Below, in pieces: positions 1 through 64,000 of a DNA stretch of 64,000 bases. The position numbers were made by a program, and so were the translations under genes. Positions within the stretch are counted from its first letter, which is position 1; every line of letters begins with the position of its first letter. A model generated the notes under the pieces. The model saw only the letters and a list, made by a program, of their open reading frames with translations. It made no database searches and was not told the origin of the DNA. Source of the DNA: Deltaproteobacteria bacterium (GTDB taxonomy: Bacteria > SAR324 > JACQKK01); contig JAOUEW010000001.1 in NCBI GenBank assembly GCA_029858505.1, positions 434,001 to 498,000 on the forward strand, in the 5' to 3' direction.

Positions 1-2408
1 CCTTCACCTTGTCTCGCCGGGCCCGCACCAACGAGATCACCCTAGACGTGCCCCCGCTGGTGCGCCCAGGAGAGCCCCTGCGGGTGGGGTATGCCGCCCA
101 GCGGCCAGGTCGCATTGTGGTGTACGCGGTAGACGAGGGCATTTTGCAGGTGGCCCGCTATTCCACCCCCAGTCCTCTCGATCATTTCTTCCGCAAGCGG
201 GCCCTGGAAACCTCCACCTCTCAGGTGTTGGACCAAATTCTGCCAGAGTTCTCTAAGCTGCATTTAACCCGCACCGGGGGCGACGAAGATGATATGGCCG
301 CCGCCGCCCGCGCCAAGGGCAACTTAAACCCCTTTTCCCGGACAGAGGAAAAACCGGCGGCCTTCTGGAGCGGCGTGCTGGATGCCGATGCCACCCGGCG
401 GGAGGTGACCTTCCCCATCCCCGACAGCTTTAACGGAGACATCCGGGTGATGGCGGTGGCAGTGGCCCCCCAGGCGGTGGGGGTCAGCCGCAAGAACCTG
501 CTGGTGCGGGGGCACTTTGTGATTACCCCCCACGCCCCCACCTTTGCCGCCCCGGGAGACACCTTTGACGTGAGCGTGACCGTGGCCAACAACGTGGAAG
601 GCTCTGGCGCCAAGGCGGCCCTGACCCTGACGGCCCAGGCCACCGGCCCCATTCAGATGGAAGGGAAGGACACCCGGGAAATGCAGGTGACCGAAGGCCG
701 GGAAGAAACCCAAACTTTCCGCATCAAAGCGGGGGCCAAGCCGGGGCCAGCCAGTTTGGTGTTCACCGCGACCATGGGAGAGAAGACCAGCCGCCGGGCG
801 GCAACCTTCAGCATTCGCCCCGCCATGCCCTACCAAACCCTGGTCGAGGCGGGGTCGGTGACCTCTGGACGGAGAGAGGTGAAGATCACCCGCAAGATGC
901 ACTCCCAGCCCAGGGTGTTGGAGGCCAGCGTGTCCTCGGTGCCCTTGGTGTTGGCCCAGGGATTGGGGCAATACCTGAAAAATTATAGTTACGGCTGCAC
1001 CGAGCAACTGGTCAGCCGGGGCATGCCCTACCTGGTGTTGAAAGACACTCCGGGTTTTGGCTACAACCCGGCCCAGGGCGAAAAGCCCCTGCAGGAACTG
1101 ATGGCCACCCTGCAAGCCCGCCAGAACGAGGAAGGGGGCTTTGGCATGTGGGCCGCCAATTCCCATGTGTCCGACACCCAAACCGCCTATGCCCTGCTGT
1201 TCTTGACGGAAGCACGAGAACGGGGCCAGCCGGTCAGCTCTGGCATGATGGAGCGGGGGATGAATTACCTGCGTCAGGTGGCCAGCCAAAAAACCCGCTC
1301 CCTGAACCAGGCCCGGGAGCAGGCCTTTGCCATGTATGTGTTGTCTCGCAATGGCATGCGCATGACCAGCCAACTGGACACCCTCCACGACGCCCTGCGG
1401 GATGATATAAAGGGCGATTGGGAAACGGACCTGACGGGCATTTTAATGGCCGCCAGTTACCAAATGTTGATGGACGCCGAGCAGGGCGAATCCCTGATCT
1501 CCAAATCCAAAGTGGGTGATCGGGTGAAGGCTGCCTACGAGTTCTATTACGATGATCTGACTCGTGACGCCATGCTGGTGTATGTGCTGGCTCGGCACTT
1601 TCCCAAACGAATGGAGCGGCTGGATGCCGAGGACCTGATCCGGCTGACCGGGCCAGTGACCCAGGGGCGCTACAACACCCTGTCCTCCGCTCTTACCATT
1701 CTGGCTCTGGAGGCCTATGCCAAAAGATCTCAGGCCAAGCTGGGGCAGGTGCAGGTGCTCCAACTGGCCAAGGGGGTTGAAACCCCCCTGGCCTTGCCCG
1801 AGGGCATGTTCCCCAAGGTATCTTTTGGGGGAGAGGTTCAGGCCATTCGGATTCAGGCCCAGGGCAAACTGCCCGCCTTTTACCAGGTGACCCAGGGCGG
1901 GTTCGACATCACTCCGGCCACCGAGGAAATCAAGGAAGGGTTGGAGGTCTATCAAGAATTCCGCGACCCACTTGGCCAAACCGTCACCAGTGCCCGCCAG
2001 GGAGATGAACTGCAGGTGGTGGTGAACATGCGGGCGGTGGATGGGTATGTGTCGAACGTGGCCCTGGTGGATATTCTTCCCGGCGGGTTTGAGGTGCAAT
2101 TGAACTCTCTTCCGGTTCCCAAAACCTATGGTTCCCGTTCCTCCGAGTCGGAGGAGGAGGGAGGAGAGGAAGCCGTCTTTGACCGCCAAGATGCCCTGCT
2201 GCCCTTCCCTGAATATGTGGATGCCCGGGAAGACCGGGTGCTGGCCTTTGGTGGGGTGGGCGAAAAAATGGTGACCCTGACCTTCAAGGTGCGGGTGACC
2301 ACCCCGGGCAGTTTTGTGCTGCCCCCGGTATATGCCGAGGGCATGTACGACCGCAAGGTGAGGGCGCTGATCCCTGGGGGCCGCTTCGAGGTGACTCCGG
2401 CGAAATGA
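1..2408 (+). CDS. Alpha-2-macroglobulin family protein, C-terminal part (partial, 5' end outside window)
   Basis: About 800 C-terminal residues of a bacterial alpha-2-macroglobulin (YfhM-like), a periplasmic or outer-membrane-tethered protease trap. The visible part starts at the MG/bait region; the thioester motif CTEQ (Cys codon 996-998, about residue 330 of the visible frame) marks the thioester-bearing alpha-helical domain, and the C-terminal 150 residues form the receptor-binding-like beta domain. The true start and signal peptide lie upstream. The stop codon overlaps the start of pbpC by four bases (ATGA), so the two are translationally coupled. Known context: bacterial alpha-2-macroglobulins are commonly linked to PBP1C genes and are thought to protect the cell when the wall is breached. 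The intact CTEQ means the thioester chemistry is probably functional. Confidence 0.95.
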   Translation, partial: FTLSRRARTNEITLDVPPLVRPGEPLRVGYAAQRPGRIVVYAVDEGILQVARYSTPSPLDHFFRKRALETSTSQVLDQILPEFSKLHLTRTGGDEDDMAAAARAKGNLNPFSRTEEKPAAFWSGVLDADATRREVTFPIPDSFNGDIRVMAVAVAPQAVGVSRKNLLVRGHFVITPHAPTFAAPGDTFDVSVTVANNVEGSGAKAALTLTAQATGPIQMEGKDTREMQVTEGREETQTFRIKAGAKPGPASLVFTATMGEKTSRRAATFSIRPAMPYQTLVEAGSVTSGRREVKITRKMHSQPRVLEASVSSVPLVLAQGLGQYLKNYSYGCTEQLVSRGMPYLVLKDTPGFGYNPAQGEKPLQELMATLQARQNEEGGFGMWAANSHVSDTQTAYALLFLTEARERGQPVSSGMMERGMNYLRQVASQKTRSLNQAREQAFAMYVLSRNGMRMTSQLDTLHDALRDDIKGDWETDLTGILMAASYQMLMDAEQGESLISKSKVGDRVKAAYEFYYDDLTRDAMLVYVLARHFPKRMERLDAEDLIRLTGPVTQGRYNTLSSALTILALEAYAKRSQAKLGQVQVLQLAKGVETPLALPEGMFPKVSFGGEVQAIRIQAQGKLPAFYQVTQGGFDITPATEEIKEGLEVYQEFRDPLGQTVTSARQGDELQVVVNMRAVDGYVSNVALVDILPGGFEVQLNSLPVPKTYGSRSSESEEEGGEEAVFDRQDALLPFPEYVDAREDRVLAFGGVGEKMVTLTFKVRVTTPGSFVLPPVYAEGMYDRKVRALIPGGRFEVTPAK

Positions 2409-4756
2409 ATACCGGCCGCCCATGGGCCGCCTTTGCCGCGGTGGTGATTGTGTTGGGATATGCCTTGATCCCCCGGCCGGCGTTGTACCGGGGGGTGAGG
2501 TTCTCCCAGGCGGTGTATGCCGCCAATGGCACCCTGCTGCGCCTGACGTTGTCGAGCGATGAGCGCTACCGGCTGCGGGTGCCGCTGGGCGCCATTTCTC
2601 CGCGGCTGGTGGAAGCCACCCTGACCTATGAAGACCAGTGGTTCCGCTTTCATCCGGGGGTGAACCCGGTGTCTTTGGGCCGGGCCTTTTGGCAAACCTA
2701 CATCCGGGGAAGCCGCCGGATGGGGGGTTCGACCATTACCATGCAGTTGGCCCGGCTGCGCTTTGGGGTGCGATCCAACACCCTGGGCGGAAAGCTGGTG
2801 CAAATCCTGCGGGCTTTGCAGCTGGAACGCCATTACTCCAAAGATGAAATTCTGGAAGCCTACCTGGCCCTGGCCCCTTATGGGGGCAACGTGGAAGGGG
2901 TGGGGGCCGCCAGCCTGATTTACTTCCAAAAATCCCCCGACAGACTGACCCTGGCCGAGTCTTTGGCTTTAAGCGTGATTCCCCAGAATCCCACCCGCCA
3001 CCGGCCTGGGCTGCGGCCCGCCGCGCGGCTGGGGGGGGAGGGAGATACGGACATCAACCCCTGGCTGGAAGACGCCCGCCGGGCCCAGTTGACCCGCTGG
3101 CTGGTGGGCCACCCGGAAGAACGGGAGCGGAAGAGCCTGGAGAAATCTGGCAAGTTGCCGCTGCTGGCCCACTCCCGCAAGGGGCTGCCGTTTTTGGCCC
3201 CCCATTTTGTCGACTGGGTGCTGAATACGTTCCCCGACGAGAACATTCTTACCACCACCTTGGAGCCTGATTTACAGGCCGCCCTAGAGAGAACCGGGCG
3301 GCAATACCGGGCCACCCACCGCCGCGTGGGGGTGGATAACCTGAGCGCCTTGCTGGTGGATACCCGAGACATGGGGGTAAAGGCCATGCTGGGGTCGGCG
3401 GATTACAATGACCCGTATATTCAGGGGCAGGTTATCGGGCCACTGGCCCGCCGCTCTCCGGGGTCGGCCCTGAAACCGTTTATCTATGCCCTGGCCCTGG
3501 ACCAGGGGCTGATTCACCCCCACACCGTGCTGAAAGACGCCCCGGCGGCCTTTGGGGATTATGACCCGGAAAACTTCGACGGGGTGTTCAAAGGCCCGGT
3601 GTCGGCCACCGAAGCCCTGGTGAACAGCCGCAACGTACCGGCCATATACCTGGCCTCTCGCCTGAAGGAACCCACCCTGTACCAACTGCTGAAACAGGCC
3701 GAAGTGAAGGGCCTGCGGGAAGAAGCCCACTATGGGCTGGCCCTGGTGTTGGGGGGGGGAGAGATCACCATGGCGGAACTGACGGCTATGTATGCCATGC
3801 TGGCCAACGAGGGAGAGTGGCGGCCCCTGCGGCTGACCACCCGGCAGCCCCTGGCCGCGGGGCGGCGGCTGGTTTCTGCCGAAGCGGCGGTGCTGACTCT
3901 GGGCATGCTGCGGGCCAATTCGGGGATGGGGGGAGAATACCGCTCTGACTGGGTGAGAAACCCGCTGCCGGTCTCTTGGAAAACCGGAACCTCCCACGGG
4001 TTTAAAGATGCCTGGACGGTGGGGGTGGCAGGCCCCTATGTGCTGGCGGTGTGGGTGGGGCACTTCGACGGGCAGGGCAACCCGGCTTTTGTGGGCCGAG
4101 AAATGGCCGCCCCCCTGATGTTCTCCATGCTGGATTCCATCCGGGCCCTGCGGCCCGACATGGCCCCCCTCCCGGCATCACCAGGATTAAAACTGGTTCG
4201 GGTGAAGGTGTGCGCGGCCTCTGGCGGGCTGCCCGGCCCCCACTGCCCGGTGGTGGTGCCCACTTGGTTTATTCCGGGGGTCTCTCCCATCGAGCTAGAC
4301 ACGGTGTATCGAGAGGTGTGGATAGACCGGACCACCGGCCTGCGGAGCTGCGGCCAAACCGCCCACGGGGCCCGGCGGGAGGTGTACGAGTTTTGGCCTT
4401 CGGACATGCTGGCGATTTTTCGCAAGGCGGGCATTCCGCGGCGGGTTCCCCCGCCCTACATGGCCGGGTGCCACCTGTCCGCCATGGGGGCCCCGCCGGA
4501 AATTACCTCCCCCAGGGAAGGCGTGGTGTACACCCTGCCCAGCCGGCAGGTGGGGGTGATGGCCGTGCCGCTGTCGGCGGTGATGGACGGAGACGCCCAT
4601 ATCACCTATTGGTTTGTAGACAACGATTACCTGGGAAGATCGGGGCGGGGAGAAACGTTTTTCTGGAAGGCCCAGCCGGGGCGGTACGTCATCCGGGCGC
4701 TGGACGACCAAGGCCGCCACGATGCCCGTGAAGTCATCGTGACGACCATTGAATAA
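2405..4756 (+). CDS. pbpC: Penicillin-binding protein 1C (bifunctional glycosyltransferase/transpeptidase)
   Basis: 783 residues, the usual PBP1C length. An N-terminal membrane anchor (residues 8-24) is followed by a GT51 glycosyltransferase domain with EDQ (76-78) and GGSTITMQLAR (107-117), then a transpeptidase domain with SxxK as SALK (354-357), SxN as SRN (408-410) and KTG (526-528), and a C-terminal PBP1C-specific beta domain (about 690-783). It polymerises and may cross-link peptidoglycan at the inner membrane. Start chosen at the ATG overlapping the stop of the macroglobulin gene, which implies coupled expression and a joint envelope-repair/defence role. Confidence 0.97.
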   Translation: MNTGRPWAAFAAVVIVLGYALIPRPALYRGVRFSQAVYAANGTLLRLTLSSDERYRLRVPLGAISPRLVEATLTYEDQWFRFHPGVNPVSLGRAFWQTYIRGSRRMGGSTITMQLARLRFGVRSNTLGGKLVQILRALQLERHYSKDEILEAYLALAPYGGNVEGVGAASLIYFQKSPDRLTLAESLALSVIPQNPTRHRPGLRPAARLGGEGDTDINPWLEDARRAQLTRWLVGHPEERERKSLEKSGKLPLLAHSRKGLPFLAPHFVDWVLNTFPDENILTTTLEPDLQAALERTGRQYRATHRRVGVDNLSALLVDTRDMGVKAMLGSADYNDPYIQGQVIGPLARRSPGSALKPFIYALALDQGLIHPHTVLKDAPAAFGDYDPENFDGVFKGPVSATEALVNSRNVPAIYLASRLKEPTLYQLLKQAEVKGLREEAHYGLALVLGGGEITMAELTAMYAMLANEGEWRPLRLTTRQPLAAGRRLVSAEAAVLTLGMLRANSGMGGEYRSDWVRNPLPVSWKTGTSHGFKDAWTVGVAGPYVLAVWVGHFDGQGNPAFVGREMAAPLMFSMLDSIRALRPDMAPLPASPGLKLVRVKVCAASGGLPGPHCPVVVPTWFIPGVSPIELDTVYREVWIDRTTGLRSCGQTAHGARREVYEFWPSDMLAIFRKAGIPRRVPPPYMAGCHLSAMGAPPEITSPREGVVYTLPSRQVGVMAVPLSAVMDGDAHITYWFVDNDYLGRSGRGETFFWKAQPGRYVIRALDDQGRHDAREVIVTTIE

Positions 4757-4789
4757 GCCGAATAGAAATCCCCAAAAATACCCCCCGAC

Positions 4790-5226
4790 TTTAGGTTATA
4801 ATCCCCTGCCCTGCGGGCATCCGAACAGCACCCCGCCCCTTCGTGGAGGGGAAATATATCGAAGCCGGGAAGTTATGCGCTTGCTTCCTTCCAGTCTATG
4901 TTTTCCGAACGGATTCTATGTTCCATCTTTCAACCTAAGCCTTATTGTCCCTCTCCGATGGGGAGGGACGGGCGGCGCAGCCGCCAGGGAGGGGTGTTGT
5001 TCAGGAAGCAGATCGAAGCCGGGAAGTTATGCGCTTGCTTCCTTCCAGTCTATGTTTTCCGAACGGATTCTATGTTCCATCTTTCAACCTAAGCCGTATT
5101 GTCCCTCTCCGATGGGGAGGGACAGGCGGCGCAGCCGCCAGGGAGGGGTGTTGTTCAGGAAGCAGATCGAAGCCGAAAAGTGATCTGCCTGCTTCCTTCC
5201 AGTCTATGCTGTGCGAACGGAGATTT
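4790..5226. repeat. Dispersed palindromic intergenic repeat, locus A (two near-identical tandem units)
   Basis: Fills most of the gap between pbpC and tRNA-Ala. Two almost identical units of about 150 bp (about 4858-5007 and 5008-5163) share a block beginning atcgaagccg, a hairpin of the form CCCTCTCC-gat-GGGGAGGG and a second hairpin GGCGGC-GCA-GCCGCC, then AGGGAGGGGTGTTG. A partial third unit follows to about 5226, and a related half unit in the other style (CCCCTTCGTGGAGGGG) precedes at about 4830. Related copies lie at 9455-9676 and 26917-27366. No coding capacity of its own is convincing. It lies at convergent gene ends, so it may also act as a bidirectional terminator. Confidence 0.85.
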
Positions 5227-5364
5227 GATGAACCGATGGAATCGAATATAGGGAGGGGTTTTGTTGGAGAACCGTAGTATGTAGAAGGGGAAAACGGAAC
5301 AAATTAGAGAGCGATTAAGTAAGGAGGGAATAGCGAAAAGAGAAAGCGAAAAAGAAGAGAAAAA

Positions 5365-5437
5365 TGGAGACGAAGGGGATCGAACCCTCGACCTCGGCAT
5401 TGCGAACGCCGCGCTCTCCCAACTGAGCTACGTCCCC
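5365..5437 (-). tRNA. tRNA-Ala (anticodon CGC)
   Basis: Complete 73-nt cloverleaf on the minus strand: acceptor GGGGACG/CGTCTCC, D-arm GCTC/GAGC, anticodon stem CGGCG/TGCCG with loop TTCGCAA (anticodon CGC, reading GCG), T-arm GAGGG-TTCGATC-CCCTT, discriminator A. CCA is not encoded; the gene runs straight into a T-rich tract on the minus strand that may end transcription. Confidence 0.95.
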
Positions 5438-5545
5438 GATGGGCCGGATTTCCTGGGGATAGGAACAGGAAAACGGAGGCAGAAAATGATTTCCAAAGGT
5501 TAGCAGAACCGCCCAGGCAAGGGAAGGGGGTGGCATTGCCCGAGA

Positions 5546-5890
5546 CTAAGATGCCGGGGGGAACACCGCCATGCTGACGGGCTCCAGGGTGGCCAACCCC
5601 CCGCAGGCGGCGGCTCGCAGCAGCCGGGCGGCTTGGTCGGCGAAGGCGTGGATGTTCTCCGGGGTGTCCACGCACTCCACCACCAGGGGCAGGTCTTCCG
5701 ACAGGCGCAGCACCTTGGCCGTGTGCAGGGCGCGGCTGGCCCCGAAGGACTCCACCCCTCGCCACACGGTGCAGCCGGCCAGGCCCGCCTGGCGGGCGGC
5801 GGTCACCAGGGCCTGGTGCAGGGGGGCGCCCTCCAGGTGGTCGGCTTCTCCCAGATAAATTCGCAGGCGCAGGCCTTGGGTGGTGTTCAT
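5546..5890 (-). CDS. DUF190 PII-like protein
   Basis: 114 residues from the ATG at 5890, which has a GGGAGA ribosome site just upstream; a longer frame to 5953 has no such site. The sequence (start MNTTQGLRLRIYLGEADHLEG; the family hallmark is a hydroxyl/charged-rich loop after LRIYxGExD) matches DUF190, small trimeric ferredoxin-like proteins related to PII signal proteins. It lies 84 bp downstream of crcB on the same strand; DUF190 and crcB are frequent neighbours, so it is probably co-transcribed and may modulate the channel, although its ligand is unknown. Confidence 0.88.
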   Translation of the reverse strand: MNTTQGLRLRIYLGEADHLEGAPLHQALVTAARQAGLAGCTVWRGVESFGASRALHTAKVLRLSEDLPLVVECVDTPENIHAFADQAARLLRAAACGGLATLEPVSMAVFPPAS

Positions 5891-5974
5891 GGTTCTCCCG
5901 GTGGTTATACGGTATGGGGGTTGCGTTTCTCTTGGGGGCAACGGCAATGGCATTGCCCCAATCTTGTTCTTCCT

Positions 5975-6355
5975 CTACACCAGTTTTCCGGCCACCACGC
6001 CTAGCCAGGTGGCGGCGAAGCACAGGGCTACGTTGAGGGCGGTGTTGGCCCCGGCGGCGGCCCATTGTTGGTCTTCCATCAGCCGCAGGGTTTCCCAAGA
6101 AAACGTGGAAAACGTGGTGAGCCCGCCGCAGAATCCGGTGGTGAGAAACAGCCGGGTTTCCGGGGTCAGCAAAAACCGCCCGGCCCCCAGTTGCAGCACC
6201 AGCCCAATGATAAAACTTCCCACGATGTTCACCAGCAGGGTGCCCACAGGGAACCAAGCCCCGGAGGCAGACTGCATCCAGCCAGACAATCCATAGCGGG
6301 CCATGGCTCCCAATCCCCCCCCCAGGGCCACGGCCATCAGCAGTGCTGGGTTCAT
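5975..6355 (-). CDS. crcB: Fluoride ion channel CrcB/Fluc
   Basis: 126 residues with four predicted transmembrane helices, the standard Fluc size. It contains the family signatures GGGLGAMARY near the N-terminus, NIVGSFIIG, and GFCGGLTTFSTFS in the third helix (Phe-box and Na+ site region). It exports fluoride passively as a dual-topology dimer in the inner membrane. A DUF190 gene follows on the same strand. I looked for a fluoride riboswitch in the roughly 200 bp upstream and found no convincing match. Confidence 0.96.
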   Translation of the reverse strand: MNPALLMAVALGGGLGAMARYGLSGWMQSASGAWFPVGTLLVNIVGSFIIGLVLQLGAGRFLLTPETRLFLTTGFCGGLTTFSTFSWETLRLMEDQQWAAAGANTALNVALCFAATWLGVVAGKLV

Positions 6356-6514
6356 GGGCGGTGCGGGGTAGGGGGGCTGGCTAGGCCAGGGGGCACGGTT
6401 GAGCGTATGGAGGAGCCAATGATTGGGCGTGCCGATGCGTGTGCCGTTACGCGAAAAATGGAGTGGGGGATGGGGGGGCAGGGCTGGGTCATGAATCTTC
6501 TCGGGTGGTGGCTT

Positions 6515-6543
6515 TGCTTTCCCCGGGGGGGCTTCCTATAATT
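6515..6543 (+). promoter_or_regulatory. Sigma-70-type promoter for the HelD-like gene
   Basis: TTGCTT at 6515-6520 and a perfect TATAAT at 6538-6543 are separated by 17 bp. The predicted transcript start near 6550 is about 95 bp before the ATG at 6644. Confidence 0.6.
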
Positions 6544-6643
6544 AACATTCCGCCCGACGAATGCCAAAGGGTAGGTGTTCTCCCCTGGCGCTGCTCTGTT
6601 TCTTCACGTTGGATTCCTTCTCTCCATTCCCCAGGTCCGTTCC

Positions 6644-9091
6644 ATGGTCAAGTCTTCTTCCACGATTTCGCAGCAGCCCCTCAGCCAGCAGGATCAGCGG
6701 GTGGTGGAGGAAGAGCAGGCGGTGTTGGGGGCGGTGGTGGCCTCACTGCCCCTGGCCCAGGGGGCCGCTGGGGAAGATTCGCGGTATCGGGAGAGCCGGA
6801 TGGCGGGGGAGTCGTTTGACTTGGCGGAGGAAATTGGCGAGGCCCGGGAGGGAGACCTGCCCCAACTGCTGGGGGAGGCCGCCCGGATGCGGGCGGTGGG
6901 GGCCCACCGGGCCAAGGAGGGACCCGTGGCGCCGGTGAATCCAGAGTCTCCCTATTTCGGCCATTTGCGGGTGGAGCAGGATGGACGGGTCAAAGATATT
7001 CTGATTGGCAGCACCACCCTGGTGTCTCACAAGCTGGCCTATCCCATCATTGACTGGCGCAACGCCCCCATCAGCAAAATCTATTACGTGTATCAAGAGG
7101 GAGACGAGTACGAGGAGGAGATTGCCGGGCGGCTGGTGGAGGGCAAGGTGCTGGCCCGCCGCACCGTGACCATCCGGGGGGGGGAGCTGTTGCGGGTGGA
7201 GGGGGGAGGGCAGGTGTTTCAGCGGGTGGCCGGGCCCCCAACCGGCGAGTGGATGAAGACCGATGCTCACCGCGCCCGGCTGGCGGGGGGGGAAATGTCT
7301 TCGGCCCTGCCACCGGCGGTGCGGCTGGGGGCTGTGGGTTCTTTGGGGGTTGGGCAGCCGGGCCTGGCTGGCCAAGACCGCCACCTGCCAGAGATCACCG
7401 GGTTGATCGACCCGGCCCAGTGGGAATTGATGAACGCTCCTTCCAGTGAGGTGGTGGTGATGGACGGCGGGGCGGGGTCGGGCAAGACCACCGTGGGGTT
7501 GCACCGCATGGCCCTGCTGGCCCACCGAGAGCCCCAGCGGTTTGCCCCCCGAGACATGATGGTGGTGGTGGCGGGGCGGGCCCTGAGGGAATACATCTCC
7601 CGGGTGCTGCCCTCCATGGGAGTGTTCGGCGCGCGTATCGAGGTGTACGAAGAACTGGTGAACGCCCTGCGCCGGAGGCACTTTCCCACCCTGGAGGGGG
7701 AACCCTGCGACACCACCCCCTTCGCGGTGGTGCGGTTTAAGCAGCACCCCGCCGCCTGGGAGGTACTGAAGCGCCGGGCGGAGGAGGCCAGGCGGGGATT
7801 TCAGCAGGCCATGGCGGCGGCCCTGGAGGGAACGGCCTCTGGCGAGCGGGCCCTGCAAGTGTGGGCCACCCTGGAGCGGGAGCCGTTTGTTGGGGCGGTG
7901 GGGAGGTTTGCCCGCTGGGTGGCTGGGCGGCAGCCCTGGCCAGAGTTCGGGGTGTTTGGCGATGACTGGGTGGCCCAGCAACGGCTGGCCCGGCTGGTGG
8001 CGGAGGTGTTGCCCAACCCAGAGACCCCCGCCGTTGCCGTTGTGGCCTTGTGGGAGGAAGCCTTTTTGAATCCAGCCCGGCTGACGCAAGACTTGGAGCA
8101 ATTGGCGCCGGGGGTGTTTTCTGCCCAAGAGATTCAGACCATTGCCCAGTGGACCCAGCGGGGCCAAGCCCTGCGGCACGAGTGGCGCCAGGCCCAGGCC
8201 TTGAAAAAAACCGGAGAGCCCGAACGGGAGGGCCGCCTGGGGCCCGATGAACTGCCGGAAGAGCCGGAGATGCCCCGCCTGGACCGGGAGGATGACACCC
8301 TGTTGCTGCTGCTGCACCGGGAAACCCTGGGGCCCCTGCGGGGGAGAAAACAGCGGCCTTTCCTGATGAACCACCTGATGGTGGACGAAGCCCAGGATTT
8401 CTCTCCCCTGGAGTTGGATGTGCTGATTGGGCTGGCCGCCCGGCCCTTTTCCCTCACCCTGGCGGGAGACGCCGCCCAGCGGATGTTCCCCCACAAGGGC
8501 ACCGACGGCTGGGAGGACATTCTGGCCCGCATGGGCCTGACCGGACGGGTGGCGGCTCCCTTGCAGGTGGGTTACCGCTCCACGGCGGAAATCATGGCCT
8601 TTGCCCAGGGGGTGCTGGGGCCCCTGGCCCCCAAAGAACGGGTGTGGCGGCCCACCCGGGGCGGGGCGCCGGTGGAATGGCTCACGTTCTCTAGTCGGGG
8701 TGAGGCGGTGGCGGCCCTGGCCGATGCCCTGCGCTCCCTGGCGCGGAGAGAGCCCGCGGCCTACACGGCGCTGATCGCCCGGCGCGGCGACCAAGCCGAC
8801 GTGTATTTTGAGGGGCTGCTGCAAGCCGAGGTGCCCCGGGTGCGCCGGGTGGCGGACCAAGACTTTGCCTTTCAGCCGGGGGTGGAGGTGACCGACATCA
8901 CCCAGGTGAAGGGGCTGGAGTTTGATTACGTGGTGCTGCTAGACGTGGACCGGGAAAGTTACCCCGACGATGCCATCTCTCGGCATATGTTGCACGTGGG
9001 GGTGACCCGGGCCGCCCACCAGTTGTGGCTGGTCTGCTGCCAAGAGCCCTCGCCGATTTTACCCCCCGTGTTGGGCGGGCCTACCCCTTGA
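6644..9091 (+). CDS. HelD-like UvrD/Rep superfamily 1 helicase
   Basis: 815 residues from ATG 6644 (a GTG at 6575 would add 23 residues; neither has a clear ribosome site). An N-terminal alpha-helical arm is followed by the HelD-type insert YFGHLRV...IIDWRNAPIS, typical of HelD-family proteins, then Walker A GGAGSGKTT (near 7465), Walker B VDEAQD (near 8385), motif V ITQVKGLEFDYVVL (near 8900) and motif VI HVGVTRAAHQLWL at the C-terminus. Family members from Gram-positives clear stalled RNA polymerase from DNA; by homology this protein may recycle polymerase or remodel nucleoprotein. Its 3' end overlaps the convergent DUF2730 gene by 11 bp. Confidence 0.85.
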   Translation: MVKSSSTISQQPLSQQDQRVVEEEQAVLGAVVASLPLAQGAAGEDSRYRESRMAGESFDLAEEIGEAREGDLPQLLGEAARMRAVGAHRAKEGPVAPVNPESPYFGHLRVEQDGRVKDILIGSTTLVSHKLAYPIIDWRNAPISKIYYVYQEGDEYEEEIAGRLVEGKVLARRTVTIRGGELLRVEGGGQVFQRVAGPPTGEWMKTDAHRARLAGGEMSSALPPAVRLGAVGSLGVGQPGLAGQDRHLPEITGLIDPAQWELMNAPSSEVVVMDGGAGSGKTTVGLHRMALLAHREPQRFAPRDMMVVVAGRALREYISRVLPSMGVFGARIEVYEELVNALRRRHFPTLEGEPCDTTPFAVVRFKQHPAAWEVLKRRAEEARRGFQQAMAAALEGTASGERALQVWATLEREPFVGAVGRFARWVAGRQPWPEFGVFGDDWVAQQRLARLVAEVLPNPETPAVAVVALWEEAFLNPARLTQDLEQLAPGVFSAQEIQTIAQWTQRGQALRHEWRQAQALKKTGEPEREGRLGPDELPEEPEMPRLDREDDTLLLLLHRETLGPLRGRKQRPFLMNHLMVDEAQDFSPLELDVLIGLAARPFSLTLAGDAAQRMFPHKGTDGWEDILARMGLTGRVAAPLQVGYRSTAEIMAFAQGVLGPLAPKERVWRPTRGGAPVEWLTFSSRGEAVAALADALRSLARREPAAYTALIARRGDQADVYFEGLLQAEVPRVRRVADQDFAFQPGVEVTDITQVKGLEFDYVVLLDVDRESYPDDAISRHMLHVGVTRAAHQLWLVCCQEPSPILPPVLGGPTP

Positions 9092-9389
9092 TCATTTTTT
9101 CGCTCACCAGTTCCATGGTGCGGCGCATCCCTTTCATTTCCCCGCCAATCCGTTTCAACTCCCCGTGAACGGTTTCAATCCGCACGGCCAGTTCCCGCAG
9201 GTTGGTTTGGTTGGGAATATGGCCGATTTCCGTTTCCATCCGGGCCAGGCGCTGCTCCAGCTCTTCCAGGTGTTCTCGGCCAATGCGGTGCTGGGCGGTT
9301 TGCCAAGCGCCCCAGCCGATGGCCAGGGTGGCCGCCCATTGGGCCAGGTCCAGCCAAAACCGGTATTCAGAAAAGTTTTCCGTGCTCAT
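9081..9389 (-). CDS. DUF2730 family protein (Mu-like phage gp25-type)
   Basis: 102 residues starting MSTENF, chosen because GGAGAG lies nine bases upstream. One N-terminal transmembrane helix (WLDLAQWAATLAIGWGAW) is followed by a coiled coil (LEELEQRLARMETEIGHIP) and a second amphipathic helix. This layout and sequence match DUF2730, a small membrane protein that in Mu-like transposable phages sits directly after the amidase and holin genes. Here the same order is kept on the minus strand, but a dispersed repeat separates it from the holin. Exact function is unknown; probably part of lysis or a phage remnant. Confidence 0.75.
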   Translation of the reverse strand: MSTENFSEYRFWLDLAQWAATLAIGWGAWQTAQHRIGREHLEELEQRLARMETEIGHIPNQTNLRELAVRIETVHGELKRIGGEMKGMRRTMELVSEKMIKG

Positions 9390-9454
9390 TTGTTTTCTCT
9401 CCATTCAATGAATTGGGGTTCAAATGACACCCCTCATGAAAGCACCTTTCCCTA

Positions 9455-9676
9455 TACTCGAAGCCGAAAACTTAGGAACGTTCTTCCGTCCAGCCTTCAA
9501 CAACTGAACGGATGAATCCTATCGCCAACAACACCCCTCCCCTGCCCCTGGGGGGCATCCCCTCCCCTTCGTGGAGGGGAAATCAATCGAAGCCGACGAG
9601 TTATGCAATTGCTTCCTTCCGGCTTCACTAACCGAACGGGTGAATAGAATAACCAATGGCTTCGAGTAAAGGGATG
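9455..9676. repeat. Dispersed palindromic intergenic repeat, locus B
   Basis: Occupies the gap between the holin and DUF2730 genes. It contains CAACACCCCTCCCCTGCC, the hairpin CCCCTCCCCTTCGTGGAGGGG, and the flanking blocks CGAAGCCGA...TTGCTTCCTTCCGGCTT...CCGAACGGGTGAATAGAATA found at loci A and C. There is no open frame of interest. Its position inside what is normally a contiguous phage lysis cassette indicates later insertion. Confidence 0.8.
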
Positions 9677-9683
9677 TGTGCTG

Positions 9684-10067
9684 TTACGCCCGGCCCCATA
9701 ATTTTTCCAGGCTGCCCCCCCCCACATAGCCCCCCAGGCCAATTTGCAACAGTTCCCAGGCCTGGGCCGACAACCGAAAGGTGAGCCAGCCAAAACTATC
9801 GGCCACCACCAGAAACAAAAACACCAGCATGGTCAGGGGCCGCCAGTTGCGTTGCAGCCAGCTATTGCCCTGGGCTTCGGCTGAAATGTTTTGGGCGTTC
9901 AGTTTGGCGGTGTCTGCTTGGAATTCCAGAATTTTAACCGAAAGTGCGTTTTTCACGCGCTCCAGTTCGGCTTGGGCCAGTTGGCGGTCTTCTTCCCGGG
10001 TGACGAATTTACCGATTAGACCGGCCACCGGGCCGGTCAGGGTTTCCAGCAAAGCCAGGGGGTTCAT
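9684..10067 (-). CDS. Phage holin (3TM/GTA holin family)
   Basis: 127 residues. Hydrophilic and helical for the first half (a charged stretch around REEDRQLAQAELERVKNAL), then a W-rich motif SWLQRNWRPLTMLVFLFLV and two C-terminal hydrophobic helices, the pattern of the 3TM holin family found in transposable phages and gene transfer agents. It would permeabilise the inner membrane for the endolysin. Its start overlaps the stop of the upstream amidase by four bases, so the two are coupled. Confidence 0.85.
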   Translation of the reverse strand: MNPLALLETLTGPVAGLIGKFVTREEDRQLAQAELERVKNALSVKILEFQADTAKLNAQNISAEAQGNSWLQRNWRPLTMLVFLFLVVADSFGWLTFRLSAQAWELLQIGLGGYVGGGSLEKLWGRA

Positions 10068-10540
10068 GGGGCGCTCCAGATATGTTGGGGTTGGGGCTTC
10101 ATGCCGTGGGCCTGCCAGGTCGGAACGTCAAAATTGGGGCAGGTTTTGTGGGGCTCTACCTGCCGATGGCCCAGGATGCGAACCCCCGGATATCTGGCCA
10201 TCAGGTCTTTTACCAGGGCTTCCAGAGCCTGCCATTGGGCCGGGGTGAATTGGGCTGTTTGAGGGTCTTCCGGCCCGCCCCCGCCAATCAGGCAAATGCC
10301 CAGGGAGTGTTGGTTGTGCCCCTGGGCGTGGGCACCCACGGTGGATTCTGGCCGCCCGGTTTCTACCTGGCCGTCTAGCCGGATGACGTAGTGATAGCCG
10401 ATGTCGCTCCACCCACGGCCATTGGGGGGCGGGGCAGGGGGCGGAGGATCCGTGTGCCAGCGGCGAATGTCTGCCGCGGTGAAGGGTTGGCCGTTGGGTG
10501 TGGCCGAGCAATGCAAAATGATTTCTTCCATGGTTCGCAT
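10064..10540 (-). CDS. N-acetylmuramoyl-L-alanine amidase (T7-lysozyme-like endolysin)
   Basis: 158 residues of an amidase_2/PGRP fold. Zinc ligands are visible as H10 (ILHCSAT), H125 (GHR) and C134 (KTCPNFD); the catalytic Tyr is in GYHYVI (near 49) and K132 precedes the Cys, as in T7 lysozyme. It lacks a signal peptide, so it needs the adjacent holin to reach the wall, which makes it a phage endolysin and not a cell-wall recycling enzyme. Either M1 or M4 could be the start. Confidence 0.93.
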   Translation of the reverse strand: MRTMEEIILHCSATPNGQPFTAADIRRWHTDPPPPAPPPNGRGWSDIGYHYVIRLDGQVETGRPESTVGAHAQGHNQHSLGICLIGGGGPEDPQTAQFTPAQWQALEALVKDLMARYPGVRILGHRQVEPHKTCPNFDVPTWQAHGMKPQPQHIWSAP

Positions 10541-11135
10541 GGCGAGGTTCCAGGAAAAACAAGTGCGTGGAATTCACCCCATCTGCTTTCCTGCTCACGA
10601 CTTCCCCATTTCAGCAAGCGCGCCCAGGGCTGATCCTGGGCATTCTTTCCGTTGGGGGGAAGAGCAGGTGGGCGGGGGGCCAAAGCCCCCCGTGGCACAA
10701 GGATGGAGTGTGGGAGAGGAAATCGGCTGAACCGGTGATCCGCGGGGAAAGGCCAGAGCGGATTCGTTGGGCTTCGCCGGGAGAGACAAAGAGTCGGAGA
10801 GGCTGGGGCCGGTCCGGCTCTTCCATGAGCGCCCTAAAGCGTTTCACATCCTTGTGAAACAAGGGTTGAACCGACCCCCGCCCGCTCCAGGGTTCCAGAA
10901 ACTTCCCTGCGGAACAGCTTGGCCGGAAAGGGCCATGAGATGAACAACATGGCCCGGAAAACACTTGACAGTCCAAAGGATACAGCATAAATTCTATGAA
11001 AGCAAGAAAAAAATCTATTAATAAAGAAAAAGAAAAGAAGATATACAGATAAAAGCATGAAAGAAAGATAAAAACAGCAAAAATTCTAAGTTGATCCGCT
11101 GTCCTGATTCCCCGTCCCTTTCCCCCCCAAGGGCC
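10541..11135. other. Divergent control region between lysis cassette and repressor, with AT-rich tract and hairpin
   Basis: About 595 bp without a convincing gene. The left half has ordinary G+C; 10966-11095 is a strikingly A-rich tract on the plus strand (runs such as aagaaaaaaatctattaataaag). A perfect inverted repeat GTTTCACA-tcct-TGTGAAAC lies at 10841-10860 and could be an operator of the neighbouring repressor. No tandem operators are obvious. Confidence 0.6.
10841..10860. promoter_or_regulatory. Perfect 8-bp inverted repeat, candidate repressor operator
   Basis: GTTTCACA and TGTGAAAC are separated by four bases (tcct). It lies between the amidase and the repressor. There is no T-run on either side, so an operator is likelier than a terminator. 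Confidence 0.4.
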
Positions 11136-11819
11136 ATGGCAGAACATAAAACAGAACAAGAGAATAACCTCAAGAACCTGGGGGGTGAGGGGGATGTTGC
11201 GGGGTTTGGAGATAGAATATCTGCGGTATCTCGCCAGATTGGCTCTCGGTTGGGGGCGGCCCAGGCCGCCGGGGTATCGGCCGATTCGCTGCAACGTTAT
11301 ATCCGGGGAGAGGTGCATCCCTCGTTCATGGCCATGGCGCGGCTGGCGGAAGCCGCGGGGGTTTCTTTGGAGTGGCTGGCCACGGGCCAGGGAACCATGG
11401 AGCGGGCACCAGCGGGGATAGAACCAACTGGGCCCGGCCAGGAATTGGTGGTGTTCCGTTACCTGGCGCCCCCTGGTGGGGGAGAATCTCCAGCGGGGGC
11501 GGCCCTCAACCGGGAATGGATGGAGCGCCTGGGGATGAACCCGGCTCGGCTGATGCTGTTCCCGGTGGCGGGGGATTCCATGGCCCCCACCTTGATGGAG
11601 GGGGATTTGATTTTTGTAGACACCGCCGACGTGGAACCGGCGGAAGGGTTGTTTGTGCTGCGGATGGGTGAACGGCTGGTGGTGAAGCGCCTGCAATTGC
11701 TTCCCGGAGGGATGTTGGAGGCCGTGTCCGACAATTCCCGCTATCGGCCGGTGGAAATTGACGGGGCCCGCTCCGCCGCCCTGGCGGGGCGGGTGGTGCT
11801 GGCGCTGCGGCGGGTGTAG
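11136..11819 (+). CDS. Phage-type repressor, XRE HTH plus S24 (LexA/CI-like) peptidase
   Basis: 227 residues from ATG 11136 (a TTG at 11091 is in frame upstream). The N-terminal helix-turn-helix covers about residues 36-84 (LGAAQAAGVSADSLQRYIRG...LAEAAGVSLEWLATG). The C-terminal S24 domain has catalytic S148 in VAGDSMAPT and K184 in LVVKRL; their 36-residue spacing equals that of LexA within one residue. A-G pairs at 93-94 and 120-121 are candidate self-cleavage sites. It probably represses the prophage remnant and is inactivated on DNA damage. Divergent from the lysis genes across an AT-rich control region. Confidence 0.9.
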   Translation: MAEHKTEQENNLKNLGGEGDVAGFGDRISAVSRQIGSRLGAAQAAGVSADSLQRYIRGEVHPSFMAMARLAEAAGVSLEWLATGQGTMERAPAGIEPTGPGQELVVFRYLAPPGGGESPAGAALNREWMERLGMNPARLMLFPVAGDSMAPTLMEGDLIFVDTADVEPAEGLFVLRMGERLVVKRLQLLPGGMLEAVSDNSRYRPVEIDGARSAALAGRVVLALRRV

Positions 11820-11859
11820 GGGGGTTATCCGGGGCGCCAGACCGTGTCAAAATACCCCC

Positions 11860-12858
11860 ATGCCTGAACAAAAACCCAAAGGAAAAAATGTCGTCGCAGG
11901 GGAAACCGACCACACCCCCCAGGTGCTGGCCTTTTTAGAAAAGGTGCATGGGCCGGTGCGAAAGGATGCCGCCGGGGATTGGTTTTACGCCAACGTGTCG
12001 GCGGTGTCGGTGCGGTTGCTGCTGAAAAGCGGCCTGCCCGGCAAAGAGCTGCTGTGGGCCTGGTACAATCACGCCGAGCGGGAAGGGGAACCCCTGGACC
12101 AGGCCCTGCCCCCACGCCAAGACGGAAAACTGCTGGAGATTTTACAAGAGAGTGGAATTTCTTTCGATACGCAGGCCGTGGCGGATTCGGGGTGGCTGTT
12201 TCTGCCGCCCCACCGGCAGCTGGTGTATCAACTGCTGGCGGAGTTTTTAACCATGCGGCTGGAGGGCGTGCTGGGGCAGGACGATGCTTTTCTCCGCCGA
12301 ACGTTAAGCTCTGCCGAAACCTGGACCGACCGCCACTTAGCCCGGCTGGTGGAACGATTGCAGACCGAGCCCCTTTCTGCCCAGCAGCGTTTAGCGGTGT
12401 TTGATGAACTTCCCACCGGATACCTGAAGGCCACCGCCCGCCACCTGCTGGACGAAGCCCAGACCACCGAGTTTTGGAAGGCCCCGCCCCCGGAATTGGA
12501 AGAGCTGGGAGAGCGGTGGATTGATTTTGCCCAACGGATGATCGCGGCCGCCCACCGCCTGGGGGTGTATGGGTCTCCTGGAGATTGGGAGCGCCGCCAG
12601 GACACCGAGTGGGAGAGCTACTTTCACCAAGCGGGGGGGCCAGCCCCGCGGCGGTCGGCCGCGCTGCAAGGGAATTTGGCGGTGCTGGGCCTGGGGCCGG
12701 GGGTGACCCTGGCTGGATTGAAGGCCGCCTACCGAGACAAAGCCAAGTCGTGCCACCCAGACCAGGGGGGTACGGTGCAGGATTTTTTGCGGGTGCAGGA
12801 AGCCTATGAATACCTGCTGGCCGAGATGTTTCAGCAGACGCCCTCTGGCAGCCGTTAA
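11860..12858 (+). CDS. Protein with C-terminal J-domain, otherwise unknown
   Basis: 332 residues from ATG 11860 (start MPEQKPKG), 40 bp after the repressor on the same strand. Residues 1-275 form a helical region I cannot assign. The last 50 residues are a J-domain, with the HPD motif in CHPDQGG and the terminal helix QDFLRVQEAYEYLL, so it should stimulate a DnaK-type chaperone. A J-domain at the C-terminus recalls DjlA/DjlB-type co-chaperones. There is no signal peptide or membrane helix, so it is cytoplasmic. Its short distance from the repressor may mean co-transcription. Confidence 0.75.
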   Translation: MPEQKPKGKNVVAGETDHTPQVLAFLEKVHGPVRKDAAGDWFYANVSAVSVRLLLKSGLPGKELLWAWYNHAEREGEPLDQALPPRQDGKLLEILQESGISFDTQAVADSGWLFLPPHRQLVYQLLAEFLTMRLEGVLGQDDAFLRRTLSSAETWTDRHLARLVERLQTEPLSAQQRLAVFDELPTGYLKATARHLLDEAQTTEFWKAPPPELEELGERWIDFAQRMIAAAHRLGVYGSPGDWERRQDTEWESYFHQAGGPAPRRSAALQGNLAVLGLGPGVTLAGLKAAYRDKAKSCHPDQGGTVQDFLRVQEAYEYLLAEMFQQTPSGSR

Positions 12859-12966
12859 AGCCGTTCCATTGCCTTGACCCAGGGGAACAGGATAGACTGG
12901 CAACATCCTATAAATACAAGCAAACCCTGCCGTTTCCCTATCTCCAGAATCTCCAGACGCGCCCCC

Positions 12967-14499
12967 ATGGAAGAACTGAACGAAGAATGCGGCATCATGG
13001 CCGTGTACCAAATGGGGGAAAACCACGGCCAGGTGAACGTGACCCCCCTGGTGGTGCGGGGGCTGGTGGACCTGCAAAACCGAGGTCAATTGTCTGCCGG
13101 GCTGACCAGCTACAACCCCTCCCGTGACCGCATTCTGCAAACCCACAAGGCCCTGGGCAGCGTGCACGAGGTGTTCCGGGTGAACCTGTCTCCCCAGCGC
13201 AGCCGGCAGCTGATGGAGGAATACTCTGGCCAGGCGGCCATTGGCCACACCCGTTACGCCACCAGCGGTGCGTCGGACAGTGAACTGGCCCAGCCCTTTG
13301 AGCGGGTGCATGGGCGCAAGTGGAAATGGTTCGCCATATCGTTTAACGGCAACCTGGCCAATTACCAAGCCCTGAAAGACGAACTGGAAACCACCGGTTA
13401 TCACATCACCTACCATTCGGACACGGAGGTGATGATGCACTATATTAACCGGGAGCTGCAGGGAGACACCGCCCCCGACTTTCACAAAGTCTTCGGCAAC
13501 CTCACCAAAATATTCGACGGGGCCTTTAACATTGCCTTCCTGAACGGGGCGGGAGACATGGTGGTGGTGCGGGACCCCCTGGGCATTAAGCCCCTGTGCT
13601 ACGGGGTGAAGGACCAACTGCTGGTGGCGGCCTCGGAGTCGAACGTGCTGCTGCACTTGGGCATTGAGCCCCTGCCCCTGGGGCCGGGAGAAATGATTGT
13701 GGCCAACCGGGATGGCTACCGGGTGGAGCGCTATCACCCCGCCCCCCGCAAGGCCTATTGTTTCTTCGAGTGGATTTACTTCGCCAACTTGGCTAGCTCG
13801 ATGGAAGGGCGCAGCGTGTATAACGTGCGTTACCGGCTGGGTGCTGAACTGGCCGCCCAAGAGCCCCTGAAGGAATACAGCCAGTTTCGGGTGATTCCCG
13901 TGCCGGAAACCTCTCTCACCGCCGCCCACGCCTTTGGCTTTCACCTGAACCTGCCGGTGATGAGCGGGCTGGTGCGCAACCGTTACGTGGGCCGAACGTT
14001 CATCGAGGGGGCCAGCCGGGCCGATACGGTGCGGATGAAATTCACCCCCCTGCGGGAAGTGCTGGAAGACCACGATATCTTTTTGCTGGACGACAGCCTG
14101 GTGCGGGCCACCACCCTGAAAACCGTGATTGAAGGCCTGCGCCAGCGGGGCAAGGCCCGGCAAATTCACGTTCGTATCGCCTGCCCGCCCATCATGGGGC
14201 CATGCTTTTACGGCATTGACATGCCCACGGTGAAGGAACTGTTTGCCCCCCATCACCTGCAGGGCAAGCCCCTGAACGAACTGCCCCCCGCCGTGCTGGC
14301 CGCCATGGCCAGAGAGTTGGGCGCCGACAGCCTGGTGTTTTTATCCATGGAGGGGCTAACCCGGGCCCTGGGGCTGCCCAAGGAAGATATGTGCATGGCC
14401 TGCGTGAACCTGCAATATCCCACCGAAATGGGCCGCCGCCGACATCTGCAAGCCCAGGCCCAGGCGGGGTTGGGAGAGCTGCCCCTGGCCGGGTCGTAA
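12967..14499 (+). CDS. Amidophosphoribosyltransferase (PurF) family, divergent clade
   Basis: 510 residues from ATG 12967; the nucleophile is Cys8 in NEECGIMAVYQ after a short propeptide. An N-terminal glutaminase domain (HTRYATSG, NGNLANY) is followed by a phosphoribosyltransferase domain. Cysteines in KAYCFFEW, GPCFYGID and MCMACVN match the [4Fe-4S] ligands of Bacillus-type PurF. Two usual motifs differ: RGQLSAG replaces RGQ(E/D)SAG and the PRPP loop is DDSLVRATTLK with Ala in place of the usual Gly. It would convert PRPP and glutamine to phosphoribosylamine, or be a paralogue with another acceptor or phosphoribosyl role. No other purine genes adjoin it. Confidence 0.85.
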   Translation: MEELNEECGIMAVYQMGENHGQVNVTPLVVRGLVDLQNRGQLSAGLTSYNPSRDRILQTHKALGSVHEVFRVNLSPQRSRQLMEEYSGQAAIGHTRYATSGASDSELAQPFERVHGRKWKWFAISFNGNLANYQALKDELETTGYHITYHSDTEVMMHYINRELQGDTAPDFHKVFGNLTKIFDGAFNIAFLNGAGDMVVVRDPLGIKPLCYGVKDQLLVAASESNVLLHLGIEPLPLGPGEMIVANRDGYRVERYHPAPRKAYCFFEWIYFANLASSMEGRSVYNVRYRLGAELAAQEPLKEYSQFRVIPVPETSLTAAHAFGFHLNLPVMSGLVRNRYVGRTFIEGASRADTVRMKFTPLREVLEDHDIFLLDDSLVRATTLKTVIEGLRQRGKARQIHVRIACPPIMGPCFYGIDMPTVKELFAPHHLQGKPLNELPPAVLAAMARELGADSLVFLSMEGLTRALGLPKEDMCMACVNLQYPTEMGRRRHLQAQAQAGLGELPLAGS

Positions 14500-14596
14500 T
14501 CCCTAAGGTTCTATCTCTCTATCTTTCTGCCCTGACCTGCTGACTTGTTCCCCACAGGGCCGTGTGAATTGCCATGGCCTTCATGCGAACATCTAA

Positions 14597-14633
14597 CCAA
14601 ACACATTGCCGCCAAGTTGCGCTAAGAATGGGG
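14597..14633 (+). repeat. Direct repeat, left copy, bounding an AT-rich insert
   Basis: 37 bp starting CCAAACACATTGC and ending TGCGCTAAGAATGGGG; matches 15753-15789 with three mismatches. Between the two copies lies DNA of markedly lower G+C than either flank. Confidence 0.8.
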
Positions 14634-14640
14634 GGCAGAA

Positions 14641-14772
14641 GTGCTTGTTCAATTCAACAGGACAAAGAAAATCTTTGATTATCACTTAAAAGAATGCGAA
14701 TGGAACTATGCAAATGAACATTCCCTGTTGGCCAGTGAATTGTTAAATCTGATTGCTAGGGAGGATATGTGA
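14641..14772 (+). pseudogene. Short AT-rich ORF, possible remnant of a larger gene
   Basis: 43 codons (frame open from 14626) with start GTG 14641, encoding a helical peptide containing FDYHLKECEWNYAN. It lies immediately inside the left direct repeat and its TGA overlaps the GTG start of the next gene by four bases, as in a coupled operon. I do not recognise it; the pattern of a charged, aromatic-rich C-terminus vaguely recalls transposase tails, which is a weak suggestion. No ribosome site is obvious. Confidence 0.3.
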
Positions 14773-15665
14773 AAAGAAAAAAATATCTTATATTATTTTC
14801 GGTTTTATTGTTTTCTGCTTTCTTGCTGTGGCGTGCGAGTCCCCAGTGGATAAACCTTTCACGGGAACAATCTCAGCAAGAAATAATATGCGGGAACACG
14901 CCATCCGTTGGTAGCGATGGCTGTTATGCGGGTGATGGTTTTTTATATTACGGGGATAAAAAATTTAGGATAGATCCAAGGATTCAAAGCGGGTATTCCT
15001 CCGTGTCTTTGCTGCGCCAAAAAGGGGGGCATAAAGAAATGATTGTGCTTTATTGGTGGATGGATACGTGGAATTTAGATGACAACTTAAAAGACCCCGA
15101 GTATTCGGATGAAAAGTCTCAGGAAATATTAAATGACATGAAAATAAGGGTACAAAATGACGGTAGATTTGTTATGACATACGCATGGTTAATCGATGAA
15201 AAAAATAATGTCACACAAATTCCAACCAAGGTAGAAGAAGTTGGTCATCTCCAGTTTCACGGAAATGGAATTTTTGAGATCACTGGAAATTATAGTGCAG
15301 ATGGAAAGCGATTAACGGGTACAGGGATGATCGAGCATGATTTGAGCGATTTTATAAAAGAAGAAACCGGGGAAGTGTTTACCGTAGAAGTTTTGCAGTA
15401 TTACAATAAAGAAAATAATTTCTATGTCGCCCTGCGACCAGACCCGGATAAAGGTTGGGATTCTGAAAACATTCTTGTTGTTGGACTTATATTTAGCAAC
15501 ACAAAAAAAATCATTTCTACTGAATTGGACAAAGAAGACAGAATGCTTTTGCCTGACTTGGAAGTGTTGGGGTTAGTTGGTGATGAGTTAACTATAAATT
15601 GGGATAATTACGTCAAGGAAACAGAAGTTATAAAAAAGTATAAAATTGATTTCTTGAAAAATTAG
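14769..15665 (+). CDS. AT-rich hypothetical membrane-anchored or secreted protein
   Basis: 298 residues starting at GTG 14769 with a strong GGGAGG eight bases upstream. Residues 1-24 (KRKKYLILFSVLLFSAFLLW) form a signal or anchor; the rest is soluble, with Cys residues near 41 and 52 that could form a disulphide and several beta-rich stretches (GNGIFEITGNYSADGKRLTGTG resembles the strand-turn-strand of a lipocalin-like fold). G+C is far below the neighbours, and the gene sits between two 37-bp direct repeats and ends in a strong terminator, so it was probably acquired by transfer. I recognise no family. Confidence 0.75.
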   Translation: MKRKKYLILFSVLLFSAFLLWRASPQWINLSREQSQQEIICGNTPSVGSDGCYAGDGFLYYGDKKFRIDPRIQSGYSSVSLLRQKGGHKEMIVLYWWMDTWNLDDNLKDPEYSDEKSQEILNDMKIRVQNDGRFVMTYAWLIDEKNNVTQIPTKVEEVGHLQFHGNGIFEITGNYSADGKRLTGTGMIEHDLSDFIKEETGEVFTVEVLQYYNKENNFYVALRPDPDKGWDSENILVVGLIFSNTKKIISTELDKEDRMLLPDLEVLGLVGDELTINWDNYVKETEVIKKYKIDFLKN

Positions 15666-15673
15666 ATGTGACA

Positions 15674-15703
15674 AAAAACCCAGACTACCATCTGGGCTTT
15701 TTT
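15674..15703 (+). terminator. Rho-independent terminator
   Basis: Stem CCCAGA (15679-15684) / TCTGGG (15691-15696) followed by CTTTTTT, preceded by an A-tract. It ends the AT-rich gene whose stop is at 15665. Confidence 0.85.
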
Positions 15704-15752
15704 GTTCCTCCAATTATCTTGAAAGTCGGTTATTTCCTTCTACCAACCAGTC

Positions 15753-15789
15753 CCAAACACATTGCGGCCAACGTGCGCTAAGAATGGGG
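15753..15789 (+). repeat. Direct repeat, right copy, bounding an AT-rich insert
   Basis: Second copy of the 37-bp repeat at 14597-14633 (three mismatches). It lies just upstream of the toxin-antitoxin operator. Confidence 0.8.
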
Positions 15790-15829
15790 CGGGTCCGTTC
15801 CCTATTTGTTCTTTTTCGGCCTCTCTTAT

Positions 15830-15850
15830 AGACTGGTTTAAGACCAGTCT
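15830..15850. promoter_or_regulatory. Palindromic operator of the VapBC operon
   Basis: Perfect palindrome AGACTGGT-ttaag-ACCAGTCT, ending 15 bp before the antitoxin start. It overlaps a TTATAG sequence that could be the -10 box, the usual arrangement for autoregulation by a toxin-antitoxin complex. Confidence 0.65.
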
Positions 15851-15865
15851 TACCGGAGAGACGCG

Positions 15866-16135
15866 ATGGATACCATTGGGGCATACCAAGCCAAAACCCA
15901 CCTGGGTCAACTGCTGGAACGGGTGGCCAAGGGGGAACACATCACCATTACCAAACACGGGGTGGCGGTGGCCACGCTGGGGCCGCCGGAATCCTCAGAA
16001 AGCGGGGGTTTGTCTGGTGAGCGCAAGACAGCGCACACCGTGGCGGAGGCCATCCAGCGGATGAAGGATTTTCGGCGGCACCACCGGCTGGGGGGGGAAT
16101 CCATCCGGGCGATGATAGAAGAAGGCAGGCGTTGA
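15866..16135 (+). CDS. Type II antitoxin, Phd/YefM family
   Basis: 89 residues with GGAGAG six bases before the ATG. The N-terminal half (IGAYQAKTHLGQLLERVAKGEHITITKHGVAVATL) is the Phd/YefM DNA-binding fold; the C-terminal tail (HRLGGESIRAMIEEGRR) is the toxin-binding segment. Its stop overlaps the toxin start (TGATG). It represses its own operon, probably at the palindrome 15830-15850, and neutralises the PIN toxin. Confidence 0.92.
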   Translation: MDTIGAYQAKTHLGQLLERVAKGEHITITKHGVAVATLGPPESSESGGLSGERKTAHTVAEAIQRMKDFRRHHRLGGESIRAMIEEGRR

Positions 16136-16554
16136 TGGACGACCGGTTTGTGGTGGATAACTCGATGGTGATGGCCTGGTGTTTTGCAGACGAAGGCACC
16201 CCTCATGCCGAGGCCGTTTTGGAGAGCCTGACCCACGCCGTGGCGGTGGTGCCCGCCATTTGGCCGTTGGAGGCTGGGAATGTTTTGCTGGTGGCGGAAC
16301 GCAAGAAACGACTGGACAGGGCCGCCGCGGTACGGTTTATGGAAATCTTACGGAGCCTTCCGATCGAGGTAGAGCAGGAATCTCCCAGCCGAATGCTGGG
16401 AGAGATTGTCTCCCTGGCCAGAGATCAGAAAATCTCCACCTACGACGCATCTTATTTGGATTTGGCCATGCGTGGAGGGTTGCCCTTGGCTACCCTGGAT
16501 CACACCCTCATTCAGGCCGCCAAACGCTGCCGGGTGAAGTTGTATCACCCGTGA
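16135..16554 (+). CDS. VapC-type PIN domain toxin ribonuclease
   Basis: 139 residues from ATG 16135, which overlaps the antitoxin stop. The PIN-domain acidic residues are all present: D8 (VVDNS), E46 (LEAGN), D104 (TYDASYLDLA) and D122 (TLDHTL). It should be a Mg2+-dependent RNase that blocks growth when free of antitoxin, with tRNA or rRNA as usual VapC targets. An intact, coupled module. Confidence 0.93.
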   Translation: MDDRFVVDNSMVMAWCFADEGTPHAEAVLESLTHAVAVVPAIWPLEAGNVLLVAERKKRLDRAAAVRFMEILRSLPIEVEQESPSRMLGEIVSLARDQKISTYDASYLDLAMRGGLPLATLDHTLIQAAKRCRVKLYHP

Positions 16555-16681
16555 GTCGGCTTGAATATATTGTTGTCTTGACCTGCCCTGTGGCGACCAT
16601 AACAAGTAGAACAGGCAGAGATTTCGGCAGGATGTTCAGGCGCTCATTGCGGATAATTCTTGCTGCAGCCAGCCCTCCCTT

Positions 16682-17155
16682 CTAATGCAGCCCCCGGTAT
16701 TTCCCTTGAGCATAGACCAGCGGATGGCCCTTGTGGGCGTGGGCGGCTTCCACCTCTCCCACCACGATGGTGTGGTCCCCCCCTGGGTAGCGCGCGGTGA
16801 TGCGGCATTCCAGCACCTGCACCACGTCTTCCAGCAGGGGAATGTCTCGCAGCCCAGAGCGCCAGCTGACCTGATCGAATTTATCTTCCCCCGCTTTGGC
16901 GAACAGGTTGGAAAGGGCTTCTTGGCTGCGCTCCAGAAAATGCACGGCGAAGCCTTCGGCCTCTTGAAACAGCAGGTAGTTGTAAGAGTGCTGGGCCAAG
17001 CAAAACAACACCAGGGGCGGGTTGAGAGACAGTGAGCAGAACGCCGACACGGTGAGACCGGTGAGCTCTCCGGAGGGGGAGCGGGTGGTGATGACGGTGA
17101 CCCCAGAGGGATACTGGGCCAGGGCTTTCTTAAACTCTTCGGGGGTTAGGCTCAT
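16682..17155 (-). CDS. Flavin reductase family protein (FMN-binding split barrel)
   Basis: 157 residues starting MSLTPEEFKKALAQYPSGV, the standard beginning of HpaC/flavin-reductase-like proteins; the upstream frame to 17572 lacks homology. Characteristic segments are TGLTVSAFCSLSLNPPLVLF (FMN binding) and the C-terminal GDHTIVVGEVEAA...PLVYAQGKYRGL. It reduces FMN or FAD with NAD(P)H, usually to serve a monooxygenase, but no monooxygenase gene adjoins, so the partner is unknown. Cytoplasmic. Confidence 0.92.
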   Translation of the reverse strand: MSLTPEEFKKALAQYPSGVTVITTRSPSGELTGLTVSAFCSLSLNPPLVLFCLAQHSYNYLLFQEAEGFAVHFLERSQEALSNLFAKAGEDKFDQVSWRSGLRDIPLLEDVVQVLECRITARYPGGDHTIVVGEVEAAHAHKGHPLVYAQGKYRGLH

Positions 17156-17313
17156 GGTGTGAACGCGGGATTGGAAGCGTGAGCGGAGTGAGGTGAACGA
17201 ACCTGTGTTTGCCCAGAACCAAACCCGGTATTTGGGGGGTGGCCGCGGGATTTTAAGCAAGGCTTTTATTGATTGGAACGGAAACCCCAGGGAAACGGCT
17301 CCCTTGCTGGGGG

Positions 17314-17532
17314 TTACTCCACGATTTCCCAATATTTGATGGCGGATTTGTTGACCACCTTGCCGTTTTTCATCCCCAGGTGATAGGGGGTGTGCCAACG
17401 GAGTCCGTCGGTCATCACCTCTCCATCGAGAAAGGTGACCCGAACCGATTTTTTTTCGGTGATGATCTTGCTTAACAGTACGGCCTCGTGGGGAGGTTGA
17501 GACCGGTTGAGATCTTGGCGTGAATCCCCCAT
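17314..17532 (-). CDS. Small Sm/Hfq-like protein
   Basis: 72 residues with a strong AGGAGGA ribosome site about eight bases before the ATG. After a short polar N-terminus, KSVRVTFLDGEVMTDGLRWHTPYHLGMKNG looks like the five-stranded Sm1 region, and VVNKSAIKYWEIVE closely mirrors the Hfq Sm2 motif (YKHAI). It is therefore probably an Sm-fold RNA-binding protein distinct from classical Hfq, which has a Q/K-rich N-terminal helix absent here. Single gene, convergent with nothing close. Function inferred from fold only. Confidence 0.6.
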   Translation of the reverse strand: MGDSRQDLNRSQPPHEAVLLSKIITEKKSVRVTFLDGEVMTDGLRWHTPYHLGMKNGKVVNKSAIKYWEIVE

Positions 17533-17572
17533 GGCTGGGTCCTCCTGGGGTAGTGAACGGCAAACAAAGCAA

Positions 17573-17875
17573 CCTTACCCGTTACTGTTATCTGTTTCCG
17601 TCTGAAAGATCAACACTCCAGAGAAAAAACCATCCAGACCCATGGGGGGCGACTTGGTGGGGGGGGTCCAGGTATTGGGGGCACGGTTTCCCATCCCCAG
17701 AATAAACCGGTAATGGGTGAGGAGAACGGGGAAAATGGAGGTATTGGGAAGCAGGTCCGCAGGAAAAAGCCGGAGGTTGAACAACGGATCGCCATGGAAT
17801 AGAATGAAATTCCAAGGGTTTCCTTTGGGTTCCCCCGCCTCTTTTCCCCTAAAACATCATTTTCCCCCAAAAATT
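17573..17875. other. Intergenic region without recognised features
   Basis: 303 bp between the divergent Sm-like and cis-prenyltransferase genes. It must carry promoters for both, but I see no convincing -35/-10 pair, repeat or small gene. Confidence 0.5.
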
Positions 17876-18751
17876 ATGTCTACCGATTCCGTTAACGCCC
17901 TGCCTGCCCAAGAGCCTTCGATTTCTCGCCGGTGGTGGGAAGGCCTGAAAATGGCGGTGGGTTTGGCGGGCCAAATGGTGCTGGCCCCCTTTTATGGCCT
18001 GTACCAAGCTTGGTTGTCGGCCCAGCGCCACACCTGGAACACCCCCCGCCACATTGGCATCATTATGGACGGCAACCGGCGGTTTGCCCGGGCCCGGCGG
18101 ATGCTTTCTCCCATGGAGGGGCACCGCAAGGGGGCTGATAAACTGGATGAAGTGCTGAATTGGCTGGAAGAAGCCGGGGTCAAGGTGGTGTCGGTGTGGA
18201 TATTTTCCATGGACAATTTCAAGCGCGACCCCAGCGAGGTGGAAGCCCTGATGGATCTGTTCCAGCGGAAATTCACCGAGCTGGTGAGCCAGCCCCGCAT
18301 TCACGCCAACGAGATTCGGGTGCGGTTTTTGGGCAAGGTAGAGGCCCTGCCGGAAAACGTGCGCCAGGCCATTGCCCAAGCCGAGGATGCCACCCGCCAC
18401 TACACCCGCCGCACCCTGAACGTGGGGGTGGCCTATGGCGGCCGGGAGGAAATCGTGGACGCCTTCCGCGCGTATTTGTCTGGCCGGGAAAAAGACGGGG
18501 CCAGCCTGGAGCAAATTCAACGGGAATTGACCCCCGCTTCCATCGAGCCGTATTTGTACACATCGGGCATGCCCGACCCCGACCTCATCATCCGCACCAG
18601 CGGCGAAGTGCGGCTGTCGGGGTTTTTGTTATGGCAAAGCGTGTATTCCGAGTTTTACTTTTGCGATACGAACTGGCCAGCGTTCCGCAAGATAGACCTG
18701 CTGCGGGCCCTGCGGGAATATCACCGCCGCCAACGCAGGTTTGGCCGGTAA
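17876..18751 (+). CDS. uppS: Isoprenyl transferase (cis-prenyltransferase, UppS family)
   Basis: 291 residues from ATG 17876. The cis-prenyltransferase signatures are HIGIIMDGNRRFAR (catalytic Asp, near residue 68), HRKGADKLDEVL, SMDNFKRDP in place of the usual S-T-E-NW-R-P, NVGVAYGGREEIVDA and PDLIIRTSGEVRLSGFLLWQ. It builds undecaprenyl or related polyprenyl diphosphate for envelope synthesis. An N-terminal extension of about 60 residues includes a hydrophobic stretch (LKMAVGLAGQMVLAPFYGLY) that may bind the membrane; this makes it longer than the 250-residue bacterial norm and closer to Rer2-type enzymes. The LigA-related gene follows 32 bp downstream. Confidence 0.9.
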   Translation: MSTDSVNALPAQEPSISRRWWEGLKMAVGLAGQMVLAPFYGLYQAWLSAQRHTWNTPRHIGIIMDGNRRFARARRMLSPMEGHRKGADKLDEVLNWLEEAGVKVVSVWIFSMDNFKRDPSEVEALMDLFQRKFTELVSQPRIHANEIRVRFLGKVEALPENVRQAIAQAEDATRHYTRRTLNVGVAYGGREEIVDAFRAYLSGREKDGASLEQIQRELTPASIEPYLYTSGMPDPDLIIRTSGEVRLSGFLLWQSVYSEFYFCDTNWPAFRKIDLLRALREYHRRQRRFGR

Positions 18752-18783
18752 GGCCGCCCGCTCCTTTCCACCCGAATGCCCCC

Positions 18784-19203
18784 ATGCCTAAACACTCCGA
18801 CCGCCAAGAATCCCTTCCCCTGGATGAAGACAGCCCTGCCAGCCCCGTGCTGGAAGACGACTTGGCCCGCCTGAACCGGCTGGCTCGGCAGTTTCTGGTG
18901 CATTCGTTTTTGTATTATCGGCTGGGAGAATCGGTAATTGCCGATGGGGAATTTGACCGGCTGACCGAGGAGCTTCGAGCGCTTCGCTTGGAGCAACCCC
19001 AGGCCCCCATGGTGTATGCCAAGGTGGTGGACGGCGCCCTGGGGCCAGAGGCCTCTGGCTATGCCATCCGGGATTATCCCCCCCCGGTCATCACCGCCGC
19101 CTTCAAGCTGCTGTACGAGCAACTCTCTCCGCCGGTGCCCTTCCAAGAATTCGTAGAGCGGATGGGTTATCGCGCCCGTTTTCATGATGGCGCCTTGGCC
19201 TAG
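18784..19203 (+). CDS. DNA ligase LigA-related small protein (isolated domain Ia-like)
   Basis: 139 residues from ATG 18784. Residues about 25-70 (LNRLARQFLVHSFLYYRLGESVIADGEFDRLTEEL) closely resemble the NMN-binding domain Ia of NAD+-dependent DNA ligase, where a helix pair with YYxxxxxxISDxEYDxL is diagnostic. The adenylation, OB, zinc-finger, HhH and BRCT domains are absent, so it cannot ligate DNA. It follows uppS closely and may share its transcript. Function unknown; stand-alone homologues exist under the name LigA-related protein. Confidence 0.65.
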   Translation: MPKHSDRQESLPLDEDSPASPVLEDDLARLNRLARQFLVHSFLYYRLGESVIADGEFDRLTEELRALRLEQPQAPMVYAKVVDGALGPEASGYAIRDYPPPVITAAFKLLYEQLSPPVPFQEFVERMGYRARFHDGALA

Positions 19204-19273
19204 CCGGGGGTGCTGGTTTAGCCCGGTCAGGGTCAAAGACACAGTCACAAATAAGATCACAGTCAAAACAAAA

Positions 19274-22168
19274 TCACAGCCGGGGGGCCCCCTCCAGGGC
19301 TTCGGCCACCACCTCCACAATGTGCTTGGCCTTGCGGGGGGTGCGGTGCGAAATTTGTTGGCGGCACGATACCCCGTTGGCCACCAGTTCGGCGTCGGGC
19401 TTGGCCCGGCGCACCGCTGGCAGCAGCCGCTGCTCGCCAATGGCCACCGACAGCTCGTAGTGCTCGTGCTCATAACCAAAAGACCCCGCCACCCCGCAGC
19501 AGCCAGAATCAATTTCTTTGGGCACCAGCCCCGGAATGGCCTTCAACACCGCCAACGTATCGGCGGTGCCAGAAAGGGCCTTTTGCATGCAATGCCCATG
19601 GAGCATGGCGTCCCTCTCCACCCCGCCGGGGGAAGGTTTGAACTTCAACTTGCCTTTGTCTACCAGCTTCTTCATGAACTCATCCATGGTAAACACGTGG
19701 TCGGCCACGGTTTGGGATTCTTTCCCTGGCACCAAGTCTCGGTATTCATCCCGCAGGGTTAATATGCAAGAGGGTTCCACCCCCACGATGGGCACGCCCT
19801 CTTGGGCATAGCCAATCAACTGGGCCACGTTGTGCCGGGCGTTCTTTTTGGCTTTGTGCAGCATGCCCTTGGAAATCAGGGGGCGGCCGCAGCACTTTTT
19901 GGGAATCAACAACACCTGGTAACCGGCGTGCTCTAAAATGGCCACGGCGGCTTTGCCCAAACGGGGGTAGTGATATTCCATGTAGGTATCGTGGAACAAC
20001 ACCACCTTGGGTTTGTCTTGGGCGTTTTGGTTGCGGGTATGCCGATAAAACCACGAGGAGAACCTGCGGCGGGTGTAGGCTGGCAGGCTGCGCCGGGTGG
20101 TGATGCCGATCAGTCTTAAACCCAGGCGGCTGACGGGGTTGCTCGCGGCCCAATTGGAAAAGGGGGCGGTGGCCGAACCCAGGCGGCCCCATAGCCCCAC
20201 ACTACCGAACAGCCGGTTACGCAGCGGCACCCCATGGGCCTGATAATAGTGCGAAAGAAACTCGCTTTTCAGCTTGGCCATGTCTACCTGAGAGGGGCAT
20301 TCGCGCTTGCAGCCCTTGCATTGCAGGCACAGGTCCAGCACCTGGTACATGCGGTGAGAGGTCATGGCCTTGGGGCCCAGCTTCCCGGTGATTAGCCCGC
20401 GAAAGGCGTTGGCCCGGCCACGGGTAGAGTGGCGGTCGTCGAGGGTGGCCTGGAACGAGGGGCACATCACCCCTTCCATCTTGCGGCATTGGGCGTTGCC
20501 GTTGCACATTTCCACGGCAAACTGAAAGCCGCCTTCCCGAGAAAAGTCGAACACGGTGTCAATGCGGGGTTTGTCTGGGTGGCTGGCGGCCAGGGCGGCG
20601 TAGCGCAGGTTTTCGGTGGGGGCCGGGGCATCGACCACCTTGCCGGGGTTGAGGCGGTTGTGGGGGTCCCAGGCGGCCTTCACTTTTTTAAACGCCTGAT
20701 AGACCTCTGGGCCAAACAGCCGTTCGTTCAGCCACGACCGCGCCAAGCCGTCGCCATGTTCGCCGCTTAACGATCCGCCGTATTTTTGCACCAGCTCGGT
20801 CACATCGTTGAAGATGACCATCATCTTCTGCACCTGTTCGGGCTTTTTCAGATCCAGGAAGGGGCGGATGTGCATGCACCCCACCGAGGAGTGGCCGTAG
20901 AACCCGGCGGTGGTGCCGTGCTTTTTCATCAGGGCCAGAAATTCCTTCAGGTAGTCCGGCAGTTTTACCGGGTCCACCGCGGTGTCTTCCACAAAGGCCA
21001 CCGGCTTGGCTTCCATGCGGTGGCCCATCATCAGCCCCAGGCCGCTTTGGCGGAAGTTCCACACCTTGTTTTGGTCCGCCGCCTCCAGGGCCCGCACCCA
21101 GGCATAGCCCATGTTGTTTTTCTTCAGGCCGGTTTCCAGTTTGTCAATTTTATCCAGCAGTTCTTTTTTGTTGTCGGCGTAGAATTCCACCACCAGCAGG
21201 CTGTCGGGGCGGCCTTCGATGAACCCGGTTTGGCCCCGCATGGCAGGGCTGGTCAGGGCCTCGCTGATGATGGAGGCGTCGATCAGCTCGGTGGCCGATG
21301 GCTTGTGTTTCAGCACCTCTTGGTTGGACATCACCGCTTCGACCATGTCGTGGAAGTGCACCACCAGCAGCCCCTTGACCTTGGGCATGGGCACAATGTT
21401 CAGCTTCAGGGCGGTGGTCATGGCCAGGGTGCCTTCGCTGCCCACCACCACCCCAGACAGATTCAGCCCCGGCCCTTTCATCAGTTCGTCCAGGTTATAC
21501 CCGCTCACCCGGCGCATGATTTTGGGAAAGCGCCGGTTCACGTCGTCTCGCGAATCATGGGCCACCGCCAGCATGTCGCGGTAAATGGCCCCTTCCAGGG
21601 TTTCTTGGCGGGCGCGTTGGCGGGCTTCATCCTCGGTAATGTGGCTCAGCAGGGTCCTGGAGCCGTCCGACAGAATCACGTCCATTTCCAGCACGTGGTC
21701 CACGGTCTTTCCGTAGAGGATAGACCGGGCGCCAGCGGAGTTGTTGCCGGCCATGCCGCCCATGGTGGCGCGGGAGGAGGTGGCGGTGTCTGGCCCAAAA
21801 AGAAAGCCGTGGGGGGCCAAGAACCGGTTCAGTTGGTTTTGCACCACCCCCGGTTCCACTTTCACCCAGCGTTCTTCCAGGTTCAGTTCAATCACCCGGT
21901 TCAAGTGGGTGGAAAAATCGAGGATCAGCCCGTTGGTGACCACTTGCCCCGCCAGGGAGGTTCCCCCCCCGCGGCCCACCACGGGAATGCCCATGTCGCG
22001 GGCCACTTCCATGGCGGCTTCAATGTCGTCGGTGCCGCGGGGAACCACCACCCCTTCGGGCTCAATTTCGTACATGCTGGCATCGGTGCTGTACACTTGG
22101 CGGGTCATGGGGTCAACGCGAACCTCTCCCTGAAGTTTACCTTTCAGGGCCTTGGCCAGTTCAGACAT
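19274..22168 (-). CDS. FAD-binding and Fe-S-binding oxidoreductase (D-2-hydroxy-acid dehydrogenase, YdiJ/Dld-like)
   Basis: 964 residues. The N-terminal PCMH-type FAD domain (residues about 30-260; PVVGRGGGTSLAGQVV) and FAD-linked oxidase C domain (to about 530) are fused to an Fe-S half. That half has a ferredoxin-type cluster site (CNGNAQCRKMEGVMCPS and CLQCKGCKRECP) and CCG-domain motifs (KCCGRPL, EPSCILT, HGHC, DSGCCGVAGSFGYE). It oxidises a 2-hydroxy acid such as D-2-hydroxyglutarate or D-lactate and passes electrons through Fe-S clusters to an acceptor. Substrate is not readable from sequence. The gene has no close co-directional partner upstream; a terminator separates it from the chemoreceptor. 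Confidence 0.9.
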   Translation of the reverse strand: MSELAKALKGKLQGEVRVDPMTRQVYSTDASMYEIEPEGVVVPRGTDDIEAAMEVARDMGIPVVGRGGGTSLAGQVVTNGLILDFSTHLNRVIELNLEERWVKVEPGVVQNQLNRFLAPHGFLFGPDTATSSRATMGGMAGNNSAGARSILYGKTVDHVLEMDVILSDGSRTLLSHITEDEARQRARQETLEGAIYRDMLAVAHDSRDDVNRRFPKIMRRVSGYNLDELMKGPGLNLSGVVVGSEGTLAMTTALKLNIVPMPKVKGLLVVHFHDMVEAVMSNQEVLKHKPSATELIDASIISEALTSPAMRGQTGFIEGRPDSLLVVEFYADNKKELLDKIDKLETGLKKNNMGYAWVRALEAADQNKVWNFRQSGLGLMMGHRMEAKPVAFVEDTAVDPVKLPDYLKEFLALMKKHGTTAGFYGHSSVGCMHIRPFLDLKKPEQVQKMMVIFNDVTELVQKYGGSLSGEHGDGLARSWLNERLFGPEVYQAFKKVKAAWDPHNRLNPGKVVDAPAPTENLRYAALAASHPDKPRIDTVFDFSREGGFQFAVEMCNGNAQCRKMEGVMCPSFQATLDDRHSTRGRANAFRGLITGKLGPKAMTSHRMYQVLDLCLQCKGCKRECPSQVDMAKLKSEFLSHYYQAHGVPLRNRLFGSVGLWGRLGSATAPFSNWAASNPVSRLGLRLIGITTRRSLPAYTRRRFSSWFYRHTRNQNAQDKPKVVLFHDTYMEYHYPRLGKAAVAILEHAGYQVLLIPKKCCGRPLISKGMLHKAKKNARHNVAQLIGYAQEGVPIVGVEPSCILTLRDEYRDLVPGKESQTVADHVFTMDEFMKKLVDKGKLKFKPSPGGVERDAMLHGHCMQKALSGTADTLAVLKAIPGLVPKEIDSGCCGVAGSFGYEHEHYELSVAIGEQRLLPAVRRAKPDAELVANGVSCRQQISHRTPRKAKHIVEVVAEALEGAPRL

Positions 22169-22271
22169 GGGGTGTTTCCGTGGGTGGGTGGATCAAACAA
22201 CGAAAATAGGGTAACCCGGAAAACCGGGGGATTTCTGCCTTACATTATGGTGCCACAGCGGGAACACACCT

Positions 22272-22311
22272 GCAAAACCCCAGGGGGCGGGTGGATATTC
22301 CGCCCCCTGGG
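22272..22311 (-). terminator. Terminator downstream of the chemoreceptor gene
   Basis: Perfect 12-bp stem CCCAGGGGGCGG / CCGCCCCCTGGG (22279-22290 with 22300-22311) and a nine-base loop, followed on the minus strand by GTTTTGC. It lies just beyond the stop codon of the chemoreceptor. Confidence 0.75.
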
Positions 22312-22347
22312 CCGTGGGGAAGATGGGCAGAACAGATGGGCGGGGGT

Positions 22348-24006
22348 CTAAGTGATTTTGAAGGCTTTTACCAACTGGGCCAGTTCCCGGGCGATGTTAT
22401 CCACCAGTTGGGAGGAGTTGTTGATGTCGGTGGTGCCTTGGCTGGTTTTGGCCACCGCGGCGTTGACCCCCTGAATGTTGCGGCTGATCTCGGACACGGC
22501 CCGGGCGGCTTCGCCGGTATTGCGAGAGGTCTCTTGGGCGGCACCGGTCATGCGGTCCACCGACTTGGCGGTGTCTGACACCCCCTGGGCGGCCTGGGTG
22601 ATGCGGTGGGTAATCTCTCCGGTGGCGCTCAACTGCTGGTTGGCCGACTCGGAAATCACTTTCACCGAATCGTTCATGATGGTGATGGAGCGGTTGACGT
22701 CTAAAATGGTTTGAACGGAGTCGAGGATGCTTTTTTGAATCTGGTTGATTTTCTGGCCGATGGTATTGGCGGCCTGGCCGCTTTGGTTGGCCAGTTCTTT
22801 GATTTCCCCCGCCACCACGGCAAATCCCTTGCCCGCTTGGCCCGCCGTGGCGGCCTCGATGGTGGCGTTCAGGGCCAGCAGGTTGGTGCGCGAGGCGATG
22901 TTTTTAATCAGGTCGGTCACCTGGCCGATTTCCTTGGCGGCGGTTCCCAGCACCTCCATGGATTTACTGGCGTGATCGGCCATCTCTTGGGTTTGGCCGC
23001 TGATGTTGGCGGACTCTTTGGCGTGGCGGGCAATCTCTTGGGCGGAGAAAGACATTTCCTCCACGGCAGAGGCCACTTGGCTCATGTTGTCTGAAATGGT
23101 TTGGATGGTGCGGGTGATTTCCACAAAGGTTTCGGCCATGGTTTGGGTCTGCCCGGCCATTTGGGTCACGGTGGAGGACATTTCCTCGGAAGCCCCGGCC
23201 ACGTTTTGGCTTTGGCTTCGCATACTCTCGGTTTCTTGGGCCAGGTGGGTGGAAGAATCCCGCAGGGAGCCAGAAGAATCGGCCAAAATGGAAGCGTAAT
23301 CCTTTACGTTGGTGACCATGGTGTTCAGGGTTTCCAGGTAATTGTTCAGATCCCGGCCAAACTGAGAGGTAATGCCCTGGTTGCGAACGGTCAGGTCCAC
23401 CACGCCGTCTCGCACCACCAGTTGGCTGCCCAGGCTTTGAATCTCCATCGCATCTCCCGCCTCGCGGCGGATCATGACGCCCATGTAAATCAGCAGGCCG
23501 GTTTCAAACACCACATAGGCCGCGTGGATGAACACGATATGCCAGCCATGGTGCCCCTCGGGGAACAGCCACACCCCGGCGTTTTGGTCTTGCAAGTAAT
23601 TGGCCCCCAGGTGCAGCACGGCCGCCGCCAGGGCCCCCGACACAAACACCTTCCAATCGCGGTAAATCAGAAAAAAGGCCAGCAGCACGAAATAACCGAA
23701 GTGAACCTCGATCATGCCGTGGGATTGATGCACGTTCAGCGAGGTTTGCATCATCAACACCGCCGCCATCACCAGCCGGGTCATTACGTTTCCTGGCAGC
23801 CCCCACACCAGCAGGGTGTTCAGGCCAGCCAAAGCGCCCCCCACCCCCAAGGCCAGCAGCCAGGTGCCATGCAGGGGGGCCAGGGCCAGAGACATCACCA
23901 TTAGCACCCACGACACCATCAACAAAATACGGTCGGCCTGGGCGCGGATGTGCTGGACGGAATAGGCTTGCTGTGACGGGGCGGACTGAGAAACCGCGAC
24001 GTTCAT
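22348..24006 (-). CDS. Methyl-accepting chemotaxis protein with polytopic sensor domain
   Basis: 552 residues. The first 200 contain about six transmembrane helices with no large periplasmic domain (for example [15 protein letters not shown] and [14 protein letters not shown]), a known sensor class in which the conserved H-x-S-H-G motif ([14 protein letters not shown]) sits between helices. The cytoplasmic half is a standard signalling domain with the hairpin tip [27 protein letters not shown] (about residue 380) and flanking coiled coils carrying methylation-type sites. It signals to CheA/CheW; the ligand is unknown, perhaps a membrane-soluble or redox cue. No che genes adjoin. Confidence 0.93.
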
Positions 24007-24131
24007 GTCATCTCCTTAAGGAAGAAACACTGACCGGGTCAAAGGAAAAGCCAAACCCTTTGGTCGGGGACCAAGTAAATTTCATCAGGAATAGAGGGAT
24101 ATTTAGATTATTTCCTAAGTGAGGAGTGATG

Positions 24132-25523
24132 TCAATTAGAGGTGGGCGGGCTGACGGGGTGGGCGATTTTGGGCCAATAGGCGCCAAACTCAAACTGAGG
24201 GGAGTGGGCCCCCACATGGCATTGAGCGCAGACCTGTTGGGGCGGGTTCAGGGAACCCGCGGTTTTCAGTCCGCTGGTGGTAGGTGTTGCGGCGTGGGCC
24301 CGGGCTGGCCCATGGCAGTTTTCGCACTGCACCCCGGCCAGTTTGGGGGTCAGGTCGGCCGAAAGAAACCCGCCCCGCTCCCAGCCCGCCACATGGCAAG
24401 CCAAGCACTCGCCGTCAAAGTTCTTGCCCACGGCGGAGAGGGCGGCCAGGGCTTGGGCATGGGCCGAGTTCTCCCAGGCTTCTACCTGGGCCGGGTGGCA
24501 GGCCCGGCAGGCCTCGGCCCCGGCATAGGGGCTGTTTTTCTCCAGGTTCTTTTGGGTGTTCAGCCGGGCGAAAAATTGGGCTTTCACCTGGGTATCGTAG
24601 CGGTTAAAGGGGTCTTTGGCCGCCGGGTGGTCGGCCAGGGTGTCGTCTAGCCACAGCAGGCTGGCCTGAACAGCCGGGGAGCCTGGGGTGACCCGCACCT
24701 GTTGAAACCCCTGGCCCTTGGTGGGGACCTGGGGCCAAACCACCCCGGCGGATTTTCGCTCGGTGACTTGGTTCAGTTCATCGGTGAAGGGGTTGCCGCT
24801 GAGAATGAGATGGAAAAACCCCGAACGGGTAAACAGGGCCAGTTCCTCCTCGCTGCCCCGGAACAGCAAAATACGGATTTGATGCTTGGCCGCGGCGCTG
24901 CGGGCCTTCCAGTCATCCAGCAGCCGGGGGTCTGCCGGTTCCAGCCGATACCCGGCGGCAAACTGTTGGAACCCAGCCTGGGGAGACAGATAGCCGTAAA
25001 TGCCCAGCAGACCGGCGGGGGTACGCACGGTGACATCTTTGCGGAGGGCTTTGCCCAGGCTGTTGTTGCTGGCCACATAGGGGAGCTGCTTGTCCAGGGC
25101 ATTCAGGCCATAGGCCAATTCGTTGGGGCCGGGCAATACCGCCGCCGGGCGGGTGCGGGCCAGCAGGGGTTGAATCAAGGCCGCCTTCAGCCGCCCCTGG
25201 CTGGTGGGTGGGGGAAAGTTGTTGCCCAGGTCCACCACCACCAAGCCGGGGGTGTGCTTGCGGGCCTGCTCTACCGCCGTCAGGCGCCGGGGCAGCCCCC
25301 CCAGCTGCTTGCCCACGCAGCCACAGGGGGTGATTTCTCCCAGCAGGTCCCCCGCGGCCAGCACGGTAACGCTTGGAAGGAGAATGGCGGAAGGGGCGCC
25401 GGGGGGTTCTGGCCAGACGGCCTGGGGGGCGACGACCAAGCCGACGGCTAGTATTCCCATGGGCAGCCAAGGCACTTGCCGAAAGACGCGAAAAGTTGCA
25501 GAAAAGATTAAATTGGGGCTCAT
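24132..25523 (-). CDS. Secreted multiheme cytochrome c with N-terminal metallophosphoesterase-like domain
   Basis: 463 residues. An N-terminal signal peptide (WLPMGILAVGLVVAPQAVW) is followed by a 5'-nucleotidase/UshA-like fold (LAAGDLLGEITPCGCVGKQLGGLPRR, VVDLGNN, LPGPNELAYGLNAL), and then a C-terminal region with four haem-binding CxxCH motifs: CRACH, CLACH, CENCH and CAQCH. The typical metal-binding DxH and GNHE residues are not all recognisable, so the phosphoesterase domain may be inactive. It is probably periplasmic or surface-exposed and moves electrons. The TPCGCxGxxxGGLxRR motif is shared with cytochromes of this composite type. Gene stands alone. Confidence 0.85.
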   Translation of the reverse strand: MSPNLIFSATFRVFRQVPWLPMGILAVGLVVAPQAVWPEPPGAPSAILLPSVTVLAAGDLLGEITPCGCVGKQLGGLPRRLTAVEQARKHTPGLVVVDLGNNFPPPTSQGRLKAALIQPLLARTRPAAVLPGPNELAYGLNALDKQLPYVASNNSLGKALRKDVTVRTPAGLLGIYGYLSPQAGFQQFAAGYRLEPADPRLLDDWKARSAAAKHQIRILLFRGSEEELALFTRSGFFHLILSGNPFTDELNQVTERKSAGVVWPQVPTKGQGFQQVRVTPGSPAVQASLLWLDDTLADHPAAKDPFNRYDTQVKAQFFARLNTQKNLEKNSPYAGAEACRACHPAQVEAWENSAHAQALAALSAVGKNFDGECLACHVAGWERGGFLSADLTPKLAGVQCENCHGPARAHAATPTTSGLKTAGSLNPPQQVCAQCHVGAHSPQFEFGAYWPKIAHPVSPPTSN

Positions 25524-25670
25524 GGCTGTGGCTGCCGGGGAGGGGTGAAAAGGGATGATTTATACAGATTTGATCTTCCCATGAAATTCCCCAGTTGTGG
25601 ACCCCCCAGGGCAATGATACCCATTAGAATGCGGGGAATAAATCAAGTTTCTGTTGCTCAGTGAGACCGA

Positions 25671-26876
25671 ATGAAATACGTGGTGATTCAAGGTGACGGC
25701 ATGGGGGACCAGCCGGTGGAATCTTTGGGGGGGAAAACCCCCCTGGAGGCCGCCCATACCCCGAATTTCGACCGGGTGGCCAGCCATGGCCTGTTTGGGC
25801 TGGTGCATACCATTCCGCCGGGCTACCCGCCGGGGTCGGATGTGGGGAACTTGGCCCTGTTTGGTTACGACCCGCGCAAATATTACACGGGCCGTTCGCC
25901 CCTAGAGGCCGCCGCCATGGGGGTGGCCCTGGCCCCGGAGGACGTGTCGTTCCGCATGAACTTGGTAACGGTGGAAGGCCCGGAGCAGGGCCTGATCATG
26001 GATGATTACTCCGCCGGGCATATTGATTCGGCGGAGGCCGCCCAGTTGGTGGCGGCCATTGCCGAGCAGTTGTCCAACGCCACCATGAGTTTCTATCCAG
26101 GGGTGTCGTACCGCCATTTGATGGTGTGGAAGGGCGGCCCGCTGGACATGGACACCACTCCCCCCCACGACATTACCGGAAAGCCCATTGCCGGGCACCT
26201 GCCCAAGGGGCCGGGGGCGGACCGCTTGGTGAAGATGATGGAAACCTCCCGGGCCATTTTGCGGGACCACCCGGTGAACCAGAAACGGTTGGCCCAGGGC
26301 AAACGCCCCGCCACCCAGGCTTGGCTGTGGGGTCAGGGCAAGGCCCCCCACATGCCCACCTTTCAAGAAATCTACGGCCTTTCGGGGGCGGTGATTTCTG
26401 CGGTGGATTTGGTGCGGGGGGTGGCCCGCTATGCCGGGTTTGAAAACATCGCCGTTCCCGGCATCACCGGCTATTTGGACACCAACTACCGGGGCAAGGG
26501 GGAGTATGCCCTGCGGGCTTTGGATACCCACGATCTGGTGTTCATCCACGTAGAGGCCCCCGATGAAGCGGGCCACATGGGCAACGAAGCCGAAAAAGTA
26601 AAAGCCATCGAGGCCATTGACCGAGAAGTGCTGGGCCCCCTGCTGGAACAACTGCCCAAGCTGGGAGACTTCCGGGTGTTGATTACCTCTGACCATGCTA
26701 CCCCGGTGGCCTTGCGCACCCACACCCCCGCCGCCGTGCCCTTCGCCATGGCCGACCACCGCCAACTGGCGGCGGCCCCTGGGGCAACCTGGCACTATTG
26801 CGAGAAAGACGCCGCCGCCGCCCGGGTTGAAATCACCGAGGGCTATACCATCATGGACCGGTTGGTGAAAGGGTAA
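25671..26876 (+). CDS. apgM: Cofactor-independent phosphoglycerate mutase, archaeal type
   Basis: 401 residues of the alkaline-phosphatase superfamily. Start MKYVVIQGDGMGD carries the metal-binding D9; the nucleophilic Ser is in PPGSDVGNLALFGYDP; other metal ligands are in HVEAPDEAGHMGN and TSDHATPVALRTH. It interconverts 2- and 3-phosphoglycerate in glycolysis and gluconeogenesis using Mn2+ or similar metals. ApgM enzymes are typical of archaea and scattered bacteria. The length and all motifs are normal. Followed by repeat locus C. Confidence 0.95.
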   Translation: MKYVVIQGDGMGDQPVESLGGKTPLEAAHTPNFDRVASHGLFGLVHTIPPGYPPGSDVGNLALFGYDPRKYYTGRSPLEAAAMGVALAPEDVSFRMNLVTVEGPEQGLIMDDYSAGHIDSAEAAQLVAAIAEQLSNATMSFYPGVSYRHLMVWKGGPLDMDTTPPHDITGKPIAGHLPKGPGADRLVKMMETSRAILRDHPVNQKRLAQGKRPATQAWLWGQGKAPHMPTFQEIYGLSGAVISAVDLVRGVARYAGFENIAVPGITGYLDTNYRGKGEYALRALDTHDLVFIHVEAPDEAGHMGNEAEKVKAIEAIDREVLGPLLEQLPKLGDFRVLITSDHATPVALRTHTPAAVPFAMADHRQLAAAPGATWHYCEKDAAAARVEITEGYTIMDRLVKG

Positions 26877-26916
26877 CCAGACGGTTACTCCAACCACACG
26901 CCCACCTTGCCCCCTG

Positions 26917-27366
26917 ACGGGGGCATCCCCTCCCAACAGCACCTCTCCCCCCTGCCCCCCTCCCCAGCCAGGGAGGGGGGATGGCTCGAAACCGAAAGGT
27001 GATGCGCTTGCTTCCGTCCGGTATTTACTAACTGAACGGTTGAACAGAATAGCCGATGGCTTCGAGCATTGTCCCAACAACACCCCTCCCCTGCCTGCTA
27101 CGCAGGCTTCCCCTCCCCTTCGTGGAGGGGAAATAACTTGAATCCGATGGGTGATGCGCTTGCTTCCATCCAGTCTTTACTTTCCGCACGGTTGAACAGA
27201 ATAACCGGAGGATTCTAGCATTGTCCCTCTCCGATGGGGAGGGACAGCCGCCTGTAAGGCGGCAGGGAGGGGTGCTGTTGGGAAGGGCATGAAGCCGGTC
27301 GAGTCACTTCCTTCCAATTTCACCAGCCGAACGGTCGAATAAAATAGCCATTGGCTTCGAGTAATG
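26917..27366. repeat. Dispersed palindromic intergenic repeat, locus C
   Basis: Fills the gap between the convergent apgM and phosphatase genes. Three related units carry CAACACCCCTCCCCTGCC, CCCCTCCCCTTCGTGGAGGGG, CCCTCTCCGATGGGGAGGGACA and GCCGCC-tgtaa-GGCGGC, interspersed with the block TGATGCGCTTGCTTCC...CCGCACGGTTGAACAGAATA seen at loci A and B. The hairpins could stop transcription from both sides. Confidence 0.85.
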
Positions 27367-27404
27367 GTGAGGATGAACGAATTGCTTTCATGGGGCCTGT
27401 AACC

Positions 27405-28169
27405 CTAATCTCCATCGGCATCTGGAGACACGTCTCCCCACACCACCCGTTCCCCCGGCGAGCCATCCTCCCGCACCCGGCGGAAGCACCGTTCCGCCGG
27501 GTCCCAGTCCAGGGGCGGGTCTTTTTGTTCCTCATGGCCCGCCAGGTGGGCGGTGTCGTTCAGCCGGGCGGCGGTGACTTGCCCCTGGGGGTTTAGCCAC
27601 AGGGTGTTAATGCAGGCGTTGTTCTGGGGCAGGCAGTCTCCCGGCTTGCGGTACACCCCTTCCAGGGGCAGGCCCAACCACCCGGCGATCAGGCTGCGAA
27701 TGACCCCGGCATGGGCCACCACCAGCAGGTTCTTGGCCCCATCGGCGCGGATGACCCGATCCAGGTATTCTGTGACCCGCCGGTGGACATCCCGCCAGCT
27801 TTCCCCCCCCGGTGGAACAAAGTCTCGGGCGTTGTCTCCCACCAGGGCCCGCCACTGGGCCCGGGTGGCGCCCTGCATGGACCCCATGTGAATCTCCCGC
27901 AGTTCTGGGGCAAACCGCAGGGTCAGGGTGCCCTCGTCGGGTTCGGCCTTGCGGCGCTCTCCTAAAATGGCCCCCAGGGTCACCACGGCTCGCTCCAGGT
28001 CGGAGCAATACGCCGAGTCAAAGGGAATGGCCCCCAGGGCTTGTCCGGCCCAAACCGCCTGGTGCACCCCCCGGGCGGTCAGCCGACCCAGGCGGGGGTG
28101 CTGGCCCTGAACAATTTTATCGCGGTTTTCGGCGGTTTCTCCGTGGCGGACAATGACAACGCGGGTCAT
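27405..28169 (-). CDS. Histidine phosphatase family protein (phosphoglycerate mutase-like)
   Basis: 254 residues. The catalytic RHGE is at residues 8-11 (VVIVRHGETAENRD), with the partner Arg in SDLERAVVTLG, Glu in REIHMGSMQG and second His in LLVVAHAGVIRSL. It is a complete branch-1 histidine phosphatase; substrates of this group range from phosphoglycerate and fructose bisphosphate to cobalamin precursors and cannot be set from sequence. The C-terminal 70 residues extend beyond the core domain. Convergent with apgM. Confidence 0.9.
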   Translation of the reverse strand: MTRVVIVRHGETAENRDKIVQGQHPRLGRLTARGVHQAVWAGQALGAIPFDSAYCSDLERAVVTLGAILGERRKAEPDEGTLTLRFAPELREIHMGSMQGATRAQWRALVGDNARDFVPPGGESWRDVHRRVTEYLDRVIRADGAKNLLVVAHAGVIRSLIAGWLGLPLEGVYRKPGDCLPQNNACINTLWLNPQGQVTAARLNDTAHLAGHEEQKDPPLDWDPAERCFRRVREDGSPGERVVWGDVSPDADGD

Positions 28170-28412
28170 GGGATTCGTGGGGTTTGGGTTAGAAATGAAA
28201 TGAGAAAGACTTGGGGGCTATTGGGTTTATGCCAGCCCCAAATAAAGGGTAGGGGTCCTGGCTGCGGCTGGCAATTGGGGGGTGGAATCCCGTTGGAACC
28301 CGGGGGTGAGCCGTGATATAGATGGGGCCATGGGACGATTCCGGCGGGGGATTCGTTTCAACAGGTCAATCCGGGCTTGTTTTGCCGGGAAATCTCTTAA
28401 TGGAGATGGGCC

Positions 28413-31217
28413 ATGGCGCATGATTTCCTCACCCTGCTGTCCGGCGGAAATGCCCAGTTTCTCGACGATCTCTACCAGCGGTTCCTGACCCACCCCCAGG
28501 AAGTCTCGCCCGAGTGGCGGTCTTTTTTTGAGGGGATGAATGGCGGGTCTTCCCATGACCGGCTGGATATTTCCGCGGGAAAAAAGCAGGTGCCCGCCCC
28601 CGGAACCTTGGCCCGCCCCGTGGAGTGGCTGACCGGGCAGGTGGAGTTGGACAAACAGGTGGGGGTGTCTCAGTTGATCGGCACCTACCGCCGGTTTGGC
28701 TACACCCATGCCGCCCTGGACCCCCTGAACCGCCCCTCCATGCCCCACCTGCGCATCCGGCCCGATCTCTCCCTGGGGGGGTTCGGCCTGGGAGACGAGC
28801 ATTTGGAGGCTTCCTTCGCGGCGGGCTCTTTGCCCGGCCCTGCCATCCGTCCCCTCAAAGACATTGTCCAGCGCCTGCGGGAGGTGTATTGCGGAACCTT
28901 GGGGGTGGAATACATGTATCTGCGTTCCGACGCCGAGCGGGAGTGGTTCCGGCGGCGCATGGAAGACCCGGGGGAGGACACCCCCCTGACCACGCCCCAG
29001 CGCAAGTATCTGCTGGAGCAAATCACCCAGGCAGAGATGTTTGAGCGGTTTCTGCAAACCAGGTTTGTGGGGCAGAAGCGGTTTTCTTTGGAGGGCGCCG
29101 AAACGCTGATTCCCATGCTGAATGGGCTGGTGCAGCGGGCTGGAGAAAAAGGCGTGGAGGAAATTGTGCTGGGAATGCCCCACCGGGGGCGGCTGAACGT
29201 GCTGGCCAACGTGATGGGAAAACCCCTGGCCCATATCTTCAACGAATTTCACGACCAACCCCAGCCCAGCGAAACCACCCTGGCGGGAGACGTGAAGTAT
29301 CACCTGGGGTTTTCCTCTGACCGGACGTTGGAGGACCCCGCGGGAAAAACCATTCACCTGTCGTTGAGTTTTAACCCCAGCCACCTGGAGGCGGTGAACG
29401 GGGTGGTGGAAGGCAACGTGCGGGCCAAGCAAGACCTGCGGCAAGACAAAGAGCGCGTGCGGGTGCTGCCCGTGCTGATTCACGGCGATGCGGCCTTTGC
29501 CGGGCAGGGGCTGGTGGCCGAGGTGCTGAACCTGTCTGAACTGTGGGGCTATGCCACCGGGGGAACGGTGCATATCATCGTGAACAACATGATTGGCTTC
29601 ACCACCAACGCCAGGGATTCCCGCTCGTTTTCCTACCCATCGGATTTGTCCAAGATGCTGCTGGTGCCGGTGATCCACGTGAACGGCGATGACCCGGAGG
29701 CCGCCCATCGGGCGGTGAAAATGGCGGTGGATTACCGCCAAGCCTTTCACCGGGACGTGGTGATTGACATGGTGTGCTACCGCCGGTTGGGCCACAACGA
29801 AATGGACGAGCCCTCCTTTACCCAGCCGTTGACCTACAAGCGCATTGGGGCCCACCCCACCACCCTGAAGGTCTATGCTGGCCAATTGGCGGCGGAAGGC
29901 ACGGTTTCCGCCGCAGAGGCCGAGGCCCTGGCGGCGGGCTATGCCCAGGCCTTGGAGGACTCCCTGACCCGCTCCAAACAGGGCACATCCAAAGTGCGGG
30001 GCACCCTGGCGGGCCGCTGGGAAGGCATGCAGAAGGGAGACCCGGAGCGGAGGATTGTGGAAACCGACGTGGACCGGAAAAACCTGGAGCACATCACCCG
30101 GGCCCTGACCACCATTCCCCAGGGGTTCACCCCTCACCCCCGGTTGATGAAACTGCTGGAGCAGCGGGCCCGGATGATGACCGGCGAACAACCGGTAGAC
30201 TGGGGCTTTGCCGAGCTGCTGGCCTACGGCAGCCTGTTGATGGACGGCTACGACGTGCGACTGAGCGGCCAAGACAGCCAGCGGGGGACCTTTTCTCACC
30301 GCCACGCCACCCTGGTCGACAGCGCCACCGGGGGTGATTTTGTTCCCCTGGGGGTGCTGGAAGGGGCCCGGGGGCGGTTCTATGTGTTCAACAGCCCGCT
30401 GTCGGAGGCGGGGGTGATGTCCTTCGAGTTTGGATATTCTTTGGCCAGCCCCGGCTGCCTGACCCTGTGGGAAGCCCAGTTCGGCGATTTCGCCAACGGC
30501 GCCCAGGTGATCATCGATCAATTCATTTCTGGCTCGGAGGAAAAATGGGAGCGGATGAGCGGGCTGGTGCTGCTGCTGCCCCACGGGTTTGAAGGCCAGG
30601 GGGCCGAGCATTCTTCTGGCCGGGTGGAGCGCTTTCTGCAAATGTGCGCTCTGGACAACATGCAGGTATGTATTCCCACCACCCCCGCCCAGAATTTTCA
30701 TTTGATGCGCCGCCAGATGCACCGGAAGTTTCGCAAGCCCCTGGTGGTGTTCAGCCCCAAAAGCCTGCTGCGCCTGCCCGCGGCCACCTCGTCCATCGAA
30801 GACTTGATCAAGGGGCATTTCCGGGAAGTGCTGTGGGACAAATCCCCCCACGAACCGGGGGAGATTTCCACCGTGGTGTTTTGCTCGGGCAAAGTGTTCT
30901 ACGACCTGGAGGCCGCCCGGGAAAAAACACAGCGCAAAGACACGGTTGTGCTGCGGGTGGAACAGTTGTATCCCTTCCCCCAGGTGCAGGTGTCGGCCAT
31001 GGTGTCTCGCTATGCCGGGGCCAAACGGTTTGTGTGGTGCCAGGAAGAACCAGAGAACATGGGCGGCTGGCGGTTTGTGGCCCCGTTGATTCAGCCGCTG
31101 CTGCCAGACAAAACCCTGGAATACGCGGGGCGCCCTGCGGCGGCGGTGCCCGCCGGGGGTTCGCACCACCAGCACGCCGTGGAGCAAGACAAACTGGTCA
31201 GCCAAGCCCTTGGATAA
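28413..31217 (+). CDS. sucA: 2-oxoglutarate dehydrogenase E1 component
   Basis: 934 residues, the usual length for OGDH E1. The N-terminal helix (FLTLLSGGNAQFLDDLYQRFLTHPQEVSPEWRSFFEGM) is the canonical E2-binding start; the thiamine diphosphate region includes GMPHRGRLNVLANV, IHGDAAFAGQGLVAEVLNLS and NMIGFTTNARDSRS; the C-terminal transketolase half has GQDSQRGTFSHRHA, FEFGYSLASPGCLTLWEAQFGDFANGAQ and the SQEEPxNMG-type WCQEEPENMGGW. It decarboxylates 2-oxoglutarate in the TCA cycle. GGAG lies seven bases before the start. First gene of sucA-sucB-lpdA. Confidence 0.98.
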   Translation: MAHDFLTLLSGGNAQFLDDLYQRFLTHPQEVSPEWRSFFEGMNGGSSHDRLDISAGKKQVPAPGTLARPVEWLTGQVELDKQVGVSQLIGTYRRFGYTHAALDPLNRPSMPHLRIRPDLSLGGFGLGDEHLEASFAAGSLPGPAIRPLKDIVQRLREVYCGTLGVEYMYLRSDAEREWFRRRMEDPGEDTPLTTPQRKYLLEQITQAEMFERFLQTRFVGQKRFSLEGAETLIPMLNGLVQRAGEKGVEEIVLGMPHRGRLNVLANVMGKPLAHIFNEFHDQPQPSETTLAGDVKYHLGFSSDRTLEDPAGKTIHLSLSFNPSHLEAVNGVVEGNVRAKQDLRQDKERVRVLPVLIHGDAAFAGQGLVAEVLNLSELWGYATGGTVHIIVNNMIGFTTNARDSRSFSYPSDLSKMLLVPVIHVNGDDPEAAHRAVKMAVDYRQAFHRDVVIDMVCYRRLGHNEMDEPSFTQPLTYKRIGAHPTTLKVYAGQLAAEGTVSAAEAEALAAGYAQALEDSLTRSKQGTSKVRGTLAGRWEGMQKGDPERRIVETDVDRKNLEHITRALTTIPQGFTPHPRLMKLLEQRARMMTGEQPVDWGFAELLAYGSLLMDGYDVRLSGQDSQRGTFSHRHATLVDSATGGDFVPLGVLEGARGRFYVFNSPLSEAGVMSFEFGYSLASPGCLTLWEAQFGDFANGAQVIIDQFISGSEEKWERMSGLVLLLPHGFEGQGAEHSSGRVERFLQMCALDNMQVCIPTTPAQNFHLMRRQMHRKFRKPLVVFSPKSLLRLPAATSSIEDLIKGHFREVLWDKSPHEPGEISTVVFCSGKVFYDLEAAREKTQRKDTVVLRVEQLYPFPQVQVSAMVSRYAGAKRFVWCQEEPENMGGWRFVAPLIQPLLPDKTLEYAGRPAAAVPAGGSHHQHAVEQDKLVSQALG

Positions 31218-31291
31218 AATCAGCGGTTCGTTGATTAAGCGGATAAACAGAAAAACGCGTTTCATTCACTCAAACCCCCACGGGAGCAGAC

Positions 31292-32494
31292 ATGGACATC
31301 ACAGTGCCGGACATGGGCGAATCCATTACCGAAGCCAAAGTGGCCCGCTGGCTGAAACAGCCCGGCGACACGGTGACCCCGGGTGAACCCCTGGTGGAAT
31401 TGGAAACCGATAAGGTGATGGTGGAAGTGCCCGCCCCTGGGGCCGGGGTGCTGGGTGCCTTGGCCGCCCCAGAAGGTGCCACCGTTCAGGTGGGCCAGCG
31501 GCTGGGCAGCCTGGATGGCGCCCCCACGGGTAAAACCAGCCAGCCCAATGCTAGCCAACCCATGGCGAAGCAGCCTACGGCCAGCGGGTCTGGCCCCCAC
31601 GAGGGCCCGGCCGTCCGCCGCATGGCAGCAGAACAGCACATCAACCTGGCCGAGGTTCCGGCCTCGGCCAAGGGGGGGCGCCACACCAAGGGCGACCTGC
31701 TGCATTACTTGGATGAACACGCTTCCCCCCAGGCTACGCCATCTGTGTCAGCACCTGCCCATGCTTCTCAAACCCCAATCCCTTCCGCCCAGCCCAGAGA
31801 GCGGCGGGAGGCCATGACCCCCCTGCGTAAACGCATCGCCGAACGGCTGAAGCAGGCCCAAAACACCGCCGCCATGCTGACCACCTTCAACGAGGTGGAC
31901 ATGACCCAGGTGATGGCTCTGCGGGCCAAGTACAAAGAGGACTTCAAGGAGAAACACGGCGCCGCCCTGGGGTTCATGAGCTTTTTCACCAAGGCCGCCG
32001 TGGAGGCCCTGAAAGCCTTTCCCGCGGTCAACGCCGAAATTGACGGCGGAGACATTGTCTACAAAAATTACTATGACATTGGGGTGGCGGTGGGCACCGA
32101 CCGGGGGCTGGTGGTGCCCATTGTGCGGGGGGCGGACCGGTTGGCGTTTATTCAAATTGAAAAAGAAATTGCCCGGCTGGCGGCCCTGGCCCGGGAAGGC
32201 CGGCTGGCCCTGGGGGACCTGACTGGTGGCACCTTCACCATTTCCAACGGGGGAGTGTATGGCTCCATGTTGTCCACCCCCATTTTGAACCCGCCTCAAT
32301 CGGCCATTTTGGGATTGCACAACATTGTGAAGCGGCCCGTGGTGGCCGAGGGAGACCAAATTACTGTCCGCTCCATGATGTATCTGGCCCTGTCTTACGA
32401 TCACCGAATCATCGACGGCTCGGAGGCCGTGCGGTTCCTGGTGAAAGTGAAGCAGTGCGTGGAAGACCCCGCCCGGATGCTGCTGGAAATTTAG
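31292..32494 (+). CDS. sucB: 2-oxoglutarate dehydrogenase E2 (dihydrolipoamide succinyltransferase)
   Basis: 400 residues: one lipoyl domain with lipoyl-Lys K41 (ETDKVMVE), a proline/alanine-rich linker, a peripheral subunit-binding domain (about 105-140; [18 protein letters not shown]), a second linker and the catalytic acyltransferase core ending in [14 protein letters not shown] (H371, D375). It accepts the succinyl group from E1 and transfers it to CoA. It lies 74 bp after sucA in the same orientation. Confidence 0.98.
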
Positions 32495-32592
32495 GGGGGG
32501 GCGGCAAAAACCGCTTATGCCTTTCCCGAATTGATCAATATCGCGGAGGGGGTAGATGTTTTTTGAGCAACGTGGATTACACACAAAACGGC

Positions 32593-32637
32593 TTGCGTGT
32601 AACGTAACGACATTTCATTACACGCAAACAGCATGTT
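32593..32637. repeat. Inverted repeat in the sucB-lpdA gap
   Basis: Perfect 10-bp arms TTGCGTGTAA and TTACACGCAA with a 25-base spacer, inside an unusually AT-rich 230-bp gap. No T-run follows, so an attenuator, mRNA processing site or operator for lpdA is more likely than a terminator. Confidence 0.55.
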
Positions 32638-32726
32638 TGTATGTATGAGGAAGGAAATCACGGGGGGTGTTTGATCTCGATCTAAAAAAAAATAACCACA
32701 ATTTTCTCACTCAAGGCGCGCGCTCC

Positions 32727-34139
32727 ATGACAACTTCTTCTTCTTCTTTTGATCTCGTAGTGATTGGCGGCGGGCCGGGGGGCTACGTGGCGGCCATCCG
32801 GGCGGCTCAGTTGGGCATGAACACCGCCTGCGTGGAGAAATCTCCCAGCCTGGGGGGCACCTGCCTAAACGTGGGGTGCATTCCCAGCAAGGCCCTGCTG
32901 GAAACCAGCCACCTGTATCACACCGTGGCCCACGGGCTAGACACCCACGGCATCAAGGCGGGTTCCCCCAGCCTAGACGTGGCCCAGATGCTGGCCCGCA
33001 AAGACCGGATTGTGGGGGAACTCACCCGGGGGGTGGGGGTGCTGTTCAAGAAAAACAAAGTGACCCACCTGCCCGGTGCCGCCCGGCTGGTGAAGCCGGG
33101 AGAAGTGGAAGTGACCGCCGCAGACGGAGGGAAGACCATCGTGGGGGCCAAACGAATTTTGATTGCCACCGGCAGCGAGCCCACTCCACTGCCGTTTGCT
33201 CCGTTCGATGGGGAGCGGATCGTGGGCTCCACCGAAGCCTTGAGTTTTTCTCAGGTGCCCCGGCACCTGATTGTCATCGGGGCGGGGGTGATTGGGCTGG
33301 AACTGGGCAGCGTGTGGCTGCGGCTGGGGGCCAAAGTCACGGTGGTGGAGATGCTGCCTTCTTTGCTGGCCGGGGTGGATGCCGGAATGGCCCGGTTGGC
33401 CCAACGGGCGTTCACCAAGCAGGGGTTTACTTTCCACCTGGGGGCCAAGGTGGAAAAAGTAGAGAAGACCGCACAGGGCGTGGTGGTGCGGGGCACGGGG
33501 GCCAAAGGAGAAACCTTGGAGCTGGAGGGAGACCGGGTGCTGGTCGCGGTGGGGCGGCGGCCCTACACGGCGGGGCTGGGGGCCCAAGAAGCGGGGGTGG
33601 CGTTGGACCCTCGGGGGCGGATTGTGGTGGATGAGAATTTTCAAACCAACCTGCCGGGGGTGTTTGCCGTGGGAGACGTGATTGCGGGGCCCATGCTGGC
33701 CCACAAGGCCATGGAGGAAGGCGTGGCGGCGGTGGAGCGAATGGCGGGCCATGCTTCTCGGGTGAATTACGAGGCCATCCCCTCGGTGGTGTATACCCAC
33801 CCGGAAATCGCCTGGGTGGGTCGGGGAGAAGAAACCCTGAAGGCGGCCGGAGTGGCCTACAAAGCGGGGAGTTATCCGTTTATGGCCAACGGCCGGGCCA
33901 AGACCATGGAAAGCACCGAAGGTCAAGTGAAGGTGCTGGCCGATGCCCAAACCGACCGGCTGCTGGGGGTGCTGGTGATGGGGCCGGGGGCGTCTGAACT
34001 GATTGCCGAGGCAGTGGTGGCCATGGAGTTTGAAGGCAGTGCCGAGGACTTGGCCCTGGCCTGCCACGCCCACCCCACCCTGTCGGAGGCCATGAAGGAA
34101 GCGGCCCTGGGGGTGGCCGGGCGCGCGGTGCACGCGTAA
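32727..34139 (+). CDS. lpdA: Dihydrolipoamide dehydrogenase (E3)
   Basis: 470 residues from ATG 32727 (start MTTSSSSFDLVVIGGGPGG); a longer frame from 32667 is AT-rich leader. FAD-binding GGGPGG (14-19), redox-active disulphide C46-C51 (GGTCLNVGCIPSK), NAD-binding GAGVIGLELGSVW, and the catalytic His-Glu dyad in HAHPTLSEAM (H449, E454). It reoxidises the lipoyl groups of SucB with NAD+ and may also serve pyruvate dehydrogenase or glycine cleavage. Separated from sucB by 232 bp with an inverted repeat. Confidence 0.97.
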   Translation: MTTSSSSFDLVVIGGGPGGYVAAIRAAQLGMNTACVEKSPSLGGTCLNVGCIPSKALLETSHLYHTVAHGLDTHGIKAGSPSLDVAQMLARKDRIVGELTRGVGVLFKKNKVTHLPGAARLVKPGEVEVTAADGGKTIVGAKRILIATGSEPTPLPFAPFDGERIVGSTEALSFSQVPRHLIVIGAGVIGLELGSVWLRLGAKVTVVEMLPSLLAGVDAGMARLAQRAFTKQGFTFHLGAKVEKVEKTAQGVVVRGTGAKGETLELEGDRVLVAVGRRPYTAGLGAQEAGVALDPRGRIVVDENFQTNLPGVFAVGDVIAGPMLAHKAMEEGVAAVERMAGHASRVNYEAIPSVVYTHPEIAWVGRGEETLKAAGVAYKAGSYPFMANGRAKTMESTEGQVKVLADAQTDRLLGVLVMGPGASELIAEAVVAMEFEGSAEDLALACHAHPTLSEAMKEAALGVAGRAVHA

Positions 34140-34155
34140 TAGCCAGGAAGGCCGG

Positions 34156-34986
34156 TTAAAAACCCCAGCCCACCTGAAATTGACCGGACATGGATTCGCT
34201 GTCGTACAGCAATTGGAAATCAAGATTGTTGTCGGATTCAATTTCTAGCCCCCCCACAAAACGGGTGGTGGCGGGAAGCAGAGACGCGGTGGTTGCCGTG
34301 GGGGTAAAGGATGAATAGGTGGTTTGAGCCAGGTTGTGGTTAGACAGGGTTTTCTCGTGGATGATGATTCCTTCCCCAATCAAATGGATGAAGTTGGATA
34401 TCTGGAAACGGAAGCCCGGCACCGCTACCAAGTTGTCCAGGTAAAAGTTCACCAGCAGCCCCCCAAATTCATCGAAGGGAATGACCTCGGCGGTGGTGGC
34501 GAACATCAAGGAAAAGTTTCTATGGGCCATGCGGTCGGCGGAGACAGGGCTGTCGGCGTAGCGGCCCACCAGTCCAAATCCAAACGAAAGCATCATGGGT
34601 TCCAGGGTCACCAGCCGCAGCTTGGCCCGGGCGGTGAGGTTGTCAAAGGCTTTTTCTGGAACGGTGCGGAAGTTGGCGTCGGCGGTCACTTGCAGACTGC
34701 CGAACTGGTGGCCGAAGAACACGTTGCTCATCCGCAGGTCGGGCAGGGCCAGGTCGTGGATTTCCACGTTGAACCGCAGGTAGTTGTCGGTGTATTGGTC
34801 GAAGGCGGTGGGGTAACGCACCAACCCCGCCGCGTTCACCCCAGGGGTAAAGGCAGACAGGGGAGAGGGCGGCAGCGAGGGGAGGTCTTCTGCCCAGGCC
34901 AAGCCGCCAGACCAAGCCGCGGGAAAGCCCAACAGGACGGCCCACAGGGCCGTGAGAACAACAGAGATTTTCCAGCGGGGGGTCAT
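34156..34986 (-). CDS. Putative outer-membrane beta-barrel protein
   Basis: 276 residues. Signal peptide (WKISVVLTALWAVLLGFPAAW, cleavage probably after AWA). The mature part alternates polar and hydrophobic residues in short strands and ends in QFQVGWGF; a C-terminal Phe preceded by alternating aromatics is the outer-membrane barrel insertion signal. I recognise no family. It lies 23 bp downstream of a TPR membrane protein on the same strand and is probably co-transcribed with it; convergent with lpdA. Confidence 0.7.
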   Translation of the reverse strand: MTPRWKISVVLTALWAVLLGFPAAWSGGLAWAEDLPSLPPSPLSAFTPGVNAAGLVRYPTAFDQYTDNYLRFNVEIHDLALPDLRMSNVFFGHQFGSLQVTADANFRTVPEKAFDNLTARAKLRLVTLEPMMLSFGFGLVGRYADSPVSADRMAHRNFSLMFATTAEVIPFDEFGGLLVNFYLDNLVAVPGFRFQISNFIHLIGEGIIIHEKTLSNHNLAQTTYSSFTPTATTASLLPATTRFVGGLEIESDNNLDFQLLYDSESMSGQFQVGWGF

Positions 34987-35009
34987 GCCTAACCTCCATC
35001 CATGGGGGT

Positions 35010-36293
35010 CTACAAGGCTTTTGTTTCCAAATCTTCCACCCAGTATTGGTTCAATACCTCCAGCATGTCAATGGTGAATCCGTCTTGCTGGGCCCAGGCC
35101 AGGCTGGATGCCTGGGAGGCCTCGCGCATGGCTTCTTTAGGCCGGCCCGCTTCGGCGAACAGCAGGGCCTTGGCCAGCTGAACCCGGGCGTTGCCGGACA
35201 AGTTTCCCAGGCGGCCGTGCAGCAGACCAGCTTCGCTCAGCAAATCACGGCTTTCTTGCCAGTGGCCCTGCAGGCGGTGGACTTCCGCCAACTGCTCCAT
35301 GGCCAGGGGCCGGGCCACGGCGGGCAGCCGTTTGTCATTCATCACCGTGGTCAGCAGGGTTTCAGCTGGTTTCATTTTCCGCTGATGTATCAACAGCCGG
35401 GCCGAAAGCAGCCGGGTGACGTAGGGTGGAATGCCCGAGAGTTCCAGTGGCTCAAAGGTGGCCATGGCTTGGTCTAGCAGTTCTTTGGCTTCCGGTTCTT
35501 GCTCCATCAGCAGAAAACAAAAGGCTTTCAGGGTCAGGGTGCCGCCGGTCCAGCCCACCCGTTGGGCATCGGGTTTGGCCAACAGTTGGTCCAATTGAGC
35601 CACGGCTTGCCGCAGGTGGGCTTGATCCACGGCGACCCATTCTCCGGGGGAACGCGCCCAAGGGGCATGGGGTTTTCGCGGGGTCAGGGCCGCCAGCAGG
35701 TTCCACTGGGCGTTTTGCAGGTGCCTTAGGTTGGTGTCTGGGGTGGGGGCGGCAATCAACTCTTGCTGGGCTTTTCGGGCCAGCTCCGGGTCCAGGCTCC
35801 ATGGGGTTTTCATCTCTCGCATGACCGGCAGGCTAGACAACACTGGCTGGTGCAGCGACGGGGCCAGCAGGGGGCGGTTGGGCAGAATGCCTTCGGCCAT
35901 TCGCCAGGCGGTATAACCCGCCGAGGCCGCGCAAGTCAGCCAGGCAACCAGCAGCAACACATAATGGGCATCCCACAGGCTTAAGTAGGCGTTGGTTTGG
36001 GTAAACACCCGGTGGGGATACCAGGACACCCGCGGCGAATGGACGGCGGGTTCTTCCCGCCGCAGCAGGTCCTTTCGGCTCATGCGGGCTTCCCGCCAAT
36101 CTTCGGGGAACAGCCAGCTCGCGGTCAGCATGGCCCCCAGGTGAGCGGAGACCCCTCCGGAAAGAGCGGCCAGGGCAACCAGCAAAACCGGCGGCATGTC
36201 GGGGGAGAGGCCCTGCCAGCCCAGCAGGATCAGACTCACCGCTTCGGCGGCCAACAGCACCAGCAGACCGACGGCGGCGGCAAGGGGTTTCAT
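35010..36293 (-). CDS. Membrane protein with TPR-like C-terminal domain, function unknown
   Basis: 427 residues from ATG 36293 (MKPLAAAVGLLVLLAAEAVS); the upstream extension of the frame lacks protein-like sequence. Three hydrophobic helices lie at about residues 5-27, 33-60 and 116-138. From about 230 onward, helix pairs with A/L-rich spacing (for example SARLLIHQRKMKPAETLL and QLAEVHRLQGHWQESRDLL) look like tetratricopeptide repeats, suggesting a protein-interaction platform. The barrel gene follows directly, so the pair may work together at the envelope. Confidence 0.65.
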   Translation of the reverse strand: MKPLAAAVGLLVLLAAEAVSLILLGWQGLSPDMPPVLLVALAALSGGVSAHLGAMLTASWLFPEDWREARMSRKDLLRREEPAVHSPRVSWYPHRVFTQTNAYLSLWDAHYVLLLVAWLTCAASAGYTAWRMAEGILPNRPLLAPSLHQPVLSSLPVMREMKTPWSLDPELARKAQQELIAAPTPDTNLRHLQNAQWNLLAALTPRKPHAPWARSPGEWVAVDQAHLRQAVAQLDQLLAKPDAQRVGWTGGTLTLKAFCFLLMEQEPEAKELLDQAMATFEPLELSGIPPYVTRLLSARLLIHQRKMKPAETLLTTVMNDKRLPAVARPLAMEQLAEVHRLQGHWQESRDLLSEAGLLHGRLGNLSGNARVQLAKALLFAEAGRPKEAMREASQASSLAWAQQDGFTIDMLEVLNQYWVEDLETKAL

Positions 36294-36492
36294 GGCGGCG
36301 GCAACGGGGGGAAGGGTTCTGGGGTGAACAGGCTTCAGGGAATGTATCAAGTTTCTGGGCCAGTGGCCATTGGGGTTTTTGTTGCTGGGGTGGTCAGGCC
36401 GAGAAGATAGAGCCAGGGTGATCGCGCCATGGTTTGTGGTGTTGGGTGATAGCGCCGAAGGGGCCCCCCATGATACAAACAACCCAGGGGAA

Positions 36493-37557
36493 ATGATTCC
36501 CCCAGTCACCCCCACGGAGGTCATGGAGGATTCCGCCCCGCCCTTCCCCCCAGCGATTTTCCCCTCAGAAACCCGGCCAGACCCGATGGAGGAAACCCTG
36601 CGCCCGGCCACCCTGGGCCGCTATGTGGGGCAGACCGAAATTACCGACAACCTGCGGGTGTTTATTCAGGCGGCCCGCAACCGGGGCCAGCCCCTGGACC
36701 ATGTGCTGCTGTCTGGTCCGCCGGGGGTGGGCAAAACCACCCTGGCCCATATCTTGGCCCATGAGATGAACGCTCCCCTGCGGGCCACTTCGGGGCCAGT
36801 GCTGGAACGCCAAGGAGACCTGGCGGCTATCTTGACCAGCCTAGAGGCCGGCCAAGTGTTGTTTATTGATGAAATTCACCGCATGAGCCGCTCGGTGGAG
36901 GAAGTGCTGTACGCGGCCATGGAAGACTTCCGGTTGGATGTGATCATCGGCCAGGGGCCCATGGCCCGCACGGTCAAGTTAGACTTGCAGCCTTTCACCC
37001 TGGTGGGGGCCACCACTCGCACTGGGCTGTTGTCATCTCCCCTGCGGGACCGTTTTGGCATTCCCTGCCATTTGCGGCTGTATTCGCCGGAAGAGCTGCG
37101 AGAGATCGTCATCCGGGGGGCCCAGGTGCTGGCGGTGGCTTTGCGGCCGGGGGCGGCGGAGGTGCTGGCCGCTCGCTCTCGGGGAACCCCCCGGGTGGCG
37201 TTGCGGCTGCTGCGGCGGGTGCGGGATTTTGCCCAGGGCGAGGGTGCCATTACCCCAGAGGGAGCCGCCCACAGTCTGGACCGCTTGGGGGTGGACCGCC
37301 TGGGGCTGGAGGCCCCCCACAGGGCGCTGTTAGAGCTGATTGCCGCCAGGTTTTCTGGCGGGCCGGTGGGGTTATCCACCCTGTCGGCGGCCCTGTCAGA
37401 GGCCCGAGACACCATCGAGGAAGTAATCGAGCCGTATTTGCTGCAAGAGGGGTTGATTCAGCGCACCCCCCAGGGGCGGGTGGCCACCCCCCGGGCTTTT
37501 GCCCATTTGGGGCTGACCCCCCCGGCCCCCGTGCAACTGGGGTTCCCTGAGGGGTAA
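36493..37557 (+). CDS. ruvB: Holliday junction branch migration ATPase RuvB
   Basis: 354 residues from ATG 36493; ATG 36523 (10 residues shorter) has an equally weak ribosome site, so the start is uncertain. The core begins [16 protein letters not shown]. Walker [10 protein letters not shown], Walker B FIDEIHRM, sensor-1/arginine-finger region [18 protein letters not shown], and a C-terminal winged helix ([24 protein letters not shown]) complete the family pattern. It drives branch migration with RuvA in recombinational repair. ruvA and ruvC are not adjacent. A small GC hairpin (37596-37610) lies between it and the convergent purA. Confidence 0.97.
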
Positions 37558-37614
37558 ATGCTCCATGGCTTGGGGGGCAGGGGGGGATTTTATGGGGGGG
37601 CTTCGCCCCCAGGG

Positions 37615-38919
37615 TTAAAACAGGTCTTCCAGAAAGATGGTTTCCTCCCGGCTGGGGCCGGTGGAAATCAAAGCGATGGGCACTCCCGCCAGTTCCGACA
37701 ACCGATCCACATAGCGCCGGGCCAGTTTGGGCATGTCTTCCAGGCGGGTGATGCCCCGGGTGGAACAGGCCCACCCTGGCATCTCTTCATACACCGGGGT
37801 GATTTTTCGGCCAGATCCCCCCAGCCAATGGGGCAGGCTGTGCAGCCGGTTGCCCTGTTCGTCTTGATAGGCCACGCATACGTTCACGGAATCCAGGGTG
37901 TCCATCACGTCGAGTTTGGTGATGGCCAGGTGGGTCATGCCGTTCAGCCGGGCGGCCTGCCGCACCGCCACCCCGTCGAACCAGCCGCAGCGGCGAATGC
38001 GCCCGGTGGTGGCCCCCACTTCGTGCCCGCGCTTTTGCAGGGTTTCGGCCACGGGGGTGCCGGTCTCTTCGGTGGGGAAGGGACCCTCACCCACCCGGGT
38101 GGTGTAGGCCTTGGTGATGCCCACCACTTTTTGAATGCGGGTGGGCCCCACCCCAGACCCGGTGCAGGCCCCCCCGGCGGCGGTGGAGGAGGACGTGACA
38201 TAGGGGTAGGTGCCGTGGTCCACATCCAGCAGGGTGCCCTGGGCGCCTTCAAACATCACGTTGCGGCCTTGCTCCAGGGCCTCGTTCACCAGCAGCGAGG
38301 TATCGCAAATGAAGGGCTTGAGTTTTTCATACTGGGCGGCGGCCCCGGCCAGCACGGTGTCCACGTCGAACAACTGGTCGGAGTGGAAGTGGCTTTTCAG
38401 CAGAACGTTTTTTTCTTCCAAGATGGATTTCAGCCGCTCCCCCAGCCCCTTGCGGTTTTCCGGCAGAAAATCGCAGAACCGAACGCCGCTGCGCCCGGCT
38501 TTGTCTTCGTAGGCCGGGCCAATGCCCCGCCCGGTGGTGCCGATTTTCCCGGCCCCCTTCAGGCTTTCCCGCAGCTTATCGAAGGCTTTGTGATAGGGCA
38601 TAATCAGGTGGGCTTGGTCAGAGACCTTCAGCCGCCCCTCCACACTCACCCCGTGGTCTTTCAGGTAGCCGATTTCCTCCAGCAGGGCCGCGGGGTCAAT
38701 CACCACGCCATTGCCCAGCACGGCGGTTTTCCCTGGGTGAAAGATACCCGAGGGCACCAGATGCAGCACGTAGGTATTCCCCCCGAACACCACGGTGTGC
38801 CCGGCGTTGTTGCCCCCCTGATAGCGCACCACCAAGTCGGTCTTTCCGGTGAGCAGGTCAACGATTTTCCCCTTGCCTTCATCGCCCCATTGGGTTCCCA
38901 CAATGACTATGCTGGACAT
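37615..38919 (-). CDS. purA: Adenylosuccinate synthetase
   Basis: 434 residues from ATG 38919 (MSSIVIVGTQWGDEGKGK). Catalytic D13 and H41 (GGNNAGHTVV) and the GTP-binding GDEGKGK are in their standard positions; GRGIGPAYEDK, FEGAQGTLLDVDHGTYPYVTSS and the C-terminal STGPSREET are typical. It joins IMP and aspartate using GTP in AMP synthesis. Transcribed alone, convergent with ruvB. Confidence 0.98.
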   Translation of the reverse strand: MSSIVIVGTQWGDEGKGKIVDLLTGKTDLVVRYQGGNNAGHTVVFGGNTYVLHLVPSGIFHPGKTAVLGNGVVIDPAALLEEIGYLKDHGVSVEGRLKVSDQAHLIMPYHKAFDKLRESLKGAGKIGTTGRGIGPAYEDKAGRSGVRFCDFLPENRKGLGERLKSILEEKNVLLKSHFHSDQLFDVDTVLAGAAAQYEKLKPFICDTSLLVNEALEQGRNVMFEGAQGTLLDVDHGTYPYVTSSSTAAGGACTGSGVGPTRIQKVVGITKAYTTRVGEGPFPTEETGTPVAETLQKRGHEVGATTGRIRRCGWFDGVAVRQAARLNGMTHLAITKLDVMDTLDSVNVCVAYQDEQGNRLHSLPHWLGGSGRKITPVYEEMPGWACSTRGITRLEDMPKLARRYVDRLSELAGVPIALISTGPSREETIFLEDLF

Positions 38920-39118
38920 ATCTCTATCGGCTGGATCGGGGTGAACGTGCTTGGCTGAAAAAACAAACGTGACGGCAAACAGTTGAGCATAGCCGAATTG
39001 GGGGCGGGCTGGCAAGGCGGGCGGTACGTTCCATTTCGCACCGTCCTGCCCTATGCTGGCAGGCAAGAGAAACCCAATCGTTTACCCTTTCACTCCCCAT
39101 CCTCCCTCTAACCTTGCC

Positions 39119-41176
39119 ATGACCCTGCTGCGCGTTGAGAACCTGCACACCCACTTTGCCACGCCCAGGGGTGCGGCCCGTGGGGTAGACGGCGTGTCCT
39201 TCCGGGTAGAGGAGGGGGAAACCCTGGCCATTGTGGGGGAGTCGGGCTGCGGAAAGAGCGTGACCGCTTTGAGCCTGATGGGGTTGATTCGCCAGCCAGG
39301 CTACCACCCCCAGGGCCAAGTGTGGTTTCAGGGCCAGGACCTGTTGGCCATGAGCGAGGACGACCGGCGCCGCCTGCGGGGCAATCAAATCTCCATGATT
39401 TTTCAAGAGCCCATGACGGCCCTGAACCCGGTGTTTACCATTGGCCAGCAATTGGCCGAGCCCCTGCGGCTGCACCGGGGGATGGATGCCTTCACGGCCC
39501 GCCTCCAGGGCCAAGAGATTCTGGGGCACCTGGGCATGCCCGACCCGGAGCGGGTGTGGAAAGCCTATCCCCACCAGTTGTCGGGGGGGATGCGCCAGCG
39601 GGCCATGATTGCCATGGCTTTTGCCTGCCGCCCCCGGCTGCTGATTGCCGACGAACCCACCACGGCTTTGGATGTGACCGTGCAGGCCCAGATTCTACAC
39701 CTGATCCGCACCTTGCAGCAGGAAACGGGCATGGGGCTGGTTCTTATTACCCACGACCTGGGGGTGGTGAACCAAATGGCCGACCGGGTGATGGTGATGT
39801 ACTCCGGCAAGGGGGTGGAGGAAGGCAGCCGGGAGCAGGTGCTGGGCCAGCCCATGCACCCCTACACGCGGGGGCTGTTGGCGTCCATCCCACGGGGGGG
39901 CGGAGGCCCTTTGAACATGATTCCGGGGCGGGTGGCCCCGGCCACCGAGTTCCCCGATAGCTGCCGGTTTGCTCCCCGCTGCTCCCAGGCGGGTGAACGC
40001 TGCGCCCAGACTGAGCCGGGGCTGTTTACCTCTGCGGAAGCTTCCAGGGCTGCGGCGGCAGATCACAGGGCGGCCTGCTTTCTGTATGATCCGGTTCAGC
40101 CGTTGGCCCCCCGGGAGGACGCCCCGGCGGCCCCACCGGTTCAGGTCCCGGACCCCTTCCGTTCCTCACAAGCGGGCCCTTTGCTGGTGGTAGAAAACCT
40201 CACGGCCCATTTCCCCATTCGCAAGGGTTTCCTGCGGAAAGAAACCGGGCGGGTGCGGGCGGTGGACGGCGTGTCGTTCAGCCTGGAGGCCGGGCGCACC
40301 CTGGCCCTGGTGGGAGAATCGGGCTGCGGCAAGACCACCCTGGCCCTGAGCCTGCTGCGCCTGACCCCAGAGGCCCGGGGCCGGGTGGTGTTCCAGGGCA
40401 GTGCCGTGCTGGACTTGCCAGAGAGTCACCTGCGCCCCCTGCGGCGTTCGATGCAGGTGATTTTCCAAGATCCCTACGCGGCCCTCAACCCCCGCTTCAT
40501 GATCGGCGAAATTGTGGGGGAGGGCTTGCGCACCCACGAGCCGGGGCTGACCCCCGCGCAATTTCAACAACGCGTGGAGGAAGCCCTGGCCGAGGTGGGC
40601 CTGCCCCCCCAGGCGGCCCAACGCTATCCCCACGAGTTTTCTGGCGGCCAGCGCCAACGGGTGGCCATTGCCCGGGCCCTGGTGCTGCGGCCCTCGTTTT
40701 TGGTGCTAGACGAACCCTCCAGCGCGCTAGACGTTTCGGTGCAGGCGCAAATTTTAAACTTGTTGAAAGACCTGCAAGAGCGCCATCGGCTGGCCTATTT
40801 GTTTATTACCCACGACCTGGGGGTGGTGCGGCACTTGGCCCACGACGTGGCGGTGATGTACCTGGGGCGGGTGGTGGAACACGGTCCGGCAGAACGGGTG
40901 TTTGCCTCTCCAGTTCACCCCTACACCCAAAGTTTGCTGGCCGCCCAGCCTTCCCTCACCCTCCGCCGAGAGGGCCCCCCACCCCTGATGGGCGATGTCC
41001 CCTCTCCCTCCGACCCGCCTCCGGGCTGCCCGTTCCATCCACGCTGCGCTTTGCTGGCGGCCCAGGCCCAGGCACCCTGGGCCCCCCGCTGCCGGGGGGA
41101 ATACCCCCCCGAACGAAACGCCGCCGGGGGTGGCCCAGCCAACATCACCCATGGGGTGCGCTGCTGGGGAGAGTGA
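39119..41176 (+). CDS. Fused dipeptide/oligopeptide ABC transporter ATP-binding protein (two nucleotide-binding domains)
   Basis: 685 residues from ATG 39119. First ATPase: Walker [10 protein letters not shown], signature LSGGMRQRA, Walker [13 protein letters not shown], followed by an oligopeptide C-terminal cysteine cluster ([14 protein letters not shown]). Second ATPase: [30 protein letters not shown], with a similar tail (GCPFHPRC). This is a DppD-DppF (YejF/GsiA-type) fusion that would energise uptake of peptides, nickel or glutathione at the inner membrane. No permease or binding-protein gene is adjacent, so the rest of the transporter must be elsewhere. A strong terminator follows. Confidence 0.93.
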
Positions 41177-41182
41177 AAACAA

Positions 41183-41217
41183 CAAAGCCCTGGAATTTCT
41201 CCCAGGGCTTTGTGTTT
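41183..41217. terminator. Bidirectional terminator between the ABC ATPase and Sel1 genes
   Basis: Perfect 11-bp stem CAAAGCCCTGG / CCAGGGCTTTG (41183-41193 and 41202-41212) with an eight-base loop, flanked by T-rich (plus) and A-rich (giving T-rich on minus) sequence. Confidence 0.85.
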
Positions 41218-41248
41218 GTACTATCAGCATCCATCTCCCGCCCGCTGG

Positions 41249-43759
41249 TTACATCCCCAGCTCTTTCAGGGCTTTCTTGGCATTGGCGTGGCCTTGGGCC
41301 GCAGCCAGCTTCCACCAGTTGATGGCCTGGGTATCGTCCTTGTCCACCCCTTCGCCTTTGGCATACAACACGCCCAGGTTGTACTGGGCCTCGGCGTGGC
41401 CTTTTTTGGCGGCCTTGGTAAACCAGTCGGCGGCTTTGGAGTCGTCGCGAGCGGTTCCAGCACCGGTGGCGTAGGCGGCCCCCACCTGGTATTGGGCATC
41501 GGTGTAATCTTGATCGGCCGCTTTAGAGAACCACTGGAAGGCTTCGGCTTGGTCTTTGCCCACGCCTTTGCCCGAGTTCAGCGCCATGCCCAGGGAGTAT
41601 TGGGCCTTGGCGTGGTTTTGTTCTGCGGCTTTGCGGAAGTACGTGGCGGCCTCGGCTTCGTTGGCTTTAATGTCTTTGCCAATTCCCCGAGAGAGCGTAA
41701 GCCCCACGTTGTATTGGGCATCGGCAATGCCGCCCTCTGCCGCGATGCGGTACCACTTAAAGGCCTCGACCAAGTTTTGGTCCACCCCCTGGCCTTCGGT
41801 GAAGGCAAAGCCCAGGGCGTTGGCCGCCTGAGCGTGGTTTTTCTTGGCGGCTTTGGTGTACCAAGACACGGCTTTCTTGGGGTCGGCTTTGACCCCCTGA
41901 CCCTTCATGTGGGCGTAGCCCAGGTTGTATTCGGCTTCGGTGTGGTTTTGCTCGGCGGCCTTTAACCACCACGAAACGGCTCCCTCGGGGTCTTTCTTGG
42001 TGCCATCGCCAGAAGACAAGTGGGCCCCCAGATAGAACTGAGCGTCGGCCACGCCTTGGTTGGCGGCCTTGGAGTAGTAATCCACCGCCTTGGAGGCGTT
42101 CTTGCTGGTGCCGTCGCCCTGGTCGGTATGGAGGGCGAATTGGTATTGAGCCTGGGCATGGCCCTGGTTGGCGGCTTTTTCATAATACAGCACCGCTTGG
42201 TTGGGGTTCTTCGAGGTCCCCCGCCCTTCGTCGAAGTACACCCCGCACATATACTGGCCCCCGGCATGGTTTTGCCCGGCAGCCTTGATGAAGTACTTCA
42301 GGGCTTCCCGCTCATCTTGGGCCACACCTTGGCCAGCCCCCAGGGCAATGCCCAGGGAGTATTGGCCAGAGGCATCGCCCTGGTCGGCGGCCAGCCGATA
42401 CCATTTCACCCCTTCCGCTTGGTCTTTCTTCTGGCCGTGGGTTCCGTTGAAGTAAGCCGAGCCCAGGTTGTATTGGGCTTCGGCCACGCCTTTTTGAGCG
42501 GCCTTGGTCCACCAAGAAACGGCTTGGGCCGGGTCGGCTTTCAAACCGCCCATACCCGAACTGTAGGCCATGCCCAGGCGGAACATGGCGTTGGGCACGC
42601 CGGAAGCGGCGGCTTTTTGATAGAGATCCACGGCGGTTTTATCGTTTTTGGGCACCCCTTCGCCCCGCTCATAGGCCAAGCCCAAGTTGTACTGGGCCAG
42701 GTCAAAGCCCGCGTTGGCGGCGATTTGATAGTTTTCGGCGGCTTTCTTGGGGTCCTTGGGCAGCCCGCCTTTGCCTTCGGCGTACATCAGCCCCAGGCCG
42801 TAGGCGGCTTTGTTGTGGCCCTGCTTGGCCGCGGCTTGGAACCACTTCAGGGCTTCCCCATCATTCTTGGTGATGGTGGGGCCCCCAGACGACAGCAGCA
42901 CGCCCGCGTTAAACTGGGCGTCGGCCTGTCCTTTTTCGGCGGCGGCCAGATAATATTTCAGAGCGGTTTTTTCATCGGTTTTCACCCCGCGGCCTTGGGC
43001 GTAGAAATCACCCAGCAGGGCCTGGGCCCCGGCCACGCCCTGGTCGGCGGCTTTCTCCAGCCACTTCAAAGCCTGGGGGTCATTTTGGGCGGTGCCCTCT
43101 CCGGTGGCGTTGGCCAGCCCCAGGCCAAACTGCGCGTTGGCCATGCCGGCATCGGCGGGTTTTTGCCAGTAGGTCACGGCTTGCTGGGGGTTTTTAGGAA
43201 CGCCCTGGCCGTAAAACAACATAAAGCCCAGCCGGTCCATGGCCTGCAAGGTGGCGGGAGACTTGGGGTCGCCCTTGTCGGCCACCACTTGAAAATATTT
43301 GGCGGCTTCGGCTTCGTTCTTGGGGGTGCCCCGGCCGTCGGCCAGCATCACCGCCAAGTTGAGCATGCCGTCCGGCAAGCCTTTTTCTGCGGCCTTGCGG
43401 AACCACTTGACCGCTTCGGCGTCATTTTTAGCGGTGCCCCGGCCGTTGGTGTAGGCCAGCCCCAGGCTCACATAGGCGTTGGGCATGTCGGCCTCGGCCG
43501 AAGACTTGAACAGGCCAAAGGCCTTGCCCTGGTCTACGGGAACACCCTGGCCGTTGGCGTACATTTGCCCCACGATGTATTGGGCGGTTTTGTCGCCCTT
43601 GTTGGCCAGGGGGCCCAGCAATTCCATGGCTTTCTTAAAGTCTTGCTTTTGATAGGCTTGGTACCCGGCTTTCAGGTCCTGCCCCAGGGCGGTGTTGGCC
43701 GCCAGCAATAAAAACAGGGCCGCCCAAAGCCCGGCCCAATGGTTGGTTATGCGTTTCAT
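41249..43759 (-). CDS. Large secreted Sel1-repeat protein
   Basis: 836 residues. Signal peptide (HWAGLWAALFLLLAANTALG, cut near GQ), then about 22 Sel1-like repeats of 36 residues throughout, each of the form A-x-Y-x-LG-x-x-Y-x-x-G-x-G-V-x-x-D-x-x-x-A-x-x-W-x-x-K-A-A. The repeats form an alpha solenoid that mediates protein-protein contacts in the periplasm, often in signalling, secretion or envelope assembly. The repeats are highly similar in DNA, so unequal recombination could change their number. It stands alone, with an AT-rich 283-bp divergent promoter region before it. Confidence 0.93.
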   Translation of the reverse strand: MKRITNHWAGLWAALFLLLAANTALGQDLKAGYQAYQKQDFKKAMELLGPLANKGDKTAQYIVGQMYANGQGVPVDQGKAFGLFKSSAEADMPNAYVSLGLAYTNGRGTAKNDAEAVKWFRKAAEKGLPDGMLNLAVMLADGRGTPKNEAEAAKYFQVVADKGDPKSPATLQAMDRLGFMLFYGQGVPKNPQQAVTYWQKPADAGMANAQFGLGLANATGEGTAQNDPQALKWLEKAADQGVAGAQALLGDFYAQGRGVKTDEKTALKYYLAAAEKGQADAQFNAGVLLSSGGPTITKNDGEALKWFQAAAKQGHNKAAYGLGLMYAEGKGGLPKDPKKAAENYQIAANAGFDLAQYNLGLAYERGEGVPKNDKTAVDLYQKAAASGVPNAMFRLGMAYSSGMGGLKADPAQAVSWWTKAAQKGVAEAQYNLGSAYFNGTHGQKKDQAEGVKWYRLAADQGDASGQYSLGIALGAGQGVAQDEREALKYFIKAAGQNHAGGQYMCGVYFDEGRGTSKNPNQAVLYYEKAANQGHAQAQYQFALHTDQGDGTSKNASKAVDYYSKAANQGVADAQFYLGAHLSSGDGTKKDPEGAVSWWLKAAEQNHTEAEYNLGYAHMKGQGVKADPKKAVSWYTKAAKKNHAQAANALGFAFTEGQGVDQNLVEAFKWYRIAAEGGIADAQYNVGLTLSRGIGKDIKANEAEAATYFRKAAEQNHAKAQYSLGMALNSGKGVGKDQAEAFQWFSKAADQDYTDAQYQVGAAYATGAGTARDDSKAADWFTKAAKKGHAEAQYNLGVLYAKGEGVDKDDTQAINWWKLAAAQGHANAKKALKELGM

Positions 43760-44042
43760 GATGTCTTGGTCTCCTAGCCCGAAAATGGTTTCCCCCAGAT
43801 GACATCCCGCCCCCCGTGCCTAGGGAAGTTGGAATGATAAAAAAAATAGAAGGTGGAATGATAAAATATATGAATACAGGCGAAAAAAAAGATTGTTCCA
43901 CGCCATTCAAACACAATGTCACAACGGTAGAAAAAGTACAGAGGGCAATGGATTTGACTCCCCCCGGCCGTTAGATTACGGTATAAAACGAAATTTCCTC
44001 CATTTTTACCCCCCTCTTTTTTTGTCTCTTCCGTAAGAGCGC

Positions 44043-45281
44043 ATGACCATCAAACATTTGAGTGCCATTGGGTTCATTTTCTTGGCCACCTCGGCGGCCT
44101 GGATGATTTTGGGCACCAGTTTGTTCATCCGCACTGATCAGTCGGACACCACCCTGCGGGAAGAGGTGGGCCGCAACTGGGGCACCCGCCAGCAGCAACA
44201 ACCCCCCGAGATTACCGCCGTGGAGCGCCGGGAAGTGGAGGAGGGCGGCAAAAAGAAAGTGACCACCAGGGAATTTTCGGTGGACGTGGACGGTTCGGAC
44301 ATTCAGGTGGGGTTAAACCTGGAGCACCGCCAGAAGGGGCTGATGTGGTACGCGGTGTATAAGTCGGCCTTCACCGGCCGCTATGCCTTTCACAACACCT
44401 CCTCCTCTCCCCGGGTGTTCATCGTTCGGTTTCCCTTCCCATCCTCCCAGGCCATTTACGATGACTTCCGGATGACGGTGGTGAAAGGGGGAACTTGGAG
44501 CGAGGAGCCCAGCCCCCAAACCACCGGGGGTAGATGGGAGGAACGCTCTGGCATGACCGGCAAACTGACGGCCCCTGGCGGCGCCAGGATAGAGGTGGAA
44601 ATCGCCTACAAGTCTCAGGGCATGGAAAGCTGGATCTATAAGTTTGGAGACGGCGTGAGCCAGGTGAAAAACTTCAAACTGGTGATGAACACCGACTTTG
44701 AGGACATTGACTTCCCCCCCGACACCATTTCTCCGGGGCAAAAGGAAAAAACCGATTCCGGCTGGCGCCTGACCTGGGCCTACACCAGCCTGCTTTCCGG
44801 GGTGAACCTGGGGATGAAGCCCCCCGAAAAACTTCAGCCCGGCCCCATTGCCGGGCGGATCAGTTTCTTCGCGCCGGTTTCTTTGTTGTTCTTTATATTG
44901 GTGCTGTTGGTGATTGGTGTGCTGAAAGGGGTGCCATTGCATCCCATGCATTTTTTCTTTTTGTCCGGGGCGTTCTTTGCCTTTCACTTGCTGATGGCCT
45001 ACTTGGTGGACCAGGTGTCGCTGCACGTGGCGTTTTTGCTGGCGGCGGTGGTTTCGCTGGGGCTGGTGGTGAGTTACCTGCGCCGGGTGGTGGGGGGGCA
45101 TTTTGCTTTGGCCTATGCCGGGGCGGCCCAGTTTGTGTACTTGGTGTTGTTCTCCTACGCCTTCTTCTTCAAGGGGCTTACCGGTTTGGCCATTACCATT
45201 GGGGCCATTCTCACCCTGTTCGTGCTGATGCAGACCACCGCCAAGGTGGACTGGGACAAGGTGTTCCAGCGGAAGGGATGA
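44043..45281 (+). CDS. Inner-membrane protein resembling CreD
   Basis: 412 residues. An N-terminal transmembrane anchor (IGFIFLATSAAWMILG) is followed by a large periplasmic domain (about 30-285) and a C-terminal cluster of about five helices (from PVSLLFFILVLLVIGVLKGV). The layout and the segment HPMHFFFLSGAFFAFHLLMAYLVDQ, with an aromatic-rich helix after HPM, recall the CreD family, whose function is obscure but linked to envelope stress. Divergent from the Sel1 gene. Its stop is six bases from the convergent nuclease gene. Confidence 0.65.
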   Translation: MTIKHLSAIGFIFLATSAAWMILGTSLFIRTDQSDTTLREEVGRNWGTRQQQQPPEITAVERREVEEGGKKKVTTREFSVDVDGSDIQVGLNLEHRQKGLMWYAVYKSAFTGRYAFHNTSSSPRVFIVRFPFPSSQAIYDDFRMTVVKGGTWSEEPSPQTTGGRWEERSGMTGKLTAPGGARIEVEIAYKSQGMESWIYKFGDGVSQVKNFKLVMNTDFEDIDFPPDTISPGQKEKTDSGWRLTWAYTSLLSGVNLGMKPPEKLQPGPIAGRISFFAPVSLLFFILVLLVIGVLKGVPLHPMHFFFLSGAFFAFHLLMAYLVDQVSLHVAFLLAAVVSLGLVVSYLRRVVGGHFALAYAGAAQFVYLVLFSYAFFFKGLTGLAITIGAILTLFVLMQTTAKVDWDKVFQRKG

Positions 45282-45287
45282 AGGGGC

Positions 45288-46121
45288 TTATCCCGCTTGG
45301 GGGATGGTGTGGGCCGCCGACTGAGCGGGTGGGGCCGAGGACTGCCAAGTCTGGGTTCCATCGGGGGCGGGCTGCCAATGCCCCAGGGGGGCGGTAAATT
45401 GGGCCACCACCGGCAGGTGATCCGACAATCCCCGCCAAGCCGAGGCCGCCGCTACCTGTACCTGTTGCAAATCTAACCCGCCAAAATACAGGTGATCCAG
45501 GGGGAACAGCGGCAGGCGGCTGTGCCAAGTTAAGCGCTGGCGGCGAGACAGCGCGGCCAGGGCGTCGGTGAGGGGCCACTGGGCCTGGATGGTGTGCCGC
45601 AGCCGCCCCGACCAGTCGTTGAAATCTCCCGCCACAATCACCGGGCTGCCGGGGGCCACATGGCTTTGGATGACCTCTCGCAGCAAGCCCACCTGCACTT
45701 TGCGCTGGCGCTGGTTCAACCCAAAGTGGGTGTTGATGAGGTGCAGCGGGCAGCGGTTCACCTCCACCCGGGTGTACAGGGCCCCCCTGCGTTCGATCCG
45801 GTTGGTGGAAATATTGTAGTTGGTGAACACGGTGAGGGGAAAGCGAGACAGGGTGGCGTTGCCGTAATGCCCCCGTGGGGTGGAATTGTTGGGGGAGTAG
45901 GCCAAGTGCATGCCCAGGTGGGCCGCCAGCCGTTCACCCTGGCCCCAGCCAGTTTCGCTGTGGGGGTGATAAACCTCTTGCAGCAACACAAGGTCGGGGG
46001 ATTCCCCCTTTAGGGCGTCCTCGAGCCGCTCCATCCCTCCCCAGGAAAAGTGGTCGCCCAGGCCCTTTCGCATGTTGAACGACACCATTCGCAAGGCGGG
46101 GCTTGAACCAGGGGGTTCCAT
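45288..46121 (-). CDS. Endonuclease/exonuclease/phosphatase family protein
   Basis: 277 residues. The EEP fold is shown by LRMVSFNMRKG (metal-binding Asn), LVLLQEVY (catalytic Glu), NTHFGLNQRQR, VIVAGDFNDW (metal-binding Asp and Asn) and SDHLPVVAQF (terminal Asp-His). There is no clear signal peptide. Members hydrolyse DNA, RNA, phosphoinositides or sphingomyelin; the closest layout is that of YbhP/YafD-like bacterial proteins. Substrate not readable. Start could also be the ATG at 46088. Confidence 0.9.
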   Translation of the reverse strand: MEPPGSSPALRMVSFNMRKGLGDHFSWGGMERLEDALKGESPDLVLLQEVYHPHSETGWGQGERLAAHLGMHLAYSPNNSTPRGHYGNATLSRFPLTVFTNYNISTNRIERRGALYTRVEVNRCPLHLINTHFGLNQRQRKVQVGLLREVIQSHVAPGSPVIVAGDFNDWSGRLRHTIQAQWPLTDALAALSRRQRLTWHSRLPLFPLDHLYFGGLDLQQVQVAAASAWRGLSDHLPVVAQFTAPLGHWQPAPDGTQTWQSSAPPAQSAAHTIPQAG

Positions 46122-46277
46122 GGGCGGGCTCCAAGACGGGTCAGGTGGATTTCACGTTCCACCGTCATGTTATCATCCCAGGGAGGAAAAGTCTCCTTTC
46201 CATCCACCCGGTTTTTGCAGTAGGATTTCTCTCGTCCCTTCCACTTTTATTCACTCCCATTTCATGGGCCTGCCGCC

Positions 46278-48203
46278 ATGCCTCCCTTGACCCGCTGGAC
46301 CCCTACCGATGCCATGGAACTGTATCACATGGACAAATGGGGCCAGGGATACTTTCACATCAACGCCAAAGGGCATGTGGCGGCCCGGCCCAACCCCGGC
46401 AGCCCGGTAGACATTGACCTGATGGAACTGGTGGAAGACGCCCGGGGGCGGGGCCACCACCTGCCGCTACTCATCCGGTTTTCCGATATTTTGCGGGGAC
46501 GGCTGGAACGCCTGCACGAGGCCTTTTTTCAAGCCCGCAAACTGCACAAGTTCGAGGGAGATCACCTGGCGGTGTATCCGGTGAAGGTGAACCAGCAGCG
46601 CCAAGTGGCCGAGGAAGTGGTGCGCTTTGGCGAGCCCCACGGCATTGGGTTAGAGGCTGGCTCGAAGGCGGAGCTGGTGGAAGTGCTGGCCCTGCAAAAC
46701 CGCCCCGGTTCGGTCATCATCTGCAACGGCTACAAAGACGCCGAATACATCCGCCTGGCCCTAAAGGGGCAAAGGCTGGGCAAGCGGGTGTTCTTGGTGG
46801 TGGAAAAACTGGGAGAGCTTCCCCTGCTGTTGCGCTTGGCCCGGGAGGAAGGCGTGGCCCCCCTGATCGGCATCCGGGTGAAGCTGGTCAGCTCCGGGTC
46901 GGGGAAGTGGGAATCCTCTGGGGGAGATCAATCGAAGTTTGGGCTGACGGCGGCGGACCTGGTGGCGGCGGTGGAAGGGCTGAAGCGGGAGGGAATGCTG
47001 GACGCCTTCAAACTGATTCACTTTCACATCGGTTCACAGGTCACCAACATTCGCCGCATCAAATCGGCCCTGAAAGAAATGGGCCGCTACTATGCCGAGT
47101 TGTCGGCTCTGGGCTGCCGGTTGGAATACGTTGACGTGGGTGGCGGGCTGGGGGTGGATTACGATGGGTCACGCTCGACCCATTCGTCTTCCATCAATTA
47201 CAGCGAGCAGGAATATGCCAACGACGTGGTGGGGGCCCTGGCCGAGGTCTGCCGGGCGGAGGAACTGCCCCACCCAGGAATTGTGACCGAATCGGGGCGG
47301 GCCATTACCGCCCACCATGCCATGCTGGTGTTCAACGTGTTCGAGACCCATTCCCTGGCCCACGACCAGCCAGAGATCTCTCCGCTGCCGGGGGAAGACA
47401 TTCCAGAATCGGTGGCCCAGATGGAAACCCTGATGGCCAACCTCACCAACTCTAACCTGCTCGAATCGTGGCACGACGCCCTGCACCTGCGGGACGAAGG
47501 CAACAAAATGTTCGACCTGGGGTTTCTTTCCCTGCGCCACCGGGCCCAGGCCCATAACCTGTTCTGGCGCATCGCCCGCAGCATTCAAAAAGAACTCACC
47601 ACCCGCAAAGAAATTCCGGAGGAGTTGGAAGCCCTCGACGCCATTCTGGCCGACAAATACTTTGGCAACTTTTCGGTGTTTCAGTCGCTCCCCGATGCCT
47701 GGGCCATTCAGCAGCAATTCCCCATCGCCCCCATTCACCGCCATACCGAATTGCCCACCCGCAACGGTGTGCTGCAAGACTTAACCTGCGACTCGGACGG
47801 AAAGATTGACTTGTTCATCAGCCCGTCGGGCAAGCGCACCACCCTGCCGCTCCACCCCTTGAACGGAACCGAGCCTTATTATATTGGGGTGTTTCTCACC
47901 GGGGCTTACCAAGAAATTCTGGGGGACCTGCACAACCTGTTCGGAGATACCAACGCCATTCACGTCACCCTGAAAGACCGCGGCGGGTGGACTTATGAGC
48001 AGATCATCCGGGGAGAAAGCGTGACCGACGTGCTGGATTACGTAAACTTCAAGGGAGAAGACCTGGCCCAGCGCATGGAAACCCAGGTGAACGACAGCGT
48101 GGCGGCGGGGCGCATGACCCCCACGGAGGGGCAGGCCCTGCTGGCGGCTTACCGGGCCACCTTGCAATCCTATACCTACTTACATCAAGAAGAACGTTCG
48201 TGA
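46278..48203 (+). CDS. speA: Biosynthetic arginine decarboxylase
   Basis: 641 residues, typical of SpeA. The PLP-binding Lys is in AVYPVKVNQQRQV; other hallmarks are GLEAGSKAELVEVLAL, FKLIHFHIGSQVTNIRRIKSA and YVDVGGGLGVDYDGSRS, with the C-terminal GAYQEILGDLHNLFGDTNAIHV. It converts arginine to agmatine. The next gene, speB, converts agmatine to putrescine, so the pair forms the agmatine route of polyamine synthesis. About 120 bp separate them. Confidence 0.98.
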   Translation: MPPLTRWTPTDAMELYHMDKWGQGYFHINAKGHVAARPNPGSPVDIDLMELVEDARGRGHHLPLLIRFSDILRGRLERLHEAFFQARKLHKFEGDHLAVYPVKVNQQRQVAEEVVRFGEPHGIGLEAGSKAELVEVLALQNRPGSVIICNGYKDAEYIRLALKGQRLGKRVFLVVEKLGELPLLLRLAREEGVAPLIGIRVKLVSSGSGKWESSGGDQSKFGLTAADLVAAVEGLKREGMLDAFKLIHFHIGSQVTNIRRIKSALKEMGRYYAELSALGCRLEYVDVGGGLGVDYDGSRSTHSSSINYSEQEYANDVVGALAEVCRAEELPHPGIVTESGRAITAHHAMLVFNVFETHSLAHDQPEISPLPGEDIPESVAQMETLMANLTNSNLLESWHDALHLRDEGNKMFDLGFLSLRHRAQAHNLFWRIARSIQKELTTRKEIPEELEALDAILADKYFGNFSVFQSLPDAWAIQQQFPIAPIHRHTELPTRNGVLQDLTCDSDGKIDLFISPSGKRTTLPLHPLNGTEPYYIGVFLTGAYQEILGDLHNLFGDTNAIHVTLKDRGGWTYEQIIRGESVTDVLDYVNFKGEDLAQRMETQVNDSVAAGRMTPTEGQALLAAYRATLQSYTYLHQEERS

Positions 48204-48324
48204 GGGAAGAAAAAAATCCCGCTGAACGCTATCCCAAGAGGATCCATGCGTGGGGTGTAGCGGCAAGCTTGGTGGTTTACCCTCTTTGGCGGTTCCTTCA
48301 AACACAAAAACCCAAACGTTCCCC

Positions 48325-49242
48325 ATGACCCAGACCTTGCGATTTCTTGGCACCGATGTTCACCCCTGCGCGTTTGACCAAGCCCGGGTGGTGGTGCTGC
48401 CCATTCCCTACGAGGGCACCGTGTCTTACCTGCATGGGGCGTCTCAGGGGCCGGGGGCGGTGCTGGCGGCGTCCGATCAGTTGGAAATGTATGACGATGA
48501 GCTGGACCTGAACCCGGACCAGGCGGGGGTGTTTACCCTGCCCCCGGTGGCGGCCCTGCCCCAGCCGGAAGACATGATGAAGGCCATTCACCAAGCGGCC
48601 CTGCCCTCGTTGCGGGCGGGCAAGCTGCTGCTGGGGCTGGGGGGAGAACACTCGGTGAGTTATGGGCTGTTCACCGCCCACCTGGAAGCCGGCACCGCTG
48701 GGGCCCCAGGGCAGCCGTTTTCCGTGCTGCAAATCGACGCCCACGGTGACCTGCGCCAAGAGTATCACGGCAGCCCCTTCAGCCATGCCTGCATTATGGC
48801 CCGGGCCCTGGACCTGGGGTTGTCTTTGGTTCAGGTGGGCATTCGGGCGGTGTGCCAAGAAGAGCGAAACTTGCTGCGCTCCAGGGGGTTGGAGGAAAAC
48901 GTGTTCTGGGCCCGAACCATTGCCGCCCAAACCGATGACCGCTGGATGGACCAAGTGATTGCGCGGCTGGGCCCCAAGGTGTACATCACCGTGGATGTGG
49001 ACGGGTTCGACCCCTCGGTGTTCCCTGGAACCGGAACCCCTGTGCCGGGGGGGCTGGGCTGGCACCAGGGCTTGCGCCTGCTGAGAAAGGTGGCCCAGGC
49101 CCGGCGGGTGATTGGCATGGACATTGTGGAGGTGTCTCCCCAGCCGCCCGCGGTCATTTCCGAATTCAACGCCGCCCTGCTGGCCTACAAAATGATTGGC
49201 TATGCCCTGGAGCAAGAATTAAGAGTCAAAGGAAGCAAATAA
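48325..49242 (+). CDS. speB: Agmatinase (agmatine ureohydrolase)
   Basis: 305 residues from ATG 48325 (MTQTLRFLGTDVHPC). Ureohydrolase manganese ligands are in GGEHSVSYG, QIDAHGDLRQEY and TVDVDGFDPSVFPGTGTP, and the C-terminal GMDIVEVSPQP is normal. Most ureohydrolases have DAHxD, and here DAHGD fits. It hydrolyses agmatine to putrescine and urea, following SpeA. Ends at a strong bidirectional terminator. Confidence 0.97.
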   Translation: MTQTLRFLGTDVHPCAFDQARVVVLPIPYEGTVSYLHGASQGPGAVLAASDQLEMYDDELDLNPDQAGVFTLPPVAALPQPEDMMKAIHQAALPSLRAGKLLLGLGGEHSVSYGLFTAHLEAGTAGAPGQPFSVLQIDAHGDLRQEYHGSPFSHACIMARALDLGLSLVQVGIRAVCQEERNLLRSRGLEENVFWARTIAAQTDDRWMDQVIARLGPKVYITVDVDGFDPSVFPGTGTPVPGGLGWHQGLRLLRKVAQARRVIGMDIVEVSPQPPAVISEFNAALLAYKMIGYALEQELRVKGSK

Positions 49243-49290
49243 ATAACCCGTCGGCTTCGATTCATCCGTTAAAGCACCCCACCCAAAAAA

Positions 49291-49360
49291 TAAAAAAGAA
49301 AACCAGAGGGCAGAATTCCGGGAGGGAGGGACCTGGAATTTGCCTGCTGGTTTTCAGTTT
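49291..49360. terminator. Long bidirectional terminator between speB and the kelch lipoprotein gene
   Basis: Imperfect stem GAAAACCAG-ag-GGCAGAATTCC (49298-49319) with GGAATTTGCC-tg-CTGGTTTTC (49335-49355). On the plus strand it is followed by AGTTTTAC, and on the minus strand by TTTTTTATTTTTTGGG, so it can stop both convergent genes. Confidence 0.85.
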
Positions 49361-49385
49361 TACGGTGACTACGGGGTTATTCCTT

Positions 49386-52250
49386 TTACGGGCTCAACTT
49401 CCACAGGTCGTTCAGGTAACCCTGCGTTGCAGTGGAACCATAGCCCAGCCCCCCGAACAGCCACAGGTTCCCTGCCCCATCTGCCCAGGAGATGCTGGCC
49501 TGCCGTGCGCCCGGCACGTTGGTGGCTGCAGCGATACCCTGGGTGCCATACACCCCCAAAGCATTCACCGTATTGCCGCCGCTGATCCAGGTCCAATTTG
49601 TCCCGTCCCACTTCCACACATCATTTAAATTGCCTAATGTTCCCCCTACGGAACCATATCCCACCCCCCCGAACAGCCAAACGTTTCCTGCGGCATCTTG
49701 CCAAGTTACAGCGCTATCTCTGGCCCCTGGCACGTTTGCGGCGGCGGCGGTGCCTTTGATGCCATACACTCCGGCGGCACCTGGCATGGTGCTGCCGCTG
49801 ATCCAAGTCCAATTTGTGCCATCCCATTTCCATAAGTCGTTTAGTTTTCCAGGAAAACCCCCCATTGAAGAATTGCCGTTTCCCCCGAACAACCACAGGT
49901 TCCCCGCCGCGTCTGTCCAGGAAACGCTACCACTTCTTGCACCAGGCACGTTTGCGGCGGCGGCGGTGCCCTTTGTGCCATATACCCCCAGGGCACCTAT
50001 CGTGCTGCTGCCGCTGACCCAGGTCCAATTGGCACCATCCCACATCCACAGGTCGTTGTACCAGCCAATCATTCCAGCCGTATTATAGGCGTTCCCCCCA
50101 AATATCCAAATTTTCCCCAACGCATCTTTCCAGGTTACAGATCCATCTCTGGCCCCTGGCACATTGGTGGCGGCGGTGGTGCCTTTGGTGCCATACACCC
50201 CAGCGGCACCTGCCGTGGTGCTGCCGCTGATCCAAGTCCAATTTGTGCCATCCCACTTCCACAGGTCGTTCAATCCGCTAATGGATCCAGCGGAGTCATA
50301 CCCAACCCCCCCGAACAGCCACAGGTTCCCCGCCGCGTCTGTCCAGGAAACGCTATCACTTCTTGCTCCTGGCACGTTGGCGGCGGCGGCAGTACCCTTG
50401 GTGCCATACACCCCGGTGGCATTCACTGTGCTGCTGCCGCTGACCCAGGTCCATTGACCCGTGGCGGGGGAAAATTTCCACAGGTCACTCAGATAACCCA
50501 ACGATCCGGTGGAACTAAAGCCCACTCCCCCAAACAGCCACAGGTTCCCCGCTGCGTCTATCCAGGAACCGCTGGCATACCTCCCCCCCGGCACGTTGGC
50601 GGCAGCAGCGGAACCTTTGGTGCCGTAGACTCCCAGGGCATTCACCGTGCTGCTGCCGTTGACCCAGGTTTGCTGAAGAACAGTGGTGAGGCCCGTGGAG
50701 CCGGTGACACCCCCACTGGTTGCGCTGATGGTGCCAGTACCCACCCCGGCATACACCACCGTGGCCAAGCCCGCGGCAGAGATGGTAGCCGAATTGAGGT
50801 TAGAGGAAGCCCAGGTGGGTGCGGCGGCGGCATAAGCGGGCAGAGCCAAGGCCGTGGCGTCAGAGAACGTTCCGGTGGCGATGTATTGCTGGGTCTGCCC
50901 AGTGAGGATAGTGGCATTGGCCGGGGATACCGCAATGCTCACCAAGTTGGGGTTGCCCACGGTAAGGGTGGCGCTGCCGATGATGGCCCCACTGGCGGCC
51001 TGGATGGCCGCCGTTCCGCCAATGTTTCCCCCGTTTACCGCCGTGGCAAGGCCAGCAGCGTCAACGGTGGCGTTGGCGGTGGTGAGGCTGCTCCAGGTGA
51101 CGGTGTTGTAAACGCTGGGCAGGGTTAACGCTTGGGTATCGGAGTAGTTGCCCGTGGCGGTGAACTGCTGGGTGGTGCCCCGGGGCACGGTGATGCCCGG
51201 CCCCGGCCCCACGGCAATGCTCACCAAGTTGGGGTTGCCCACGGTAAGGGTGGCGGTGCCTGTCTTCCCGCTGGCCGGGTCGGTGGCGGTGATGAGGGAA
51301 GTACCCGTGATGTTGCCGGTGTTGATGGCGGTGGCCAAGCCAGAGGTGCTGACAATGGTGGCGTTGGTGGTGGTGCCGCTGGTCCAGGTCATCAGGGTGG
51401 TGATGACTCCCGTGGTGTTGTCGGTGAACGTTCCCGTGGCGGTGAATTGCTGGCTGGTGCCCCTGGGCACGGTGACATTGCCAGGGGTGACAGCAAGACT
51501 CACCAGGGTGGGCATGCCCACGGTAAGGGTGGCACTGCCAGAGATGAGCCCGCTGGTGGCGGTGATGGCCGACGTGCCCGTGATGGTGCCGGTGGCCGGC
51601 AATGAAGCCAGCCCCGTGCTGTTGATGGTGGCGTTGGCCGGGGTGCCGCTGCTCCAGGTGATGGCGTTGTAGGCGTTTGGCAGAGCGCGATTCATGCCAT
51701 CGTTGTAGGCCCCCGACGCGCTGAATTGCTTGGTGGTTCCCCTGGGAACCAAAGGATTCGCCGGAGCCACCGTGATGCCGGTGAGGTAGGGAGTCACGGT
51801 TACGTTCACCGTGGGCACCAATGACACGTTGGGGGTGGGGGAATTGTCGGTGGCCTGCAGGTCGAAGGAATCCGCCCCGGCCATGGTGGTGTTGGGGGTG
51901 TAGGTCACCGTGAAGGTAAACGTGTAGCCACTGGTCATGTTGCCCGTGGTGGTGGCCAGGGTGAAGGCCGATAGCGTGCCCTTGGTGGGGGCCTTGACCG
52001 CCGCCAGGGTGACCACTGGGCTGTCGGTGTCGGTGACGGTGTAGGTGAGGGTCACCGGCACGTTGGCCGGGGTGGTCACCGCCGCTGGGGGGGCGATGTC
52101 TGGGCAATACAGGCAGGTAGGCAGCAAGAACTCCGTTCCCCGATACACCTTGGGGATATTGCAGCCCGTCAGGAACAACGGAATGGCCAGCAGGGCCAGC
52201 AGGTTTACGAGAATCCTCCACACCCCCATTCTGCGTGTCACACAGCCCAT
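49386..52250 (-). CDS. Lipoprotein with BIG2 Ig-like domains and a six-bladed kelch-type propeller
   Basis: 954 residues from ATG 52250, chosen for GGAGG seven bases upstream. Signal peptide with lipobox LTGC (ILVNLLALLAIPLFLTGC). After a cadherin-like Ig domain (about 45-140) come four BIG2 domains, each with a variant of V-x-x-P-R-G-T-(T/S)-x-Q-F-x-A-x-G, then six kelch-like blades of about 65 residues carrying W-x-D-A-x-G-x-x-W-L-F-G-G and N-D-L-W-K-W-D-G-T-N-W-T-W. Probably exposed at the cell surface for adhesion or glycan binding. Blades are highly similar in DNA, suggesting recent duplication. The next lipoprotein upstream has the same orientation. Confidence 0.88.
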   Translation of the reverse strand: MGCVTRRMGVWRILVNLLALLAIPLFLTGCNIPKVYRGTEFLLPTCLYCPDIAPPAAVTTPANVPVTLTYTVTDTDSPVVTLAAVKAPTKGTLSAFTLATTTGNMTSGYTFTFTVTYTPNTTMAGADSFDLQATDNSPTPNVSLVPTVNVTVTPYLTGITVAPANPLVPRGTTKQFSASGAYNDGMNRALPNAYNAITWSSGTPANATINSTGLASLPATGTITGTSAITATSGLISGSATLTVGMPTLVSLAVTPGNVTVPRGTSQQFTATGTFTDNTTGVITTLMTWTSGTTTNATIVSTSGLATAINTGNITGTSLITATDPASGKTGTATLTVGNPNLVSIAVGPGPGITVPRGTTQQFTATGNYSDTQALTLPSVYNTVTWSSLTTANATVDAAGLATAVNGGNIGGTAAIQAASGAIIGSATLTVGNPNLVSIAVSPANATILTGQTQQYIATGTFSDATALALPAYAAAAPTWASSNLNSATISAAGLATVVYAGVGTGTISATSGGVTGSTGLTTVLQQTWVNGSSTVNALGVYGTKGSAAAANVPGGRYASGSWIDAAGNLWLFGGVGFSSTGSLGYLSDLWKFSPATGQWTWVSGSSTVNATGVYGTKGTAAAANVPGARSDSVSWTDAAGNLWLFGGVGYDSAGSISGLNDLWKWDGTNWTWISGSTTAGAAGVYGTKGTTAATNVPGARDGSVTWKDALGKIWIFGGNAYNTAGMIGWYNDLWMWDGANWTWVSGSSTIGALGVYGTKGTAAAANVPGARSGSVSWTDAAGNLWLFGGNGNSSMGGFPGKLNDLWKWDGTNWTWISGSTMPGAAGVYGIKGTAAAANVPGARDSAVTWQDAAGNVWLFGGVGYGSVGGTLGNLNDVWKWDGTNWTWISGGNTVNALGVYGTQGIAAATNVPGARQASISWADGAGNLWLFGGLGYGSTATQGYLNDLWKLSP

Positions 52251-52629
52251 GATTTTCCTCCACTTGGTGTTTTGTTGAGCCCCCCACCGGGGCTGGATGT
52301 TTGTTGCGCTGTTACGGGGAAACCCCCCAATTTTGGAAAATAAAGTAACACACGGGCGTGACACGAACGTGACATGAACAGGTCAAATGCCCTATAAATG
52401 GAAATATATTTATATATTATTGATATATTAAGGGAATAAAGCGTATAAAAAATGATATATATATGACAAATTGCCATCAGGAAGATGGCATTTCGCACCA
52501 AAAATAAGGCAAAAAAGGATTGGCTTTTACAGAGAGGAAGCGAAAGTCGGGCGTGGGGGAGATGTGCGTGATGGGCAGGAGTCGCCTAGCGCGGGATATT
52601 TACTCGGTAGGGGGGGGGAATCTCCCGTG
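52251..52629. other. AT-rich intergenic region with hairpin and direct repeats
   Basis: 379 bp between two lipoprotein genes on the minus strand. It contains a very AT-rich tract (about 52385-52470), a hairpin TGCCATC-aggaa-GATGGCA (52472-52490), and the near-repeat CGTGACACGAA / CGTGACATGAA (about 52354-52375), which could bind a regulator of the BIG2/kelch gene. No small gene is visible. Confidence 0.55.
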
Positions 52630-54084
52630 CTACTTATATTGTGCGGACATGATGAGGGTTCCGCCTTGCTGCCAGGCGGCCCAACTATTTCCGCTGGCAT
52701 CAATGACCACCATGGGGTTGTCGGAGGTTGCCGGGCTGACCGCGGCATCAATCTGAGCAGCCGTGCCCCAGGCGCTGGAAGAATAACGGATGGCGTTGAT
52801 GTTGTTCACGGCTACGGCACTGGGCATTTGCCACAGGGCAACCGCCGTGCCGTTGCTGTTCAGGGCCACCACCGGGTTGCGGGCCCCCACCACAATGCCG
52901 GTGGAAAGAGCGGTTTCGGTGCCCCACGACGCGGTTGTTGAGGATGTGGTTCCTGATGTGATGGTGGTTACCGTGTATTTATTGGCGAACACCTTGTAAT
53001 TGGTGCCATCGTTGTATTCCCACACGGCCATGGTGGTGCCGCTGGGCAGCATGGAAATACGGGGGTTGGAATGGGTTCCAATGGTGGTTTCGATATACAC
53101 CGGGGTGTTCCAGGTGTTGGTGGATTTGTTGTACCAGCGAGACTGAATGGCGCTGCCCTGCTCCCACACCACCAAAGCGTTTCCGGTGGCGTCCATGCCT
53201 ACTTGGGGGTTCGACGCGGTGAAGGCTTGATTATCCACAATGGCGGCTGTACCCCAGGTGGCTGCCCCCCAGGTGTGCCGCTTGGATTTAATGTCATCAA
53301 TCCCCACCACCCCGCTGTTCTCTTGATACACCACCATGGCGTTTCCCAAACCATCGGTGGCAACGGAAGGATTCAACGCCGTGACCGTGCTGGCCGATAA
53401 ATCTCCCTCGGTTCCCCAGTTTGCCCAGCCGCTGTCCCAGAAGTTATACCAGATGGAGGTGGGATTGCCCGCGTTAAGGTTGGGCTGGGTCCACACAATT
53501 AAAAAGTCGTTGGAGAATCGGTCGCTCACCACTTTGGGAGACACGGCAGACAAGGTGTTGAATTCAATTTGCTGGGCCACGGTCCAGGCACCCGCAGCAA
53601 CCGAGTAATGACTGGCCCAAATGTGGGTAACGGCCGAACCGTTGTCTTGCTGCCACACCACCACCGCATCGCCCTTGGTGGCGGCGTTGGTAGAGGTATC
53701 CACGGCAACCTGAGGCAGGGTGGCGCTGGTCGCACCCGTGCTAATCTGGGCGGCGGCGCTCCAAGTGGCGGTGGTGGCGTTATAAATACTCACGAAAACC
53801 GCGTAGATTCCCGCCCCCACATCGCTTTGCCACACCAAAAACACATTGTTGGAGGCATCCATGGCCATTTGGGGATTGATGGCGCTGATGGCCCCTGTGT
53901 ACCTCGTAGCCGGTGTTTGCCAGGCGGGCACCACTGGGGCAGGGGTGGCTCCACCGCCGCCCCCACTGGCCGTGGTTCCCCCGCAGCCTGCCTGGGCCAG
54001 CAAGGCCACGGCCGCGAAGGCCGCCAACCCAGCCTGGAACCAGGAGGGGTTCGTCCGGGGGGTGTTGGGGGTTTGTGTGTGCAT
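52630..54084 (-). CDS. Lipoprotein with eight repeats predicted to form a beta-propeller
   Basis: 484 residues from ATG 54084. The lipobox is AQAGC (FAAVALLAQAGC), followed by a Gly-rich linker and eight repeats of about 50 residues containing N-P-x-(V/M)-x-x-D-x-x-G-N-x-x-(V/A)-V-W-(Q/E) and a second strand with W-x-x-A-x-x-I. This pattern suggests an eight-bladed propeller like bacterial surface or sugar-binding proteins. No enzyme motif. It is upstream of the BIG2/kelch lipoprotein on the same strand; both may be exposed at the surface and share a role. Confidence 0.75.
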   Translation of the reverse strand: MHTQTPNTPRTNPSWFQAGLAAFAAVALLAQAGCGGTTASGGGGGATPAPVVPAWQTPATRYTGAISAINPQMAMDASNNVFLVWQSDVGAGIYAVFVSIYNATTATWSAAAQISTGATSATLPQVAVDTSTNAATKGDAVVVWQQDNGSAVTHIWASHYSVAAGAWTVAQQIEFNTLSAVSPKVVSDRFSNDFLIVWTQPNLNAGNPTSIWYNFWDSGWANWGTEGDLSASTVTALNPSVATDGLGNAMVVYQENSGVVGIDDIKSKRHTWGAATWGTAAIVDNQAFTASNPQVGMDATGNALVVWEQGSAIQSRWYNKSTNTWNTPVYIETTIGTHSNPRISMLPSGTTMAVWEYNDGTNYKVFANKYTVTTITSGTTSSTTASWGTETALSTGIVVGARNPVVALNSNGTAVALWQMPSAVAVNNINAIRYSSSAWGTAAQIDAAVSPATSDNPMVVIDASGNSWAAWQQGGTLIMSAQYK

Positions 54085-54136
54085 GGAATGCCTCGTGTTG
54101 AGTGTGCGTCTGCCCGAAATGGTTTGACCCGTTGGT

Positions 54137-55147
54137 TTACACCACATCGCCGCCCCGGCCCCCAATCACCACCTTGCCTTCTTCTTCTAGTTTGCGGGCC
54201 ACTTTCACCAGGGTCTGCTGGGCTTTCTCCACGTCGGTCACCCGCACAGGACCCATCACCTCCAGGTCTTCCCGCAGCATTTCCCCGGCCCGCTGAGACA
54301 TGGAGCTGAAGATCAGTTCCTTGATGGCGTCAGAAGCCGTCTTCAGGGCCATGGCCAATTCTTGCTGGGGCACCTCTTTGATGATGAGCTGCATGGAGCG
54401 GGTATCGATAAGCACCATGTCTTCAAAGGTGAACATCAGCTCGCGAATCTGCTCGGCCAGGTCGGGGTTGGATTCCTCGATGGTGGCCAGAATGCGGGTT
54501 TCGGTGGATTTATCCACCGAGTTCAGCATTTCGGCCACGGATTCAATACCCCCCACCTTGGAGGTGCCCATGGCGCCAGCGGCTTGCATCTCCCGCGACA
54601 GCACTTCGTCAATCTCCGACACCACCCCTGGCTGAATCGACTCCAGAGTGGCCATGCGGTACACCACGTCGGCCTGCAGGTTCTCTGGCAGTTCCTTCAG
54701 CACGGTGGCGGTTTGCTCCGGGTCTTCCAGGTGGGCCAGAATCAACGCGATGGTTTGGGGGTGTTCGTGGGTAATAAAGTTGGCGATGGCCTTGGGGTCT
54801 AGCCACTTCAACGACTCCAGGGCGCTTTCTTCCACATTGGCCGACAGGTTATCGACCAGTTCCTTGGCCCGGTCGCCCCCCAGGGCCTTGGTGAGGGCGT
54901 TCTTCACAAAGTCGCCAGAGGCGGCCAGCATGAAACCGCTGCCCTCCGAGTGGTTCTTGGTGTAATACTCCTCCAGCACCATGTCAATTTCCTCGGGGGA
55001 AATATCGGAAAAGCGGGCCATGTAATAACCCACCTGCTGGATTTCGGAGTCTTCCAGGTTTTTAATGATTTCTGCGGCGCCCTCTTCTCCCAAGGCCAGC
55101 AACAAAATGGCGGCCTTCTTGGGCCCGGTCATTTTTCCTGAACCCAT
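54137..55147 (-). CDS. fliG: Flagellar motor switch protein FliG
   Basis: 336 residues, the usual size. N-terminal MTGPKKAAILLLALGEEGAAEIIKNL matches the FliF-binding domain; the EHPQ motif (ITHEHPQTIALILAHL) of the middle domain is intact; the C-terminal domain carries the charged torque helix (DTRSMQLIIKEVPQQELAMALK, with further acidic and basic residues to GEMLREDLEVMG). It couples stator force to the rotor. No other flagellar gene adjoins; start at 55147 or at Met 6 (55132), which has the better ribosome site (AGGA). Confidence 0.97.
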   Translation of the reverse strand: MGSGKMTGPKKAAILLLALGEEGAAEIIKNLEDSEIQQVGYYMARFSDISPEEIDMVLEEYYTKNHSEGSGFMLAASGDFVKNALTKALGGDRAKELVDNLSANVEESALESLKWLDPKAIANFITHEHPQTIALILAHLEDPEQTATVLKELPENLQADVVYRMATLESIQPGVVSEIDEVLSREMQAAGAMGTSKVGGIESVAEMLNSVDKSTETRILATIEESNPDLAEQIRELMFTFEDMVLIDTRSMQLIIKEVPQQELAMALKTASDAIKELIFSSMSQRAGEMLREDLEVMGPVRVTDVEKAQQTLVKVARKLEEEGKVVIGGRGGDVV

Positions 55148-55445
55148 GGGTCACCAAATTCGGAAAGAGGGGGGTTGGGGTGCCATATGGCGTTGGTTTG
55201 AGAAATTCATCAAGATCTCGGCTCAGTTTAACACAACCCATTCAAATCATAAAGCCTTTTTCGGGGGCGGTGCGGTTTTACCCTAGTAAAACAGCCCCTT
55301 CCCCAGCCTAGCGCAGGGGTTTCTGGGGGTTCTCAATGCATTTTGGGTGCCCAACCAGCGGGGGGGTATTCCTGGGATCCTGCCGCTCCAACCGTTGACA
55401 ACCCCCCCTGGCCCCAGGGTAACATTCAGGATTCAGTTCTCTCAT

Positions 55446-55519
55446 GGCAGGGTAGCTCAGCTGGTTAGAGCGTGCGATTCATAATCGCAAGGTCGGGAGT
55501 TCAAGTCTCCCTCCTGCTA
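55446..55519 (+). tRNA. tRNA-Met (anticodon CAT, elongator-like)
   Basis: Complete 74-nt cloverleaf: acceptor GGCAGGG/TCCTGCT, D-arm GCTC/GAGC, anticodon stem TGCGA/TCGCA with loop TTCATAA (CAT), T-arm GGGAG-TTCAAGT-CTCCC, discriminator A. It lacks initiator features, and the overall sequence resembles elongator Met rather than Ile-lysidine tRNA. CCA is not encoded. The following 8 kb is accessory DNA with an integrase, so this is the likely attachment site of an island. Confidence 0.93.
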
Positions 55520-55928
55520 CTTGAAATGTAAGCGCTTTTATCGGACTTGCCGCCGCAGACCCCCTCCTACTGTCCACCCTACTGTCCACTTTCACCCCCC
55601 GCTTTGCCTGTGGCTTGGGGGGAGTCTGTCCATGACGCCAACGGCGAACGGGTGATGATGAATCCCAAATCGTGGGTTTTAGGGGGGTTCTAGGTCGTCT
55701 GCTCAACCACATCGTTCTGTTATTTCAAAAGGATGGAACCTTGGCGTTCTGTTGTCTTCTGCCCTTTGCGGCCCTATCCATATAAAATGGACCGTAGGAT
55801 GGACAGTCATTTGAACGCAAGGTGGAGGAAGATTTAGGGTCCCCTCAACATCCCTTTCCTATGGGTGAAAGCCAATCTTTGGCTTTGATTTGGCTTTTCC
55901 AAAAACTTATCCTACTGATATGATGATA
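55520..55928. other. Island left margin beside tRNA-Met, with 12-bp iterons
   Basis: 409 bp without a gene. Two exactly tandem copies of CCTACTGTCCAC lie at 55566-55577 and 55578-55589; a degenerate inverted pair (TGGACCGTAGGATGGACAGT) is at about 55789-55808. Such paired short repeats close to a tRNA 3' end look like integrase arm sites. Base composition is mixed and falls towards the next gene. Confidence 0.55.
55566..55589 (+). repeat. Tandem 12-bp iterons (candidate integrase arm sites)
   Basis: Perfect tandem duplication of CCTACTGTCCAC, 46 bp beyond the tRNA-Met gene; an inverted, diverged pair lies 200 bp further in. Confidence 0.6.
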
Positions 55929-56906
55929 TCATTTGGCTTCGTTTTCGGAATAGGCTTCATCGTAGGTGTTGTCCCGCCTAAGGAAACGAGACCCCTGTAA
56001 TTGCAACAATCCTTTCAAGGCTGATTGTATCTTTTTATCCATCATCATCTCATATCCCATGTTTTTGAGGAGTTCCTCATTTCGTGGGATTAAAGCTGAC
56101 ATTTTTTGGGCGAGAAGGTATGCCTCTTCTTTCGTATTGGCCTCCTGGAGTATTTTGTTCTGCTCCTGAATGAGGTTGTCTACTTGTCCTTTAATCTTAT
56201 CCTTGCAAATGTCTTTAGTGAACTTCTCCTCCGGGAAAAGTTTTTGAATAGCCTCCAGTTTCCCTTGGATTCCTTCGTTAAGAGCACCTATGGATAAAAA
56301 ATCCTGATCGTTTATTCTGTTATATGTTTCAAGAAAACTTAGCATTTCCTTGCTTGAAACATAGCCCATGCTTTCGATCTGTTGCTTTAACTGGAGAAGG
56401 TTATCCATGGCTTCTTGGGCCGATTGCGAGTCTGTTGGGTTTTCCTCGTCGTAAAAATAGTTAGGTTTTTTAATCGATAACAGGGGGGTACTAGGTTTTT
56501 TAAACCCCAAAAAATCGGCTTGCGCGCTGATGTCTCCGGTTTCTTTTTTGAGTACCCTTCGTTTTCTCCAGACGGTAGCGACAATTTCTTCCACAAAATA
56601 TATTTCCATTGCCCCTTGCGGAGCGAGGTCCATATAAAAAGCAGACCTCAGTTGTTCAAACGCTTTCGGATCTTCCTTCCCAAAGCCATGTTTGATGATG
56701 GCCTCCTCGGAAAAAAATCCGTTTTGTTCTGCGTTCATTTTGGAAATGTTTTTCCCTCTTGGGGTTTTTGGGCCAGTACTTTTTTTGGCGTTGAGCCGAT
56801 TGGCCGCTATTTTTTCTGGAGATGTTGGCTTCTTTCTGTTTGTTGAAGAAGGATTATCCAGAAGGCTTTTTACAAATGGGATTCCTTTAATTGTAAATTT
56901 ATTCAT
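55929..56906 (-). CDS. Hypothetical protein of the STGPKT/GK family
   Basis: 325 residues. Residues 26-68 carry the pattern ANRLNAKKSTGPKTPRGK...MNAEQNGF, a recurrent N-terminal motif (N-A-x-x-S-T-G-P-x-T-x-x-G-K-x-x-S-x-x-N-A) of an uncharacterised family widespread in high-G+C environmental bacteria, which also keeps a downstream W-R segment (ATVWRKRRVLKKETG here). The rest is a helical, charged protein. G+C is much lower than the chromosome and lysine use is high, so it is horizontally acquired. The next element on the right is the 191-bp repeat array. Function unknown. Confidence 0.8.
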   Translation of the reverse strand: MNKFTIKGIPFVKSLLDNPSSTNRKKPTSPEKIAANRLNAKKSTGPKTPRGKNISKMNAEQNGFFSEEAIIKHGFGKEDPKAFEQLRSAFYMDLAPQGAMEIYFVEEIVATVWRKRRVLKKETGDISAQADFLGFKKPSTPLLSIKKPNYFYDEENPTDSQSAQEAMDNLLQLKQQIESMGYVSSKEMLSFLETYNRINDQDFLSIGALNEGIQGKLEAIQKLFPEEKFTKDICKDKIKGQVDNLIQEQNKILQEANTKEEAYLLAQKMSALIPRNEELLKNMGYEMMMDKKIQSALKGLLQLQGSRFLRRDNTYDEAYSENEAK

Positions 56907-57029
56907 GTTATTACTCCTTAGATGAAGGGGTTACTGTTTGATGGGCCCGTACTTGGGCAACGAGAAATCCATCTGTCGTGTGCAAAAAGAAAATATTCAT
57001 AAAAAATCTCTTTCTGAAAAGATTGGGGG

Positions 57030-59440
57030 TTATGGCCCCTGCGGATCAGGAGCCAAGCGATCTACTGCCTGCGGAACAACCCCAAAACATAAAATTAGTT
57101 ATGGAGTTGCGTCCGCAGTACGGCTGGAGACAATTTCGGGGTGCCCGAAACCGCTCTGTATATATGAGTTTTGGAGATAATTAACTCACCATTCCACCTC
57201 CTTTCTAGTTAGAACTGGGTGTCTGGCTCCTGAAGTGCAGGGGCCAAGCAATCTACTGCCTGCGGAACAACCCCAAAACATAAAATTAGTTTTGGAGTTG
57301 CGCCCGCAGTACGGCTAGAGACAATTTCGGGGTGCCCGAAAACGTTCTGTATATATGAGTTATGCGGATCATTATTCCACCATTACACCTCCTTTCTGAT
57401 TCGAACTGGGTGTCTGGCCCCTGAAGTGCAGGAGCCAAGCAATCTACTGCCTGCGGAACAATCCCAAAACATAAAATTAGTTTTGGAGTTGCGCCCGCAG
57501 TACGGCTAGAGACAATTTCGGGGTGCCCGAAACCGCTCTGTATATATGAGTTTTGGAGATAATTAACCCACCATTCCACCTCCTTTCTAGTTAGAACTGG
57601 GTGTCTGACCCCTGAAGTGCAGGAGCCAAGCAATCTACTGCCTGCGGAGCAACCCCAAAACATAAAATTAGTTTTGGAGTTGTGCTCGCAGTACGGCTGG
57701 AGACAATTTCGGGGTGCCCGAAACCGCTCTGTATATATGAGTTTTGGAAATAATTAACCCACCATTACACCTCCTTTCTAGTTAGAACTGGGTGTCTGGA
57801 TCCTGAAGTGCAGGAGCCAAGCAATCTTCTGCCTGCGGAACAACCCCCAAAACATAAAAATAGTTTTGGAGTTGCGCCCGCAGTACGGCTAGAGACAATT
57901 TCGGGGTGCCCGAAACCGCTCTGTATACATGAGTTTTGTTGATCAGTATTCCACCATTACACCTCCTTTCTGATTCGAACTGGGTGTCTGGCCCCTGAAG
58001 TGCAGGAGCCAAGCGATCTACTGCCTGCGGAACAACCCCAAAACATAAAATTAGTTTTGGAGTTGCGCCCGCAGTACGGCTAGAGACAATTTCGGGGTGC
58101 CCGAAAACGTTCTGTATATATGAGTTATGCGGATCATTATTCCACCATTACACCTCCTTTCTGATTCGAACTGGGTGTCTGGCCCCTGAAGTGCAGGAGC
58201 CAAGCAATCTACTGCCTGCGGAACAATCCCAAAACATAAAATTAGTTTTGGAGTTGCGCCCGCAGTACGGCTGGAGACAATTTCGGGGTGCCCGAAACCG
58301 CTCTGTATATATGAGTTTTGTCGATCAGTATTCCACCATTACACCTACTTTCTAGTTAGAACTGGGTGCCTGGCCCCTGAAGTGCAGGAACCAAGCGATC
58401 TACTGCCTGCGGAACAACCCCAAAACATAAAATTAGTTTTGGAGTTGCGCCCGCAGTACGGCTGGAGACAATTTCGGGGTGCCCGAAACCGCTCTGTATA
58501 TATGAGTTTTGGAGATAATTAACCCACCATTCCACCTCCTTTCTAGTTAGAACTGGGTGCCTGGCCCCTGAAGTGCAGGAACCAAGCGATCTACTGCCTG
58601 CGGAACAACCCCAAAACATAAAAATAGTTTTGGAGTTGCGCCCGCAGTACGGCTGGAGACGATCTCGGGGGCTCCCGAAATCTGTCTACTGTATATGAGA
58701 GATTTTGGAATAATTAACCCACCATTCCACCTCCTTTCTGATTCGAACTGGGTGTCTGACCCCTGAAGTGCAGGAGCCAAGCAATCTACTGCCTGCGGAG
58801 CAACCCCAAAACATAAAATTAGTTTTGGAGTTGCGCCCGCAGTACGGCTGGAGACAATTTCGGGGTGCCCGAAACCGCTCTGTATATATGAGTTTTGGAG
58901 ATAATTAACCCACCATTCCACCTACTTTCTAGTTAGAACTGGGTGTCTGGCCCCTGAAGTGCAGGAGCCAAGCAATCTACTGCCTGCGGAACAACCCCAA
59001 AACATAAAATTAGTTTTGGAATTGCGTCCGCAGTACGGCTGGAGACAATTTCGGGGTGCCCGAAACCGCTCTGTATATATGAGTTTTGTCGATCAGTATT
59101 CCACCATTACACCTACTTTCTAGTTAGAACTGGGTGCCTGGCCCCTGAAGTGCAGGAACCAAGCGATCTACTGCCTGCGGAACAACCCCAAAACATAAAA
59201 ATAGTTTTGGAGTTACGCCCGCAGTACGGCTGGAGACAATTTCGGGGTGCCCGAAACCGCTCTGTATATATGAGTTTTGTCGATCAGTATTCCACCATTA
59301 CACCTACTTTCTAGTTAGAACTGGGTGCCTGGCCCCTGAAGTGCAGGAGCCAAGCAATCTACTGCCTGCGGAACAATCCCAAAACATAAAATTAGTTATG
59401 GAGTTGCGTCCGCAGTACGGCTGGAGATGATTTCGGGGAG
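57030..59440. repeat. Array of about thirteen 191-bp tandem repeats
   Basis: Units anchored at GCCAAGC(A/G)ATCT start at 57052, 57243, 57434, 57625, 57816, 58008, 58199, 58390, 58581, 58776, 58967, 59158 and 59349; the period is 191 bp in ten of the twelve intervals (192 and 195 once each). Conserved hairpins per unit: CCAAAAC/GTTTTGG with an outer TGCGG/CCGCA stem, TTTCGGG-gtg-CCCGAAA, and TGGC-c-CCTG-aagtg-CAGG-a-GCCA. Each unit also has CACCTCCTTTCT (or CACCTACTTTCT), which is AAAGGAGGTG on the minus strand. One segment of about 45 bp occurs in at least three alternating types, while the rest is nearly constant. 191 is not divisible by three, so a continuous protein repeat is excluded. No unique spacers. 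The first unit's left flank and the thirteenth unit's right flank are degenerate. Confidence 0.95.
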
Positions 59441-59652
59441 GGAATTTAAATGTGAGCGGAGGGGATGTTGATGTTGATGGTGTGGGTTTGGGGAAACGGT
59501 GGCTTATCCAGGATGGATCCCGGATATAAATATTGGGACTTCACCACATGGGGGGCATGCTTGAAGAGATGACAGTCTGGATGACTTGATGGGGGCGGGC
59601 GTGTCGGGGAGTTGCGATTGTGAAGGGGAGAAGGAGACGGGATAAGCCCCCC

Positions 59653-60495
59653 CTATCCCTTTTCACCCCTCACCTTCCCCATGGTTAGGACCGAGTCCGT
59701 CAAGTCTTTCCACTTGATGCCTTTCAGTTCTTCTTCGGTCACCAGGTTATAGCGTTTAAAGGCGCTATCGGTCTTGTGTCCAGACATGGCCATGATGGCG
59801 AAGTGGTCGTTTCCGGCTAGGCGAAGATTGTTGATGGCGCAGTGCCGCAGGTCATGAAAGGTGAAATCCCCCAGCCCGGCGCGGGCCACGGCGGCAGAGT
59901 AGCCTTTACGATAATTATTGAAGGCCCGGCCATTGGGAAGCACAAACACCCGTTCCCCAAAAAAACGGGAAGGCAATTCTTTGAAGATCGCCAGCAGCCG
60001 TGGGTGCAATGGCACGATTCGACCGGTTTTATTTTTGGTGCGGGCCCCGCTCAGGCGGATGATGCCAGTCACCAAGTCTACCTCACTCCAACGCAGCTTG
60101 ATAATTTCAGAGGCCCGCATGGCCGTGTACCAAGCGGTTAGCACCACCGGCTTCAGGTGATCCGGGCAAGCCTCCAAAAGCCGGTCAAACTCGGCTTGAC
60201 CCAGCACCCTTTCGCGGACGTTATGCTCGGGAAGCCGTTTGATTTTTTCCACCGGGTTAGACTCCAGTCGGCCCATCTGCACAAACACATTCAGCATGGC
60301 ATGCAAGTAGGCCAGCTCTCGGTTGATGGTGGCCGGGCGCATGAGGGTACCCCGGCATGACACATCCGCCAGGCGCTTTTGCTTGTAATTCTCCAGATGA
60401 GCCGGGGTCAGATCCGACACCACCATGGAGCGCCCCAGGAAGTTGGAGAACACAAAATGAAAATTAGCGATGTGGCAAGGAAAACGGACTTGCAC
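59653..60495 (-). CDS. Tyrosine recombinase/integrase, probably truncated at the N-terminus
   Basis: 280 residues at most; homology begins near MVVSDLTPAHLENYKQKR (ATG 60426), so about 257 residues may be real. The C-terminal catalytic domain is complete: R in TAMRASEIIKLRW, K in the beta-hairpin TKNKTGR, HxxR in HDLRH, H in GHKTDS and the nucleophile Y in KRYNLV. The N-terminal arm-binding domain and half the SAM-like core-binding domain are missing, and the frame's first 23 codons overlap a separate HTH gene, which indicates a 5' deletion or fusion. It is the natural candidate for integration of the island at tRNA-Met. Confidence 0.8.
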   Translation of the reverse strand: MQVRFPCHIANFHFVFSNFLGRSMVVSDLTPAHLENYKQKRLADVSCRGTLMRPATINRELAYLHAMLNVFVQMGRLESNPVEKIKRLPEHNVRERVLGQAEFDRLLEACPDHLKPVVLTAWYTAMRASEIIKLRWSEVDLVTGIIRLSGARTKNKTGRIVPLHPRLLAIFKELPSRFFGERVFVLPNGRAFNNYRKGYSAAVARAGLGDFTFHDLRHCAINNLRLAGNDHFAIMAMSGHKTDSAFKRYNLVTEEELKGIKWKDLTDSVLTMGKVRGEKG

Positions 60496-60624
60496 CGGAA
60501 CACCATCACCATGCTTTATAACGAAACAGCCGTCAGGGTCGACATCGTGACCATTGACCGGCTGTGTAAACTATTCAATTGCGGGGTGGGGGATTTATTC
60601 GAATTCAAGCAGGACGAAGGCTAG
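60457..60624 (+). CDS. Small XRE-type helix-turn-helix regulator
   Basis: 55 residues from ATG 60457, preceded by GGAG at eight bases. SDVARKTDLHRNTITMLYNETAVRVDIVTIDRLCKLFNCGVGDLFEF matches short Cro/CI-like regulators of the YozG type. Helix 1 of the usual domain is largely absent because the frame begins at what is normally residue 12-15, so the protein may be shortened. It overlaps the 5' end of the integrase frame on the opposite strand by 39 bp. Confidence 0.65.
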   Translation: MKISDVARKTDLHRNTITMLYNETAVRVDIVTIDRLCKLFNCGVGDLFEFKQDEG

Positions 60625-60647
60625 GGAGGGAGACTGTTACCAACACG

Positions 60648-61025
60648 CTAGACCTCATACACGTTTGCTTTCTGACGCCAATCGCCAGAAGGGATCACCT
60701 TGTAAGAGGGGAGCTTCAGGTTGAGCAGGTAAATTTCCGCACTGTGGCTGGAGGCCAACTGAATGGGCGTGCGGCGGTAAAAATCGGGGTGGCCCTCCAG
60801 CCTGTCCAAATTTCGGAGGATGTCTTCGTCCACCTCGTACAGCTCTCCATAGACGGCCGTGGTGCCCCGCGTGATGACGGCGGGATAGGCGCCCAAATCC
60901 ACCAGGGTGTAATGGGGGGGCGTCAGGTCTTCTTGCACAAAACGCCCCTTGGCAATCAACCGGTGATTGCTCATTCCGCGCATCAGGGAGCCATACACAA
61001 AAATGTGGAACACTTCTTCGCTCAT
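60648..61025 (-). CDS. Gamma-glutamylcyclotransferase-like protein (AIG2/GGCT fold), first copy
   Basis: 125 residues with GGAGAG seven bases before the ATG. FHIFVYGSLMRGMSNHRLI is the substrate-binding YGSL motif of the family; VDLGAYPAVI, VYGELYEVDEDILRNLDRLEGHPDFYRR includes the expected catalytic Glu region. It would act on gamma-glutamyl peptides or amines to release 5-oxoproline, or be a non-enzymatic member. Last gene of a four-gene co-directional cluster (48 bp after the unknown gene). Confidence 0.88.
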   Translation of the reverse strand: MSEEVFHIFVYGSLMRGMSNHRLIAKGRFVQEDLTPPHYTLVDLGAYPAVITRGTTAVYGELYEVDEDILRNLDRLEGHPDFYRRTPIQLASSHSAEIYLLNLKLPSYKVIPSGDWRQKANVYEV

Positions 61026-61073
61026 GGCATTCTCTCCATTCTAGGGTTGATCCATTCGGTGGTTTACAGGGGG

Positions 61074-61979
61074 TCAATCCACCACCCAGCCGTCATCCAT
61101 CATGTCTTCGATGGTTTGGTACTCATACATTTTTGGCTCATGGTCGACAGGCATTATCACGTGAACCCGATATTTCCGATCTAAGACATCCAACACCGAG
61201 ATTTCTCCCCATTTTTGGTAAGTTTCATGCTTCATCGGCACCATGCTGCTTATACACACGGGGTTGTCAAAAAAGTCTCGCGTATTCTGCCGTGAATGTT
61301 CTGGCCATTTCGACGTATCGAACACGAGCTCCTGCTTTGTTTCTTTTTTGGCTTCTTTCTCCTTCTTTTTTCTTTTGGGGCGGGTTGCTTTTTGCTTAGC
61401 GGCGGGCGGAGCCCCGGCCTCCCACTCGCGCATCGCGCCGTCCATGGAACCTTCCTCGCGGACGAACATGGGGGTCAGCACCTCTACGTTGCGCAGGTCA
61501 AGTTCGCGAACAAACTGAATAAACTCCCGGATGGTATCGTCTCCCACGTCCACCCCTCCTATCCGAAAGGTGGAGGACCCCAGGAAGATGGCCACCAACT
61601 TGATCCAGTTCCCGCGAAGGCTTTCCATGTTGCTCAGGTAAAGCCCCGCCAAGTCGATCGACATCGTCTTATCCGTGCCGGATCCCCCCCATTTATCGAT
61701 GTCTTCGCATTTTAATAACTCACGGGCCATGCTTCTGATCTTCTCATCCCTGATGACATACAGAGAAACCATCAGCAGCAGGTCTTCGATGATGAAGTCT
61801 GGATGGGAAAACCAATAATACGTTTTTGCTACCTCCTTCCAGCTCCCCGCATAAAGTGGATGTTCCAGCAGCCACACGCCTTTGTCGTCGAAAAAGGTGA
61901 ACAAAGCGTCCGGGTGCAAGCCATCTCCAGAGAAGCTGTTGCCCCTACCCGCCATTACCATGAATCGGCTTTGTGACAT
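61074..61979 (-). CDS. Hypothetical protein between two GGCT-like genes
   Basis: 301 residues with AAAGGAGAG five bases before the ATG. No family recognised. Residues 1-180 are predicted alpha/beta and mostly soluble; a Lys/Glu-rich linker (about 200-220, KRKKKEKEAKKETKQ) separates a C-terminal domain of about 80 residues (HSRQNTRDFFDNPVCISSMVP...YQTIEDMMDDGWVVD). No signal peptide or membrane helix. It is a conserved member of the operon by position (148 bp after GGCT copy two, 48 bp before copy one). Confidence 0.75.
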   Translation of the reverse strand: MSQSRFMVMAGRGNSFSGDGLHPDALFTFFDDKGVWLLEHPLYAGSWKEVAKTYYWFSHPDFIIEDLLLMVSLYVIRDEKIRSMARELLKCEDIDKWGGSGTDKTMSIDLAGLYLSNMESLRGNWIKLVAIFLGSSTFRIGGVDVGDDTIREFIQFVRELDLRNVEVLTPMFVREEGSMDGAMREWEAGAPPAAKQKATRPKRKKKEKEAKKETKQELVFDTSKWPEHSRQNTRDFFDNPVCISSMVPMKHETYQKWGEISVLDVLDRKYRVHVIMPVDHEPKMYEYQTIEDMMDDGWVVD

Positions 61980-62127
61980 GGAACTCTCCTTTCGTGATGG
62001 AATATGTGGGCCCTTAAGCGCCCTCTGATATATAAATCATATACGATGTGTTGGACAGAATAAGTCCAATGTATTTTAGGCATAAATGGCGGCGAGAGCA
62101 GCACAATAAAGCGGAGCCTGGGGGGAT

Positions 62128-62568
62128 TTATGCCGGCAAAATTTCACCCAACGGGCCAAGGCCCCAGTCTATGTACCCCTGTCGCACAATTTCCACATAA
62201 CCTTGTGGTCGAGGTCCATTGCGATTTGAAATCACATAGGTCAGGCATTCATAGGTTTTTCCGTCCGCGCCCACCACCTTCACCGTTGTTTGCCGGTAAG
62301 AATTCGGAACGCCCTCTCTGCGATCCAGTTTTCTTCGCTGTTCTGCCGTAATGCCATAAATCGCACCGGGGGTTTGTTTCCCAGGGGCGGGAACAAGGGT
62401 GCATGTGGAAGGAAAGGTGAGTTTAAAGTCGTGCAACACAGCCGTTTGCACCTCTTCCACCTTCCCAAGGCGCGTCTTCATTTGCGATTTATTTAGATTG
62501 GACCCGTAGGCAAAGTACAACCAATCTCGGGGGTCATCATTCGGTATCGTGAGCATGGGTAAAGTCAT
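62128..62568 (-). CDS. Gamma-glutamylcyclotransferase-like protein, second copy
   Basis: 146 residues with AGGAGT eight bases before the start. DWLYFAYGSNLNKSQMKTRL is the YGSN substrate loop typical of gamma-glutamylcyclotransferases, followed by FPSTCTLVPAPGKQTPGAIYGITAEQRRKLDRREG, where the Glu after RR is in the catalytic position. It is only distantly similar to the copy at 60648, so the two are not a recent duplication. Lies 52 bp after the WYL regulator and is probably co-transcribed with it. Confidence 0.88.
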   Translation of the reverse strand: MTLPMLTIPNDDPRDWLYFAYGSNLNKSQMKTRLGKVEEVQTAVLHDFKLTFPSTCTLVPAPGKQTPGAIYGITAEQRRKLDRREGVPNSYRQTTVKVVGADGKTYECLTYVISNRNGPRPQGYVEIVRQGYIDWGLGPLGEILPA

Positions 62569-62620
62569 CGGCTAGACTCCTGTTGGTGGGGGGTTAACGA
62601 TTGGGTGAGCGTTACGCGCT

Positions 62621-63637
62621 TTAATATTGCTTCGCGGCGGCTTTCAGGGTGGTAACCACCTCGGCCTTTAAGTCTGGGGGGCCCAGCACTTCGCAATCTG
62701 CTCCCCAGCTTAAAATCCAGCGCACAATTTCAACGCGCCCGCTGGCCGTAAAACTCAGGGTGATCTTTCCATCTTTGTTTTGGGTGATTTTCTGGCTGTC
62801 ATGCCAATGGCGTTCCCGCACATAAGGGGCCTTGTCGGCAATAAAACGCAACATCACCTTTAGGGGTTTTCCATCATCTAAAATCCGAAAGGCCTGCTGT
62901 TTCTTCGTGGCGATTTCGTTTTCGATGTCCTTCTTTCGAAAAAAACTACCCCCTTCCTTGCTGGCAGACGCCATGCGTTCGATGGCAAACAACCGCACGC
63001 CTTTGCGCTGGGGAACAAATGCGAACACATAAAGCCCGCCATCAAATTCCGTCATTTGGTAGGGATGGATGATGTATTCCTCCGGGTCTTTGCCATTCAT
63101 CCCTTTGTATTGAATGCTGCACACTTGGTTTGTGGCCAACGCCGCCATGAGGGTGGCAATGACTGTGCGTTTCCCTTCATAGGATTTATAGGCTTTGGTA
63201 AAACCCGTAAGGCTGGTTTTCAGCTGATGGATGTCAATGGCGTCGGCCCCCAATGCGTTGGATATTTTCTTGAATATTTCATTTTTGGTTGCCGCGTTTT
63301 CCACCTGAGTAAGCCCCGCCATCAAAGAAAAGAGGATGTAGAATTCTTCTTTGTTGAGGGCGATAATGTTGAGCGGTTCGTTGTTTTTCCCGATGGGGGA
63401 TCGAATGCGAATATTTTCCCCGATGTTGCCATCCTCATCACTGTCATACTGCACTCCAAATTCCGTCAAGACGTCCAAATATCGTTTGATCTGCTTGGTG
63501 CTCAATTCCAGTTCATCGGCCAGTGACTGGCGCGTGGCCCTACCTCCGCGGATGGCCTTAAAAATCCCACTCACGTTGTAAAGAACTTTGAGCGTGCCGG
63601 AGTGCCTGGGTTCGTTTCGTCTTTTCTGGGGTGCCAT
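62621..63637 (-). CDS. WYL domain transcriptional regulator
   Basis: 338 residues from ATG 63637, with GAGAGGAAAC just upstream. An N-terminal winged helix-turn-helix (VSGIFKAIRGGRATRQSLADELELSTKQIKRYLDVLTEFG) is followed by a WYL ligand-binding domain (SIQYKGMNGKDPEEYIIHPYQMTEFDGGLYVFAFVPQR) and a C-terminal WCX-type extension ending LSWGADCEVLGPPDLKAEVV. WYL regulators sense nucleic acids or nucleotides and often control phage-defence or DNA-damage genes. It heads a co-directional cluster with two GGCT-like genes, so it probably regulates them. Confidence 0.9.
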   Translation of the reverse strand: MAPQKRRNEPRHSGTLKVLYNVSGIFKAIRGGRATRQSLADELELSTKQIKRYLDVLTEFGVQYDSDEDGNIGENIRIRSPIGKNNEPLNIIALNKEEFYILFSLMAGLTQVENAATKNEIFKKISNALGADAIDIHQLKTSLTGFTKAYKSYEGKRTVIATLMAALATNQVCSIQYKGMNGKDPEEYIIHPYQMTEFDGGLYVFAFVPQRKGVRLFAIERMASASKEGGSFFRKKDIENEIATKKQQAFRILDDGKPLKVMLRFIADKAPYVRERHWHDSQKITQNKDGKITLSFTASGRVEIVRWILSWGADCEVLGPPDLKAEVVTTLKAAAKQY

Positions 63638-63787
63638 GTTTCCTCTCAATTCCTGGGTGGATGGTCTTATTCTGTCCATAGCCTTCTGTATCGTCTTTTA
63701 AGGGGCGAATCAACTTTAATCCAATTCGCCCGGAAAATTGGCCGCCCTATACCAGGCCTTTGATCCTTCACTTAACGAGGAACCACC

Positions 63788-64000
63788 ATGCTCCATCGCA
63801 TACTCGCCGTGCTGCTTGCCACTCTTCTGCTGGCCACCGTTTCTTGGGCAGAGCCGCCCCGGCCACTCATGGAAGCCAGCCTTTATGTGCTCACCGAAGC
63901 CGGGCCCCAAGAACTGGAAGGCTCGCCCCAACTTTTATTTGATTCCATGAACAAGGGCACCTGGAAGAACAAAGGGAAAACCGGATGGATTTACATCATC
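63788..64000 (+). CDS. Secreted protein, N-terminal fragment (3' end outside window)
   Basis: 71 codons from ATG 63788 with GAGG seven bases upstream. A clear signal peptide (ILAVLLATLLLATVSWAEP, cleavage after SWA) is followed by a mature region with EAGPQELEGSPQLLFDSMNKG. I recognise no domain. Divergent from the WYL gene; its higher G+C suggests it may lie beyond the AT-rich part of the island. Confidence 0.75.
   Translation, partial: MLHRILAVLLATLLLATVSWAEPPRPLMEASLYVLTEAGPQELEGSPQLLFDSMNKGTWKNKGKTGWIYII

Follow-up and report, generated by a model that had tools for sequence, protein, structure and literature searches.

A repeat array in a tRNA-linked island

The window, i.e. the whole stretch of 64,000 nucleotides analysed here, contains an island whose edge is a tRNA-Met(CAT) gene (55446-55520, plus strand). 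Its adjacency to fliG is shared by three other genera of the family, where no sequence past the tRNA aligns, in line with the original prediction, which had placed the repeats inside an island. In a related genus, the sequence past tRNA-Met (L098:1-2830) carries apparent phage tail-fibre and DNA adenine methylase genes, as judged by inspection of their translations, and the tRNA-Met site looks like an integration hotspot. A duplication of the tRNA as attachment site was considered and rejected: allowing up to three mismatches, the genome has the 23-nt 3' end of tRNA-Met only once, and no repeated end was found at the far boundary.

Past the tRNA lie a gene of 325 aa (55929-56906, minus strand, 41% GC), the repeat array that is our subject, and a tyrosine recombinase/integrase gene (59653-60495, minus strand). 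The latter matches PF00589 and is short at its N-terminus, aligning with Int_N from profile position 41 and with phrog_1 from position 199 of 611. It is probably a truncated remnant, and as such it is unlikely to maintain the array. A gene for an HTH_26 regulator of 57 aa (60451-60624, plus strand) overlaps the 5' end of the integrase gene; further along are a WYL-domain protein and an Eco57I-like restriction-modification pair. The island also has a pair of gamma-glutamyl cyclotransferase-like (GGACT) genes less than 2 kb apart (60648-61025 and 62128-62568). Next to the array we identified no partition or replication gene.

Tandem Repeats Finder places the array at 57033-59438, with a period of 191, 12.6 copies, 92% matches, 0% indels and a score of 3932. 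When the units are anchored independently on ATCTACTGCCTGCGGA, 13 starts result, from 57060 to 59357, spaced by 191 bp in ten of the twelve intervals, by 192 bp in one (unit 5) and by 195 bp in one (unit 9). Both approaches bear out the thirteen 191-bp tandem units with ten exact intervals that had been read from the letters, and the starts given then (57052 to 59349) agree with these in phase, with a shift of 8. Only about 0.4 of unit 13 is present, and in unit 1 the loop of the terminal hairpin is divergent. The copies are arranged head to tail, have 49% GC and are not uniform: as many as 33 positions differ between them, and columns 34-49 of the minus-strand alignment, a block of about 15 bp, exist in several clearly different versions. 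A covariance model of the unit has 13 matches in the array, on the minus strand, with 104-154 bits. The whole array is internal to a contig of 982 kb, in a genome of 2.79 Mb assembled in 14 contigs.

Read on the minus strand, a unit consists of the motif AGAAAGGAGGTG, ATGGTG, a stop after a few codons, and then helices 1, 2 and 3. In the representative unit u3 (57411-57601, minus strand), these inverted repeats, supported by RNA and DNA folds and by pair counts, are GAGCGGTTTCGGG/CCCGAAATTGTCTC, CTGCGGGCGCAACTCCAAAAC/GTTTTGGGATTGTTCCGCAG and GGCTCCTG/CAGGGGCC, respectively, and the Shine-Dalgarno-like AGAAAGGAGGTG is at 57577-57588 (minus strand; CACCTCCTTTCT on the plus strand). The claim that three hairpins per unit are kept holds: they are present in 12/12 full units, with standard pairs in 97.9% of the pair cells. 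In unit 9 (58558-58752, minus strand, 195 bp) helix 1 is rearranged yet still folds.

We also confirmed that the array is neither a protein repeat nor a CRISPR, as had been proposed. All six reading frames have stops (23-32 each), the longest open stretch (155 codons) is shorter than three units, and the unit length is not a multiple of three (191 mod 3 = 2). A CRISPR has short identical repeats and unique spacers; here the entire 191-bp unit repeats. The genome has its own very large CRISPR array, in which GTCGCCCCCCACGCGGGGGCGTGGATTGAAAC occurs 313 times, some 22 kb past the end of the window (L026:11980 to L027:12786, i.e. G000:C4:519980-540786), and it contains no spacer against the array. 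Like the attC arrays of integrons, the units are repeated imperfect palindromes near a tyrosine recombinase. Unlike them, they include no cassettes and no R'/R'' boxes (0 GTTRRRY and 0 RYYYAAC on both strands), and the recombinase scores 27.4 bits with the IntI model TIGR02249, far from the cut-off of 265, so we rejected this identity too. Prokaryotic satellites have been defined in a survey as at least four tandem repeats of 10-200 nt and regular length (PMC6749651), which describes 12.6 copies of 191 bp; with a unit that is not a multiple of three and stops everywhere, the array also falls among the non-coding ones.

Folding of the unit and conservation of its stems

The unit folds better than expected given its composition. 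On the minus strand (57413-57603 phase) the RNA fold has a z of -4.18 relative to dinucleotide shuffles, none of the 200 being as good, against -2.32 for the plus strand in the same phase. With DNA parameters, the values are -3.89 (minus) and -2.82 (plus). The consensus stems include seven wobbles that are G-U on the minus strand and zero that are A-C. This direction points to an RNA rather than to a DNA palindrome, with the caveat that the structure scored was itself derived from the minus strand.

Comparisons between copies give a different picture. None of the pairs in the three named helices changed on both sides among the units of the array, and pair types and covariation in the named structure are at or below those of shuffles. 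Pairing is kept by 8 of the 19 distinct stem substitutions on the minus strand, versus 7.4 expected when the same substitutions are placed at random within stems (P 0.46). Variable sites make up 18/86 positions in stems and 33/105 elsewhere (P 0.14), or 13/86 and 20/105 when the odd units u1 and u9 are left aside (P 0.57). As none of these tests is significant, the hairpins seem no better conserved than other parts of a young array. Neither compensatory changes nor a bias preserving pairing, by which a structured RNA family is recognised, was found in the array. Hence, selection on the stems is not detectable within the array, in tests whose power is low because they rest on twelve recently related units.

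The short motifs behave similarly. AGAAAGGAGGTG is intact in 8 of the 12 full units and replaced by AGAAAGTAGGTG in u7, u10, u11 and u12, and the second GGA is broken in seven units. Given these losses of the Shine-Dalgarno-like core and of the second GGA, neither the ribosome nor the CsrA decoy motif is conserved, and we rejected decoys of both kinds as an identity for the array. On the plus strand, the same motif reads CACCTCCTTTCT (exact in eight units and with one mismatch in four, between 57195 and 59312), which we take to resemble the typical 3' end region of 16S rRNA. The likeness stops at about 12 nt and is probably a coincidence rather than a sign of 16S/ITS origin. A consensus scan of both strands detected nothing like a sigma-70 promoter inside the array, and Rfam returned only tRNAs at gathering thresholds, its best weak matches having E-values of 2.3 or worse.

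Exchange among copies and the search for relatives

We showed that the units have exchanged sequence. The longest exact internal duplication, of 257 bp, extends over 57251-57507 and recurs at 58016-58272, four units away, and the four-unit offset also has the lowest mean difference between units. It is a recent internal segmental duplication. The four-gamete test fails for 101 of the 210 informative site pairs, so the units are mosaics produced by exchange. In helix 2, an A-to-T variant at column 123 of the minus-strand alignment is common only to the edge units u1 and u13, which is expected when the interior of an array is homogenised and its edges are not. The idea of a satellite-like element maintained by recombination therefore stands as far as recombination is concerned, on the mosaic variants, the duplication at the four-unit offset, the four-gamete failures and the variant common to the two edges.

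Searches for relatives of the unit covered genomes, phages, plasmids and viral contigs; relatives may exist in metagenomes. Outside the host genome, we found no copy by blastn in 41 genomes of the order (40 besides the host) and nothing with the covariance model in 52 genomes of the phylum (51 besides the host). Within the host genome neither method revealed a second locus; two weak model matches (L049, E 0.07, and L048, E 0.24) were taken as chance. Collections of phages, plasmids and viral contigs hold no relative of the unit either. A pattern of 21 positions, searched in the contigs of 84,980 species, had eight isolated matches in unrelated taxa, none supported by the model, where by our own estimate around seven are expected by chance. 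A homologue with conserved stems was thus found nowhere in these collections, an outcome that the original prediction had named in advance, together with the lack of a transcript, as damaging to its RNA reading and that does count against it. On the same contig, 360 kb sampled elsewhere contain no comparable non-coding array; the long-period repeats of that sample mostly have unit lengths divisible by three, as coding repeats would.

Origin of the array and competing explanations

We favour the view that the array is probably a private, locally amplified prokaryotic satellite in a decaying island. Its regular spacing, the marks of recombination, stem pairing at chance level, the lack of copies elsewhere in the collections searched and of promoters within the array in the consensus scan all fit this view. 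Against it stand the strong minus-strand fold, wobbles that are exclusively G-U and the presence of AGAAAGGAGGTG in two thirds of the full units; moreover, bacterial satellites above 1.5 kb are rare and the tests that detect no selection have low power. The array resembles the unique non-coding satellites described by Subirana and Messeguer (PMC6749651; PMC8161180) in being head-to-tail, regular, intergenic and unique to its genome, as are 40.1% of bacterial satellites (PMC6749651). It differs from most of them in a unit near the upper length, in strongly hairpin-forming units and in a total of 2.4 kb that puts it in the longest few per cent, only 32 of 1067 bacterial satellites exceeding 1.5 kb (PMC6749651). 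The repeats of archaeal Borgs are also intergenic, tandem and genome-specific, have partial repeats at the flanks and have been suggested to give RNAs (PMC9879509). They are perfect and A-rich, unlike the divergent units of balanced composition found here on a bacterial chromosome.

How might such a satellite arise? The founder would have been a 191-bp intergenic stretch with three inverted repeats, between the decaying integrase gene and the downstream gene on the minus strand. Its folding and wobble bias suggest that it was probably read on the minus strand as a structured RNA, either leader or intergenic. The first tandem duplication was probably produced by replication slippage, which the hairpins may have helped. 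Unequal homologous recombination and gene conversion, as the variant pattern shows, would then account for growth and partial homogenisation. Today's array would need no function, except possibly to weaken transcription reading through towards the downstream gene. The structured non-coding RNA array of the original prediction thus survives for the founder unit only, on the minus-strand fold and the minus-kind wobbles. Between copies, the lack of covariation, pairing at chance level and stems that are not significantly less variable speak against it, and a present function of the array is unsupported.

One might nevertheless speculate that the array works as RNA today, a minus-strand transcript being cut into 191-nt units whose many copies might, for instance, decoy a protein, or else ribosomes via the motif AAAGGAGGU. 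The better fold of the minus strand, the bias of the wobbles towards it, the minus orientation of both flanking genes and the frequency of AGAAAGGAGGTG are in its favour. We regard it as unlikely given that neither covariation nor a pairing-preserving bias is seen, that the Shine-Dalgarno-like core and the second GGA are so often broken, and that neither Rfam nor the collections searched contain a match. Less probable still is a more specific version, where a minus transcript of thirteen folded 191-nt units with ribosome-binding-like motifs would be a titrating decoy or an antitoxin for the 325-aa protein. The layout invites the comparison: the array ends at 57033 and the gene starts at 56906, about 130 bp away, both being read on the minus strand, just as in the type III toxin-antitoxin loci ToxIN, CptIN and TenpIN a tandem array of structured repeats lies directly upstream of the toxin gene on the same strand (PMC8860590). 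Yet, the 325-aa product has no match in Pfam, NCBIfam, PADLOC or PHROG, no relative in PDB and no match to toxins of the ToxN, CptN or TenpN type. It is, judging from its sequence, an undescribed protein family with an N-terminal STGPKT motif (IAANRLNAKKSTGPKTPRGK), for which nothing was found in the literature, and a single-sequence structure model (pLDDT 36.7) is uninformative. Relatives of its N-terminal half occur in two other genomes of the phylum and in 22 viral contigs, and none of the 22 or of the two has a comparable non-coding array beside the gene. Repeat units of at least 30 bp in the viral contigs have only three lengths, 30, 105 and 291 bp, each divisible by three, and these repeats lie away from the gene. 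Members of this gene family thus do not normally come with such an array, which speaks against a type III pairing. Known type III antitoxin repeats are of roughly 35-50 nt, and the 191-nt units are several times too long. On the minus strand, the consensus scan, which covers sigma-70-like promoters and GC-rich terminators, detected no promoter ahead of the array, nor a terminator between it and the gene. A locus in which tandem RNA antitoxin units precede the 325-aa gene as their toxin is the least probable of the explanations that we considered.

Two further explanations would do without a functional RNA. The units might be DNA sites bound by a protein, i.e. a centromere-like array of the sopC/parS type, or sites at which a former plasmid or integrative element replicated or recombined. 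Palindromes in many copies beside an integrase, in a tRNA-linked island, would suit such an array, and sopC of the F plasmid also consists of 12 tandem copies, of 43 bp. It is nonetheless improbable, on a par with the titrating decoy: partition and replication genes were not identified nearby, the integrase is without its N-terminal part, integron boxes are missing from both strands, and the wobble bias suits RNA better than DNA palindromes. Slightly less probable again is that the number of copies or the order of the mosaic is partly a product of the assembly of a real array of a different size. Units that exceed short reads in length and match each other at 92%, in an assembly of 14 contigs, make this conceivable, but the array is well inside a large contig and its units are told apart by many variants, which seldom survive in collapsed assemblies.

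Long non-coding satellites are rare in bacteria. If the array is such a satellite, it shows that local tandem amplification and concerted evolution can mimic a designed RNA locus, and it provides a worked case for telling the structure of a founder from structure under selection. Should it turn out to be transcribed and required, it would represent a new class of repeat RNA. The window contains a second non-coding tandem repeat, at 4858-5221 near a tRNA-Ala, with 2.4 copies of 154 bp and a sequence apparently unrelated to that of the array.
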